Positions 1-48,236 of a DNA stretch of 48,236 bases are shown here, piece after piece. Under the pieces are notes generated by a model. That model worked only from the letters and a program-made list of their open reading frames with translations. It made no database searches and was not told the origin of the DNA. Each line of letters opens with the position of its first letter. The stretch's first letter is position 1. The translations under genes were made by a program, and so were the position numbers. The stretch lies in assembly GCA_017858055.1 (NCBI GenBank), contig JAFMCA010000018.1, positions 1 to 48,236 on the forward strand, given 5' to 3'. This stretch comes from Flavobacteriaceae bacterium (GTDB lineage: Bacteria > Bacteroidota > Bacteroidia > Flavobacteriales > Flavobacteriaceae).

Positions 1-1568
1 TTCTACATGCTTGTGAAAAGGACAAGCTCCCTGATCCTCCTCCCCCAAATATCATATGGCTGGTAGCCGAGGACCAATCTCCTGAATTCTTTCCAATGTA
101 TGGAAACACTGTTGTTAAACTTCCCTACTTGAACGGTTTGGCTCAGGACGGCATGGTTTTTAATAACGCTTACAGCCCCGTCCCAGTATGCGCTCCGGCT
201 CGGTCTGCATTAATTACGGGGCTCTATCCCACTACTTTAGGAACCCATAACATGCGAACGTATAACGCTTACCAAGAAGAGAATCAACCCAGTATTGGGA
301 TTCCTAGCTATTCCCCACCAGCACCAGAGGGTGTAAAAATGTTTACTGAATACCTTCGTCAAGCAGGCTACTATACCACCAACAATGCAAAAGAGGATTA
401 TAATTTTAAAAAAAATTCAGCAGCATGGGATGAGAGTAGTCCCCAAGCCCATTGGAAGAATCGAAATCCAAACCAACCCTTTTTTGCAGTTTTTAATTTT
501 GGTATCAGCCATGAATCTCAAATATGGAATCAAGGGGAGAAGCCCCTTTTAGTAGATCCCCTCTTACTTACTGTGCCTCCCGTTTTTCCTGATACTCCAG
601 AAATCAGAAAGGACCTCGCGGTAAACTATAGTAATCTCATCCGTTTAGACCAACAAATTGGAAAAATCATTGAGCAACTCAAAGCAGAAGGGCTCTATAA
701 AAACAGTGTCCTCTTTTTCTATGGGGATCATGGAGGACCCTTCCCCCGGTATAAAAGGGCTTTGTATGAAACTGGGATTAAAGTTCCTTTAATCATAAAA
801 TTTCCCGATCAAAAAAATGCTAGTACTCGGAACGAAGATTTTATCAGCTTTATAGATTTTGCCCCAACAGTGTTATCGCTAGCAGGTATAAAACCTCCAA
901 CCGTTATGCAAGGAAAGGCACAATTTGGACCTTTTAAAAGCGGAAAAAAATCGGAATATATTTTCGCTTCTTCAGACCGATTCGATGAGCAGGTGGATCG
1001 AGTAAGAGCGGTGCGATACGGTAAATTTAAATACATTCGAAATTTCAACCCTGAAATTAGTAACGCCCTGCCTGTTTTATATCGAGAGCAAATGCCCATG
1101 ATGCAACAGCTCAATCGAATGTGGGAAGCAGGGGTATTGGAACCTGAAGTTTCGGCTTGGTTTGAAACCCCTAAACCAAGGGAAGAACTATACATTCTTG
1201 AAAATGACCCTTATGAGTTAAACAATCTAGCTGAAGAAATTTCACTTCAAGATACCTTAGAATTTCTGAGAAATCGATTGGAGCAATGGATTTTGGAGAC
1301 GAAGGATCTCGGTCAATTTCCAGAAAAGGAATTGCTGCTCCATTGGTTTCCAGACAAAAAACCAAAACAACTCACTCCAATTGAATATAAAATTGAAAAA
1401 GGGAAAATCTATTTGAGTCATTCTGACAGCAGTGCGAGTATAGTTTGGAAAACAACTCAAGATTCTGTTTGGTCTCTATATTCCAAACCGTTAGAGCGTT
1501 CAAATTCCTTACAAGCAAAAGCAGAACGGATTGGTTATACAGAGAGTGCAGTAATTAGCCTTCATTAA
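1..1568 (+). CDS. Cys-type sulfatase, heparan N-sulfatase-like (5' end outside window)
   Basis: Hydrolyses sulfate esters or sulfamates, probably on a polysaccharide. The frame is open from the first base, so the gene begins upstream; the first visible codons read LHAC-EKDK, which looks like a lipobox with the modified Cys at 12-14, so the mature enzyme is probably a lipoprotein. The core motif NIIWLVAEDQSP follows (metal-binding acidic pair). The catalytic CAPAR motif (C-x-P/A-x-R) is at 189-203, where Cys is oxidised to formylglycine in this family. FYGDHGG (near 720) supplies further metal ligands and the C-terminal ENDPYELNNLAEE is typical. No sulfatase-maturating enzyme is in the window. 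Its tail overlaps pdxA by 4 bases, convergent. Substrate cannot be told from sequence. Confidence 0.92.
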   Translation, partial: LHACEKDKLPDPPPPNIIWLVAEDQSPEFFPMYGNTVVKLPYLNGLAQDGMVFNNAYSPVPVCAPARSALITGLYPTTLGTHNMRTYNAYQEENQPSIGIPSYSPPAPEGVKMFTEYLRQAGYYTTNNAKEDYNFKKNSAAWDESSPQAHWKNRNPNQPFFAVFNFGISHESQIWNQGEKPLLVDPLLLTVPPVFPDTPEIRKDLAVNYSNLIRLDQQIGKIIEQLKAEGLYKNSVLFFYGDHGGPFPRYKRALYETGIKVPLIIKFPDQKNASTRNEDFISFIDFAPTVLSLAGIKPPTVMQGKAQFGPFKSGKKSEYIFASSDRFDEQVDRVRAVRYGKFKYIRNFNPEISNALPVLYREQMPMMQQLNRMWEAGVLEPEVSAWFETPKPREELYILENDPYELNNLAEEISLQDTLEFLRNRLEQWILETKDLGQFPEKELLLHWFPDKKPKQLTPIEYKIEKGKIYLSHSDSSASIVWKTTQDSVWSLYSKPLERSNSLQAKAERIGYTESAVISLH

Positions 1569-2575
1569 TTCGAAAACGTGCTACTTCGTTTTTGGAAGAT
1601 CTCTCGTGCTGAAAACAAAGCCTCAATAAAAGAGCTGGGGTCGGCTACACCTTGACCTGCTATATCAAAAGCTGTCCCGTGATCTGGAGACGTTCGAACC
1701 CGATTTAAGCCAGCAGTAAAATTAACCCCTTTCCCGAAAGAAAGTGTTTTAAAAGGGATAAGCCCCTGATCGTGATACATTGCCAACACGGCATCGTATC
1801 GAGTGTAGGTTTGACTTCCAAAAAAACCATCAGCAGCATAGGGTCCGAAAACAAGCTGCCCTTGGTCAAATAATTCTTTAAGTAAAGGACGGAGCAATAG
1901 ATCGTCTTCATTACCGATAACTCCTTGATCGCCTGTATGTGGATTGATCCCCAAAACCGCAATTTTTGGTCGTTGAATTCCAAAATCCTGAATAAGACTT
2001 TGAGATAATCGCTTAATTTTATCGGTTATGATTTGTTTTGTCAAGACCTTAGTTACCTCTTTGAGGGGGATGTGATCCGTTACTAAGGCAACCCGAAGTC
2101 TCTCGGATATCATAAACATGAGACTTTCTCCTTCCAATTCTTTGTTCAGATAATCGGTGTGTCCTGGGAAGTGAAAACTGTCTGACTGTATGCTTTTCTT
2201 GTGAATGGGTGCGGTAACTAGTGCCTCTATTTGGCTGTTTTTTAGCGCCGTTGTAGCAGCCACTAATGAACTCAACGCTGCTGCTCCCGCGGCAACTTCT
2301 TCCTTACCAAAAGTAAATCGAAAGGGCTTTTGCCAGGTATTGATTACATTCAATTGTCCATTTTTGGGGGTCTCCAAATTCTTTAAGGCAAAAATTGAAG
2401 TGCTCAAATCCAAACGTTTCTTTTCATTAATTAAGTTTTCACTATTTGCAAAAACAATGGGAGTGAAAAAATCAAAAAGGCGTTTGTCATGAAAAGCTTT
2501 TAAAATAATTTCAATACCAATGCCATTGGGATCACCAGCAGAAATTCCAATCCTTATTTTAGGGAGTTCCGTCAC
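1565..2575 (-). CDS. pdxA: 4-hydroxythreonine-4-phosphate dehydrogenase PdxA
   Basis: Oxidises 4-phosphohydroxy-L-threonine in the DXP-dependent pyridoxal 5'-phosphate pathway; cytoplasmic. The 336-residue protein has the family's usual length and motifs: ISAGDPNGIGIEI at the N-terminus, the metal-binding histidine regions in FPGHTDYL and AMYHDQGLIPFK, and RTSPDHGTAFDIAGQG near the C-terminus. The start is GTG at 2575; no in-frame ATG fits the conserved N-terminus better. It is divergent from riboflavin synthase across 53 bases that hold a -7 box for each direction. This is a normal housekeeping gene. Confidence 0.95.
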   Translation of the reverse strand: MTELPKIRIGISAGDPNGIGIEIILKAFHDKRLFDFFTPIVFANSENLINEKKRLDLSTSIFALKNLETPKNGQLNVINTWQKPFRFTFGKEEVAAGAAALSSLVAATTALKNSQIEALVTAPIHKKSIQSDSFHFPGHTDYLNKELEGESLMFMISERLRVALVTDHIPLKEVTKVLTKQIITDKIKRLSQSLIQDFGIQRPKIAVLGINPHTGDQGVIGNEDDLLLRPLLKELFDQGQLVFGPYAADGFFGSQTYTRYDAVLAMYHDQGLIPFKTLSFGKGVNFTAGLNRVRTSPDHGTAFDIAGQGVADPSSFIEALFSAREIFQKRSSTFSN

Positions 2576-2592
2576 AGCTTATTTTTTATCTC

Positions 2593-2600
2593 TATTTTTG
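2593..2600 (+). promoter_or_regulatory. -7 box (TATTTTTG) for riboflavin synthase
   Basis: TATTTTTG matches the Bacteroidota -7 consensus TAnnTTTG and lies 28 bases before the ribE ATG. No clear TTG sits at the -33 position, so the call rests on the -7 box and its place in a short divergent intergenic region. Confidence 0.45.
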
Positions 2601-2605
2601 AAAAA

Positions 2606-2613
2606 CAAATGTA
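2606..2613 (-). promoter_or_regulatory. -7 box (TACATTTG on the minus strand) for pdxA
   Basis: The plus strand reads CAAATGTA, which is TACATTTG on the minus strand, a full TAnnTTTG match 30 bases before the pdxA GTG. It lies only 5 bases from the oppositely facing ribE box, so the two promoters overlap. No -33 TTG is visible. Confidence 0.4.
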
Positions 2614-2628
2614 CTTAATTTAAAACGC

Positions 2629-3216
2629 ATGTTTACAGGAATAATTGAAGCTTTTGGTCACGTGGTCACTCTTGAAAAAGAAACTGAAAATCTTCATATT
2701 ACGTTGGAGAGTACCTTAGCTCAAGAATTAAAAATCGACCAGAGTGTTGCGCATAATGGTGTTTGTCTCACCGTTGTGAAATGTGACACCAAAAGATATA
2801 CTGTTACTGCTATAGACGAAACTTTACGTAAAACCAATCTTGGAAATTTACAACTTGGAAGTATTGTCAACCTGGAACGTGCTATGAAATTAGGCGACCG
2901 CTTAGACGGTCATATGGTCCAAGGTCACGTGGATCAAACTGCTGAATGTATAGAAGCGATATCAAAAGAAGGGAGTTGGATTTACACTTTTGATTATGGA
3001 GAAAAAAGTGAACACCTTACGATTGAAAAAGGCTCGATAACCATCAATGGAGTTAGTTTAACCGTAGTAAATTCTAAAGACCATCAGTTTTCTGTAGCCA
3101 TTATCCCTTACACCTATGAAAATACCAACTTTAAAGAACTCAAAAAAGGAGATGCCGTCAATCTTGAATTTGATCTTATTGGTAAGTACCTCACCAAATT
3201 GTATACAAGACGATGA
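2629..3216 (+). CDS. ribE: Riboflavin synthase, alpha subunit
   Basis: Converts two 6,7-dimethyl-8-ribityllumazine molecules to riboflavin and a pyrimidinedione. The 195-residue protein starts with the invariant MFTGIIE and has two lumazine-binding repeats: the first around residues 1-88 (HNGVCLTV) and the second around 98-185 (MVQGHVDQT, TINGVSLTVV). Length is normal for the trimeric alpha-type enzyme. No other rib gene and no FMN riboswitch is apparent in the 53-base upstream region. A weak hairpin (gatgatttt/aaaatcatc) follows at the stop codon. Confidence 0.96.
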   Translation: MFTGIIEAFGHVVTLEKETENLHITLESTLAQELKIDQSVAHNGVCLTVVKCDTKRYTVTAIDETLRKTNLGNLQLGSIVNLERAMKLGDRLDGHMVQGHVDQTAECIEAISKEGSWIYTFDYGEKSEHLTIEKGSITINGVSLTVVNSKDHQFSVAIIPYTYENTNFKELKKGDAVNLEFDLIGKYLTKLYTRR

Positions 3217-3232
3217 TTTTTTAAAATCATCC
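3213..3232 (+). terminator. AT-rich hairpin after riboflavin synthase
   Basis: A 9-bp inverted repeat, GATGATTTT and AAAATCATC, separated by TT, spans the ribE stop codon. There is no U tract after it, so it is a weak terminator candidate or simply an mRNA 3' stem. The following 186 bases to the next gene show no other feature. Confidence 0.3.
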
Positions 3233-3418
3233 CAAACCAAGCAATGTTTTCCTCTTTTTAATAACTTTATAAAAGGTTTACCCCCAATTCTTACTCTTTT
3301 AAGAGCATAAACTGAAGAATTTATCTTAAGAAGTTTGGTTTTGGTCAATCCTATTTAACAATTTTTAAAGGATTTGATTTTCTTTTTTTTCTGGATAAAT
3401 CAACTTTATTCGTTCATT

Positions 3419-3879
3419 ATGACTCCTTTTTTATTCAAACGAGTACTCCCATTTTTCTTGATTCTATTCGTAGGCTGTATGAATTTATCCCAAAAAAAAA
3501 TCGCCAGGAAGATAAAAACAGAGATTCCTTTGTCGATAGTTTATGGATTGAGTACCTGGTAGCTATGGAAACAAAAAATCTAGCATATTTAGTAAAAAAC
3601 TCCTTCGATACTATACAATGTAACGACTGTTTGCACGAAAACAGGAACCAGAATGATTACTACAATTCAAAAATGATCTTTAACAACTATTTAAATCAGT
3701 TAATGCATCTCAAGTCCATTAGAAGTCAAGCTTTTTCAACTTATAGAGACGACAGCTTAATTCGTATCAGTTATAAAATTGAATGGGAATTAGCACCAGA
3801 AGGAGCCTACGGATTGGTTTACACCTTTAAGAAAAAGAAAGGTCATTTTTTATTTTCTGGAATGTTTTTTGTCCCATAA
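3419..3879 (+). pseudogene. Small lipoprotein gene split by a frameshift at an A9 tract
   Basis: From ATG 3419 a signal peptide with lipobox LFVGC leads into MNLSQKK. The frame is then lost at nine A's (3492-3500) and stops soon after. In the -1 frame the codons directly after the tract read NRQEDKNRDSFVDSLWIEYL and run through METKNLAYLV to a stop at 3879, giving convincing protein on both sides. Ten A's would restore one frame of about 153 residues. The product would be a lipoprotein with a C-terminal part (RISYKIEWELAPEGAYGLVY) that I do not recognise. Either the gene is broken, one A is missing from the assembly, or the tract supports slippage. An earlier ATG at 3374 only adds a Phe-rich stretch and is less likely. 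Confidence 0.6.
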
Positions 3880-3919
3880 AATTAACCCCATTCTACTCTT
3901 AGTAATAAATGAAGAGAAA

Positions 3920-4279
3920 ATGGCTTCTAATCAAAACTTTGTAGATTTCATTTTAGGGCAAAATCACAATGCTAGAGAAATCCATCCAAAAATGATGTTT
4001 GGAGAGTATGGAATTTACTCCAACGGCAAAATTTTCGCTCTAATCTGTGACAATAAATTACTTATAAAACCTACTCAAGCTGGTCGAGATTTTATTGGAA
4101 ATGTGAGGGAAGCCCCAGCCGCCCAAGCAAAACCAAGTTTTCTCATCGAAGATAAAGTAGAAGATCGAGAAGGATTAAGTGAGCTTATTCGAATTACCCT
4201 TAGAGAACTACTAAACCGAAACGAAAGTTTAAAAAAAAACGGATCTAAGTGTTCGCTTCATGTGGTTTTAACCCAGTAG
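3920..4279 (+). CDS. TfoX N-terminal domain protein
   Basis: A 119-residue protein of the TfoX_N family (MASNQNFVDFILGQ, MMFGEYGIYSNGKIFALI, LLIKPTQAGRDFI), small cytoplasmic proteins related to the N-terminus of the competence regulator TfoX; lone copies have no established function. I chose ATG 3920, preceded by GAAGAGAAA, because family members start here; the upstream in-frame ATG at 3869 overlaps the previous gene and adds an atypical extension. The C-terminus is odd: after SLKK at an A9 tract (4231-4239) the frame continues GSKCSLHVVLTQ, while one more A would give SLKKKRI and a stop at 4246-4248, the Lys-rich ending usual for the family. Confidence 0.8.
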   Translation: MASNQNFVDFILGQNHNAREIHPKMMFGEYGIYSNGKIFALICDNKLLIKPTQAGRDFIGNVREAPAAQAKPSFLIEDKVEDREGLSELIRITLRELLNRNESLKKNGSKCSLHVVLTQ

Positions 4280-4402
4280 AAAAAACTAAAACCCTACAAT
4301 TTAAGAAAATCATTTGCCTTTCGAGTTTTCTCCCTTGGATACTTGGACTTAAAAACCAATTAAGTTATTAATTTTTATATATTTAGGTAAAACTATATTC
4401 TA

Positions 4403-5671
4403 ATGAATTTACACGAATTATCTGCATTTTTGCTTATTCTCGCCTCCCTATTCTCAATTATTAATCTTCGTATTTTAAAACTCCCTCACACCATTGGATT
4501 AATGGTTTTAGCGATTGTTTTATCCCTAGTTGTCCTTCTTACGGGATTAATAATGCCAGATTTTCTCTCAATGGCTACCTCACTAACAGAACAATTTGAC
4601 TTTAGTGTTTTATTGATCGACGTGATGTTACCTTTCTTGTTGTTTGCGGGGGCAATAAGTGTGGATGTTCACGAGCTCCTGAAGGATAAAGTTACTATAC
4701 TTCTTCTGGCGAGTTTTGGTGTCATTTTCTCCACCTTTGCTGTTGGAACAGGATTATTTTGGATTGTAAGTCAGCCTTTTTTGGGATTGACGGGAGTCGG
4801 TTTAACTTATGTAGATTGTCTTTTGTTTGGTGCACTTATCGCTCCTACAGATCCCATAGCAGTACTAGCTATGGTAAAAAAAATGAACCTTTCTAAAATT
4901 ACGGAAACTCGAATTGCAGGGGAATCCCTTTTTAATGATGGGATCGGTGTAGTGGTTTTTCTGACTTTATTGACTATGAAGGTTGAGGGAGTTGAAAACA
5001 TAACCGCTGCAAGTGTAAGTATGCTTTTTGCTACGGAGGTAATTGGAGGTGTTTTACTTGGCGCAGGCTTAGGCTTTTTAGGATTAAAATTGGTGGAATA
5101 TATCGAAAATGAGCACGTAGAGTTAGAGGTTCTCATAACTTTATCCTTGGTACTCTTAGTTCCAGTAATCGCTCATGTATTTCATTTTTCAGCGGTCCTT
5201 GCTGTGGTTGTGATGGGTCTTTTTCTCAATCAAAATATCGATACCGATAAAAAAACCGATGGCGTACAAAAAGCGATGGGAGACTATGTCTATAAATTTT
5301 GGCATCTTGTTGACGAAACCCTAAATGCAATATTATTCATCTTGATTGGTTTAGAGATTATCCCAATTCTTCAAAACTTTGAGATGAGCTATATCGTATT
5401 AATTGTACTGGTAGTTATTCTGGTCGTCGTCTCTAGAGGGATTGGAGTCATACTTCCCATTCAATTGCTTTCTATAAAACAAGTTTTTGAAAAAAATACT
5501 GCTCTAATCATTACCTGGGGAGGACTTCGAGGTGGACTCAGTATTGCGCTTGCTTTAAACCTTCCCGATAGCATTGGTACAGGCAAAGATCTGATCTTAA
5601 TTCTAACCTATGGCGTGGTTTTATTTACCATTTTAGTTCAGGGCCTAACGTTGAAAAAAATTGTCAAATAA
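4403..5671 (+). CDS. Na+/H+ antiporter, CPA1 (NhaP-like) family
   Basis: Exchanges external protons for cytoplasmic Na+ (or K+) across the inner membrane. The 422-residue protein is almost entirely hydrophobic segments, about 12-13 helices. The key family residues are visible: T149-D150-P151 in the unwound helix region and N178-D179 in GESLFNDGIGVVVF. WGGLRGGLSIALAL near residue 375 is the conserved late-helix motif. It lacks the long C-terminal cytoplasmic tail of larger NhaP proteins and ends right after the last helix. It stands alone, with 123 bases before it. CPA1 membership is secure; the transported ion is inferred. Confidence 0.9.
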   Translation: MNLHELSAFLLILASLFSIINLRILKLPHTIGLMVLAIVLSLVVLLTGLIMPDFLSMATSLTEQFDFSVLLIDVMLPFLLFAGAISVDVHELLKDKVTILLLASFGVIFSTFAVGTGLFWIVSQPFLGLTGVGLTYVDCLLFGALIAPTDPIAVLAMVKKMNLSKITETRIAGESLFNDGIGVVVFLTLLTMKVEGVENITAASVSMLFATEVIGGVLLGAGLGFLGLKLVEYIENEHVELEVLITLSLVLLVPVIAHVFHFSAVLAVVVMGLFLNQNIDTDKKTDGVQKAMGDYVYKFWHLVDETLNAILFILIGLEIIPILQNFEMSYIVLIVLVVILVVVSRGIGVILPIQLLSIKQVFEKNTALIITWGGLRGGLSIALALNLPDSIGTGKDLILILTYGVVLFTILVQGLTLKKIVK

Positions 5672-5696
5672 AGTTTCTTCTAAAGTCAGGGATTCC

Positions 5697-5704
5697 TATA
5701 TTTG
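5697..5704 (+). promoter_or_regulatory. -7 box (TATATTTG) of a short transcription unit
   Basis: TATATTTG is a full match to TAnnTTTG. The position 19 bases upstream reads TTT (5675-5677) rather than TTG. Transcription would begin near 5708-5712 and run to the terminator at 5846-5874. Confidence 0.5.
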
Positions 5705-5706
5705 AG

Positions 5707-5742
5707 ATGAGAAGTTCGTGCTGTGACAACAGTAATGTCTAA
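5707..5742 (+). CDS. Possible 11-codon leader peptide containing Cys-Cys
   Basis: ATG 5707 opens MRSSCCDNSNV and stops at TAA 5740-5742. It starts 2 bases after the -7 box, so it could only be translated from a leaderless or near-leaderless message. Two adjacent Cys codons would suit a cysteine-sensing leader peptide, but nothing downstream proves this. At this length chance is a real possibility. Confidence 0.2.
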   Translation: MRSSCCDNSNV

Positions 5743-5766
5743 CTAAATTTAGAAAGGAGGTGTCTT

Positions 5767-5829
5767 ATGTCTTATGATAATCATTTGAGGAATACAAGAC
5801 AGCAAGTACCTACTCTAGGTCCGCTGTGA
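5767..5829 (+). CDS. Possible 20-residue peptide with an exceptional Shine-Dalgarno
   Basis: ATG 5767 begins MSYDNHLRNTRQQ and the ORF ends PTLGPL at TGA 5827-5829. GGAGG at 5756-5760 is 6 bases from the ATG, ideal spacing, within a much longer anti-SD match. Flavobacterial genes rarely use Shine-Dalgarno pairing, and other starts in this window lack one, so this site is unusual. The peptide is polar and has no signal or membrane segment. It may be a real small protein, or the ATG may only serve to load ribosomes on a regulatory RNA. I do not recognise it. Confidence 0.4.
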   Translation: MSYDNHLRNTRQQVPTLGPL

Positions 5830-5845
5830 TTTTCCTTATCTATCT

Positions 5846-5874
5846 AAAAAGCGAGTCGATGGGCTCGCTTTTTT
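5846..5874 (+). terminator. Strong intrinsic terminator
   Basis: AAAAAGCGAG (5846-5855) pairs perfectly with CTCGCTTTTT (5864-5873) around the loop TCGATGGG, and the stem ends in six T's. It closes the short transcript and lies 13 bases before the oxygenase ATG, so it could also act as an attenuator for that gene. Confidence 0.85.
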
Positions 5875-5887
5875 AAGCTTTAAATTC

Positions 5888-6838
5888 ATGCAAAAAATTC
5901 CCCAAGCAGATCTAGGTAATTTTCTTTCTAAAAATCCTAACGAGCAAAAGGCTTTTGTTGAAAACATCGGTAATGCCTTTCAAGAAATTGGATTTTTAGC
6001 CCTTAAAGGGCATTTTTTAGATGCCGAACTTCAAAAATCCCTTTACAAAGAAATCAAGGCCTTTTTTGCACTTCCAGATTCGGTAAAAAATCGTTATGAA
6101 ATTCAAGGGGGAGGGGGACAAAGAGGCTATACAAGTTTTGGTAAAGAACATGCAGCAGGTAGAAAAGTCGGTGATTTAAAAGAATTTTGGCATTTTGGAC
6201 AAGATTTAAGCTTGTATCCTGAACTTCATGGAGTGTATCCTGAAAATGTCCAAGTTGAAGAGCTCACTGCCTTTAACTCCATCGGAAATGCAGTTTTTAA
6301 GCGTTTGGAAAAAACCGCGCAGGTGCTGCTTCAAGCTATCGCTTTGTATTTAAATCTAGAACCTTCCTTTTTTGATCCCTATATCTTAGGAGGGAATTCC
6401 ATTTTAAGAGCGATTCATTACCCTCCAATTATTGAAGCTCCCAAAGATGCTGAGCGAGCAGCGGCTCATGGCGATATCAATTTGATTACTCTTTTAATGG
6501 GTGCCCAAGGTGGAGGATTGCAAGTCCTAAATAGACAAAATCAGTGGATCGAGGCTGTTGCTGAACCAGATGAGTTAATTGTAAATATTGGAGACATGCT
6601 TTCCCGATTGACAAATAACCGACTCCCCTCTACGGTTCACAGGGTTGTTAATCCTCCTAAAGAGGAATGGGGAAATCCGCGCTATTCACTGCCTTTTTTT
6701 ATGCACCCTATTCCACAAATGCCCTTAAATTGCCTGTCACAAACCATAGATAAGGAACATCCAAAAAAGTATGAGGACATTACCGCTGGTGAATTTCTCA
6801 ATCAACGCCTAATCGCCTTGGGGCTTTTAAAACACTAA
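5888..6838 (+). CDS. 2-oxoglutarate/Fe(II)-dependent oxygenase, isopenicillin N synthase family
   Basis: A cytoplasmic non-haem iron oxygenase of 316 residues. The N-terminal DIOX_N region covers roughly residues 5-120 and the jelly-roll 2OG-FeII domain 175-285. Ligands are visible: H194-x-D196 in AAHGDINLITLL, H251 in TVHRVVNP, and the 2-oxoglutarate-binding R265-x-S267 in RYSLPFF. The family includes isopenicillin N synthase, gibberellin and ethylene-forming enzymes; the bacterial branch is mostly of unknown substrate. Its ATG lies 13 bases after a terminator, so it has no promoter of its own unless one overlaps that hairpin, or it depends on read-through. Its 3' end overlaps the convergent hydrolase gene by 41 bases. 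Confidence 0.9.
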   Translation: MQKIPQADLGNFLSKNPNEQKAFVENIGNAFQEIGFLALKGHFLDAELQKSLYKEIKAFFALPDSVKNRYEIQGGGGQRGYTSFGKEHAAGRKVGDLKEFWHFGQDLSLYPELHGVYPENVQVEELTAFNSIGNAVFKRLEKTAQVLLQAIALYLNLEPSFFDPYILGGNSILRAIHYPPIIEAPKDAERAAAHGDINLITLLMGAQGGGLQVLNRQNQWIEAVAEPDELIVNIGDMLSRLTNNRLPSTVHRVVNPPKEEWGNPRYSLPFFMHPIPQMPLNCLSQTIDKEHPKKYEDITAGEFLNQRLIALGLLKH

Positions 6839-8036
6839 TTTTTTGCATTCGCAAATCCTCCAAAACCAAACGACCTAAAGTTGCTAAAAACGGGATCCCT
6901 AGGCTGTCAAATTCGTAGGTATCATCATTGAATATTTCATTTTCATTAACAAGGATCGTGGCAGTTAGAAAAAAGGAAATGTCATTCGCTTTGTCATGAA
7001 TGTAGGCAACGTCTGTTAACGTTCCATAGGCATATCCCACTTTATTATAAATTCGAATCTCATCGGTCATTTCCCCTTCTTTATCTCCGTAGATAAAAAA
7101 CTTCCCGTAACTGTCCCAATGATCGGCATCGTTATAATTTGGCGAACTACTTTCCAAGGTCGTTCTGCTCATCCAAAATCGGAGAAAGTCATAATCTGCT
7201 GTCTCTAAACTAAACCGATTCGAAGGAGGATAGCTTTCTGGGAAAATAAGGCGTCTTAAAATTCCCTCTAAATCCAAAATAGCAATTCGATTTTTTTCAC
7301 TGAAATTCATAGGTGATTCTACCAATGTCCCCTTCGAATTGAATCCTTTGCCTTTACGAACCCCTTTGAGGTTAGAGTTGTTTGCTTTCCATTGAGAAGA
7401 TAGTGACTGCTGATGATATAAAGTCTCCCCCGAATTACTAAAAAAAGTGTATTCCCAAGTTTTTTCATTATCCGCATCTGCTAGAAATTTATGAAAGATT
7501 TGGGTGTGTTGAAGTCCCATTTTTTGGAGCGATGCATTAATATAATCCCTCCCTAAAAAATCAAAAAGATAATTGTATGCATCGTTATCGCTTACAAGAA
7601 ATATTTTTTTAATTAAATGTGCAATGGTCAATTTACCTTCCGAGTGGCTTGCATCATCCAATTGGATAGGAGCGCCTTCCCTATCTCGAATTTCAAATTG
7701 GGTTTCTGCGTCTATGGGTATTCCACTCGAATTAAGTTCACGTAATTTTTGCAGAGCTAAAGCTGCAATAGGTAACTTTACCGTACTTGCAGGATAAAAA
7801 TAGAGGTCGTTATTTAATTGAAATGAGGTCGATTTAAAATCGAGAGGAGCCTCATCCAACTTGATGACCTCTGTAAGCAGAATCTGAACCTCATGTTTTT
7901 CCAATTGTTGAACAATTGTCTGAATAGCGGGGTCGGTATTGGATAAAACCCGCTCCAAAATTGTGTTGGTATCTTTACATTGAATACATACAAATCCCAA
8001 CAAAAGCGTAAACAAAAGGGGACTCTTTACTATCAC
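6798..8036 (-). CDS. Class A beta-lactamase-fold serine hydrolase (lipoprotein)
   Basis: The 412-residue protein has an N-terminal signal ending at Cys20 (GFVCIQC). It carries the serine beta-lactamase/transpeptidase motifs: S84-T-V-K87 (SxxK), S149-D-N151 (SDN) and K-V-G in NKVGYAYG (KTG-like). It is much longer than class A beta-lactamases (about 290 residues), with an insert between SDN and KVG, so a cell-wall or other amide/ester hydrolase is more likely than an antibiotic-resistance enzyme. GTG 8036 is the only possible start, because an in-frame stop lies five codons upstream. It is the last gene of the four-gene operon running from 11368, 5 bases after the nucleotidyltransferase. Confidence 0.8.
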   Translation of the reverse strand: MIVKSPLLFTLLLGFVCIQCKDTNTILERVLSNTDPAIQTIVQQLEKHEVQILLTEVIKLDEAPLDFKSTSFQLNNDLYFYPASTVKLPIAALALQKLRELNSSGIPIDAETQFEIRDREGAPIQLDDASHSEGKLTIAHLIKKIFLVSDNDAYNYLFDFLGRDYINASLQKMGLQHTQIFHKFLADADNEKTWEYTFFSNSGETLYHQQSLSSQWKANNSNLKGVRKGKGFNSKGTLVESPMNFSEKNRIAILDLEGILRRLIFPESYPPSNRFSLETADYDFLRFWMSRTTLESSSPNYNDADHWDSYGKFFIYGDKEGEMTDEIRIYNKVGYAYGTLTDVAYIHDKANDISFFLTATILVNENEIFNDDTYEFDSLGIPFLATLGRLVLEDLRMQKISVLKAPRRLGVD

Positions 8037-8041
8037 TTTTT

Positions 8042-8890
8042 TTAATCCTTATCAAATAACAAGATGTCTTCTGCAGAAGTTAAATCGGGTAAATGTTCAT
8101 GTACTGGAAGACAAATTGTGGTTCGAGGTTCCGTTTGATTCATCAAACGCAATGCTTCGGGTAATTCTTTTTCATTTCGTTCAGGATGGATAGGGCATCT
8201 TTTTAAAAAGGGATAAAACAAGGCTCCGTCAAAACTGAAGATATTCATACTGACCCTAATTTCTGAAGTGGAATCTTTGTATTGATCTACTTCATTAGGA
8301 TCGGGCTTTTCAATAATGTTTTTTAAATACCCTTCTGAATCAATATCCATGACTGCAAACTTGGAAATTCGTTCATCAGAAAAGAGTAATCCCGATCGTG
8401 CGTAACTGATTAAAGCATGGGGTACACTTCGCCCTTCTCTAAGCATTTGAAAGACATGGGTAGAATACAAATTATCTCCGTTACATACCGTAAAAGTCGT
8501 TTTCATTAACTCGGCATGCTGCTCCATTGCCTGCTGGACGGCATCTGCTGTACCCATGGGCTTTTCTCTTCCCTCTGGAACGTATTGGATTGCAAAATGA
8601 AAATGGATTCCTTTAAAAGCAGCTTGCGCCTCCCAACTGGATAACAATTCTTTAAATGCTTTATTCTCTGGACTTGTAATCAAATATACTTGGGTATATC
8701 CAGCGGTAACCGCATTTTTAACTAAGAAATACAAAAGAGGTCGCTGTTCAGAACCTAAAGGAATAAGGCTTTTATGAATTTGCTGGGCTTGTTTCTTTTT
8801 TTCCTCGGCTAGTGTACTGCTCTCTAAAGAACGCTTCATTCGGGAAGAAGCTCCCCCTGCCATGATTACTATGGAGTTGATTGGTTTCAT
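8042..8890 (-). CDS. Sugar-phosphate nucleotidyltransferase
   Basis: A 282-residue cytoplasmic NTP_transferase protein. The signature IVIMAGGASSRMKRS (residues 7-21) binds the nucleotide and IHKSLIPLG follows with the usual lysine. VCNGDNLYS is the acidic metal-site region and IIEKPD the conserved later motif. It joins a sugar 1-phosphate to an NTP to make an NDP-sugar. It lies 1 base downstream of the GHMP sugar kinase gene, the same pairing found fused in bifunctional salvage enzymes such as Fkp, so the two probably act in sequence. Substrate is not determined; GalNAc 1-phosphate is suggested by the GH109-like gene upstream. Confidence 0.85.
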   Translation of the reverse strand: MKPINSIVIMAGGASSRMKRSLESSTLAEEKKKQAQQIHKSLIPLGSEQRPLLYFLVKNAVTAGYTQVYLITSPENKAFKELLSSWEAQAAFKGIHFHFAIQYVPEGREKPMGTADAVQQAMEQHAELMKTTFTVCNGDNLYSTHVFQMLREGRSVPHALISYARSGLLFSDERISKFAVMDIDSEGYLKNIIEKPDPNEVDQYKDSTSEIRVSMNIFSFDGALFYPFLKRCPIHPERNEKELPEALRLMNQTEPRTTICLPVHEHLPDLTSAEDILLFDKD

Positions 8891-8891
8891 T

Positions 8892-9953
8892 TTAACGGGC
8901 TAATTGAACTTGGTAGGCATCTTTTGCTCCAGCGGATTTAAAGGCTTGAATTATATCGGCTTTGGTTTCTTCTGTTGCTAAAGCTACCATACAGCCTCCT
9001 CCACCAGAACCTATAATTTTAGCGCCTAAAGCCCCCGCATCAAGTGCGGCTTGCATCTGTATCCTCATGGGCTCCGGTGTATTCTGTATACATTCTTGTA
9101 AAATCTTTTGATGGGCATTCATCAAAGATCCTATTTTTTCAATATTGGGATTAGAATTGAGTAATTCTTTTTTTGCGTTTAGTGTAATTAGATAATTATT
9201 AATTGTAGCATACCAATAGGGCTTGTAGAGGTCTGATACGCAATGGAGGTAGTTGGAATAATCTTCCTCTTTTGCCTTTTGAAGATCAAAATCTGGATAC
9301 TGACGACTCACTTCATCAATTGCATTTTGTGCATAGTGTCTTGCATTTTGAAGTACTTCTAATGTTTGCTTAGCCAATCCGGATTCCGCTAAGAGTAAGG
9401 TTCCTATTTTGCTGGAAAGTGGGGTTGTTTCCCCTTTTTGAGTGTCAATATAAAGCATCCCCCCTTGAGCAATGGTGTACTGGTCCATTAAACCTCCAGG
9501 TTGTTTGAAAAAAAGTACCTCGGCTTCGTAAGCCCATCTCCCTATTTGAGCATCCGTTACAGTTCTATTTACTTCTTGCGCTTCTATTAAGAATCGCAAC
9601 CAAGCCACAACAAGTGCTGAAGAACTTGAAACCCCAGCATTTACAGGAATGGTTCCTGAGATTTCAATAGTATAGCCTTGTTTAAACGTCGCTCCTTGTA
9701 AGCGTAAAATTTCCATACAAGATCGGTAGTAATCCTCTGCAGCAATTGTGTTAAACTTTTCATTTAGATGAATAACAATTTCTTTATCTAAATCAAGTAG
9801 TTGTATAGAATACTTTGATTGATTATTTGGTTTAGCATTTAGGTGAATATAGCGATCTATGGTTCCTGCAATTACAGGAAGCCCCAGATAATCCTGATGG
9901 TCACCAAAAAAGCAAATCCGTGCTGGTGCCTGAACAGATATGAATGTTTTAAT
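8892..9953 (-). CDS. GHMP-family sugar 1-kinase with apparent AUU start
   Basis: Phosphorylates a sugar at C1 using ATP. Motif PVNAGVSSSSALVVAW is the GHMP ATP loop and IIGSGGGGCMVAL the C-terminal glycine motif. The first in-frame ATG (9716) would give 274 residues without the N-terminal domain, but upstream in the same frame the sequence is plainly kinase: APARICFFGDHQDYLG, then PVIAGTIDRYIHLNAK. Before this no ATG, GTG or TTG occurs back to an in-frame stop at 9966-9968. The best start is ATT 9953 (reads xKTFISVQAPAR), 17 bases after the GH109-like stop, giving 353 residues, the usual length. Either a rare AUU start or a mutated/miscalled ATG. Proposed partner of the next gene in UDP- or GDP-sugar salvage. 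Confidence 0.8.
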   Translation of the reverse strand: MKTFISVQAPARICFFGDHQDYLGLPVIAGTIDRYIHLNAKPNNQSKYSIQLLDLDKEIVIHLNEKFNTIAAEDYYRSCMEILRLQGATFKQGYTIEISGTIPVNAGVSSSSALVVAWLRFLIEAQEVNRTVTDAQIGRWAYEAEVLFFKQPGGLMDQYTIAQGGMLYIDTQKGETTPLSSKIGTLLLAESGLAKQTLEVLQNARHYAQNAIDEVSRQYPDFDLQKAKEEDYSNYLHCVSDLYKPYWYATINNYLITLNAKKELLNSNPNIEKIGSLMNAHQKILQECIQNTPEPMRIQMQAALDAGALGAKIIGSGGGGCMVALATEETKADIIQAFKSAGAKDAYQVQLAR

Positions 9954-9970
9954 GGGATAGAGTATTTAAA

Positions 9971-11368
9971 TTATGAAACGATTCCGAGAGGTTTAGTGTT
10001 GGCCCATTGTTTACGAGTAAAATCTGGAAACTGCTGCGGCATTCCCCCCTGAGCAACTGAGGCTTCACTTAGTGGTGCTACAGCACTCCACAAACAACCT
10101 TCATAGACATTTTGATCCAAGGCCTCTCCTGTTCGAAGGCATTCTACAATGCGGTAAAGCATCATAAAGTCCATTCCACCATGACCTCCCATTTTTTGAG
10201 CCAAAGCTCCAAGGCGTTTATACATGGGGTGTTCGTATTGCTCGTAGATTTTGTCCAACTGTTCTCCTTCTGCCCAGCGGTGATGATTTTCTGTAGCGCC
10301 TTCTACACCTCCTTCTAAAGCAATACGTGTTGGGAATCCAGCAAGAATACCGCTCGTGCCTTGAACCAAATTGTGTCGGGTATAGGGTCTAGGACTGGTC
10401 TCATCCCATTGAATCATAATCGTTTTCCCCAGTGTTGATTTCACGATGGAGGTATTGATGTCACCTCCTTCGTATTTTAATTGATTCCATTTGTGATCCG
10501 CAGAATAATTTTTTTCTGCATATAACTTTCTGCCTCGTGCTGGAGACGAAAAAGACACAAGTGTAGCAAATTGATCTTCTCCTCTACCTAAATTCATATA
10601 TTGAGCGACTGGACCTAACCCGTGAGTGGGGTATAAATTTCCATTGCGGTAGGCATAATGTGGCGTTCTCCAGGAACCTGTACCCCGCTCTTGCTCTTCC
10701 ATCTGAGAACGCAATTCATGAATATAGGCGGCTTCGGCATGAAGAATTTCTCCAATTACTCCCTGTCGACACATATTTAAATACAGCAATTCTTCTCTCC
10801 CATAATTGACGTTCTCCATCATCATACAATGCTTCTTTGTCCGCTCAGAAGTGTTTACCAAATCCCACATTTCCTCAACAGTCAAGGCTATGGGAACTTC
10901 AACAAAAGCATGGGCTCCTTGTTTCATAACTTCCAATGCCATAGGGGCGTGATTTTTCCAATTGGTTGCAATAAATACTGCATCTGGTTTTACTTCTTCA
11001 AGCATTTTTTTCCAGAGGGATTCTTCCCCAAAATAACGTTGAATATTTTGATGACGACCCGCACCTGCTTCTTGACAATTACGAACTGAACGATCTACTA
11101 AGTCTTCATAAAGATCTGCTATAGCAACAATCTCCGTTCCTTCAATAGCTGCCAACTGACGGGCATGACCCGAACCTCTTGCACCAACACCTATCATTGC
11201 AATTCTAACTTTGTCTAACTTTGGGGCTTGAAAGTCCCCCATATAGGTTCCTCCAGAGGGATTGGCTTCATTTTCTTGAGTACAAGCAAGAGAAGTACTT
11301 GCCAAATACAGAGAAGCTGTAGATAATGTCGTCTTTTTTAAAAAATTTCTTCTGTTTAATGATTTCAT
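9971..11368 (-). CDS. Gfo/Idh/MocA-fold protein, GH109-like (alpha-N-acetylgalactosaminidase family)
   Basis: A 465-residue exported protein with a twin-arginine signal (LNRRNFLKK) followed by a Cys (STSLAC), so probably a periplasmic lipoprotein. The NAD-binding motif AMIGVGARGSGH and EVPIAL follow the Gfo/Idh/MocA pattern. THGLGPVAQYMNLGRGEDQF, GSWRTPHYAYRNG and GHGGMDFMM are those I associate with GH109, which cleaves alpha-linked GalNAc by an NAD-assisted mechanism. First gene of an operon that goes on to a sugar kinase and a nucleotidyltransferase, consistent with release then salvage of an amino sugar. GH109 also contains members whose activity is unproven, so the exact substrate is inferred. 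Confidence 0.82.
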   Translation of the reverse strand: MKSLNRRNFLKKTTLSTASLYLASTSLACTQENEANPSGGTYMGDFQAPKLDKVRIAMIGVGARGSGHARQLAAIEGTEIVAIADLYEDLVDRSVRNCQEAGAGRHQNIQRYFGEESLWKKMLEEVKPDAVFIATNWKNHAPMALEVMKQGAHAFVEVPIALTVEEMWDLVNTSERTKKHCMMMENVNYGREELLYLNMCRQGVIGEILHAEAAYIHELRSQMEEQERGTGSWRTPHYAYRNGNLYPTHGLGPVAQYMNLGRGEDQFATLVSFSSPARGRKLYAEKNYSADHKWNQLKYEGGDINTSIVKSTLGKTIMIQWDETSPRPYTRHNLVQGTSGILAGFPTRIALEGGVEGATENHHRWAEGEQLDKIYEQYEHPMYKRLGALAQKMGGHGGMDFMMLYRIVECLRTGEALDQNVYEGCLWSAVAPLSEASVAQGGMPQQFPDFTRKQWANTKPLGIVS

Positions 11369-11518
11369 ATCGCGTGGGTTAGTGAGTCGGATTAACTATT
11401 TTGTAATAAATTTATTTTATTAAATTTAAATTTATGAAAACTATGCAGAATAGCTTATCATAACACAAACTTTAAATAAACTTTTATTAAATTACAAACT
11501 TAAAAATAATAAAAAATC

Positions 11519-11608
11519 ATGGGAGTAGGTGGAACTGTAATTGGAAGTCTGTTAATTTGTCTCGTTGTGGCTTTAATCATTGAACTTAAAGAGCGCCATT
11601 TAAACTAA
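11519..11608 (+). CDS. Tiny single-pass membrane protein (29 aa), first of a pair
   Basis: ATG 11519 opens a 29-codon ORF: MGVGGTVIG, a hydrophobic stretch (SLLICLVVALII), then a charged tail ELKERHLN and TAA at 11606-11608. It is one transmembrane helix with basic residues after it. It lies 1 base before a second tiny membrane ORF of similar design, in a region otherwise without genes, and the pair leads to a good terminator at 11845-11872 on the same strand. No known family is recognised. Confidence 0.45.
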   Translation: MGVGGTVIGSLLICLVVALIIELKERHLN

Positions 11609-11609
11609 A

Positions 11610-11708
11610 ATGGGATATTTTCTAAGGAATATTGTAGTTTACGGTGCCATTGCCATTGTGGTATGGATGCTCTATGCAGCTATTCGAGGGATGAAGAACA
11701 AAAAATAA
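11610..11708 (+). CDS. Tiny single-pass membrane protein (32 aa), second of a pair
   Basis: ATG 11610 follows the previous stop by 1 base, suggesting coupled translation. The 32 codons read MGYFLRN, a hydrophobic helix (IVVYGAIAIVVWMLYAAI) and a basic tail RGMKNKK before TAA 11706-11708. The positive tail predicts a cytoplasmic C-terminus. Such proteins often serve as subunits of a membrane complex, but no partner is evident here. Confidence 0.45.
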   Translation: MGYFLRNIVVYGAIAIVVWMLYAAIRGMKNKK

Positions 11709-11844
11709 ATTGTTGTGAGGAAAAATAGAATGCACATTCTAATCGCTATAGGCTTTATAAAAAAAATAGGTCTCCTAGTCTGGATACTCCTAACTTAAGG
11801 GGTACAAGGATAAAACGATTCCTAGCTTTACACTTTATTACAAC

Positions 11845-11872
11845 AAAAAATGCGCTAAAAAGCGCATTTTTT
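11845..11872. terminator. Symmetric bidirectional terminator
   Basis: AAAAAATGCGCT (11845-11856) and AGCGCATTTTTT (11861-11872) form a 12-bp perfect stem around AAAA, with a T tract on either strand. It sits between the plus-strand small membrane ORFs and the minus-strand lipoprotein gene, so it would end transcription from both sides. Its presence supports the small ORFs being transcribed. Confidence 0.85.
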
Positions 11873-11891
11873 GTTCTTGGTAATGTCCGTT

Positions 11892-12263
11892 TTATTTTTT
11901 TAGACGTGTTCCTTCAACATCAAACATACCCATTAAAGTTCCAGATACCGCATCTTGATCAATAGTGAGTTCGAAATAAATGTCATAGCCAGCGGCATAG
12001 GCCTCAATAGTAAACACACCGTCTTGTAACTTAGTGGCTCCAACTTCAAACTCGACGTCCTGCATTCCCTCTTTAGGTGAAATTGCAGCAGTATAAACGT
12101 CTCCTTGCTTTGTGAGATCTAAAAGTAGGGGTAAATCGCCAATGTTGTCAACTTCAAAAACAGTCATTTCATAAGATCCAACATAGGGATCGCTCTTAAT
12201 GTTTTTTTGGACGCCACAAGAGACGATGAAGAGTAGGGCAACTAAAGGGAGTATTTTTTTCAT
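11892..12263 (-). CDS. Small lipoprotein, unknown function
   Basis: A 123-residue protein starting MKKILPLVALLFIVSCG, a clear lipoprotein signal with the lipidated Cys in FIVSC. The mature part is a predicted all-beta domain (PYVGSYEMTVFEVD, AISPKEGM, AVSGTLMGMFDVEGTRLKK), a pattern seen in small lipid- or ligand-binding barrels, though I cannot assign a family. I chose ATG 12263 over an in-frame TTG three codons upstream. It follows another small lipoprotein gene by 43 bases and ends at a shared bidirectional terminator. Confidence 0.75.
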   Translation of the reverse strand: MKKILPLVALLFIVSCGVQKNIKSDPYVGSYEMTVFEVDNIGDLPLLLDLTKQGDVYTAAISPKEGMQDVEFEVGATKLQDGVFTIEAYAAGYDIYFELTIDQDAVSGTLMGMFDVEGTRLKK

Positions 12264-12306
12264 TTGAATCAATTATAATTTTAAAATTAGTCTTTTTTTC
12301 TGTACT

Positions 12307-12774
12307 TTATTCAGTAGTCGTAACTTCTCTATCCCAAATGGTTACTGCTCCACTTGTTTGGTCTTTCCAGGTCATACGGTTGTCATTATTCGAAAAAGAG
12401 AATAAATAATTGATCACATTCGTCCCTTGAACATATTTATAGAATCCTGTATCCGGATCTATAGACCAGGTAAATACTGAAATAGAAGGACTCAAACATC
12501 CTCTTGAGTTTTCGTCAATAAAGACGTATTTGGTACTTGCGATTTTATCTGTAATTGTAGCTGTAAATTCCATACAACTGTATTCTGGAATCAGGCCAAC
12601 CAACTGCCCTTTAATATCTTCCCAAACTGTTGTCGTACCACTAGCATCCGTAATGGAATATATTTCCCATTCACCTATGGATTTATCGGGTATAATTTCT
12701 TCTTTCCCACAGCTGTTAAAAATTAAAAAACAACTGAATAAAAGGACAGATTTAATATTGAAAGTATGGTTCAT
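12307..12774 (-). CDS. Lipocalin-like small lipoprotein
   Basis: A 155-residue protein from ATG 12774: MNHTFNIKSVLLFSCFLIFNSCGKE, with a lipobox at NSC. The mature part opens KSIGEWEIYSITDASG and ends with a Trp-containing strand (NDNRMTWKDQTSG), the layout of the lipocalin-like families common as Bacteroidota lipoproteins. A longer reading frame reaching 12900 lacks a signal peptide at its start and would bury this one, so it is rejected. Ligand unknown. Confidence 0.7.
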   Translation of the reverse strand: MNHTFNIKSVLLFSCFLIFNSCGKEEIIPDKSIGEWEIYSITDASGTTTVWEDIKGQLVGLIPEYSCMEFTATITDKIASTKYVFIDENSRGCLSPSISVFTWSIDPDTGFYKYVQGTNVINYLFSFSNNDNRMTWKDQTSGAVTIWDREVTTTE

Positions 12775-13064
12775 TTGGTTTTTTTTAGTTTTTAAAATTA
12801 CTAAAATATAGCGAATCTCCATGCATTCAAACGGAATGTTTAAATTCCTGGGAGATTCCTTTTCTCCTTGCTTTATAAAAACTGGAGTTTTATATAACAT
12901 GGGGTCCTTTATGACAACTTTTTAAAATGTATTTTTTAAATAAGTCAAAAATTTAAGATTTAGTGGTTTACATACGGTTTAACAAATATTTTTTATCTTA
13001 CTGTAAAATATAACCAGTAGCAAAACTAATCATCAAAATAATTTTAAGGAACAACACACTGCTT

Positions 13065-16000
13065 ATGAAGGTGATCCAACTCCTTTTTGTTTTATCTCTT
13101 TTTTCACGTTGCAGTCTGGATATGACCAATTCCATTGTGCTGGAATTAGAAAAACTCCCAGAAAAAGTAGATTACAATTACCATGTAAAACCGATCCTCT
13201 CCGACCGTTGTTATCAATGTCACGGTCCAGACGAAAAAACTAGAAAAGCAGGGTTACGGTTGGACATTGAAAAAATTGCTTTTTCCAAGTTAGAAAGTGG
13301 AAGTAGAGCCTTTTCCAAGGGAAATTTAAATGGGAGTGAAAGCATCCATCGTATTTTGAGTACTGATCCTGAAATACAAATGCCCCCTCCTGAATCAAAT
13401 TTGAGTTTGAGCCCTAAAGAAAAAGCTATTTTAATTCAATGGGTTGACCAAGGTGCGGAATGGAAAGAACATTGGTCTTTTATTCCCCCACAAAAAAAGA
13501 GCACTCAAGTTTCTGAAGAATCCAATCTAATTGACCATTACATTGCTGAAAAACACAGGGAAAATGGTCTTGCTTTTTCAGACGCTGCTTCCAAGGAGAC
13601 ATTGGTCAGAAGGCTATATTTTGACCTTACAGGTCTGCCTCCAACAGTTGAACAACTGGATGCATTTTTAAAGAATCCCAGCGAAAATGCCTATTCCAAT
13701 CTTGTCGATCAACTTTTACAAACAGACGCTTATGCAGAGCGTATGGCTATAGATTGGATGGATTTATCCCGTTATGCAGATTCTCACGGGCTTCATGCAG
13801 ACGGTCTGAGAACTATGTGGCCCTGGAGGGATTGGGTTATTCAAGCATTTAAAGATAACATGCCCTATGATCAATTTGTTACTTGGCAGTTGGCAGGAGA
13901 TTTGTTCCCCAACGCAACTCGGGAGCAAAAATTAGCTACTGCTTTTAATCGTAATTCTCCTATGACTGCTGAAGGAGGGGTTATTGATGAAGAATGGCGG
14001 TTAAATTATGTTTTCGACAGAACCGAAACGATGAGTACCGCTTTTTTAGGGCTAACTGTAGCCTGTGCAAAATGCCACGATCATAAATTTGATCCCGTTT
14101 CTCAAAAAGATTACTACCAACTCACCGCTTTTTTTAATAATATTCGAGAATTGGGGATGACTGGAGACGATGGAGATTACGGGCCACTGCTGCCCCTTCC
14201 TGACGAATCTACAAAGGCGCATCTTCAGAGACTGGAAAGCACAATTACTCAAATTGAAAAGGAGATTGAACTTAGCGCAAAAGAATTGGCAAACCTTCAA
14301 GAGTACATACGGGAATTACCTTCCGAAGATCAAGTACTAAAAAGCAGGGTCGGGTATTATCCTTTTGATGAAATTCGAAAAGCGCGTAAATCAGACCAAA
14401 CAGGGCATCATTTTATCGCGGATGAAAATCACAATGTAGGATCACGCCTTGCCCCTAAAGTGGTTTCTGGAATAAAAAATAATGCGTTGCGCTTTGAACA
14501 AGATTACGATCGCCTTTATATCAGTAAAGAAATTCCAAATTTTGAATGGGTTGATTCGTTTTCAGGAAGTGTATGGATCAATACAGATCAACAAGATGAG
14601 GAGTTTCGTCAATTCATCATGGGAACAACGGGTGGCAAAAATAACTGGTGGCGTGGTTGGGACTTTTATCTAGATGGTGAAAATAAACTCAATATGCGGT
14701 TGATAAACATTGCCCCAGGGAATATGATTCATATTAAAACACCACAATCGATTCCTGTTGATGAGTGGAAACACGTTGCGTTTTCTTATGATGGTAGCGG
14801 AAAAGCAAAGGGAATTACCCTCTACCTCAACGGAGAAATCCTCTCCTTTCAAACGGTTATCGACAATTTATACAAATCCATTAAACCCGTTTCATCAAGC
14901 GGTATAAAAGAAGAGGATCGTCCTGTACTCATAGGAAAAAGCTATGAAGGTTCAACAGGAGATAACGGTACTTTTTCAGGAAGTATGGATGACCTCATGC
15001 TATTTAACAAAGAATTAAGCGCGCTGGAATTAAGGCTTCTTTACAATTCATATAAAAATAATCCAATAGCTCCCACTGAGAATTTAATTAAAGAACATTG
15101 GATCGCAAATCATCCTAAATTCACAACCTTAAACACAAAATTAAAACAAAGTCGGCTTACTTGGTTGAATACATTTTCCCCCGTAACGGAAATCATGGTT
15201 ATGGAGGAACTCCCAGAGGTTCGGACTACCTTCCTCTACAATCGGGGAGATTACAATGACCCCGCATACGAAGTAAAGGCTGCTGTTCCGGAAAAACTTC
15301 CAGCAATGGATCCCGCACTTCCAAAAAACAGATTGGGTTTGGCTACTTGGCTTTTTGATAAAAAAAATCCACTTACCGCCCGTGTTGCTGTAAACAGATA
15401 TTGGCAATTAATCTTTGGTCAGGGTTTAGTCAATACTCCTACTGATTTTGGTGTACAAGGAGCCCTCCCCAGTCATCCAAAACTATTAGATGCCTTGGCG
15501 ATTGATTTTATGGAAAGTAATTGGGATGTCCGACAACTCTTAAAAAAAATGGTGCTTTCTAGAACCTATCAACAGACTTCTCAAACCAGTCCAGAGTTGT
15601 ATGACAAAGATCCAAACAATGTTTTTCTTGCTCGAGCCAATCGATATCGACTCCCTGCCGAAATGATTCGAGACAATGCTCTTGCTACGAGTGGTTTACT
15701 TGTCGAACAACTTGGAGGAGAAAGTGTAAAGCCCTACCAACCGGAAGGCCTTTGGAAAGAAAAAAGCACATTCTCACTCCGACTCTACGATTACAAAACG
15801 ACGAAAGGGGACAGTTTGTATCGCAAAAGTCTTTACACATTTATTCGAAGAACCTCCCCGCCCCCTTCTATGATCGCTTTTGACGCAACCTCAAGAGAGA
15901 TTTGTGCAGTTCAACGAGAAAACACCTCAACCCCACTACAGGCACTTGTACTTTTAAACGACGTTCAGTTTTTTGAAGCTTCAAGAGTATTGGCAGAGCG

Positions 16001-16277
16001 CATTCAGGAGGAAGGCGGATCCTCCATTGAGGAACAAATTGACTATGGATTCCGTCTCGCAACTTCTCGCTTTCCAAATTCAGAGGAGCGCAATATTTTA
16101 AAAGCATTGTATCAAACCCAGTTGGAGTTTTATGAAAAAACTCCAAAAGCTGCTTTAAAAACGATTCAAGTGGGCGAAAAAAGGGTTAATGCAAAACTCA
16201 ATCCAATAAAAACTGCAGCGCTGACTATCGTAGCCAATACGCTACTTAATCACAATGAAACTTTTGTAAAATATTAG
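13065..16277 (+). CDS. PSCyt1/DUF1549/LamG-like/DUF1553 multidomain haem c protein
   Basis: A 1070-residue exported protein, first gene of a four-gene operon. The signal ends in LFSRC (Cys16), suggesting a lipoprotein. Haem-binding C49-YQ-C52-H53 lies in a planctomycete-type cytochrome domain (PSCyt1, about 35-130). DUF1549 follows (about 165-370), with a second CxxCH at 334-338 (CAKCHDHKFDP). Residues about 440-660 are LamG/concanavalin-like (FSGSVWINTDQQD, DEWKHVAFSYDGSG), and DUF1553 occupies about 740-1020 (GLATWLFDKKNPLTARVAVN, RTSPPPSMIAFDATSRE). These domains are abundant in Planctomycetes and Verrucomicrobia and often sit with DUF1501, as here. No biochemical function is established; sugar binding plus electron transfer is inference. 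Confidence 0.9.
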   Translation: MKVIQLLFVLSLFSRCSLDMTNSIVLELEKLPEKVDYNYHVKPILSDRCYQCHGPDEKTRKAGLRLDIEKIAFSKLESGSRAFSKGNLNGSESIHRILSTDPEIQMPPPESNLSLSPKEKAILIQWVDQGAEWKEHWSFIPPQKKSTQVSEESNLIDHYIAEKHRENGLAFSDAASKETLVRRLYFDLTGLPPTVEQLDAFLKNPSENAYSNLVDQLLQTDAYAERMAIDWMDLSRYADSHGLHADGLRTMWPWRDWVIQAFKDNMPYDQFVTWQLAGDLFPNATREQKLATAFNRNSPMTAEGGVIDEEWRLNYVFDRTETMSTAFLGLTVACAKCHDHKFDPVSQKDYYQLTAFFNNIRELGMTGDDGDYGPLLPLPDESTKAHLQRLESTITQIEKEIELSAKELANLQEYIRELPSEDQVLKSRVGYYPFDEIRKARKSDQTGHHFIADENHNVGSRLAPKVVSGIKNNALRFEQDYDRLYISKEIPNFEWVDSFSGSVWINTDQQDEEFRQFIMGTTGGKNNWWRGWDFYLDGENKLNMRLINIAPGNMIHIKTPQSIPVDEWKHVAFSYDGSGKAKGITLYLNGEILSFQTVIDNLYKSIKPVSSSGIKEEDRPVLIGKSYEGSTGDNGTFSGSMDDLMLFNKELSALELRLLYNSYKNNPIAPTENLIKEHWIANHPKFTTLNTKLKQSRLTWLNTFSPVTEIMVMEELPEVRTTFLYNRGDYNDPAYEVKAAVPEKLPAMDPALPKNRLGLATWLFDKKNPLTARVAVNRYWQLIFGQGLVNTPTDFGVQGALPSHPKLLDALAIDFMESNWDVRQLLKKMVLSRTYQQTSQTSPELYDKDPNNVFLARANRYRLPAEMIRDNALATSGLLVEQLGGESVKPYQPEGLWKEKSTFSLRLYDYKTTKGDSLYRKSLYTFIRRTSPPPSMIAFDATSREICAVQRENTSTPLQALVLLNDVQFFEASRVLAERIQEEGGSSIEEQIDYGFRLATSRFPNSEERNILKALYQTQLEFYEKTPKAALKTIQVGEKRVNAKLNPIKTAALTIVANTLLNHNETFVKY

Positions 16278-16279
16278 AC

Positions 16280-17740
16280 ATGAATTGTAACGAGGATCAT
16301 CACAATAAAAAATACACCCGTAGGGATTTTCTAACGCGAACTTCTATGGGAATGGGTGCCCTTTCCTTAGGTGGATTACTGGGTCCTTCGCCTGTGCTTG
16401 GGCAAGATATGATCTCTCAAATGATCAATACGAGCGGTGCAGCACTACCTCATTTTGTTCCTAAAGCCAAAAGAGTAATCTACCTTTTTCAGAGCGGCGC
16501 TCCTTCTCAATTGGACTTGTTTGATCACAAGCCCTTACTAAATAAAATGAATGGTAAAGAACTTCCCGATAGCATTATGGGTACACAGCGCCTTACTGGG
16601 ATGACGGCGGGACAAACAAGCTTTCCTATGGCAGGCTCTGTTTTTGATTTTAAACAACACGGACAAAGTGGGGCTTGGGTAAGTGAACTTATGCCCTATA
16701 CTTCAAAAATTGTAGATGAATTGTGCTTTATTAAATCCATGTATACCGAAGCCATAAACCACGATCCCGCAGTGACTTTTTTACAAACAGGGTCGCAGCT
16801 CCCTGGCCGTCCGTCCATTGGTGCTTGGTTGAGTTATGGATTAGGGACAGACAATAAAAATCTTCCCGAATTTGTCGTCCTATTGACCAAAGACAAATAC
16901 GGACAACCCCTTTATTCCAGACTTTGGGGAAATGGATTTTTACCTTCTCAACACCAAGGAGTACAGTTCAGATCGGGAAAAGATCCCGTATTATACTTAG
17001 ACAATCCTCCAGGGGTTACTCAAGAAAATCGAAAAATACAATTACAACACCTCGGAGAATTAAATAAAATTCAGCATCAAGATATTGGAGACCCGGAGAT
17101 TCTTTCGAGGATGAAACAGTATGAAATGGCTTTCCGAATGCAAACTTCAGTCCCCGAAGTAATGGATGTTTCTGAGGAGCCCGATTATATTTTTGACTTA
17201 TATGGAGAAGACAGTAGAACTCCAGGAACCTTCGCAGCGAATTGCTTGCTTGCAAGAAAACTGATTGAAAAAGACGTCAAGTTTGTACAACTCTATCACC
17301 AAGGATGGGACATGCACGGGGACTTACCTAATCTAATGAAAATACAGTGTAAAGATACCGATCAAGCAACAGCAGGTCTAATTCAAGATCTTAAACAACG
17401 AGGACTGCTGGAAGATACTTTAGTAATTTGGGGGGGTGAATTTGGAAGAACCAACTATTCACAAGGACTTCTAACCCCTGAAAGTTTTGGAAGAGATCAC
17501 CACCCGCGTTGCTTTACCGTTTTTATGGCTGGAGCAGGGGTTAAAAAAGGAATTACCCTAGGCGCTACAGACGAGTTCGGTTATAACATCAATGAGCGTC
17601 CTGTTCACATTCACGACTTCCAAGCTACTCTGATGCATTTACTGGGAATCAATCACGAAAAACTCACTTTTAAATTTCAAGGAAGACGTTATCGATTAAC
17701 CGATGTGCACGGAAAAGTTGTCAATGAAATTCTAAGTTAA
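16280..17740 (+). CDS. DUF1501 protein, Tat-exported, alkaline phosphatase/sulfatase fold
   Basis: A 486-residue protein that starts 2 bases after the PSCyt1/DUF1549/DUF1553 gene. A twin-arginine signal (TRRDFLTRTSMGMGALSLGG) directs export of a folded, probably metal-containing protein. The body is DUF1501: YLFQSGAPSQLDLFDHKP near the N-terminus, TEAINHDPAVTFLQTGSQ, WDMHGDL, and LVIWGGEFGRTNYSQG with the conserved Asp/His-rich C-terminus (GRDHHPRC, HIHDFQATLMHLLG). The family belongs to the alkaline phosphatase/sulfatase superfamily; the C-x-P/A-x-R sulfatase motif is absent. Activity is unknown. Confidence 0.9.
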   Translation: MNCNEDHHNKKYTRRDFLTRTSMGMGALSLGGLLGPSPVLGQDMISQMINTSGAALPHFVPKAKRVIYLFQSGAPSQLDLFDHKPLLNKMNGKELPDSIMGTQRLTGMTAGQTSFPMAGSVFDFKQHGQSGAWVSELMPYTSKIVDELCFIKSMYTEAINHDPAVTFLQTGSQLPGRPSIGAWLSYGLGTDNKNLPEFVVLLTKDKYGQPLYSRLWGNGFLPSQHQGVQFRSGKDPVLYLDNPPGVTQENRKIQLQHLGELNKIQHQDIGDPEILSRMKQYEMAFRMQTSVPEVMDVSEEPDYIFDLYGEDSRTPGTFAANCLLARKLIEKDVKFVQLYHQGWDMHGDLPNLMKIQCKDTDQATAGLIQDLKQRGLLEDTLVIWGGEFGRTNYSQGLLTPESFGRDHHPRCFTVFMAGAGVKKGITLGATDEFGYNINERPVHIHDFQATLMHLLGINHEKLTFKFQGRRYRLTDVHGKVVNEILS

Positions 17741-17751
17741 TACCTAACAAT

Positions 17752-18804
17752 ATGAAAAATAATCGAAGAGCATTTGTAAAAAAAACAGTTGCCGCTGTAG
17801 GAGGAGTTGCAGTAACTCCATTCCAAGATATTTTTGTAATTACCAAAAAATCCATTGAAGAAAACCCTATTGTAGGTCATGGTGATTACACTTATCGGGT
17901 AGATAAAGACTGGGGAATTCAGGACCCATCTCAGTTTCCAGTAAATGATTGTCATGAAATGGTTTTTGATAAAAAGAATAGGATTTTCATGACCACAACC
18001 CACCCTAAAAACAATATTTTAATATACGATCGATCAGGGAAAATACTAGACGCTTGGGGATCAGAATATCCTGGAGCGCATGGACTAACTCTAGTAGATG
18101 AGGGCGAGGAAGAGTTTTTATTTATTACCGATCCAGAGACGCATAAGGTTTGTAAAACTACTCTGAGCGGAAAGAAAATACTTGAATTTTCTGCCCCAGC
18201 TGAAGTAGCTGATTATAAAGAAGTAGGGCAATTTAAACCCACCGAAACGGCAATAGCACCCAATGGCGATATTTATATTGCCGACGGTTATGGATTAGAT
18301 TTTATCATGCAATACGATTCAAAAGGAAACTATATTCGTCATTTTGGAGGAAAAGGAGAGGGTGAAAATCAATTCAATTGCTGCCATGGAATAACATTGG
18401 ATACAAGAGGAGGTCAAGAACCAACTTTGCTTATTACCTCAAGAACTGCAAATTGTTTTAAACGGTTTACGCTAGACGGAAAGTATATCGAAACCATCTC
18501 ATTACCCTCCTGCTATATTTGCAGGCCAGTTTTTAAAAATGACATTCTTTACTTTGCTGTGATTGTAACAAAAGATTGGGGTGTTTACGATGGTATGTTG
18601 GCAGTTTTAGATCAAAATAATAAAGTGATTTCCATGCCTGGGGGAAGTATTCCCACCTATTCTAATAATGTGCTTCAAGCTCCAGTTTACGATCAAAAAA
18701 CATTTCTAAATCCGCATGATGTTTGCATTGATGAGGACGAAAATATCTATGTCCCCCAATGGAATTCTGGGAAAACGTATCCCATTAAACTTCACCGTGT
18801 TTAG
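17752..18804 (+). CDS. NHL-repeat six-bladed beta-propeller protein, exported
   Basis: A 350-residue protein with a Tat-like signal (NNRRAFVKKTVAAVGG). The rest is a beta-propeller of NHL-type repeats: IAPNGDIYIADGYGLDFIMQ, YDSKGNYIRHFGGKGEGENQ, GITLDTRG, DVCIDEDENIYVPQWNSG. Such propellers bind ligands or serve as lyases (the peptidyl-alpha-hydroxyglycine lyase type), but no catalytic set can be named from sequence. It lies 11 bases after DUF1501 and 2 bases before the DUF2231/cytochrome gene, so it belongs to the same operon and may bind the substrate or scaffold the complex. Confidence 0.82.
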   Translation: MKNNRRAFVKKTVAAVGGVAVTPFQDIFVITKKSIEENPIVGHGDYTYRVDKDWGIQDPSQFPVNDCHEMVFDKKNRIFMTTTHPKNNILIYDRSGKILDAWGSEYPGAHGLTLVDEGEEEFLFITDPETHKVCKTTLSGKKILEFSAPAEVADYKEVGQFKPTETAIAPNGDIYIADGYGLDFIMQYDSKGNYIRHFGGKGEGENQFNCCHGITLDTRGGQEPTLLITSRTANCFKRFTLDGKYIETISLPSCYICRPVFKNDILYFAVIVTKDWGVYDGMLAVLDQNNKVISMPGGSIPTYSNNVLQAPVYDQKTFLNPHDVCIDEDENIYVPQWNSGKTYPIKLHRV

Positions 18805-18806
18805 TC

Positions 18807-20165
18807 ATGATGCTATTGGAATTGAGTTCGTTTATTGGTCGGTTACATCCCTTGGTAGTGCATTTACCTATCGGTTTTTTGGTTCTCGCATTACTCTTTG
18901 AGCTGCCTATAATTAATAAAAGGGCGAATGCCGTTTCACTAATCTGGTTCTTTGCTCTTTTCTTTTCTATTGTATCCGCAATTTTAGGGTTCCTTTTAGC
19001 TCAAAATGGCCATTATATAGAGGAACAACTTTCCCTGCATCGATGGTCTGGGGTTGTATTAATTGGACTCACTGCCTTGGGCTGGATGTCGCATTCTACC
19101 TACTTTAAATTACCCCCTCTAATTCGGAAAATAAACAATTTATTCGTGGTTATCGTACTCATTTTTGTTGGGCATTATGGAGGTATTTTAACTCATGGTC
19201 AAAACTATCTATTGGATTACGCACCCGAATGGATGAAAAAGAACTTCATTGAAAAACCCTACACAAAAACTTTTCAAGAAGTCTCGATTGACAGTATATA
19301 TGTTTATCAAGATTTCGTACAGCCATTATTTGATCAAAAATGTACTTCTTGTCATAACGTAACCCAACCAAGAGGTGGACTAGACCTAACCCATTCTAAA
19401 GGACTTTTCAAAGGAGGGAATAGCGGTGCGGCCATCGTGAAAAATGAGGTGAGTAAGAGCTTAGTATTTAATCGCATTACTCGATCACAATCCGATCTTA
19501 AATTTATGCCCCCTGCAGGAATCCCAATGAAATACGATGAAATTCAGTTGATAGAATGGTGGATTAATTCGGGAGCTTCTGTTGATTCCCCAATCTCCAA
19601 AGAAGATTTAACTCCAGAAATTCAAGAACTTTTGCTTAAGAAATACAAGCTCGATACGAAGGAAAAACCTTGGTATGACAACGTAAAGCTGAATCCTCTT
19701 GAGGATGCTCAACTGCAACTTTTGAATCAAAATCAATTCAGTTGGCGTACTTTGGCTTCGGACAATCCTTTGTTAGACATTCGTTATCAAGGCAAAGAAC
19801 TCACTCCGAAGGCGCTCACTGATTTGCAACAAATAGCTCCCTATGTCACTTGGCTAAACTTTAGTGATCTTAAGCTAGATAAAAAAGCCTTTGAAGTCAT
19901 CTCAAAAATGGAAAATTTAACGCGACTGTATCTTCAAAAAAGCACTTTTGAAAATGAAAACCTCACCCTATTGTCCGGTTTAAAACACATCGAAATTCTA
20001 AATTTGCATAGTACAAACGTCAATCAATCTGTTTTTGAAATGGCAAGACAACTCCCTACGTTAAAAACGTTGTATTTATGGAATACCAAAGTTAGCGGTG
20101 AACAAATCCAAACCCAAGATCCCTTCTTCCCATCTACAGAGCTAATTGGAGGGCTAGAAAAATGA
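18807..20165 (+). CDS. DUF2231 membrane protein with c-type cytochrome domain and LRR-like tail
   Basis: A 452-residue protein, last in the operon. Residues about 8-130 hold four membrane segments of the DUF2231 type (IGRLHPLVVHLPIGFLVLAL). A PSCyt-type cytochrome domain follows with C179-TS-C182-H183 (FDQKCTSCHNVTQPRGGLDL) and the distal MPPAGIPM methionine region. The last 120 residues (LTRLYLQKSTFENENLTLLS, IEILNLHSTNV, TLKTLYLWNTKV) look like leucine-rich repeats. It could anchor the system in the cytoplasmic membrane and pass electrons from the haem proteins to the quinone pool; this is inference. It overlaps the convergent deacetylase by 12 bases. Confidence 0.85.
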   Translation: MMLLELSSFIGRLHPLVVHLPIGFLVLALLFELPIINKRANAVSLIWFFALFFSIVSAILGFLLAQNGHYIEEQLSLHRWSGVVLIGLTALGWMSHSTYFKLPPLIRKINNLFVVIVLIFVGHYGGILTHGQNYLLDYAPEWMKKNFIEKPYTKTFQEVSIDSIYVYQDFVQPLFDQKCTSCHNVTQPRGGLDLTHSKGLFKGGNSGAAIVKNEVSKSLVFNRITRSQSDLKFMPPAGIPMKYDEIQLIEWWINSGASVDSPISKEDLTPEIQELLLKKYKLDTKEKPWYDNVKLNPLEDAQLQLLNQNQFSWRTLASDNPLLDIRYQGKELTPKALTDLQQIAPYVTWLNFSDLKLDKKAFEVISKMENLTRLYLQKSTFENENLTLLSGLKHIEILNLHSTNVNQSVFEMARQLPTLKTLYLWNTKVSGEQIQTQDPFFPSTELIGGLEK

Positions 20166-20936
20166 GGTCACTATTTTTTTTGGAACAGCAAACTGTCTTA
20201 AATAAAGTGTATTCCCCATCTTTGAACGCTCTTCTTTTATTCGAGCAACAACCTCCGCAGGATATTGACTCTTATGACATAAAAGTGCTTCGTAAGCTTT
20301 GTTAAAATGTGCTTCGGTGAAATCGATATGCGTATTCAAATACCCCCGGTCTTGACCCCTAAGGGTTTTGGCCTTCTCGTCCTCAAGAAAATCAGAGGGA
20401 ATCCCAAAATAAAATAAATTCATCGGTTTCCTCACTGGTTGTGACACAAAAACCTGAGTTACAGAAGCGCCCACCAAGCGGTGGTCCATATGAGAAGTTG
20501 CCCCATCAGGTCCCCAGGTGACAATGACATCTGGGTTGACTTTAGTGATGATCTCTTTAATTTCCAGAATTAAACTTTGAACATGAGGAATATGTCCATC
20601 ATACCCTTCGGCTGCTTTCAACTGATCGTGATAGTTGAGATGAATTAATTTCACTCCTAAAACTTCAGCCGCACATTTCATTTCTTCCCTTCGAATTGCA
20701 GCTAGCCCATCTCCAGCTTCATAGTCAGTGTATTCATTCACGCCTAATCGCCCATCTGTGGCAATTACTAAAGTAACTTCAACGCCTTCTTCAACCGCTT
20801 TTACCAAAATTGGCGCAACAGATTGTTCGTCATCAGGATGAGCAAAAATTGCTAACAGTTTTTTTGGAGTTTCTTGAGCATTGGCTAGAGCCATAAAAAA
20901 GCTAAAAAATAGTATTCCCCCTTTAATTATATTCAT
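20154..20936 (-). CDS. PIG-L/LmbE family deacetylase, secreted
   Basis: A 260-residue protein with an N-terminal signal peptide (FFSFFMALANAQ). The zinc motif AHPDDEQ (residues about 33-39) and the later HMDHRLVG supply the ligands of PIG-L family metal-dependent N-deacetylases, which usually remove acetyl groups from GlcNAc-type sugars. Export suggests a glycan or extracellular substrate rather than a small-thiol pathway. It is transcribed alone, convergent with the cytochrome operon and divergent from the Gfo/Idh gene. Confidence 0.86.
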   Translation of the reverse strand: MNIIKGGILFFSFFMALANAQETPKKLLAIFAHPDDEQSVAPILVKAVEEGVEVTLVIATDGRLGVNEYTDYEAGDGLAAIRREEMKCAAEVLGVKLIHLNYHDQLKAAEGYDGHIPHVQSLILEIKEIITKVNPDVIVTWGPDGATSHMDHRLVGASVTQVFVSQPVRKPMNLFYFGIPSDFLEDEKAKTLRGQDRGYLNTHIDFTEAHFNKAYEALLCHKSQYPAEVVARIKEERSKMGNTLYLRQFAVPKKIVTSFF

Positions 20937-20978
20937 TCTACATTGTTTATTTAATTAGTATATTCGATTCGTATTGTC

Positions 20979-22133
20979 ATGTTAAAGTACAAAATTATGC
21001 GTCGAAAAATAAACCACTTTCATCATTTCCTGCTCTTAAGCATTTTGGTCTTAAGCCTTGCAAAAACAACTACAGTAAACGCTACAATCCAAACAGTAAC
21101 AGAAAAACCTTTACGTCTGGGAATTATTGGATTAGTTCATGATCATGTTCACTGGATATTTAATCGTAAAAAAGAGGATGTAGTTGTCGTAGGAATCGTA
21201 GAAACCAACAAGGATGCAATTGCTAAATTTAAAAAACGCTATGCGCTTCCAGATTCTTTGTTTTTTGATAGCTATGAAAGTATGTATCAAAAAGTAAAGC
21301 CAGAAGCCGTTTCGGCATTTAATCAAACCAACAAACACCTTGAGGTCGTTGAGTTTTTTGCCCCGCTTCGCATTCCAATAATGGTAGAAAAGCCACTCGC
21401 TACTACCTATGAAGATGCAAAAAAAATTGAGGCTTTACACCAAAAATATAAAACTCCAATATTGACCAACTACGAAACCTCTTGGTATGAAAGTACCTAT
21501 GCTACAAAAAAAATGGTTGATGACGACCTGCTTGGGGGGTTAACCAAAATGGTTTTTAATACCGGTCATCTTGGCCCTCAAGAAATAGGATGTTCTCCTG
21601 AATTTCTAGAATGGCTTACCCATCCTATCCAAAATGGTGGAGGTGCACTGACTGATTTTGGATGCTACGGCGCCAATATTGCAACTTGGTTTTTAAATGG
21701 GCAAACTCCTTTAAAGGTAAGTTGTGTCGCAAAGCAAACCAAACCGGATCGGTATCCCGAAGTAGACGATGATACAACTATAATTTTGGAATACCCAGAG
21801 CAACAAGTAGTTATTCAAGCGTCATGGAACTGGTCTCACCATAGAAAAGACATGCAGGTTTACGGTTCTCACGGCTATATAGATGCAAAAAACGGAAGTA
21901 CAATGTCCATTTTAGAAAAAGAGAGTGACGGTCCCTTTGATTATGAGCCCCCAGCAATAGAGGCAGATAAAAAAGATCCATTTAAACTGTTGCTCGAAGT
22001 AACCAAAAACAATAAAAAATTGGCTCCTTACAGTTTGTACAGCCTTGAAAATAATGTGATTGTTTCTAAAATTTTAAGCCTAGCAAAAAAAGCCGCCGAA
22101 GCCAATAGAACCCTGAGTTGGAATGAACTTTAA
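20979..22133 (+). CDS. Gfo/Idh/MocA oxidoreductase, exported
   Basis: A 384-residue NAD(P)-dependent sugar oxidoreductase-like protein. The Rossmann motif is LGIIGLVHDHVHW (about residue 47), with a His replacing part of the usual glycine pattern; EKPLAT is the conserved catalytic Lys motif and GGALTDFGCYGANIATWFLN the substrate region. A hydrophobic segment near the N-terminus (FLLLSILVLSLAKTTTVNA) looks like a signal peptide. The start could be ATG 20979 or ATG 20997 (MRRK). It is 54 bases upstream of gluconokinase and the dehydrogenase, suggesting a link with aldonate use, though this is only context. Confidence 0.82.
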   Translation: MLKYKIMRRKINHFHHFLLLSILVLSLAKTTTVNATIQTVTEKPLRLGIIGLVHDHVHWIFNRKKEDVVVVGIVETNKDAIAKFKKRYALPDSLFFDSYESMYQKVKPEAVSAFNQTNKHLEVVEFFAPLRIPIMVEKPLATTYEDAKKIEALHQKYKTPILTNYETSWYESTYATKKMVDDDLLGGLTKMVFNTGHLGPQEIGCSPEFLEWLTHPIQNGGGALTDFGCYGANIATWFLNGQTPLKVSCVAKQTKPDRYPEVDDDTTIILEYPEQQVVIQASWNWSHHRKDMQVYGSHGYIDAKNGSTMSILEKESDGPFDYEPPAIEADKKDPFKLLLEVTKNNKKLAPYSLYSLENNVIVSKILSLAKKAAEANRTLSWNEL

Positions 22134-22187
22134 GAATTCCCTATCTCTTTCATACCCTTAATCCTTGTGGTTTTATAACTTTACGAA

Positions 22188-22679
22188 GTGCGGAAAATTA
22201 TTATCGTTATGGGAGTCAGTGGAAGTGGAAAAACGACTCTGGGAATGGCCCTAGCAGATACTTTCAATTATTTGTTTTTAGAAGGCGATACTTTTCATTC
22301 TGAGGCGAACAAAAACAAGATGAAAAGTGGGATTCCTTTAACGGATTCAGATCGATTGCCTTGGTTAGAAGAAATCAACAAAAGGTTACAAGCCCCCTCA
22401 ACGGATTCTATTGTTCTGGCTTGTTCTGCTCTGAAAGAGAACTATAGAAAAATAATCACCCAAGGACTGCCGAAAGATGGTGTTGTCTGGATATCTTTAG
22501 AAGGAGATTACAACATCTTAAAAAAACGAATGGAGAACCGAACTCATTTTATGCCTTCAAGCCTTCTTGATAGTCAACTGGAAGTCTTAGAGTCTCCTAA
22601 AAATGCAATCGTCCTAAACTGTTCGTTATCCATAAAAGCTATGATTGAACTCTTAAAACAACAACTCAATGAATCCTAA
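22188..22679 (+). CDS. gntK: Gluconokinase (GntK type)
   Basis: Phosphorylates D-gluconate to 6-phosphogluconate. The 163-residue protein has Walker A GVSGSGKTT at residues 9-17, FLEGDTFHSEANKNKM, and LACSALKENYRKII, all typical of the GntK family. The start is GTG 22188; an ATG at 22209 would cut off the first beta strand before the P-loop. It overlaps the 6-phosphogluconate dehydrogenase gene by 11 bases, so the two are surely co-transcribed, forming a short gluconate-to-ribulose 5-phosphate route. Confidence 0.93.
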   Translation: MRKIIIVMGVSGSGKTTLGMALADTFNYLFLEGDTFHSEANKNKMKSGIPLTDSDRLPWLEEINKRLQAPSTDSIVLACSALKENYRKIITQGLPKDGVVWISLEGDYNILKKRMENRTHFMPSSLLDSQLEVLESPKNAIVLNCSLSIKAMIELLKQQLNES

Positions 22680-24081
22680 AGCAGAATGGGGAATCGTAGG
22701 TATGGGAGTAATGGGCACAAGTCTCAGTAGAAATTTTGCATCCAAAGGGTTTCCGCTTGCTTTATTCAACCGCCACCTGGAAGGGGTCGAAGAAAAAGTA
22801 GCTTTACATAAACAACAACTTTATCCCGAACTTCACTTAGCGCAGCCCTTTGAAGAATTGGTCCCATTTATTTCTGCATTAGCATCACCAAGAAAAATAT
22901 TCCTCATGCTTCCGGCTGGAAAACCTACCTCTCTTTTTTTAAAAGAACTTACCCCATTACTGGACGATGGAGATATTCTTATTGACGGAGGAAATACGCA
23001 TTACCAGGAGACCGAGGCTCGAGAAAAGGCTCTTACCCATAAAGGGGTGTTGTTTTTAGGAGTCGGAGTCTCAGGGGGAGAAGAGGGTGCGCTAAGAGGT
23101 CCATCACTGATGGCTGGAGGAAATGAAAAAGCGTGGGGGTTAGTCAAAGATGATCTGATTAAAATTGCTGCAAAAAACAGTAAAGGGAATCCATGCTGTG
23201 CCTTTTTTGGTTCTGGAGGTGCAGGACATTTTGTGAAAATGGTACACAACGGTATTGAATATGCAGAAATGCAGCTGCTCGCAGAAATTTATTCTCTCCT
23301 ACAACTTCGATACACTTCCCAGGAAATTCAACAGATTTTAGAACAGTGGACTACAAGCTCGAGCAAAAGTTATCTATTGGAAATTACAGCAACTCTTCTA
23401 AGCTATCAAGAAGGGAACGAACCCTTTGTAAACTTTATTCTTGATCAAGCCTCAAACAAAGGAACAGGAGCCTGGGCCAGTACCGCTGGAATAAGCTTAG
23501 GCTATCCAAATACGATGATGTCTAGCGCGCTTCAAGCACGTTATGTATCCTCCATGAAAGTAGCGCGAATTCAAAACTCCAAAAAATTTAAAACACCAAC
23601 ACCTAGGGGTGAATTCACAACCGAACAAATCAAAAAATGTTACGATCTTTCCCGCTGGATTAATCATCATCAAGGGTTTGAAATGCTTACCGTTGCATCA
23701 AAAGCATACCATTGGGAACTGAATTTAAGTGAAGTAGCTGCAGTTTGGGCAGAGGGTTGTATCATCAAGTCAGACCTTATGGATACCTGTATAACCCTTT
23801 TCCAAAAGGAACACTCCTTGCTTCAAAGTGATCCCTTTAAAGTACTTCTCGATGGGGGCAAAGAAGAATGGAAAATTATACTTCAACAAGCGGTTGCCAA
23901 TGAAGTTTCTCTAATTACCATGCAATCTGCTTGGTCGTATTTTATCGCAATAAAAACAGAAAAAAGTAGTGCAAATATCATTCAAGCACAAAGAGATTAT
24001 TTTGGAGCTCATGGATTCCATCGAATTGATCAATTGAGTGACGACTTACTTCACGGACCTTGGTCTCAATCCACCTCTTAA
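22669..24081 (+). CDS. gnd: 6-phosphogluconate dehydrogenase, decarboxylating
   Basis: Oxidatively decarboxylates 6-phosphogluconate to ribulose 5-phosphate. The 470-residue protein has the NAD(P)-binding motif GIVGMGVMG at the N-terminus, IDGGNTHY, GVGVSGGEEGALRGPSLMAGG, catalytic Lys in GHFVKMVHNGIEYAEMQ, and a C-terminal YFGAHGFHR, all standard for Gnd. Full length. It follows gntK with an 11-base overlap and its stop overlaps the convergent sulfatase gene by 4 bases. Confidence 0.95.
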   Translation: MNPKAEWGIVGMGVMGTSLSRNFASKGFPLALFNRHLEGVEEKVALHKQQLYPELHLAQPFEELVPFISALASPRKIFLMLPAGKPTSLFLKELTPLLDDGDILIDGGNTHYQETEAREKALTHKGVLFLGVGVSGGEEGALRGPSLMAGGNEKAWGLVKDDLIKIAAKNSKGNPCCAFFGSGGAGHFVKMVHNGIEYAEMQLLAEIYSLLQLRYTSQEIQQILEQWTTSSSKSYLLEITATLLSYQEGNEPFVNFILDQASNKGTGAWASTAGISLGYPNTMMSSALQARYVSSMKVARIQNSKKFKTPTPRGEFTTEQIKKCYDLSRWINHHQGFEMLTVASKAYHWELNLSEVAAVWAEGCIIKSDLMDTCITLFQKEHSLLQSDPFKVLLDGGKEEWKIILQQAVANEVSLITMQSAWSYFIAIKTEKSSANIIQAQRDYFGAHGFHRIDQLSDDLLHGPWSQSTS

Positions 24082-25490
24082 TCGATTCGTCCTACAGGGC
24101 GAACTTCTGATCCTTTAATCCCTTGAAGTCGATCGCCAAGTACGGTCCTTACAGAATCTGCAATTTTAGTGATTTTCTCCACTACCTCAGGATGAAATTT
24201 AGCAACATTCCTTTTTTCCTCTGGGTCTTCTTCTAAATTATAGAGCTCTGCTACTTTAATTTCGTTCATCTCGTAAGGGATTGGATTCCCGTCATCTCTG
24301 CCTTGCTTTCCATTGAGGCTTCTGTATGTATGGGGCACGTACAACTTCCAATCGTGATGACGTACCGCATGCAATTCATTAGTACGGTAGTAAAAAAAGA
24401 AGTTCGTATGGGGTGAATTTTGACTAATTCCTGTGAGCAGGGGAACAAGAGAAGCTCCATCAATTTTTTTCTCTGGTAGATTACTTTTGGTAAACTCTAC
24501 TAAGGTCGGTAACCAATCAATCCCCATGGCAGGGGCATCAATCCGAGTATTCGGTTGAATAGCTTTGGGGTACCAAACAATTCCGGGGACCCGATGCCCC
24601 CCTTCCCAATTTGTTCCTTTTCCTTCTCTAAAAATTCCTGATGAACCGGAATGCGTTCCATAAGAAAGCCAAGGTCCATTGTCGGAAGTAAAGACGACAA
24701 TCGTATTTTGATCTAAACCCTCCTCCCTGAGCGTTTTAAAAAGTTGCCCAACCGTATGATCCAGTTCGCTAATGACATCTCCATACAATCCTCGATCTTG
24801 GGTCTTTTGAAACGCTTCGGAAACAAACAAGGGAACATGGGGTTGAGGATGGGGTAAATAAACAAAGAAGGGGTTCTCTTTACTTTTTTTGATAAAAGAA
24901 ATTGCCCTTTCCGTCAATGCAGCGGTCAAAAAAGTTTGATCCTCCAATACCTGAAGAGGTGTTTCATTTTCATAAAGAGATATCTCTGGAAAGTTAAATA
25001 CTGCTCCCTGTTGAGGATGTTTTGGCCACATATCGTTTGAATACAAGATGCCATAGAATTCATCAAAGCCTTGATTTCTCGGCATGAATTCAGGAGCGTC
25101 ACCCAAATGCCATTTCCCAAAAATACCAGTCTGATACCCCTGCTCTTTCAGTAATTCTGCCAGAGTAGTTTCCTCTGGATGAAGTCCCACTTTAGAACCT
25201 GGGCTATAAGCATTGTGTACACCGATACGATCGGGATAACAACCTGTTAAAATAGAAGCTCTTGAAGCCGAACAAACGGGTTGAGTGGCATAATAGGAAG
25301 TAAACAGTGCTCCTTCCCTTGCCATCTGATCAAGATTAGGCGTACGGATATCAGTTGCTCCATAAATCCCTAAATCCCCATACCCTTGATCATCTGTTAG
25401 AATAAAAATAATGTTAGGTGGACGCTCATTCTTTGGTGAACTACAACTTATAAAGTAAAATGCGCCCAATAAAACGAACCAAAATTTCAT
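24078..25490 (-). CDS. Cys-type sulfatase (arylsulfatase A family), lipoprotein
   Basis: A 470-residue sulfatase. The signal ends with a lipobox, FYFISC (Cys16). IIFILTDDQGYGDLG holds metal-binding D33-D34; C73-S-A-S-R77 is the formylglycine site (PVCSASRASILTG) and GKWHLG the conserved Lys/His motif. VVFTSDNGPW supplies the later metal ligands and ELYNLEEDPEE the C-terminal family signature. It is 33 bases downstream of the zinc metalloprotease gene on the same strand and may be transcribed with it. Substrate is unknown; the neighbouring L-fucose operon makes a sulfated fucose-containing glycan a reasonable guess. Confidence 0.94.
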   Translation of the reverse strand: MKFWFVLLGAFYFISCSSPKNERPPNIIFILTDDQGYGDLGIYGATDIRTPNLDQMAREGALFTSYYATQPVCSASRASILTGCYPDRIGVHNAYSPGSKVGLHPEETTLAELLKEQGYQTGIFGKWHLGDAPEFMPRNQGFDEFYGILYSNDMWPKHPQQGAVFNFPEISLYENETPLQVLEDQTFLTAALTERAISFIKKSKENPFFVYLPHPQPHVPLFVSEAFQKTQDRGLYGDVISELDHTVGQLFKTLREEGLDQNTIVVFTSDNGPWLSYGTHSGSSGIFREGKGTNWEGGHRVPGIVWYPKAIQPNTRIDAPAMGIDWLPTLVEFTKSNLPEKKIDGASLVPLLTGISQNSPHTNFFFYYRTNELHAVRHHDWKLYVPHTYRSLNGKQGRDDGNPIPYEMNEIKVAELYNLEEDPEEKRNVAKFHPEVVEKITKIADSVRTVLGDRLQGIKGSEVRPVGRID

Positions 25491-25523
25491 TATTATTAAT
25501 ATTTAGGGATTGTTTTTTGTTGA

Positions 25524-28067
25524 TTATTTTATCTCTTTTAAGGCATTTTCTATAAGCGTATTCAAATGGATTTTATGGGCTACAGATCCCTTCGAACCTT
25601 TTGGTTTTTTAACCCACTCTTGAATTTCTTTGAGATTATACAAAGCTAAAGACTGAGAGAGGGTATTGAATCTCGAAGCCGTACTCCCTGTTACCATATC
25701 GATCAGTCTTTTGACATAGGTCAACTGAAGATTCTGACGGAAAGAGTTCACTTCTCCTTTACTATCCGCTGCGCAGATAGCTTTATTCAAATCAGTCATA
25801 AATTGATCTAAGGGATATTGATTTCCATACAATTCTGAATCTACAATACGCTGCAAAGTATAGGGGTGGAGTAAATGAGCCAAAACTCGGGATTGATAGC
25901 CCAAAACAATATCGTGAATTTTAGGATCTTCTGTCTTTGAGAAAAAATCAAAACCCCTTCTTCTTTGGGCCAAATAATTGTAAACTTCTTTAGGTGTTTC
26001 AAAAGCAGTTGGAGAAAATATGTAGTGTTCTATTGCTTTAAACGCTCTTTTCTGATCCCTCAAGGCAACAGGGGTATAGGGCTGTTTTGCATTTGTTTGC
26101 CCGAAAGTGGCGCGTTCTACATAGACCCCGCCTACAAACCGTGAAAGGATATCTCCCGCCCGGGCAGCTTGGCTGTTTAATAAATAATACGAACGTCTTA
26201 AGTCATCATAATACTCCCCCTCTATACTGAATTGAGATTTAATCTTATTTTTTAAAGTGTTGACTAATTCAATACGATCAATCGAGTAAGTAATCTGATC
26301 AGAAGAAAGATCACCTGTCATTACTCTAGGGTCTATGGCTTTTCCTGGGGATCGCATATCGTCTGCATCATTTCCAAAAATAAGTTCTTTTTCTGTTGAC
26401 CGTTCGAGTAATTTATCGCGTTCTTCATCGTTTTCAAAGGGCTGATACCCAAATTGAATTGCCCAAATATCATACGGCCCGAGAGACATGTCCGCATATT
26501 GCCCTTGTTCTTCTCGATTGGGATTAATATTCAGACCTGCGTAATCCATAACAGACCCTGTTAAGGCTTTTCCTTTGATAAAATTAGCGTCGTACAATTC
26601 TTCAGGACTGTATAATTGACTCGCTTTCATATTGTGATTTAATCCTAAAGTGTGGCCTACTTCGTGCATGATAAGAGATTTCATCCCTTCTTTTTTTACT
26701 TTGTCCAATTCATAGTCTGGTGCATTCATCATTTGTAAAAAGGTTGAACCAAAAAGTAGATTTTCATGCATGACACTTCCTATAGAGCAATACAAGGGTG
26801 TTTCTACTCCTTCATTTTGTATACGAAGTTCTTCTTCCGTTTCCAGTTGCATCATGGTAGAAGCCTCCACAAAAAGTTTATCGTAAAAAACACGGTTGGT
26901 AAAGTGTACAAATTCCAACATGATATCAGCCCCTAAAATCTGTCCTGTTTTGGGATTGGTCATAATCGGTCCGTATCCACCAAAGGGGGGTTGAGGAGAA
27001 GACGTCCATCTCAGCACATTGTATCGAATATCCCCTGCATCCCAATCGGCGTCATCAGGTTGAATTTTAACCTCAATGGCGTTTTTAAAACCTGCTTTTT
27101 CAAATGCAATATTCCAAGCCAATACTCCCTCTTTAATGGTTTCTCTCCATTCCAAAGGGGTTGAGTTTTCAATCCACCAGGTTATGGGCTCAAGCGGCTC
27201 AGAAAGGGCTTGCTCTGGATTCTTCTTAATCAATTTCCAGCGGTGAATCATGTCCCGATAATTGGTCGTTGTCGTTGTTGTTTGATCATTGACTTGGGTC
27301 AGAAAATAGCCAACGCGAGGGTCATCCATACGAACTTCGTAATCCTCCTCAGGCATTTTTAAAAACGAGTGAAAGACTTTAATAGAAACGTTTCTACTGT
27401 CTGTAACTGCTTCAGAGCCTCCATTTCTGATGCTTGGATTTTTAAAAACATACTCTGTTTTAATATTGGTGTTTTCCGGATAATTCTTGATTTCCTCGAT
27501 TTTTGATTTTGAGTTATCAAAGGAACCTAAACTAAATCCATCAGCAGAAGCCTTTGGATCTTTGGGTTGTTTGACTCGAGTTAGGGTCTCTGAAAGAAAG
27601 AGATCATTTGCATTTATTAAATATATCCCTTTTTCTTTGTCGTGAGCTAGTATTTTTGAACTTGCAACTAAGGCCTCGGAGATGTTTGCATCTTTAGATT
27701 TGGATAGGGGGTTGGAGGGGTCAAAATAAAAATTAGTATTGGGGGCTACAATTTCAATCTTATCAAAATATTTTTTAATATGAAGCAATGAAGAGCCTCT
27801 GTAGGATCCTCTAAAACTTCCTGCTTCCAAGACCCCATCCGCTATTTGAGAAAAATAAATAAATTCGGATTGGAGTTGATCCTCCTTGATCGTCATTTTA
27901 ACCTCAGCAGTTAGTGTGTCTTGATAAATCGTAAAAAGGCCCTCAAATTTTTTACTTGATGCCGTTAATTCTTCAATGGTCTTTTCGGGTTTCTCTTTTT
28001 TTTCCTCTTTTTGAGCAAAGCTCAGGGTCACCACTAAAAAAGCTAGAGACGCAAGTATATGTTTCAT
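25524..28067 (-). CDS. Zinc-dependent metalloprotease with HEVGH motif (DUF5117/DUF5118-type)
   Basis: An 847-residue secreted protein with signal MKHILASLAFLVVTLSFAQ. The catalytic motif HEVGHTLGLNH begins at residue 468 and gives the HExxHxxGxxH metzincin pattern, followed by SVMDYAGLN, a Met-turn-like motif. The N-terminal part (about 40-290) resembles the DUF5118 and DUF5117 regions common in Bacteroidota (EFIYFSQIADGVLEAGSFRG). It is probably periplasmic or outer-membrane associated; substrates are unknown. It starts 81 bases after the FAD oxidoreductase stop, so read-through from the fucose operon is possible, and precedes the sulfatase. Confidence 0.88.
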   Translation of the reverse strand: MKHILASLAFLVVTLSFAQKEEKKEKPEKTIEELTASSKKFEGLFTIYQDTLTAEVKMTIKEDQLQSEFIYFSQIADGVLEAGSFRGSYRGSSLLHIKKYFDKIEIVAPNTNFYFDPSNPLSKSKDANISEALVASSKILAHDKEKGIYLINANDLFLSETLTRVKQPKDPKASADGFSLGSFDNSKSKIEEIKNYPENTNIKTEYVFKNPSIRNGGSEAVTDSRNVSIKVFHSFLKMPEEDYEVRMDDPRVGYFLTQVNDQTTTTTTNYRDMIHRWKLIKKNPEQALSEPLEPITWWIENSTPLEWRETIKEGVLAWNIAFEKAGFKNAIEVKIQPDDADWDAGDIRYNVLRWTSSPQPPFGGYGPIMTNPKTGQILGADIMLEFVHFTNRVFYDKLFVEASTMMQLETEEELRIQNEGVETPLYCSIGSVMHENLLFGSTFLQMMNAPDYELDKVKKEGMKSLIMHEVGHTLGLNHNMKASQLYSPEELYDANFIKGKALTGSVMDYAGLNINPNREEQGQYADMSLGPYDIWAIQFGYQPFENDEERDKLLERSTEKELIFGNDADDMRSPGKAIDPRVMTGDLSSDQITYSIDRIELVNTLKNKIKSQFSIEGEYYDDLRRSYYLLNSQAARAGDILSRFVGGVYVERATFGQTNAKQPYTPVALRDQKRAFKAIEHYIFSPTAFETPKEVYNYLAQRRRGFDFFSKTEDPKIHDIVLGYQSRVLAHLLHPYTLQRIVDSELYGNQYPLDQFMTDLNKAICAADSKGEVNSFRQNLQLTYVKRLIDMVTGSTASRFNTLSQSLALYNLKEIQEWVKKPKGSKGSVAHKIHLNTLIENALKEIK

Positions 28068-28148
28068 AATAAATTTAGATTGAATTATTTATTTTTCTAA
28101 AAATACAAAAACTCAATAGACAAACTCGATTACAGGGAACTATTGATA

Positions 28149-29276
28149 TTAATCAAAGAGCAATTTTGCAGTGGCTTGTCCTACTTTACTACCAATTGCA
28201 ATTCCCATCCCCCCCAATCGGACTCCCATAGCGACATGATGATCCAGCTTTCTGATTAAGGGGACTTTGTTTGTTCCAAAGGCCATAATTCCAGACCATT
28301 CCATTTCAATTTCAAAGTCTTGTTCAGGTAAAATAAAACTTCTTAAATCAGAATTTAATTTCTCTTTGATGATGGGATTGATCCCAAAGGCGGTCGTCGT
28401 TTCTGAATCAAAATCCAGTTCACGACCTCCTCCTAAAAGTACGCGATCCTCGATGTTACGGAAATAATAATAGCCTGAATTGTAGTGAAAAGCTCCTTTA
28501 ATCTGTAAGTTTTTGATGGGTTTTGTAACCAAAATCATCCCTCTGCCAGGCTGTAAGTCCGTCTCCTCATAAAAATGTTTTGTAAAGGCATTGGTGCAAA
28601 GAGCGAGTTTTCGTGTTTGAAACTTGAAACGCTGTTCTTTGATTTCAACTTCCAAAAGATTTATACTTGGATTAAAATCATATCCCTTAACTTCTGTCTG
28701 TGTATAAAATGAAATGTGGTTCTGTACAACTAAAGATTTAAGGGCCGCCATCATTTTGCCTGTATGAATTTGACCTTCAAATGGATTTTCAATTAGATGA
28801 TGTACTTTCTTTGTGTCTAAACCAAAACTTTTGATTTTATTATTTTTCTTACTGTATATCAATTGATTAAAAATATTATACAATCTGGTATTTACTTCGT
28901 CTATTTTTTCAAATACTTTGGGATGCGATTCAAAAAAAAGCTCATAACCCCCATACTTCTGATACTCCATTGCATCATCACTCAATGTTTCCCTTAAAAG
29001 GGCTAGTCCCTCAATTCGTAATTTGACTAAATCCATCATTGGTTCCATCCCCATCGTTTCGGAATCTTCAATCAATTCTGTTAAGGACCCAAAACAAGCG
29101 AAACCTGCATTTTTAGTACTTGCTCCAGATGGAAAAAGCCCGCGTTCAAGAATTGCAATGCGTGCATTGGGATATTGCTTTCGATAGGTGAGTGCACAAA
29201 ACATGCCTGTAATCCCGCCTCCAAGAACGAGCAAGTCAACCTCCAGCATTTCGGTTTTTTCCCAATAGCTAAGCAT
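28149..29276 (-). CDS. FAD-dependent oxidoreductase, DAO family
   Basis: A 375-residue flavoprotein. VDLLVLGGGITGMFCALTYR is the GxGxxG FAD-binding motif and PSGASTKNAGFACFG a conserved second flavin contact; GVRLGGMGIAIGSKVG ends the FAD domain. It resembles the D-amino acid/sarcosine oxidase and gamma-glutamylputrescine oxidase branch. ATG 29276 is chosen: it lies 4 bases after the mutarotase stop, whereas the in-frame ATG 29333 would overlap it by 53 bases. As the last gene of the L-fucose operon it might oxidise a pathway product such as lactate, or a hydroxy acid, but no substrate can be read from sequence. Confidence 0.8.
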   Translation of the reverse strand: MLSYWEKTEMLEVDLLVLGGGITGMFCALTYRKQYPNARIAILERGLFPSGASTKNAGFACFGSLTELIEDSETMGMEPMMDLVKLRIEGLALLRETLSDDAMEYQKYGGYELFFESHPKVFEKIDEVNTRLYNIFNQLIYSKKNNKIKSFGLDTKKVHHLIENPFEGQIHTGKMMAALKSLVVQNHISFYTQTEVKGYDFNPSINLLEVEIKEQRFKFQTRKLALCTNAFTKHFYEETDLQPGRGMILVTKPIKNLQIKGAFHYNSGYYYFRNIEDRVLLGGGRELDFDSETTTAFGINPIIKEKLNSDLRSFILPEQDFEIEMEWSGIMAFGTNKVPLIRKLDHHVAMGVRLGGMGIAIGSKVGQATAKLLFD

Positions 29277-29280
29277 GGAT

Positions 29281-29622
29281 TTATAAGCTAAATATCTGTT
29301 CCATGAGTACCCATTTTTCACCTGGCTGAGCAAAGGGAAGCACTTGCTGATACTTTGACATCAACGATTCCCATTCTTGAACTTTTGGGTCTGCGGCATC
29401 TTTTTTTTGCTTTTCGATTAGGCTAAATTGGGGAGTAGTTTCCATAATCATAAACAAGCGATTGGAAACTAGATAAATTTCCAATACCTCTACCCCCGTG
29501 GACTTAATTTGCCTACGAATTTCAGGCCAAATGTTTTTGTGATACTCCTTGTAGGTCTCAATGGCTTTTGGGTCATCCTTTAAGTCCAGAGTAAAGCAAT
29601 ATTTTTTTCTGTTAGTCTCCAT
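29281..29622 (-). CDS. L-fucose/L-rhamnose mutarotase (RhaM/DUF718 family)
   Basis: A 113-residue protein of the RhaM-like mutarotase family, which interconverts sugar anomers. Conserved features include YKEYHKNIWPEIRRQI with the catalytic His, EIYLVSNRLFMIMET and a C-terminal aromatic segment with KWVLMEQIF. The family acts on L-rhamnose or L-fucose; the surrounding fucose genes favour L-fucose, supplying the anomer that the dehydrogenase uses. It starts 1 base after the FucP stop. Confidence 0.88.
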   Translation of the reverse strand: METNRKKYCFTLDLKDDPKAIETYKEYHKNIWPEIRRQIKSTGVEVLEIYLVSNRLFMIMETTPQFSLIEKQKKDAADPKVQEWESLMSKYQQVLPFAQPGEKWVLMEQIFSL

Positions 29623-29623
29623 T

Positions 29624-30940
29624 TTAGTTTTGCATTTTTAAGCTTCGATAACCGTATCGGGCGACAACCAAAAAACAGACCAGTGGAAGGATAAAGGAGA
29701 AGTTGACTTCAGAAACCCCTAGAAGCTTTACATCGTTATAGCCTTGCCCCCCTATATCTAAAATCATTCCTTGGAAAATTGGCATAAAGGCGCCTCCGAC
29801 TATGGCCATAACTAAAAAAGCAGAAGCAGGTTTAGCATCTTCACCCAATCCATTTAATGCAATGCCATAAATGGTAGGAAACATCAACGACATACAAAAA
29901 GAGGTCAACACCAAAGCATACAATCCGCCCATACCCTCTATAAAAATGGTGCCTAAACAACAGCATGCCGCCAGAATTCCTAGCGTCATCAACAAGGTAG
30001 CTGAACGAAAAAACTTTAACAAATAGGCGCATAAAAAGCGACCTATTAAAAAGATAGCTAGTGCTCCATAAGCATAGTTTACTGCTTTTTGATTGTTTAT
30101 CCCCAAATTTTCAGCGTATTGATAGATATAGGTCCAACACATAATTTGAGCACCAACATAAAAAAGCTGTGCAATCACCCCCCCTACAAAATGCTCTTTT
30201 TTATAAATTCTTTTGATGGAAGTCCACATACTCGAATCTCCAACAGCTTTAGTTTCTTTGGGCATCTTTACAAATGCAATACTAAGCATTAAAACAAAAA
30301 CAAAAACTCCAAGGGTGACATATGGATTTCGTATGAGTTCAAGATCAGCGGTTTTAACAGCAGCCTTTGCTGAAGCTGATAGTGACTCATAAATTCCATT
30401 TCCTTGGGCGTCTAAATCATCCGATTGAAGCGACCCAAGAATAAAAGTTTGTGCAACAAACAGCCCCATTAGCGCGCCCATAGGATTAAATGCTTGAGCT
30501 AAATTCAGACGCTGAGTTGCGGTAGCTTCATCCCCCATGGAAAGGATAAAAGGATTGGAAGTGGTTTCTAAAAAAGCCAATCCAAACGTAAGTATATACA
30601 AGGCGGCTAGGAAAAAGGCGTAATTTTCATAAGAGGCTGCTGGGATAAATAACATTGCCCCTAAAGCGTAAAGTCCAAGACCGACCAAAATTCCAGTTTT
30701 ATAAGTATACCTTTTCACCACATAGGCTGCTGGAAGTGCCATTGTAAAATACCCTCCGTAAAAGGCTGCTTGAACCCAAGAGGCCTGTGTATTGTTTAAT
30801 TCCAATACTTTTTTAAAAGCAGAAACCATGGGGTTCGTAATGTCATTGGCAAACCCCCAGAGGGCAAATAGGGAGGTGATCAATATAAAAGGAACGATCA
30901 ATTCTTTAGGGACTACGGCTGTTTTTTTATTTAAATTCAT
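29624..30940 (-). CDS. fucP: L-fucose:H+ symporter FucP-like (MFS)
   Basis: A 438-residue inner-membrane protein with about 12 helices. ILITSLFALWGFANDITNPMV and QAAFYGGYFTMALPAAYVVKR are hallmarks of the FucP branch of the major facilitator superfamily; FLETTSNPFILSMGDEATAT and SFCMSLMFPTIYGIALNGLG also fit. I use ATG 30940 (MNLNKKTA); a longer frame starting at 30985 would overlap the upstream dehydrogenase gene. It imports L-fucose by proton symport; related members carry other hexoses, but the operon settles the likely substrate. Confidence 0.9.
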   Translation of the reverse strand: MNLNKKTAVVPKELIVPFILITSLFALWGFANDITNPMVSAFKKVLELNNTQASWVQAAFYGGYFTMALPAAYVVKRYTYKTGILVGLGLYALGAMLFIPAASYENYAFFLAALYILTFGLAFLETTSNPFILSMGDEATATQRLNLAQAFNPMGALMGLFVAQTFILGSLQSDDLDAQGNGIYESLSASAKAAVKTADLELIRNPYVTLGVFVFVLMLSIAFVKMPKETKAVGDSSMWTSIKRIYKKEHFVGGVIAQLFYVGAQIMCWTYIYQYAENLGINNQKAVNYAYGALAIFLIGRFLCAYLLKFFRSATLLMTLGILAACCCLGTIFIEGMGGLYALVLTSFCMSLMFPTIYGIALNGLGEDAKPASAFLVMAIVGGAFMPIFQGMILDIGGQGYNDVKLLGVSEVNFSFILPLVCFLVVARYGYRSLKMQN

Positions 30941-30950
30941 CGTGTTTCTT

Positions 30951-31730
30951 TTATAAAGAACGATCCAAGTGGGTATATCCTCCATCTACAAATACCAACT
31001 GTCCTGTAGTATGACTGGATTGATTCGACAGTAGAAAAGCGACTGTGCTTCCAATTTCTGCAGCAGTAGTCATCCGCTTTTCTAGAGGGATTTTCTCTTG
31101 GATTTGTCTTAATTTTTCTTCTGGATTTGGAAAAGTTTGTATCCATTTTTCATAAAGTGGTGTATAACATTCGGCTACGATTACTGCATTAACCCGAATA
31201 CTAAAAGGCAACAATTCTACAGCCCATTCTCGAGTCAATGCATTTCTACCCCCATTGGCTGCAGCGTAACCTGAAGTACCTCCCTGACCAGTAACAGAAG
31301 TTTTAGAACCGATATTGACAATCGCCCCTTTTGATTTTTTTAGGGCCGGTAGGCAATAATGAGCCATCATAAAATAATGGGTTAAATTCCGGTGTATAGA
31401 ACGTGTAAATTTCTCAAAATTCCCTTCGGCTAAGCTCACGCTGTCGTTTATCCCTGCATTGTTGACTAAACCGTCAATCGTTCCAAAATCTTGAAGTATT
31501 TTTTCCACAGCCAACTTACAATGTTTGTCGTCACTCAGTTCGGCATAGGCGTAACCTACTCTTCCACCCCTTTTTTTGAGTTCAACTACTGCTTTGGGTA
31601 TGCTCTCTTTATTTCTTCCAACAATGATAGGAATTGCTCCTTCTTGAATAAGTCGTTCACAGATTCCGTATCCGATTCCTTTTGATCCACCTGTAACGAC
31701 GATTACTTTTCCCTCCAATTCTAAATCCAT
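30951..31730 (-). CDS. SDR oxidoreductase, probable L-fucose dehydrogenase (catalytic Lys replaced by Asn)
   Basis: A 259-residue short-chain dehydrogenase with TGGSKGIGYGI (cofactor), NNAGI and Ser in INIGSKTSVTGQGG. The usual YxxxK active site reads Y155-A-A-A-N159, with AAT at 31254-31256 in place of a Lys codon. In classical SDRs this Lys binds the nicotinamide ribose and lowers the Tyr pKa, so the change is notable; the rest of the fold is intact. By position in the operon, between the lactonase and FucP, it should oxidise L-fucose to L-fucono-lactone. Whether the Asn form is active or typical of a subfamily cannot be told here. Confidence 0.82.
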   Translation of the reverse strand: MDLELEGKVIVVTGGSKGIGYGICERLIQEGAIPIIVGRNKESIPKAVVELKKRGGRVGYAYAELSDDKHCKLAVEKILQDFGTIDGLVNNAGINDSVSLAEGNFEKFTRSIHRNLTHYFMMAHYCLPALKKSKGAIVNIGSKTSVTGQGGTSGYAAANGGRNALTREWAVELLPFSIRVNAVIVAECYTPLYEKWIQTFPNPEEKLRQIQEKIPLEKRMTTAAEIGSTVAFLLSNQSSHTTGQLVFVDGGYTHLDRSL

Positions 31731-31736
31731 AGTGCT

Positions 31737-32567
31737 TTATTCTTTAATCTTGTATATTCTTGCAGCATTCTTACCGAAAAGTTTTTCTTTTTGGAGGGTG
31801 CTAAAATGTTTTGTGTGTCCTTCAACTATTGCAAGCACGCTTTCATAGGAGGCGGCCAACAAGCAAACCGGCCAATCCGATCCAAAAAGGATACGATCTT
31901 CTCCAAAAGATTCAAAAACAACATCCAAATAGGCTGTAAAATCTTCTGTTTTCCAATTTTTGTGATCTGCTTCGGTTACCATTCCTGAAATTTTACAGGA
32001 TACATTTTGACATTGAGCAAGAACCCTTATGGAAGCTTCCCATTCATCGATCTCCCTGCTTTTAATTTTTGGTTTTGCTAAATGATCCAAAACAAATTGC
32101 TGCTCTGGAAATTGATTTACTAGTGCAATGGCGGACTCCAGTTGATGGGGATAAATAAGTATATCATAGGTTAAATCAAACCGATTCAGTTTTGCTATTC
32201 CTTCTTGAAAATCTTCCCGAAGCATAAAATTTTGTTCCTCTGCTTGAACAATATGTCGGACTCCTTTAAAGTAGCTGTTCTGACAAAAATATTCCAGACG
32301 CTTTTCTAAATTCGTGTTGAACAAATCGACCCATCCTACGACTCCTTTTACAAAAGAATAATGACTTGCCAACTGGAGTAAAAATTTCGTTTCTTCTTCG
32401 GATTGATCTGCTTGAACGGCTAGACAACCCTGTATTTCATTTGCTATCAAAATCGGTTCTAAATCTGAGGGTAAAAAATCTGATTTGAGAACTCCCATCG
32501 TTTCATCTATCCATGTATCCCGAGTAGGAGAATATTTCCAGAAATGTTGATGGGCGTCTAATCTCAT
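31737..32567 (-). CDS. L-fucono-lactonase, amidohydrolase 2 family
   Basis: A 276-residue TIM-barrel amidohydrolase. It begins RLDAHQHFWKYSPTRD with the HxH metal motif, has FVLDHLAKPKIKSREIDEW, and GSDWPVCLLAASYESVL with the catalytic Asp near the C-terminus; these match the bacterial L-fuconolactonase/L-rhamnono-lactonase group. It opens L-fucono-lactone to L-fuconate. It overlaps the upstream diketo-acid hydrolase gene by 4 bases. Confidence 0.88.
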   Translation of the reverse strand: MRLDAHQHFWKYSPTRDTWIDETMGVLKSDFLPSDLEPILIANEIQGCLAVQADQSEEETKFLLQLASHYSFVKGVVGWVDLFNTNLEKRLEYFCQNSYFKGVRHIVQAEEQNFMLREDFQEGIAKLNRFDLTYDILIYPHQLESAIALVNQFPEQQFVLDHLAKPKIKSREIDEWEASIRVLAQCQNVSCKISGMVTEADHKNWKTEDFTAYLDVVFESFGEDRILFGSDWPVCLLAASYESVLAIVEGHTKHFSTLQKEKLFGKNAARIYKIKE

Positions 32568-33427
32568 TTTGAATCTGTAAAGGCAACTACCTTTTGTTTT
32601 GAACTTCCCAAACCTTCTATTCCTAATTCCACCTCATCCCCTGCAACTAAGTATTGGGGTGGATTTAGTCCGAGACCAACCCCAAAGGGTGTCCCCGTGG
32701 AGATTATATCTCCGGGGAGTAAAGTCATAAACTGACTGATATGGCTGATAACATGTTGTACCTTAAAAATAAAATCAGACGTACTGCTATCTTGCATGGT
32801 CTTCCCGTTAAGCTTTAACCAAAGTCTTAAATTGTTTGGATCTTTAATTTCATCAGGAGTTGCGATGAACGGACCTAGGGGAGCAAAAGTGTCGCAACTT
32901 TTCCCTTTTACCCATTGCCCAGAACGCTCCAATTGAAATGCCCTTTCACTTACATCGTTATGAAGTACATAGCCCGCAACATGATTCATCGCATCGGCTT
33001 CATTTACATAAGAGGCTTTGGCTCCAATCACTATGGCTAGCTCTACCTCCCAATCTGTTTTTGTACTTCCTTTGGGCAAAATTATCGAATCATTAGGCCC
33101 TACGATAGCAGTGGTTGCTTTAAAAAACAAAACTGGTTCTTTTGGAGGCTCCATACCACTTTCCTCAGCGTGTTTAGCGTAATTTAAACCTACACAAACA
33201 ATTTTGGAAGGACGAACTAAGGGAGGTGCTAAACGCGTATTGGGATCCACTTTTGGACAATTCGCTTTGTTGGACGCTAACCAGTCTCGGAGGGATGAAA
33301 TCCCATTACTGCCAAAAAAAGCTTCGTCATAATCCCTGCCAAAGGCGCTTACATCCAATCGCGTTCCGTCTTCTAATAGGACGCCTGGTTTTTCATCTGT
33401 TGTGTTTCCAAATCGGATAAGTTTCAT
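32564..33427 (-). CDS. 2,4-diketo-3-deoxy-L-fuconate hydrolase (FAH family)
   Basis: A 287-residue fumarylacetoacetate hydrolase-fold protein. KIVCVGLNYAKHAEESGM, EPVLFFKATTAIVGPND, DWEVELAIVIG (metal-binding Glu residues) and ISTGTPFGVGLGLNP are family hallmarks. In the fucose pathway it cleaves 2,4-diketo-3-deoxy-L-fuconate to pyruvate and L-lactate. It lies 6 bases after the 2-keto-3-deoxy-L-fuconate dehydrogenase gene. Other FAH members act on aromatic or acylpyruvate substrates; the neighbours decide here. Confidence 0.88.
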   Translation of the reverse strand: MKLIRFGNTTDEKPGVLLEDGTRLDVSAFGRDYDEAFFGSNGISSLRDWLASNKANCPKVDPNTRLAPPLVRPSKIVCVGLNYAKHAEESGMEPPKEPVLFFKATTAIVGPNDSIILPKGSTKTDWEVELAIVIGAKASYVNEADAMNHVAGYVLHNDVSERAFQLERSGQWVKGKSCDTFAPLGPFIATPDEIKDPNNLRLWLKLNGKTMQDSSTSDFIFKVQHVISHISQFMTLLPGDIISTGTPFGVGLGLNPPQYLVAGDEVELGIEGLGSSKQKVVAFTDSK

Positions 33428-33433
33428 AATCTT

Positions 33434-34216
33434 TTATTTTCCGTTTAATTTTATAAATCCTCCATCGATGGGGTAATCTGTACCTGTAATAAAACCCGCC
33501 TCATCCGAACACAAATAAAGGGCAAGTGAGGCAATTTCCTCCGGTAATCCCATCCTGCCGATAGGTTGAGTTTTAGAAAGTTTCTGAAACATCTCTGCTT
33601 CCTTCCCGGGATAATTTTTTTTGATAAAACCATCGACAAAAGGGGTATGCACTCGACCTGGAGATATCGAATTGCATCGGATATTCTCCTTTAAAAAATC
33701 TTTTGCAATGGAGTAGGTCATGGATAAAACGGCTCCTTTAGTCATAGAATACGCAAAACGATCCTTGATTCCAACCGACCCGGCGATTGAAGCCATATTT
33801 AAAATACAACCTTTACCTGCTTTTCTCATTTGAGGAATACAGGCTTTGGTGCAATTAAAAACCCCTTTGATATTTACATTATATAAAAGATCAAAAGCAG
33901 CTTCTTCTGTAGTTTCCACTGTTCCTACATGTGCAATTCCGGCATTATTGATTAGAATCTCAACAGGCTTCTTTTCTGAAATTTCATTGACAGTACGAAG
34001 AACATGAGTATAAGAAGTAACATCACAGTGATGAGCAAAGGCGATAAAACCGAGGGCTTGGATATCGGCTACAGTCTGAAGAGCTCCCTCCAAATTGGCA
34101 TCTAAAATGTGAACGACAGCTCCATGAGACGAGAAAGTCTTAGCAATGGCCTGTCCTATCCCACTACCCCCACCTGTAATTATTACGGATTTATCTAACA
34201 AACTGAATGCTGCCAT
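33434..34216 (-). CDS. 2-keto-3-deoxy-L-fuconate dehydrogenase (SDR)
   Basis: A 260-residue classical SDR: ITGGGSGIGQAIA cofactor motif, INNAGIAHVG, Ser in LNMASIAGSVG and a complete YSMTK active site. It oxidises the C4 hydroxyl of 2-keto-3-deoxy-L-fuconate to the diketo acid in the non-phosphorylative route. First gene of the operon, with a consensus-like promoter 32-61 bases upstream. Confidence 0.88.
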   Translation of the reverse strand: MAAFSLLDKSVIITGGGSGIGQAIAKTFSSHGAVVHILDANLEGALQTVADIQALGFIAFAHHCDVTSYTHVLRTVNEISEKKPVEILINNAGIAHVGTVETTEEAAFDLLYNVNIKGVFNCTKACIPQMRKAGKGCILNMASIAGSVGIKDRFAYSMTKGAVLSMTYSIAKDFLKENIRCNSISPGRVHTPFVDGFIKKNYPGKEAEMFQKLSKTQPIGRMGLPEEIASLALYLCSDEAGFITGTDYPIDGGFIKLNGK

Positions 34217-34247
34217 ATTTTGCTCGTGGTTTACTATTATGTATCTC

Positions 34248-34277
34248 TAAATTTACACAATTGAAACTATCAAGCAA
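34248..34277 (-). promoter_or_regulatory. Promoter of the L-fucose operon
   Basis: On the minus strand TTG (34277-34275) and TAAATTTA (34255-34248) are separated by exactly 19 bases, as in TTG-N19-TAnnTTTG with one mismatch in the last base of the -7 box. Transcription would begin near 34241, giving a leader of about 25 bases. No clear operator repeat is seen. Confidence 0.5.
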
Positions 34278-34359
34278 CTATTTCAAAAGAGAAACTACTC
34301 CATGTTTTGGAGCTTGGTTGTTAAAAAGAGTTGGTTTTCAAAAATAGAGGTATGGGATC

Positions 34360-34485
34360 TTATTTCCCTCTCCCTGTTTTGCGAACGGCAGTAATGCGTT
34401 TTGCGGCTCTAGGGGTCACCACTTTTTTATTCTTCTCGTCTTGAGTTCCTTTTATTTTGCTATTGCCAAAAAATTTGCTGCTCAT
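34360..34485 (-). CDS. Small basic protein (41 aa)
   Basis: ATG 34485 opens a 41-residue, strongly basic protein: MSSKFFGNSKIKG, then TPRAAKRITAVRKTGRGK and TAA. It has no signal or hydrophobic stretch and resembles small nucleic-acid- or ribosome-associated proteins. A perfect -7 box (TATCTTTG) ends 15 bases before the ATG, which supports expression. I suspect it is conserved in Flavobacteriia but cannot name it. Confidence 0.6.
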   Translation of the reverse strand: MSSKFFGNSKIKGTQDEKNKKVVTPRAAKRITAVRKTGRGK

Positions 34486-34499
34486 GATATGCGTTTTAT

Positions 34500-34507
34500 C
34501 AAAGATA
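34500..34507 (-). promoter_or_regulatory. -7 box (TATCTTTG) for the small basic protein
   Basis: The plus strand reads CAAAGATA, TATCTTTG on the minus strand, a full TAnnTTTG match. Transcription would start about 8 bases before the ATG. No -33 TTG at the right spacing is visible. Confidence 0.45.
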
Positions 34508-34540
34508 ACACAAAACCAATTGAAAAGTGATCAAAAAAAT

Positions 34541-34605
34541 AAAAGGGTACGTCCAGCCAACCATAGCCTTGCTACCCTTTTAAAAAAATAGGGTGTGAAG
34601 CCCTA
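34541..34605. other. Hairpin-rich intergenic segment
   Basis: AAAAGGGTA (34541-34549) and TACCCTTTT (34573-34581) form a 9-bp perfect stem with a 23-base loop; TAGGG (34589-34593) and CCCTA (34601-34605) form a second stem at once after it. On the minus strand the first stem is followed by a T-rich tract (ATTTTTTTG), so it could be a terminator in that direction, but no minus-strand gene lies upstream of it. The remaining bases to 34735 hold nothing else I can identify. It may be a structured RNA. Confidence 0.3.
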
Positions 34606-34735
34606 CAGCACAAAAGTAGACAATAATATTCAATGTGTATAGGGTAGCGCTTTTATTTCTTTTTACAGAACTCGACTAGAAAATCAGCGAGCCAATGGAA
34701 TTCCTTAACTTTAAATTCAATTTTATCCGCTCACT

Positions 34736-35266
34736 ATGATTATTTTCTCCTCCTTAATTCTCCTTATTATGTCACAAGGCTATGAAACCCAACCCTATAA
34801 ACTTATTAAAGATTTTGAAGTGTTTGAAATACGGTATTATCCTTCGGTCCATATGGTTCAAACGGAGAGCACGGAGACAAGTGGAAATAATTTCAGTAAA
34901 CTTTTTCAATACATTTCAGGATCCAATGAGTCCAATCTTAAAATCGCAATGACTACACCAGTGCATATGGAAAAAAAGGGGGGGAAAGAAAAAATGGCTT
35001 TCGTAATTCCCAGTTCTATAAAAACACCACCGGAACCTCAAAACGAAAACGTACGGCTCATTCAGTCTAAAGCCGCTTACTTTGCTGCCTTGAAATATAG
35101 CGGCTACACAAACAAAGCTAAGTCCGATTTTTACACTGAAAAACTTCGGGAGCATATAAACAATAAAGGGCTAAAAATTTTAGGGGAAGCCGTAGTTTTA
35201 GGTTATAATTCTCCCTACAAGTTTTTCAATCGCCTCAATGAAATTATCATTGAGATTGATTATTAA
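34736..35266 (+). CDS. SOUL-family haem-binding-like protein
   Basis: A 176-residue protein of the SOUL/HBP family: YETQPYKLIKDFEVFEIRYY, then FSKLFQYISGSNESNLKIAM with TTPVHMEK, and KFFNRLNEIIIEID at the end. SOUL proteins bind haem or tetrapyrroles in some organisms; bacterial roles are unclear. The first residues (IIFSSLILLIMSQG) are mildly hydrophobic and may be a short signal. It stands alone, 41 bases before the next gene, which has its own promoter. Confidence 0.88.
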   Translation: MIIFSSLILLIMSQGYETQPYKLIKDFEVFEIRYYPSVHMVQTESTETSGNNFSKLFQYISGSNESNLKIAMTTPVHMEKKGGKEKMAFVIPSSIKTPPEPQNENVRLIQSKAAYFAALKYSGYTNKAKSDFYTEKLREHINNKGLKILGEAVVLGYNSPYKFFNRLNEIIIEIDY

Positions 35267-35285
35267 TCAGATTTATATACATTTG
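35256..35285 (+). promoter_or_regulatory. Full-consensus Bacteroidota promoter
   Basis: TTG (35256-35258) and TACATTTG (35278-35285) are exactly 19 bases apart, a complete match to TTG-N19-TAnnTTTG. The -33 element lies inside the 3' end of the SOUL gene. Transcription would start near 35291, 17 bases before the ATG at 35308. It is the best promoter match I found in the window. Confidence 0.65.
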
Positions 35286-35307
35286 AGAAACCATAAACCA
35301 AAAAAAA

Positions 35308-36075
35308 ATGAAACACTTTTATTTAAGCCTCTTGTTTTTACTCGCATTTTCTTATGGAGTAAACGCACAAGAGCAAATGATTTTCAAACAGACCTTTATT
35401 AAAGTAAATGAAGGAACAAACTACGCAGAGGATTTAAAAGAAAAATTTTCAAAATTTGCACAAGCACGAATAGACGCTGGATATCAATCTGGATGGCACC
35501 TTTGGGAAGTAGTGGGCAATCCACAAGCGGTATTTAGCCATGTCATTGTAGAGCCCATGACAATCAGTCAAATGGAAAAAGATAGGGATTGGGATGCTAT
35601 TGGAAAAATGCGAGCCGAAGCACTTCCTGGAATGACAAATAACGACTGGAGAACTTTTATGGAAGATGTTAGAGCCAAAAGAACAATAGTAGCGGAAGCA
35701 ATATTTTTAAATATAAGTGAGGTGAAAAAAACGAATGAAGTTAATTTACCCGATGATATTGGAGTGATAAATTTCATGAAAGTTGCTACAGGAAAAGACA
35801 AAACCTATGAAACCATGGAAAGAGCATATTATGCCAAGGGTCTAGAAAAAAACGATCCTCGTTCAGGGTGGTCACTTGGTCGTAGAATTGATAAAACAGG
35901 TACAGATATTTACTGGAATTATTTTACAGTAAACTGGTATCCAAGTTATCCCGCTTTAATGAAAGCTGCAGCAAGTTCTACTGCTTGGGACGCTGATAAA
36001 AATTATCAAAATATGCTAAAAATTCGTGATTTACGCGAGTCTGTCGTTATTAGAAAAGTGATGATGCTTCAATAA
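35308..36075 (+). CDS. Secreted protein of unknown function (255 aa)
   Basis: A signal peptide (MKHFYLSLLFLLAFSYGVNAQ) is followed by two similar halves, each with an extended strand and Trp-rich helix: IFKQTFIKVNEGTNYAEDLK with SGWHLWEVVGN, then VINFMKVATGKDKTYETMER with SGWSLGRRIDKTG. This suggests a duplicated ferredoxin-like (dimeric alpha/beta barrel or NIPSNAP-like) fold. I do not recognise a named family. It has a full-consensus promoter and a strong terminator, so it is a single-gene unit and probably well expressed. Confidence 0.75.
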   Translation: MKHFYLSLLFLLAFSYGVNAQEQMIFKQTFIKVNEGTNYAEDLKEKFSKFAQARIDAGYQSGWHLWEVVGNPQAVFSHVIVEPMTISQMEKDRDWDAIGKMRAEALPGMTNNDWRTFMEDVRAKRTIVAEAIFLNISEVKKTNEVNLPDDIGVINFMKVATGKDKTYETMERAYYAKGLEKNDPRSGWSLGRRIDKTGTDIYWNYFTVNWYPSYPALMKAAASSTAWDADKNYQNMLKIRDLRESVVIRKVMMLQ

Positions 36076-36095
36076 GCTCCTCAAACTATTGAAAT

Positions 36096-36122
36096 AAAAC
36101 CCTCTTTCAAGAGGGTTTTTTT
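36096..36122 (+). terminator. Intrinsic terminator
   Basis: AAAACCCTCTT and AAGAGGGTTTT are complementary around a tight turn, followed by a run of seven T's, 21 bases after the stop of the preceding gene. The 171 bases from here to the next start are AT-rich and hold no other feature. Confidence 0.85.
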
Positions 36123-36293
36123 ATGCTTTCTTTTGTCCTTTAAAAGGGTAGTATTTTTTTTTAATCGATTCCTTTTGGAAATAATTTCAGAAAAAAATTA
36201 AACCATTTTTTAATGGTAAGGTCTATACTATTTTGCTTAAATTTTAACTCAATTAAAATAAACTCCAAGTGTTGAATTTGATAAGTATTAGAA

Positions 36294-38513
36294 GTGCATC
36301 GATTTAGGGTAAACTTCAAGCTCGCATTCCTCCTTTTTTGCGTATCCTTTTATACCAATGCACAAGAGGAAATTCCCCATCTGCTTGCACGTTTCACAAC
36401 AGAAAAAATAAACATTGACGGCAAAGAAACGGAGCGGGTTTGGGAAAGCGCAGAGATTGCTAATACAAATTGGCAGCATTTCCCTACGGAATCAAAAAAA
36501 GTTACAAAACCGACAGAAGTCCGCATTTTATTTGACGATCAAAATGTATATATCCTGTGTAAGGCATATTCATTAAATGATCAGTACATCACCCCTTCAT
36601 TAAGAAGGGATTTTAGTGGGGGTGCTTCCGATAAAATCAATTTCGTTTTGGACACCTATAGCGATGGAATCAATGCCTATATGTTTGGTTCTAACCCGTT
36701 TGGAGTAAAAAGTGACCTCTTGGTTTCCAACGGAGGAATAGGTGAAGCAAAAGACGATATCAATCGAACTTGGGATGTTGATTACGATGTAGAAAGTGCA
36801 ATCTACGACGGATATTTTATCATAGAAATGAAAATTCCCTTCGGTTCGATCAATTTCCCTGAGGGATCTACTGAATGGCGATTTAATTTTTTTAGACTGG
36901 ACACCCAAACCAACGAGCGAACTACCTGGAGCAGGATCCCACAAGTGTATAAAGATTTTAATCTTGCATTTATGGGAGTGCTGGAATTTGAAAAACCCCT
37001 CGGAAAATCAAACGCTCCTATTTCTATTATCCCCTATGTGAATGGCATTGCTAGTAATGATTTTGTAAATGATGGCAAAAATGAAGAGCTCAACTTTGGG
37101 GGTGATTTAAAAATCCCCATTAGTAACGGGCTAAACTTAGACGTTACTTTAAATCCCGATTTTTCACAAGTGGAAGTAGACGATGAGATTATCAATCTTA
37201 CCCAATTTGAAATCGTACTCCCTGAAAAACGCCAATTCTTTTTACAAAATAGTGACCTTTTTTCAAACTATGGCGCAGACCGAACCGTCACGCCGTTTTT
37301 GACAAGAAGGATTGGTGTTGCTAAAGATCTTGAGGGAAACAATATACAAAATCGAATCCTCGCTGGAGCTAGATTAAGTGGAAAAATATCCGATAAAGTC
37401 CGTCTTGGGTTTCTCAACATGCTTACGGATGAAGATCTTAAAAATAATATCCCATCAAATAACAACACCGTCATTTCACTTCAAAAAAGTGTTTTCAGTA
37501 GATCCAATTTAAAATTTTTGTTAGTAAACAGGCAAAGTGTTAAAGAATATGATTTTGTTGATGCTGATGAGGACTACAACCGAATGATGGGCTTGGAGTA
37601 CGATCTCAATTCAAAAGATAATATTTGGAAAGGGCGCTTTTTTGCCTATAAATCTTTCAGCCCTAATCAAGATGGAAACAGTATGAGTGGGGGCGCTCAG
37701 TTTAGTAGAGAAACAAGAAACCAAAATATCAATCTAGAATACGCCTTTGTTGGAGATGATTTTAAAGCCGACTTGGGTTTGTTAAGAAGGGTTGGGGTTA
37801 TGAAATTTTCACCTTATTACAGTTATTTCTTCTACCCAAAAAAAGGTGCTATTAATACCTTAGAGCTCAGACAAAATCTATGGCTTTGGATCGACCCCGA
37901 AGGTCCTCAAACTCTTCTAGAAAGGACATTGCTAACCTCCTCAGAACTTACCTTTAAAGACCAAAGTAAATTAGGGCTCCGTTTCTTCAATCGGAAAGAA
38001 TTTATCCTTAATCCCTTTGATCCAACTGGTATCCATCCGGACACCCCCCTGGAAGGGAATCAGTTGTATTACTCACGCTCTCTCACCCTAGAATACAGCT
38101 CCGACCGAAGAAATAAACTCTCCTTTATTTCGAGTCAAAATTATGGGTTATTTTTCGATGGAATGAAATATTCCTTTGTCAATAACATCAGTTATCGTCT
38201 TCAACCTAGACTGGTTACCAGCCTTAAATTTAATTACGACCGGATAGATTTAGGGAATGGAATTCCCCTCACCAAATTATGGCTGTTTGGTCCTAAATTC
38301 GACTTTTCCTTTTCAAAATCGCTGTTTTGGTCTACAAACATTCAATTCAGTTCTCAATCTGAAAATTTAGGATTTAATTCGCGTTTTCAGTGGCGGTTTA
38401 ATTCGCTCTCCGATCTTTATATCGTTTATAACGATAACTATTTTACCTATGACCAACTCCAGCCTCGATACCGTAGTTTAAATCTAAAACTAACCTATTG
38501 GATTTTTAGATAA
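36294..38513 (+). CDS. DUF5916 protein with N-terminal CBM9-like domain
   Basis: A 739-residue outer-membrane protein typical of Bacteroidota. After a signal peptide (FKLAFLLFCVSFYTNAQEE) a carbohydrate-binding family 9-like domain covers about residues 35-215 (KINIDGKETERVWESAEIAN, VRILFDDQNVYILCKA, FVLDTYSDGINAYMF), then DUF5916 (FSQVEVDDEIINLTQFEIVL, PEKRQFFLQNSDLF) and a C-terminal beta-barrel of alternating strands ending YRSLNLKLTYWIFR. GTG 36294 is the start because an in-frame stop lies just upstream at 36282 and no ATG follows before the signal. Function is unproven; often linked to glycan uptake or surface processing. Confidence 0.86.
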   Translation: MHRFRVNFKLAFLLFCVSFYTNAQEEIPHLLARFTTEKINIDGKETERVWESAEIANTNWQHFPTESKKVTKPTEVRILFDDQNVYILCKAYSLNDQYITPSLRRDFSGGASDKINFVLDTYSDGINAYMFGSNPFGVKSDLLVSNGGIGEAKDDINRTWDVDYDVESAIYDGYFIIEMKIPFGSINFPEGSTEWRFNFFRLDTQTNERTTWSRIPQVYKDFNLAFMGVLEFEKPLGKSNAPISIIPYVNGIASNDFVNDGKNEELNFGGDLKIPISNGLNLDVTLNPDFSQVEVDDEIINLTQFEIVLPEKRQFFLQNSDLFSNYGADRTVTPFLTRRIGVAKDLEGNNIQNRILAGARLSGKISDKVRLGFLNMLTDEDLKNNIPSNNNTVISLQKSVFSRSNLKFLLVNRQSVKEYDFVDADEDYNRMMGLEYDLNSKDNIWKGRFFAYKSFSPNQDGNSMSGGAQFSRETRNQNINLEYAFVGDDFKADLGLLRRVGVMKFSPYYSYFFYPKKGAINTLELRQNLWLWIDPEGPQTLLERTLLTSSELTFKDQSKLGLRFFNRKEFILNPFDPTGIHPDTPLEGNQLYYSRSLTLEYSSDRRNKLSFISSQNYGLFFDGMKYSFVNNISYRLQPRLVTSLKFNYDRIDLGNGIPLTKLWLFGPKFDFSFSKSLFWSTNIQFSSQSENLGFNSRFQWRFNSLSDLYIVYNDNYFTYDQLQPRYRSLNLKLTYWIFR

Positions 38514-38599
38514 GATCTATTGCTTTGATTTTCATGGTTTTCTATACTGTTATATACTATTATTAACTAAATTTATAGAATCAAAAATCAATTTTAAAA

Positions 38600-38983
38600 A
38601 TGATTTTACTGCTGTTCGTAGTATCCTTCTTTATCGTCCCAAAAGAGGAAATAATTTATTTTGAAAATGATAAAATTCAAATTTCCTATGAAGAAATCCT
38701 CTGTGAGGATATTAAAAATGGAGTTTCTTTTGAATACTATCAAATCAAAGTAGAAAACAAAACAAAAGAAACCTTAGTAATCAACTTCTATTTGGGAGAG
38801 GCAGATAAAAAGACGGAAGAAAATAAAGTTGCTTTTGTATTAAATCCCTTTGAAACAAAAGTAGGAAGTTGTTCCTATCAACCGATAAAGTTAATGCTGT
38901 TTAAGAATGAAAGATTAACCCATAAATCAACAACAGCAATGCCATTTAATCTTAACAACATAGAAACTTTTGAAGTTTACTAA
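38600..38983 (+). CDS. Small exported protein of unknown function (127 aa)
   Basis: The first 13 residues (MILLLFVVSFFIV) form a short hydrophobic segment, followed by a beta-rich domain (IQISYEEILCEDIKNGVSFE, YYQIKVENKTKETLVINFYL) reminiscent of small immunoglobulin-like folds. Two Cys could form a disulfide. Its stop overlaps the TTG start of the large adhesin-like gene by 14 bases, so the two are likely co-transcribed and it may help that protein or its secretion. Not recognised. Confidence 0.65.
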   Translation: MILLLFVVSFFIVPKEEIIYFENDKIQISYEEILCEDIKNGVSFEYYQIKVENKTKETLVINFYLGEADKKTEENKVAFVLNPFETKVGSCSYQPIKLMLFKNERLTHKSTTAMPFNLNNIETFEVY

Positions 38984-41900
38984 AACCTTATTTTTTATTT
39001 TGTTAATCAATCAAGTTGTTGGTCAACAGATTGTCGGGAGTTTCTCTACAACGTCCTTAACGTGTAGTGGAACTACTTTGGCTTTTGAGGTCAACTTTAC
39101 GCCAAGCGAAATTAGTGTTACTGAATTTGATTTTAATGAAGGCGTTCTGCCAGATGGTTGGGTTTCTTCTCCATACACTGTATCCACCCCCTGCGAATCG
39201 ACTACAGGGGATACAAATCCTGCTTCAAGCTATTTTTGGGCGAGTAGTACTCAAGAATCTGGTCCAGATATAAATAAACGATTTGTGATTACCTCAGCGG
39301 TTGATGTTTCACAAGGAGGGAGTATTGAATTTTATATAAGATATGGAGATGATGACCCACAACTGAATTTTTCACAAGTTTCAAATGGGGAAATTTCTTG
39401 TGAGAATCCAGATTTGGATGATGAGGAAGTGAAATTACAATATTCCGTCAATAATGGAAATTGGGTAACCTTCTACGAAGATTGGGATACAATACAGGGT
39501 TCCGCATGGTACCGATGGTACTTTAATGACATTCCAATCCCTGAAGGGGCAAAGTCTAATTCAACCCGATTTCGCTGGTACCAACCAAGTAATAGTAATA
39601 TTCAGTATGATAATTGGGGACTGGATGATATTATTGTAAAAGCAATTCCACCACCAGCAGCTTCATGGGAGTTTGATTATGGAAATGGGGAAGCTACAGA
39701 AACCCTATTGATTCCTTCAAATACGGTGACCTTTACCCACCTCTTTCCACCAAGCAATCAGTCCAAATCTTTTGTAAGTACTATTTCGGTTACCCTTACC
39801 AATAACCTTACCCTTTCGGTAACTAAGACCTTCCTGGTGGAGGCGAGTGATATCCTATTACCAAGCCTAGAAATGCCTACAGAACTTACAGTAGATACAG
39901 ATCCCGGAAGCTGTACAGCAACGCTTATTTCAACAGGTACCGTAACTGCAACCGATAATTGTGAAGTCGTTTCGATAGTTAATGATAACCCTGACTTGAT
40001 ATTCAATTTAGGGGAAAACTTACTGACTTGGACAGCTACAGATAGTGCAAGTAATACCAATACATTTACTCAAAAAATTACGGTTATAGATCAGGAGCCC
40101 CCTGTTCTTATTATCCCAAATCATATAAATGCAGGGAGTTGTTCTGTCACCCTTGGTATGGCAACAGCCACTGATAATTGTGATCTTCTTACGCCTTCCA
40201 ATAATGCTCCAGCGGTATTCCCATTGGGAGAAACGGCTGTAGTGTGGCAAGTAACAGACGCATCAGGGAACACCGTTTCAGCAACTCAGTTGGTTACGGT
40301 TTCAGACACCACTGCCCCACTTATTTCTGCCCCATCAAATGTTAATATCTCAACCGATACCGACTCCTGTGAAGCTACCGCAGTCGATTTAGGAATCCCC
40401 GTTACTAGTGATAATTGTACTGTAGCAAGTGTGCTAAACAATGCTCCAGCCAGTTTCCCAATTGGAATTACTTCAGTTACATGGACTGTACTAGATACCG
40501 CTGGGAATTCAGCCAGTGTTATTCAAACGGTAACGGTCATCGATGATATACCCCCAACTTTAATCGCTCCTCCAGATGTAGTCTCTGATTCATGTGCGAT
40601 TGTTTTGGGACTCCCTACCTTAACAGATAATTGTACCTTGACCTACAGTAATGATGCCCCTGAAAGTTTTTCTACGGGAATAACTGTGGTCACCTGGACT
40701 GCAAGTGATTCCTTTGGAAATACAGTTACTGCTACTCAAAACGTTTCCTTTTCTGATAACACTCTACCAACAATTTTGATCCAAAATCAAAATATTGAAG
40801 TCGTCGCTGATAGAGGATCCTGCTTTGCCAGTGGTGTTGATCTAGGATCTGTAATTACTAATGATGATTGTGGTATTGACTCTGTTACTAATGATGCTCC
40901 ATTACAGTTTCCTATAGGAGATACGTTAGTTACCTATACGGTTGTTGATGTTTTTGGAAATACAACTACCCGTGTTCAAACTGTAACCACTGTGGATACG
41001 GAATCCCCAGTTATTCTCGCAAACGATATTGTACTCACCCTGGACAGCTCAGGGAATGTAAGTATTCCCTATAATCTTATTGATAATGGGAGTTATGACA
41101 ATTGTACTATTGCAACCTACTCTATTGTTTCTATAGATTCCGCTTTTGTTTATGCAAAGGAAACCCCAGTTCCTTCAAGACCATCTGAGGAGGTAATTGA
41201 AGTGAGTAAAAACAGTTTAAATTCAAAGGGGAAAAGTGTTTCCTCCAAAAATATAAGTGTGAATTGTGCAAATCTTGGCACCCAGCAAATAATTTATTCG
41301 ATAACGGATAGTTCTGGAAATACAGCCTCTACAACCGTAAATCTGACCCTTACAGACGATCTAGACAGTTGCAATTCTCCAAGTCAACCCGTAAGCGGAA
41401 GCAGTGGAGGGAATGCCAATGCAGATTCCGATAAGGATGGTGTGCTTGATGCTGCTGATGCCTTTCCGAATGACCCTACTGAATGGACAGACACAGACTC
41501 CGATGGTATTGGAAACAATGCTGATACAGACGATGACGGGGATGGATTTTTAGATACTATTGAGATTTTTGCTTCAAGTGACCCACTAAATATTCTCGAT
41601 TTCCCACTGGATACCGATACGGATGGAATCATCAATATATTAGATGAAGATGATGACAATGATGGTTTTACAGACGTTGTAGAAGAAGCTGTGGGAACAG
41701 ATGCCCTAAATGTACTTCAATATCCTTTGGATACGGATAGTGATTTGATTCTTGACTTTTACGATTCCGATGATGACAATGACGGCCAATCTGACGAAAT
41801 AGAACTATTCTGTGGTTCAGATCCTTTAAATAATCGATCCAGAGCTTCAGACCATGATTTTGATGGAATCCCCAACTGCTTGGATTTAGATGATGATAAC

Positions 41901-42683
41901 GACGGCTTCGAAGATCAAATTGAAATTGAAGCAGGCACAAATCCTCTCAATGTAAATGAATTCCCTTTTGAAGATGGTGATGGAGATGGTGTCCCCAACT
42001 CCTTTGGGTCATTGAGTCGAGCTACAGACAACTGCCCTGATATTGCAAACCCGGATCAGTTAGATACGGACGAAGATGGTGTTGGGGATGCCTGTGACAA
42101 TTGTATAAACCTAGAAAATGAAGATCAAACGGATACTGACCTTGACGGAATTGGTGATCTGTGTGATGTATGCCCTGAAGAATATAATCCTGAACAAGAA
42201 GATTATGACCGGGACTTGCTCGGAGATCTTTGTGATTTGGATGATGATAATGATGGTCAATCCGATGAGGATGAACTTGCATGTGGCTCGGATCCTAAAG
42301 ATGAAAATTCCCTGAGTCCAGATTTTGATGGAGATGGCATCCTAGACTGTTTCGATTTGGACAATGATAATGATGGAATCGAAGATGCCATCGATCCTAA
42401 TCCAACCGTGGCAGATGACCTATTAATCAGTGAATTTGTTTCCGATAATGGGGATGGAATCAATGACCGTTGGACTGTTCTCAAAATTGAGGAATACAGC
42501 AATCATAAGGTATATATCTACACCCGCGTTGGTGTATTGATTTATGAAAAAAACAACTATCAAAACAGTTGGCCAGAGGATGCTGATCAAGACAGAATCC
42601 CAGAGGGGAGCTATTTTTATAGAATAGATCTTGATTCGGATGGGGAAGCAGATAAAATTGGATGGATTTATTTAACTCGATAA
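38970..42683 (+). CDS. HYR/thrombospondin type 3 repeat surface protein with type IX sorting domain
   Basis: A 1237-residue secreted protein. Signal: LKFTKTLFFILLINQVVGQ from TTG 38970, the only plausible start. Residues about 30-280 form a beta-rich region including a PKD-like part; about 290-790 hold five to six HYR repeats, each with a VxDxxPP-type core (VIDQEPPVLI, VSDTTAPLIS, VIDDIPPTLI) and DNC motifs. About 820-1140 are Asp-rich thrombospondin type 3 calcium-binding repeats (DSDGIGNNADTDDDGDGF). The last 85 residues (LISEFVSDNGDGINDRW, GVLIYEKNNYQNSWP, PEGSYFYRIDLD) are a gliding-motility-associated C-terminal domain, a type IX (type B) sorting signal. Likely a cell-surface adhesin, paired with the downstream PorP/SprF gene. 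Confidence 0.9.
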   Translation: MKFTKTLFFILLINQVVGQQIVGSFSTTSLTCSGTTLAFEVNFTPSEISVTEFDFNEGVLPDGWVSSPYTVSTPCESTTGDTNPASSYFWASSTQESGPDINKRFVITSAVDVSQGGSIEFYIRYGDDDPQLNFSQVSNGEISCENPDLDDEEVKLQYSVNNGNWVTFYEDWDTIQGSAWYRWYFNDIPIPEGAKSNSTRFRWYQPSNSNIQYDNWGLDDIIVKAIPPPAASWEFDYGNGEATETLLIPSNTVTFTHLFPPSNQSKSFVSTISVTLTNNLTLSVTKTFLVEASDILLPSLEMPTELTVDTDPGSCTATLISTGTVTATDNCEVVSIVNDNPDLIFNLGENLLTWTATDSASNTNTFTQKITVIDQEPPVLIIPNHINAGSCSVTLGMATATDNCDLLTPSNNAPAVFPLGETAVVWQVTDASGNTVSATQLVTVSDTTAPLISAPSNVNISTDTDSCEATAVDLGIPVTSDNCTVASVLNNAPASFPIGITSVTWTVLDTAGNSASVIQTVTVIDDIPPTLIAPPDVVSDSCAIVLGLPTLTDNCTLTYSNDAPESFSTGITVVTWTASDSFGNTVTATQNVSFSDNTLPTILIQNQNIEVVADRGSCFASGVDLGSVITNDDCGIDSVTNDAPLQFPIGDTLVTYTVVDVFGNTTTRVQTVTTVDTESPVILANDIVLTLDSSGNVSIPYNLIDNGSYDNCTIATYSIVSIDSAFVYAKETPVPSRPSEEVIEVSKNSLNSKGKSVSSKNISVNCANLGTQQIIYSITDSSGNTASTTVNLTLTDDLDSCNSPSQPVSGSSGGNANADSDKDGVLDAADAFPNDPTEWTDTDSDGIGNNADTDDDGDGFLDTIEIFASSDPLNILDFPLDTDTDGIINILDEDDDNDGFTDVVEEAVGTDALNVLQYPLDTDSDLILDFYDSDDDNDGQSDEIELFCGSDPLNNRSRASDHDFDGIPNCLDLDDDNDGFEDQIEIEAGTNPLNVNEFPFEDGDGDGVPNSFGSLSRATDNCPDIANPDQLDTDEDGVGDACDNCINLENEDQTDTDLDGIGDLCDVCPEEYNPEQEDYDRDLLGDLCDLDDDNDGQSDEDELACGSDPKDENSLSPDFDGDGILDCFDLDNDNDGIEDAIDPNPTVADDLLISEFVSDNGDGINDRWTVLKIEEYSNHKVYIYTRVGVLIYEKNNYQNSWPEDADQDRIPEGSYFYRIDLDSDGEADKIGWIYLTR

Positions 42684-42685
42684 GT

Positions 42686-43597
42686 ATGTTTAAAAAAATC
42701 TCTTTTTTGTTTTATTTCATCAGCTGTTTCTCTTTTGGACAGCAAGAGAGTTATTATTCCCTCTATCGCTATACCCTGAACGTGATCAATCCGGCTTATG
42801 CAGGAGCAGAAAGTTCCAATAGTTTTTCCTTTACCTCAAGACAACAGTGGTCTTCTGTGCCGGATGCTCCCTCAACACTAGCTTTTTCCTATTCTTCCGC
42901 GAGAAAAAATAAGGTGGGGTTAGGAATTTCTGTTGTGTCCGACAAAGTTTTTGTTGAGCAACAAACCTTTGCCTATGTTGACTTTTCTTATCGTCTTCAA
43001 ACCACGGAATCGACCCAGCTATTTTTAGGAATTAAAGCTGGAGGGAATTTTTACAATGCTGACCCCACCAAGCTGAATACCTATACCTTTTCTCCTGATC
43101 CCTTAAAACAGCCTCTTTCGAAATTTAACCCCAATGTGGGTGTAGGTGCGTTTTTAAAAGGGGAACTGTTTTGGATGTCGCTCTCCATCCCGAGATTATT
43201 CAATGTAAATCGAGACCAAAATCTCGTATTCACCGCAAAAGATCGGGTGCATTCCTATTTGGGAGGGGGTATGGATCTCCCTATGAATTCCAATCTACTT
43301 TTAAAACCTGCACTAATGCTCAGAAAAGTGAATGGTTTGCCTATGACAACAGACCTTTCCATGATGTTTAGTTGGCAAAACAATCTAGATGTTGGTCTTT
43401 CCTACAGAACTCGTGGAGCCATTTCTTTACTTTCCTTGGTTTCAATTGGGGCTTTTGATATTGGCTACGCATATGAAGTACCGACAGAAAGTTCCCTTTC
43501 TCAATTGAATCTCAAAGTTCACGAAATAGTTTTGCGGATTCGACTGGGAGAATCTAACGCTGCTTTCGAAGAAGAAACCCAAGAAATCGTAGAATAA
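42686..43597 (+). CDS. PorP/SprF family type IX secretion membrane protein
   Basis: A 303-residue outer-membrane beta-barrel. After the signal (FKKISFLFYFISCFSFGQ) comes the family hallmark YSLYRYTLNVINPAYAGAES and QQWSSVPDAPSTLAFSYS. ATG 42686 starts 2 bases after the adhesin stop and gives a proper signal peptide; an in-frame ATG at 42662 would overlap that gene. SprF-like proteins sit beside large proteins with a type B sorting domain and anchor or help secrete them, exactly the arrangement here. Confidence 0.92.
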   Translation: MFKKISFLFYFISCFSFGQQESYYSLYRYTLNVINPAYAGAESSNSFSFTSRQQWSSVPDAPSTLAFSYSSARKNKVGLGISVVSDKVFVEQQTFAYVDFSYRLQTTESTQLFLGIKAGGNFYNADPTKLNTYTFSPDPLKQPLSKFNPNVGVGAFLKGELFWMSLSIPRLFNVNRDQNLVFTAKDRVHSYLGGGMDLPMNSNLLLKPALMLRKVNGLPMTTDLSMMFSWQNNLDVGLSYRTRGAISLLSLVSIGAFDIGYAYEVPTESSLSQLNLKVHEIVLRIRLGESNAAFEEETQEIVE

Positions 43598-43605
43598 TAT
43601 CTCTC

Positions 43606-45081
43606 TTACTTTAAACCTAGTTTTGGAAATCGGTTAACGAATCCGATTAATAAAAACCCCAAAACAAAGATCACCATAGTGCCAGCGACAATAATGAGAT
43701 AGGGATGCAACTCTAAGGCCCAAGCTTTTGATGGAAAACGAAGTGAAAGGGTCATCCATAAAATGACTAGAACTCCGGAAATAACTGAAATTATAGGGAC
43801 TGCCTTGCTGTTTGATTGGGTAGAAATTCCAAGCAGAAAAAGACCCAACATACCTCCACTAAAAATGGAAGCAAATTTCCACCAGGAATCTAAAATTCCT
43901 TTGACGTTTATCATGGCAATAGCCACAACAATTCCTGCTATTCCAATCAGTATGGATACGATATAAAGAATTTTTATTTTCTTACTTTCTGAAAGTACTG
44001 TGCCTCCCTGAGAAGGATAAAAATCTGTTAAAAAAACGGTTGCCATACTATTAAAACTTGTGGAAATTGTACTCATCCCTGCTGCAAAAATAGAAGCAAC
44101 CAAAAGACCTGAAAGTCCTGAAGGGAGTTCATTCGCAATAAAATAGGGGAAAACTTGATCCCCATTATTTTGAAGTTCAATAGGCAGACTGTTGGTTTGT
44201 GAATAATAAACGTAAAGGGCAGTCCCAATAAAAAGAAAAAGTGCAGAAACGGGGAGGTAAATCATTCCCCCAAAAAAAGCAGCTCTTTTGGCTGATTGTT
44301 CTGTGTTAAGCACCATATACCTTTGAATATAATTTTGATCAATACCAAAATTTTGCAAATTGATGAATATCCCATAAATCAGAACGACCCAGAATGTGGG
44401 TGCGTTGAGATCCAAGTTAAAATGCCCCAAACTAAATTTATTTTGCTCAAGCGCTGTATTAAAGAACCCCAAAACTCCCTCGGGAAGTTGTACAAAAATG
44501 AAAATTAAACACAGTAGCGCCCCCAGAATTAAGAGTATAGCCTGAATCGCGTCTGCCCAAAGTACGGCTTCTATACCCCCCAGTATAGCATATAGGGAAA
44601 CGAAAAGCCCTGTAAGGATAATGACCCACAGAATATTCCAATCTACAATGGCATTTATCGCTACTGCCAATAAAAATAATATGGTCCCGATTCGCATCAA
44701 TTGGGTTAACAAATAACAGAAGGCAGCGTATTGTTTTGCCCAAGTTCCATAGCGTTGTTCCAAATAAGTATAGGCAGAAGGACTATTTATTTTTCGATAG
44801 ATGGGAACAAAAAACTTTACTGCAATGACCGCTGCAACGGGGATCGATAAGCTGAAAACAAAGGGGTTCCAATTCCCGGAAAAGGCACTTCCAGGGAGTG
44901 CTAAATAACTGATGCTACTCACAAAAGTAGCGAAGATAGAAAGCGTAACCACCCAAGAAGGTATCTTCCCTGAACCCAACGTAAAACGACTCGCTGTTCT
45001 ATCCTTTGAAAAAAATACCCCGCCTAAAACCAAAAGAATACCTAGATACGCTACAATTATGAGGATGTCTAAAGTCTTCAT
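43606..45081 (-). CDS. Sodium:solute symporter (SSS family)
   Basis: A 491-residue inner-membrane protein with about 13 helices. LGGVFFSKDRTASRFTLGSGKIPSWVV and FATFVSSISYLALPGSAFSG near the N-terminus, AYTYLEQRYG and AAGMSTISTSFNSMATVFLTDFY are standard for SSS transporters, the group that includes sialic acid and sugar carriers in Bacteroidota. Its start overlaps the aldolase stop by 4 bases. By context it imports the acid sugar released by the sialidase-like enzyme. Confidence 0.88.
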   Translation of the reverse strand: MKTLDILIIVAYLGILLVLGGVFFSKDRTASRFTLGSGKIPSWVVTLSIFATFVSSISYLALPGSAFSGNWNPFVFSLSIPVAAVIAVKFFVPIYRKINSPSAYTYLEQRYGTWAKQYAAFCYLLTQLMRIGTILFLLAVAINAIVDWNILWVIILTGLFVSLYAILGGIEAVLWADAIQAILLILGALLCLIFIFVQLPEGVLGFFNTALEQNKFSLGHFNLDLNAPTFWVVLIYGIFINLQNFGIDQNYIQRYMVLNTEQSAKRAAFFGGMIYLPVSALFLFIGTALYVYYSQTNSLPIELQNNGDQVFPYFIANELPSGLSGLLVASIFAAGMSTISTSFNSMATVFLTDFYPSQGGTVLSESKKIKILYIVSILIGIAGIVVAIAMINVKGILDSWWKFASIFSGGMLGLFLLGISTQSNSKAVPIISVISGVLVILWMTLSLRFPSKAWALELHPYLIIVAGTMVIFVLGFLLIGFVNRFPKLGLK

Positions 45082-46004
45082 TTAAGGCGATTAAATTCAG
45101 CCACAAGGGTTTTGATATTGACCTCTATTTGATTCAATAGTTCCCCTTCAATAGCTTTCAATGGAACGGCTAGCTTGTTTTTACACAACCCTAAGGCCGC
45201 CGCTGCTGCTTTTATTCCTTTGAGGTAGCTGTTCGCCCCCCCTTCCAAAGCATAAACCCCTTTGGAAAGTTGAAGAACCAGTGTATGAAGTTTTGCTGCT
45301 TTTTGCGTATCGTTTTTTTGAGTTGCTTGAAATAATTCTGAATACAACTGCGGAAGGAGGTTTGCACCCCCATTCACCCCACCGTGGATCCCTTGATTTA
45401 AACTTTCCAACAAAAGCTCCTCTGGACCAATTAAAAGATTGAAATTGGTTTTCTCTGCAATTGAATGAAGTGCTTGTATATAATCCACATTTCCAGAGCT
45501 GTCCTTAATCCCCATAATGTTTGGATGGAGTGTCAGCTTTTCAACCACGTCTAAACGAATATTGAAATGAGTGCTTTTGGGATAATTGTAGAGATACAAG
45601 GGGAGTTCTGTTTGATCGGCTAGAGTTTTGAAATAATCGTATTGATCTTCTGGATCCAAGTCAAAATAGTAGGGTGCTGTAGCGACAACCGCCTGAGCCC
45701 CCTTTTCTTTTGCATATGCAGCTAAATTCAAACTTTCCGCCAATGAGGTGTCTCCGATACCAACTAATAATGGACAACCACTTTCTTTTATTGCTTCCGA
45801 ACTTAAGGCTATCAATTCCTTTCTTTGAATATGGGATAAACTGGAGGCTTCCCCGGTTGTCCCCAAAATAAAAATTCCATGAACTCTTCCTGAAACTATA
45901 TGAGGTATTAAATTTTGAATAGCTTGAACATCTAAACTCAGGTCCTCATTAAGTGGTGTAATCATGGGGCAAATGACCCCTCGATAAAATACGGGTTTAT
46001 CCAT
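45078..46004 (-). CDS. DapA/NanA-family aldolase (N-acetylneuraminate lyase-like)
   Basis: A 308-residue TIM-barrel class I aldolase. GIFILGTTGEASSLSHIQRKEL contains the carboxylate-binding GTTGE; Tyr is in LYLYNYPKSTHFNI and the Schiff-base Lys in NIMGIKDSSGNVDYI. Family members cleave or form bonds with pyruvate, including N-acetylneuraminate and other keto-deoxy acids. Dihydrodipicolinate synthase is less likely given the neighbours, a sialidase-like protein and an SSS carrier. I chose ATG 46004 over a TTG three codons upstream; it lies 1 base after the preceding stop. Confidence 0.85.
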   Translation of the reverse strand: MDKPVFYRGVICPMITPLNEDLSLDVQAIQNLIPHIVSGRVHGIFILGTTGEASSLSHIQRKELIALSSEAIKESGCPLLVGIGDTSLAESLNLAAYAKEKGAQAVVATAPYYFDLDPEDQYDYFKTLADQTELPLYLYNYPKSTHFNIRLDVVEKLTLHPNIMGIKDSSGNVDYIQALHSIAEKTNFNLLIGPEELLLESLNQGIHGGVNGGANLLPQLYSELFQATQKNDTQKAAKLHTLVLQLSKGVYALEGGANSYLKGIKAAAAALGLCKNKLAVPLKAIEGELLNQIEVNIKTLVAEFNRLK

Positions 46005-46005
46005 A

Positions 46006-47043
46006 TTATTCAACAGTAAAGGTTAGATACTTAATATTTTTCCGGTTGAAAGTATAGGTTAAATGCAAACTGCCATCCGCGGCTTGAATTAAGGCTGGAT
46101 AACTAAACTCCCCTCGCTTTTCCTCCTCTAAAACAACTACATCTTTCCATAGCAAGCCATCCTCCGAAATTGCCATATTTAGTTTTGCACGGTCATTTTT
46201 ACCCTTGGTAGTAGGATTATATACCAACACATGTTTGCCGTTACTGAGGGTAATCGCATCCGTACCAGAGTTTGGATTGGGCAAGTGTGTTTTCGTGATT
46301 GTGCTCCAACTATTTCCACCATCATAAGAAAAGGACTGCATTAAGGTGTCATTTCTACTTCGACAAAGCAATTGTAATTTTTCCTGACTGTGAACTAATA
46401 TACTAGGTTGGATAACATCGTAAGGAGTTGTAGGGTCAATGGGGATTTTTGTCCAATGCCTCCCTTGATCTGTGCTTTTTTCTATGTGAATTTTCCAAGA
46501 AAGTCCTTCGGTAGTCCTGGTTTCGGTGCTGGAGGGAGAAAGTAGGGTTCCGTTCGCCAAGGTAATGGGTTTATTTTTTATTGGGCCTAGGATACCCTCT
46601 GGAAGTCGTATGGAAGGTCCCCAACTTTTCCCCTCGTCTGTGGATACTTTATACATCCCCCACCATTCTCTTGGAGAGGGTCCTGTTTTATAAAATAGGA
46701 CTATTTCTGTTGGACTGACTCGGTATAAAACGGGGTTCCAGTTGGGGTACTGTATTCCATCAGAGGACAATCCTGTTGTGATTTTTTTAGGTACTCTCCA
46801 AACACCTTTTTCAGATCGGGAAAGCCAAATGGATACATCGTTATTCCCCTCTTTGGTTCCTCCAAATGCTGCTGCAAGAAAGACTCCGTTGGATAGTTCC
46901 ATTATCGTAGAGGCATGACATTCTTCAAAAGGAGGTGTCGTGTAAAGCATGGTTTCCCTTCCAGGAGATAAAGAAAACTGTCCGTAAACAATGGTATAAA
47001 AACTCAGAAAAGTGATATAGAATAAGTGAATTCTTAGATTCAT
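46006..47043 (-). CDS. Sialidase-like BNR-repeat protein, secreted
   Basis: A 345-residue protein with a signal peptide (FYITFLSFYTIVYGQ). The six-bladed propeller is shown by Asp-box repeats: STDEGKSWGPS, STDQGRHWTKI, SYDGGNSWSTI and SEDGLLWKD. It matches the BNR_2 sialidase-like group (ECHASTIMELSNGVFLAAAFG, GTKEGNNDVSIWLSR). The FRIP arginine motif typical of GH33 sialidases is not visible, so sialic acid specificity is uncertain; related proteins occur in algal-glycan loci. First gene of a tight operon with the aldolase and transporter. Confidence 0.8.
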   Translation of the reverse strand: MNLRIHLFYITFLSFYTIVYGQFSLSPGRETMLYTTPPFEECHASTIMELSNGVFLAAAFGGTKEGNNDVSIWLSRSEKGVWRVPKKITTGLSSDGIQYPNWNPVLYRVSPTEIVLFYKTGPSPREWWGMYKVSTDEGKSWGPSIRLPEGILGPIKNKPITLANGTLLSPSSTETRTTEGLSWKIHIEKSTDQGRHWTKIPIDPTTPYDVIQPSILVHSQEKLQLLCRSRNDTLMQSFSYDGGNSWSTITKTHLPNPNSGTDAITLSNGKHVLVYNPTTKGKNDRAKLNMAISEDGLLWKDVVVLEEEKRGEFSYPALIQAADGSLHLTYTFNRKNIKYLTFTVE

Positions 47044-47263
47044 AGGATTTGAATTTAATATTAGAAAAAGGACTGTTCTTTTTAATTCTTCAGTATTGGA
47101 TTTATGAAGATATAAAAATTAGGTTTTACACAGGAAAATGAAGGTAGGCAAATGAAAAGGTTTAAGAGTGGAAGAGTTACTAGTGTAACGATTGTAAACG
47201 AGTGTTTTCAAATGGAATCTTTTGAATAGATAAACCCATAATTAGTAAATGAATTTAAGTGCC

Positions 47264-47271
47264 TATATTTA
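47264..47271 (+). promoter_or_regulatory. -7-like box (TATATTTA) of the lipoprotein gene
   Basis: TATATTTA differs from TAnnTTTG in the last base, with TTA at the -33 position (47242-47244) 19 bases away. It lies 23 bases before ATG 47295 and would make the in-frame ATG at 47259 fall upstream of transcription. The stretch 47044-47263 before it holds no gene I can support. Confidence 0.3.
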
Positions 47272-47294
47272 CTTCAACTTCTATAGCTTTAAAA

Positions 47295-47744
47295 ATGACA
47301 GAATCCCTTATTAAAAACTTAATTATATCTGCTGGAGTTCTCTTTTTTATCTGTTGTGAAAAAGAAAGCGAAACAGTGGAGGAATTCAGTTGTACGGTAG
47401 ATTATGTCGAGTTTAAAGAGAATGCGACGGCTGTCGTAAAATTTGACATTACTTTGAATGGCGTTTTAAAGTCGTCTTTTTTGAGTGATGAATATGTCTT
47501 CGAAGAGGAGCACTACCTTATTGGAGACGATGTAATCAATATTTTGAATTTTGTACAAAAAGGCAATGAAGCTACTTTTGATTTTGAATATGGGAGCAAT
47601 TGCGGCCCCATTTGTAAGAATCTTTTTGAGAATATTCCCACTCACGAACACTTTACACTAAGTGTGGAAGCAGAAAAAAGCCTCTCCGACAAAGTCGTAG
47701 GGAAATGGAAGGTAAAAAGTGCCTCGGTAAATCCAGGAGGCTAA
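47295..47744 (+). CDS. Small lipoprotein, unknown function (149 aa)
   Basis: ATG 47295 gives MTESLIKNLIISAGVLFFICCEKE, a lipoprotein signal with lipobox FFIC. The mature part is a beta-rich domain (EFSCTVDYVEFKENATAVVK, HYLIGDDVINILNF) with several Cys (DYGSNCGPICKNL-like region), then LSDKVVGKWKVKSAS, the start of a lipocalin-like pattern that is cut short by the stop. The short end after VGKWKVKSA suggests a possible truncation of a longer lipocalin-domain protein. Not recognised further. Confidence 0.6.
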   Translation: MTESLIKNLIISAGVLFFICCEKESETVEEFSCTVDYVEFKENATAVVKFDITLNGVLKSSFLSDEYVFEEEHYLIGDDVINILNFVQKGNEATFDFEYGSNCGPICKNLFENIPTHEHFTLSVEAEKSLSDKVVGKWKVKSASVNPGG

Positions 47745-47783
47745 TCCCATTTGACAAAAAAATCCCTAATTCAATCCTTTTCT

Positions 47784-48236
47784 CTAGTAAATTCGAACCT
47801 CTGCGAGGGAAGCAAATTGTTCTCCGTCATGGGCTGAATTGATGCGTATTTTAAAATATCGAAAACTTTTTTGCTCCACGAAGTCAAGGTTTTGTGGTGT
47901 GTTGATGTTCGATAGGACAAAATCCCCTAGGGACTCCCAGGTACTTGCATCCTCACTTACTAAGATTTCAATGTCTTTGATTTTTCTACTCCCGTTTCGT
48001 TGAAGAAAGGAAAAGCCTTTTACCTCCGTACTGCCCTGAGTGTCGACTACGAGTTCGTGAGGATGGGTCACATTACAGGTGGTCCAACAAGAATGCCAAT
48101 AAGTCGTGTCTTTTCCATCAATAATTAAGTTGGCTAGTCCATTTCCAAAGGGTTCGCCTCCTCCAGTTTCTTCAGAACTGAATGAGAATATTCTCCACTT
48201 TGAATTGTCAAAATAGGTTTTTGGAGAAAAAGAAAT
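47784..48236 (-). CDS. F5/8 type C (discoidin, CBM32-like) domain protein, 3' part only
   Basis: The frame is open to the window edge, so the start lies beyond. The visible 150 residues form one discoidin-like module: WRIFSFSSEETGGGEPF, NLIIDGKDTTYWHSCW, HPHELVVDTQGSTEVKGFSF, IEILVSEDASTWESLGDF and a C-terminal strand FASLAEVRIY. These domains bind galactose- or GlcNAc-type glycans and are often at the end of secreted CAZymes. A GTG at 48071 is internal, not the start. It is convergent with the lipoprotein gene. Confidence 0.85.
   Translation of the reverse strand: MSFSPKTYFDNSKWRIFSFSSEETGGGEPFGNGLANLIIDGKDTTYWHSCWTTCNVTHPHELVVDTQGSTEVKGFSFLQRNGSRKIKDIEILVSEDASTWESLGDFVLSNINTPQNLDFVEQKSFRYFKIRINSAHDGEQFASLAEVRIY

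Follow-up and report, generated by a model that had tools for sequence, protein, structure and literature searches.

A conserved small RNA unit with an exceptionally strong Shine-Dalgarno sequence in Flavobacteriaceae and its possible link to bS21-lacking ribosomes

A compact unit between an antiporter and an oxygenase gene

The window analyzed here (the whole stretch of 48,236 nucleotides from a Flavobacteriaceae bacterium, contig JAFMCA010000018.1) carries on its forward strand a CPA1-type Na+/H+ antiporter gene (4403..5671; PF00999) and a 2OG-Fe(II) oxygenase-like gene (5888..6838; PF14226/PF03171), and between them, on the same strand, a set of short elements that spans positions 5697-5874. 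An earlier note made from the letters of this DNA had described these elements as a self-contained unit with a −7 box, a terminator and a mini-ORF, and each of them was found where that note had placed it. The unit opens with the promoter −7 box TATATTTG (5697..5704), which we identify on the assumption that TAnnTTTG is the Bacteroidota −7 consensus; this motif stands upstream in 43 of the 48 copies of the unit described below, and of the other five copies one is cut by a contig end (L026) and four differ in sequence (L233, L234, L237, and L238). Transcription from this predicted promoter would give an RNA of ~165 bases ending at the unit's own terminator. Within it follow a 5' hairpin, P1 (GCUGU-GACA-ACAGU with loop GACA; 5720..5733), an extended Shine-Dalgarno (SD) sequence TAGAAAGGAGGTGT (5750..5763) and, six bases after GGAGG as had been claimed, an ATG at 5767 that begins a mini-ORF of 20 codons plus a TGA stop (MSYDNHLRNTRQQVPTLGPL; 5767..5829). 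An interrupted hairpin, P2 (5786..5838), covers the second half of the mini-ORF and its stop codon through the helices UGAGGAA:UUCCUUA, ACAGC:GCUGU, and ACCUA:UAGGU, and the segment ACCTACT (5808-5814) lies inside the mini-ORF RNA. Behind the stop codon stands the near-invariant UCCUUAUCUA (5833..5842), composed of UCCUUA and then UCUA and resembling the 16S tail UCCUUUCUA; its UCCUUA is either the 3' arm of P2 or an alternative partner of the SD.

The unit is closed by an intrinsic terminator (5848..5874) with a covarying stem (5848-5871), a conserved GAUG loop and a T run to 5874. A simple promoter and terminator scan listed neither the promoter nor the terminator of the unit; the promoter consensus of that scan is of another type, and the terminator was probably missed since its A:U pairs consume the T run. 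With A and T runs on either side of its stem, the terminator could also serve the opposite strand, which carries the next long ORF in two copies (L230 and L238).

The SD sequence TAGAAAGGAGGTGT is the exact 14-base complement of ACACCTCCTTTCTA, found at the 3' ends of the 16S genes in G001, G004, and G029, three genus mates in which this gene terminates in GGAACACCTCCTTTCTAGAG; this genome's own assembly holds no 16S gene and the tail was taken from these relatives, and the final one or two bases of the match may fall past the mature 16S end. The claim that the match reaches beyond the common CCTCC core is thus borne out against the tail of the three genus mates. Set against the 9-13 bp of pairing and the energy below −13 kcal/mol that describe an rpsU-type site, the mini-ORF offers 14 bases and a duplex energy of −22.5 kcal/mol, compared with −19.9 kcal/mol for rpsU of the same genome (both with the 14-base tail), whose leader reads GAAAGGAGGTG-CCATTTT-ATG; across 19 representative copies of the unit the energy ranges from −14.0 (L238) to −22.7 kcal/mol. 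By number alone such sites are unremarkable: the 11-mer GAAAGGAGGTG occurs 3 times in the 2.0-Mb assembly and its reversed control pattern 2 times, and the 8-mer AAAGGAGG is not clearly enriched (176 occurrences against 160 for the reversed pattern). Two of the three 11-mer sites lie just before a start codon (those of the mini-ORF and rpsU), and the third falls within a gene of the opposite strand, where no ATG follows at SD distance. The match is notable for standing before a start codon, for extending to 14 bases and for being conserved, and not for its count. Copies within the genus that read U-GAAAGG (one base less than UAGAAAGG) are also one T shorter between GGAGG and ATG.

Distribution and genomic neighborhood

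A DNA search of 60 genomes found the unit in 33 of 37 genomes of its own genus (its own included) and in none of 23 genomes of other families; the four genus genomes without a match are 56-82% complete, and the oxygenase was not found in them either. In an alignment of 34 copies from the 33 genus genomes (two of them, L022 and L026, truncated at the 5' side), there is hardly any variation in the promoter box, the SD or UCCUUAUCUA, and the changes in P1 and the terminator come in pairs. Covariance models extended the distribution to the family: a first model (R1) gave 13 strong matches in 299 family genomes, of which 11 lie outside the genus, plus 9 weak matches, two of these lacking a locus, and a second (R2) gave 17 strong and 2 weak matches in 397 family genomes, a set that overlaps the first. 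Of the strong R2 matches, 3 belong to the genus and 14 are spread over eight further genera of Flavobacteriaceae, so that conservation beyond this strain, on which the earlier note had made its proposal depend, is found both throughout most of the genus and in those eight genera. A covariance search of 395 genomes of the order returned this genome as the only strong match, along with 3 weak ones. Weak covariance matches at 11 loci (L239-L245 and L283-L286; E 0.0038-0.099) have no antiporter within ~1.5 kb and were taken as chance. A third model that includes P2 (R3), run on 21 sources, recovered all 20 unit-bearing ones with E values of 1e-16 or better; nearly all of its weak matches (E 0.0002-0.54) lie beside or opposite the unit, and it did not match the rpsU locus (L154). 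Copies were found with models of this very family, and the presence of the SD and the hairpins among them is therefore partly ascertained; the stop codon lies outside the model. Carrier assemblies measure 1.3-2.2 Mb outside the genus (n = 14) and 1.0-2.2 Mb within it, where several are incomplete.

One copy (L238 in G491; element at 1501-1650, minus strand) has its SD core changed to GGAAG and has lost P2 and UCCUU beside an intact antiporter; it looks like a copy in decay, and it is included in all counts.

The upstream neighbor is constant: in each of the 14 copies from other genera, a CPA1 antiporter homologue of 69-78% identity directly precedes the unit, and no separate terminator is visible by eye between the antiporter and the unit in the window. 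Both observations would suit an antiporter 3' untranslated region with its terminator, from which an internal promoter releases a small RNA that acts on the antiporter, a reading that we regard as very unlikely. Such shared synteny may reflect simple descent, and among 10 close antiporter homologues (this one included; 149-genome set) three have no unit in the ~330 nt behind them, namely those of G234 (L249), G324 (L254), and G328 (L253). G328 belongs to g170, the genus of the carrier G519, which points to a lineage-specific loss or gain.

Downstream the neighborhood varies. The oxygenase gene comes next in 6 of the 14 copies outside the genus and is absent within ~1.5 kb downstream in the other 8; in seven of these eight, for which the following ORFs were listed, they are not the same, and some lie on the opposite strand. 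These copies bear on a reading of the unit as a leader peptide and attenuator of the oxygenase gene, which was favored at first from the genus alignment and dropped once the copies without an oxygenase appeared, and to which we now accord hardly any probability. Most genus copies do place the oxygenase ATG ~5-25 nt past the T run, with no promoter visible by eye between the two. Within the genus, the ~290 nt that were read past the unit of G025 hold no oxygenase, and none was found elsewhere in that 58%-complete genome. Oxygenase homologues outside the genus matched in 96 other genomes; upstream DNA was read for 29 of them and by eye shows no such unit. The leader-peptide attenuator tnaC likewise consists of a short ORF followed by an intrinsic terminator; unlike tnaC, the unit lacks a constant downstream gene, and no conserved antiterminator alternative was seen in the consensus folds or by eye. 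Since its downstream neighbors vary and some antiporters stand without it, we consider the unit an independent gene beside the antiporter.

Covarying hairpins and a kept reading frame

The RNA of the window copy folds better than 199 of 200 shuffled sequences (z −3.3). We assessed its helices on an alignment (A3) of 41 rows, comprising 31 genus and 10 other-genus copies, that was fitted to P1 and the terminator and not to P2, the P2 pairs having been chosen from these same sequences. With P1, P2, and the terminator taken together, 95.0% of cells are paired, and two-sided changes occur at 14 pairs (6.2 in shuffles) and fill 81 cells (20.0 in shuffles); the covariation score is 0.267 against 0.161, and none of 500 shuffles reaches the two-sided counts or the score. 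Further pair types number 31 against 26.6, a value reached by 2 of 500 shuffles, and sliding the partners lowers pairing to 37-53%. P1 (3 of 5 pairs changed on both sides) and the terminator (6 of 10) clearly covary by this comparison of sequences. P2 on its own gives two-sided changes at 2 of 7 and 3 of 5 pairs, and its paired cells amount to 93.4% and 85.1%, respectively. Among 33 genus copies aligned with MAFFT, 9 pairs changed on both sides against 3.7 in shuffles; P1 and the terminator account for 7 of them and P2 for just 2, out of its 15 pairs, and the innermost helix of P2 is paired in 77.8% of cells. Support for P2 hence comes mainly from comparison between genera. The covariation among relatives that the earlier note proposed to look for is thus present in P1 and the terminator, and across genera in P2.

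When the P2 segment is folded alone, 18 of 19 representatives close the basal arm or an equivalent, with arms that differ in sequence (ACAGCGGA:UCCGCUGU in L230 and ACAACAGAU:AUCUGUUGU in L235), and the segment at the end of the ORF reaches z −1.5 or lower against dinucleotide shuffles in 16 of 19 (the exceptions being L014, L028, and L238).

The genus consensus from RNAalifold is a different fold, one that hides the SD: GAAAGGAGGUGUC pairs with GGUACC of the ORF and with UCCUU-A-UC. Together with P1 and the terminator this fold pairs 99.4% of cells in the genus, and its two SD helices pair 95.3% across genera. Most of its positions scarcely vary, and its two-sided changes across genera are at shuffle level (1 pair against 0.8 and 2 cells against 0.9), although its paired cells and covariation score are beaten by only 2 and 3 of 500 shuffles, respectively. 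In single-sequence folds of the 41 copies, the partner of UCCUU is the ORF in 24 and the SD in 16 (those in which the SD-hiding fold is the lowest-energy choice), and in one (L238) it is neither; in the window copy the pairing probability is 0.78 with the ORF and 0.20 with the SD. Dual pairing of ACCTACT had been proposed from the sequence, and both halves are genuine possibilities: pairing with TAGGT forms part of P2, with compensatory changes across genera and few within the genus, and pairing with the SD belongs to the SD-hiding fold, which is favored by paired cells and score but not by two-sided changes. As judged from these folds, the SD-hiding structure may be an alternative state and the RNA bistable, and the near-equal energies of the two folds make a switch possible. 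UCCUU behind the stop codon would then pair either with the ORF, forming P2 and leaving the SD free, or with the SD, hiding it. The message may in any case be poorly accessible at the SD, where the mean unpaired probability is 0.12-0.51 in the 19 representatives.

The hairpin loops are kept more strictly than the stems. The P1 loop is GACA and the terminator loop GAUG in 40 of 41 rows of A3 each, L238 departing in both, and GAUG was found in none of 18 other terminator-like hairpins scanned in the loci studied (of 34 such hairpins in all, the 16 GAUG entries are all the unit's terminator, two of them being the same terminator of the window). That the GAUG loop (5858-5861) is kept while its stem varies freely suggests a contact or binding role. 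A dual-function small RNA, both base-pairing regulator and source of a peptide, could account for this loop and for the near-invariance of UCCUUAUCUA before the terminator, with UCCUUAUCUA and its UCUA as the candidate target-binding site; we consider it improbable, as pairing in P2 or with the SD at least partly accounts for UCCUUA. SgrS/SgrT, a dual-function small RNA, similarly combines its own promoter and terminator with a short ORF, but in the present unit the ORF takes up a large share of the stretch from hairpin to hairpin, the SD is exceptional and target pairing is only hypothetical.

The mini-ORF measures 19-21 codons in all 48 copies, with TGA, TAA, or TAG as stop, and in 47 of them the stop lies no more than 8 nt ahead of the UCCUU element; when 12 representatives were each subjected to dinucleotide shuffling, the first stop came within 12 nt of UCCUU in 5-10% of the shuffles of each. 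For 28 distinct 20-codon sequences (a set that leaves out four 21-codon copies), pN/pS is 0.52 in the reading frame, compared with 0.79 and 1.58 when the frame is shifted; this is the kind of codon-like substitution by which the earlier note had proposed to judge its ORF. These values suggest moderate constraint on the peptide, part of which may come from RNA structure, and the kept frame and stop position favor translation over a purely untranslated decoy. Most genera have in common the N-terminal pattern M-[SF]-Y-x-x-[HYN]-L-[RG], the exceptions being the copies of g136, which start MSNTKY and encode a peptide that is for the most part different, and g247, which has I for Y; the C-terminal half is not conserved between genera. 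None of the 48 peptides inspected has the hydrophobic membrane character of type I toxins. Some resemble the C-terminal tail of bS21 (YxxHLRN in the peptides, Y54-IQHLRD in bS21), but the resemblance is not significant here: for the peptide of the window p is 0.049 against windows of real proteins and 0.076 against shuffles, and among 19 peptides some reach 0.0015-0.014 on real windows and eleven exceed 0.08. The idea of such mimicry was conceived after the sequences had been seen and is not counted as evidence.

In the window, an Rfam search, which the earlier note had suggested, found no family above the gathering threshold (the best match below it scored 16.2 bits, the cut-off being 75), and among the matches to AAAGGAGGTGTNNNNATG listed, 119 contig stretches, a motif check flagged none with this peptide. 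Within the open-licence literature searched there is no report of this RNA, nor of a second gene with a strong SD in Flavobacteriales. The unit is real and conserved and, as far as these searches reach, undescribed.

A candidate message for bS21-lacking ribosomes

The bS21 protein of this genome has Y at position 54 and matches chain z of 7jil (7jil_z, E 5e-27), which we take to be the F. johnsoniae ribosome; tblastn of bS21 against plasmids and phages returned 4 and 6 records. Several points on bS21 come from one study (McNutt et al. 2023, PMC9976891). There, the 16S tail of F. johnsoniae is held by bS21, bS18, and bS6, and ribosomes without bS21 translate messages with a strong SD better (PMC9976891). 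Truncation of bS21, the Y54A change or depletion raised strong-SD reporters ~1.4- to >4-fold and left SD-less reporters almost unaffected, rpsU'-gfp increasing 3- to 4-fold upon loss of bS21, and rpsU mRNA with its extended SD formed unusually stable 70S complexes, with toeprints even without fMet-tRNA (PMC9976891). In the same study, a survey of 200 Flavobacteriales, in which regions before gene start codons were scored, describes extended SDs as typical of rpsU and an exceptionally strong SD as typically confined to that gene; SD control in this order is, in the authors' conclusion, limited to rpsU autoregulation (PMC9976891). That description agrees with the earlier note on the rarity of such sites in the lineage. 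Judged by its sequence, the mini-ORF looks like a second, unannotated case of an exceptionally strong SD in Flavobacteriales beside rpsU, and an unannotated ORF of 20 codons could escape a survey of annotated starts.

We hypothesize that positions 5697-5874 form a stand-alone micro-gene whose RNA, with its own predicted promoter and terminator, would be the message of a micropeptide translated preferentially by ribosomes lacking bS21; for this reading as a whole we put the chances at about even. A preference of bS21-free ribosomes for the mini-ORF is expected because the logic established for bS21 in F. johnsoniae (PMC9976891) would apply to so strong an SD: in Flavobacteriales the bS21-bS18-bS6 pocket holds the 16S tail, and the mini-ORF should be read preferentially by ribosomes without bS21. 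The same bS21-lacking subpopulation would then drive both rpsU and the mini-ORF, the latter being a second output of such ribosomes when bS21 is short or 30S assembly incomplete, and the near-balanced choice of UCCUU between ORF and SD may set how hard a ribosome must compete for the SD. The unit resembles rpsU and its extended-SD autoregulation in SD strength (similar or greater here), in having its own short transcription unit and in lineage (PMC9976891); it differs in encoding a 20-aa peptide and not a ribosomal protein, in having P1, P2, and its own terminator, in occurring in 9 genera only, and in being known here from sequence where rpsU has been studied experimentally.

The same elements can be read with less weight on the peptide. 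The start of P2 lies 20 bases past the A of the AUG, and the leading edge of an initiating ribosome is expected near +20. An RNA that traps or senses ribosomes would mainly capture 30S subunits whose anti-SD is free and keep them between P1 and P2, with the peptide incidental, and would be consistent with this position of P2, with two nearly invariant hairpin loops and with an SD that stays nearly invariant while the C-terminal half of the peptide diverges; the stable 70S complexes on rpsU mRNA also fit. A pure trap has no need of an open frame of 19-21 codons with a kept stop position, and titration would require high abundance of the RNA, and we think this rather unlikely. More broadly, and tentatively, the RNA could be a device that detects bS21-lacking ribosomes with an exposed anti-SD, in which translation or the holding of ribosomes signals or buffers defective 30S subunits; its parts would be the very strong SD as a landing pad, the hairpin downstream and the imitation of the 16S tail that swaps between SD and ORF.

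Returning to the micropeptide message, the unit would offer a compact substrate for the ribosomes purified in the F. johnsoniae work (PMC9976891). If it is truly a second conserved case beside rpsU, the bS21-free ribosomes of these bacteria would gain a possible output beyond bS21 itself.
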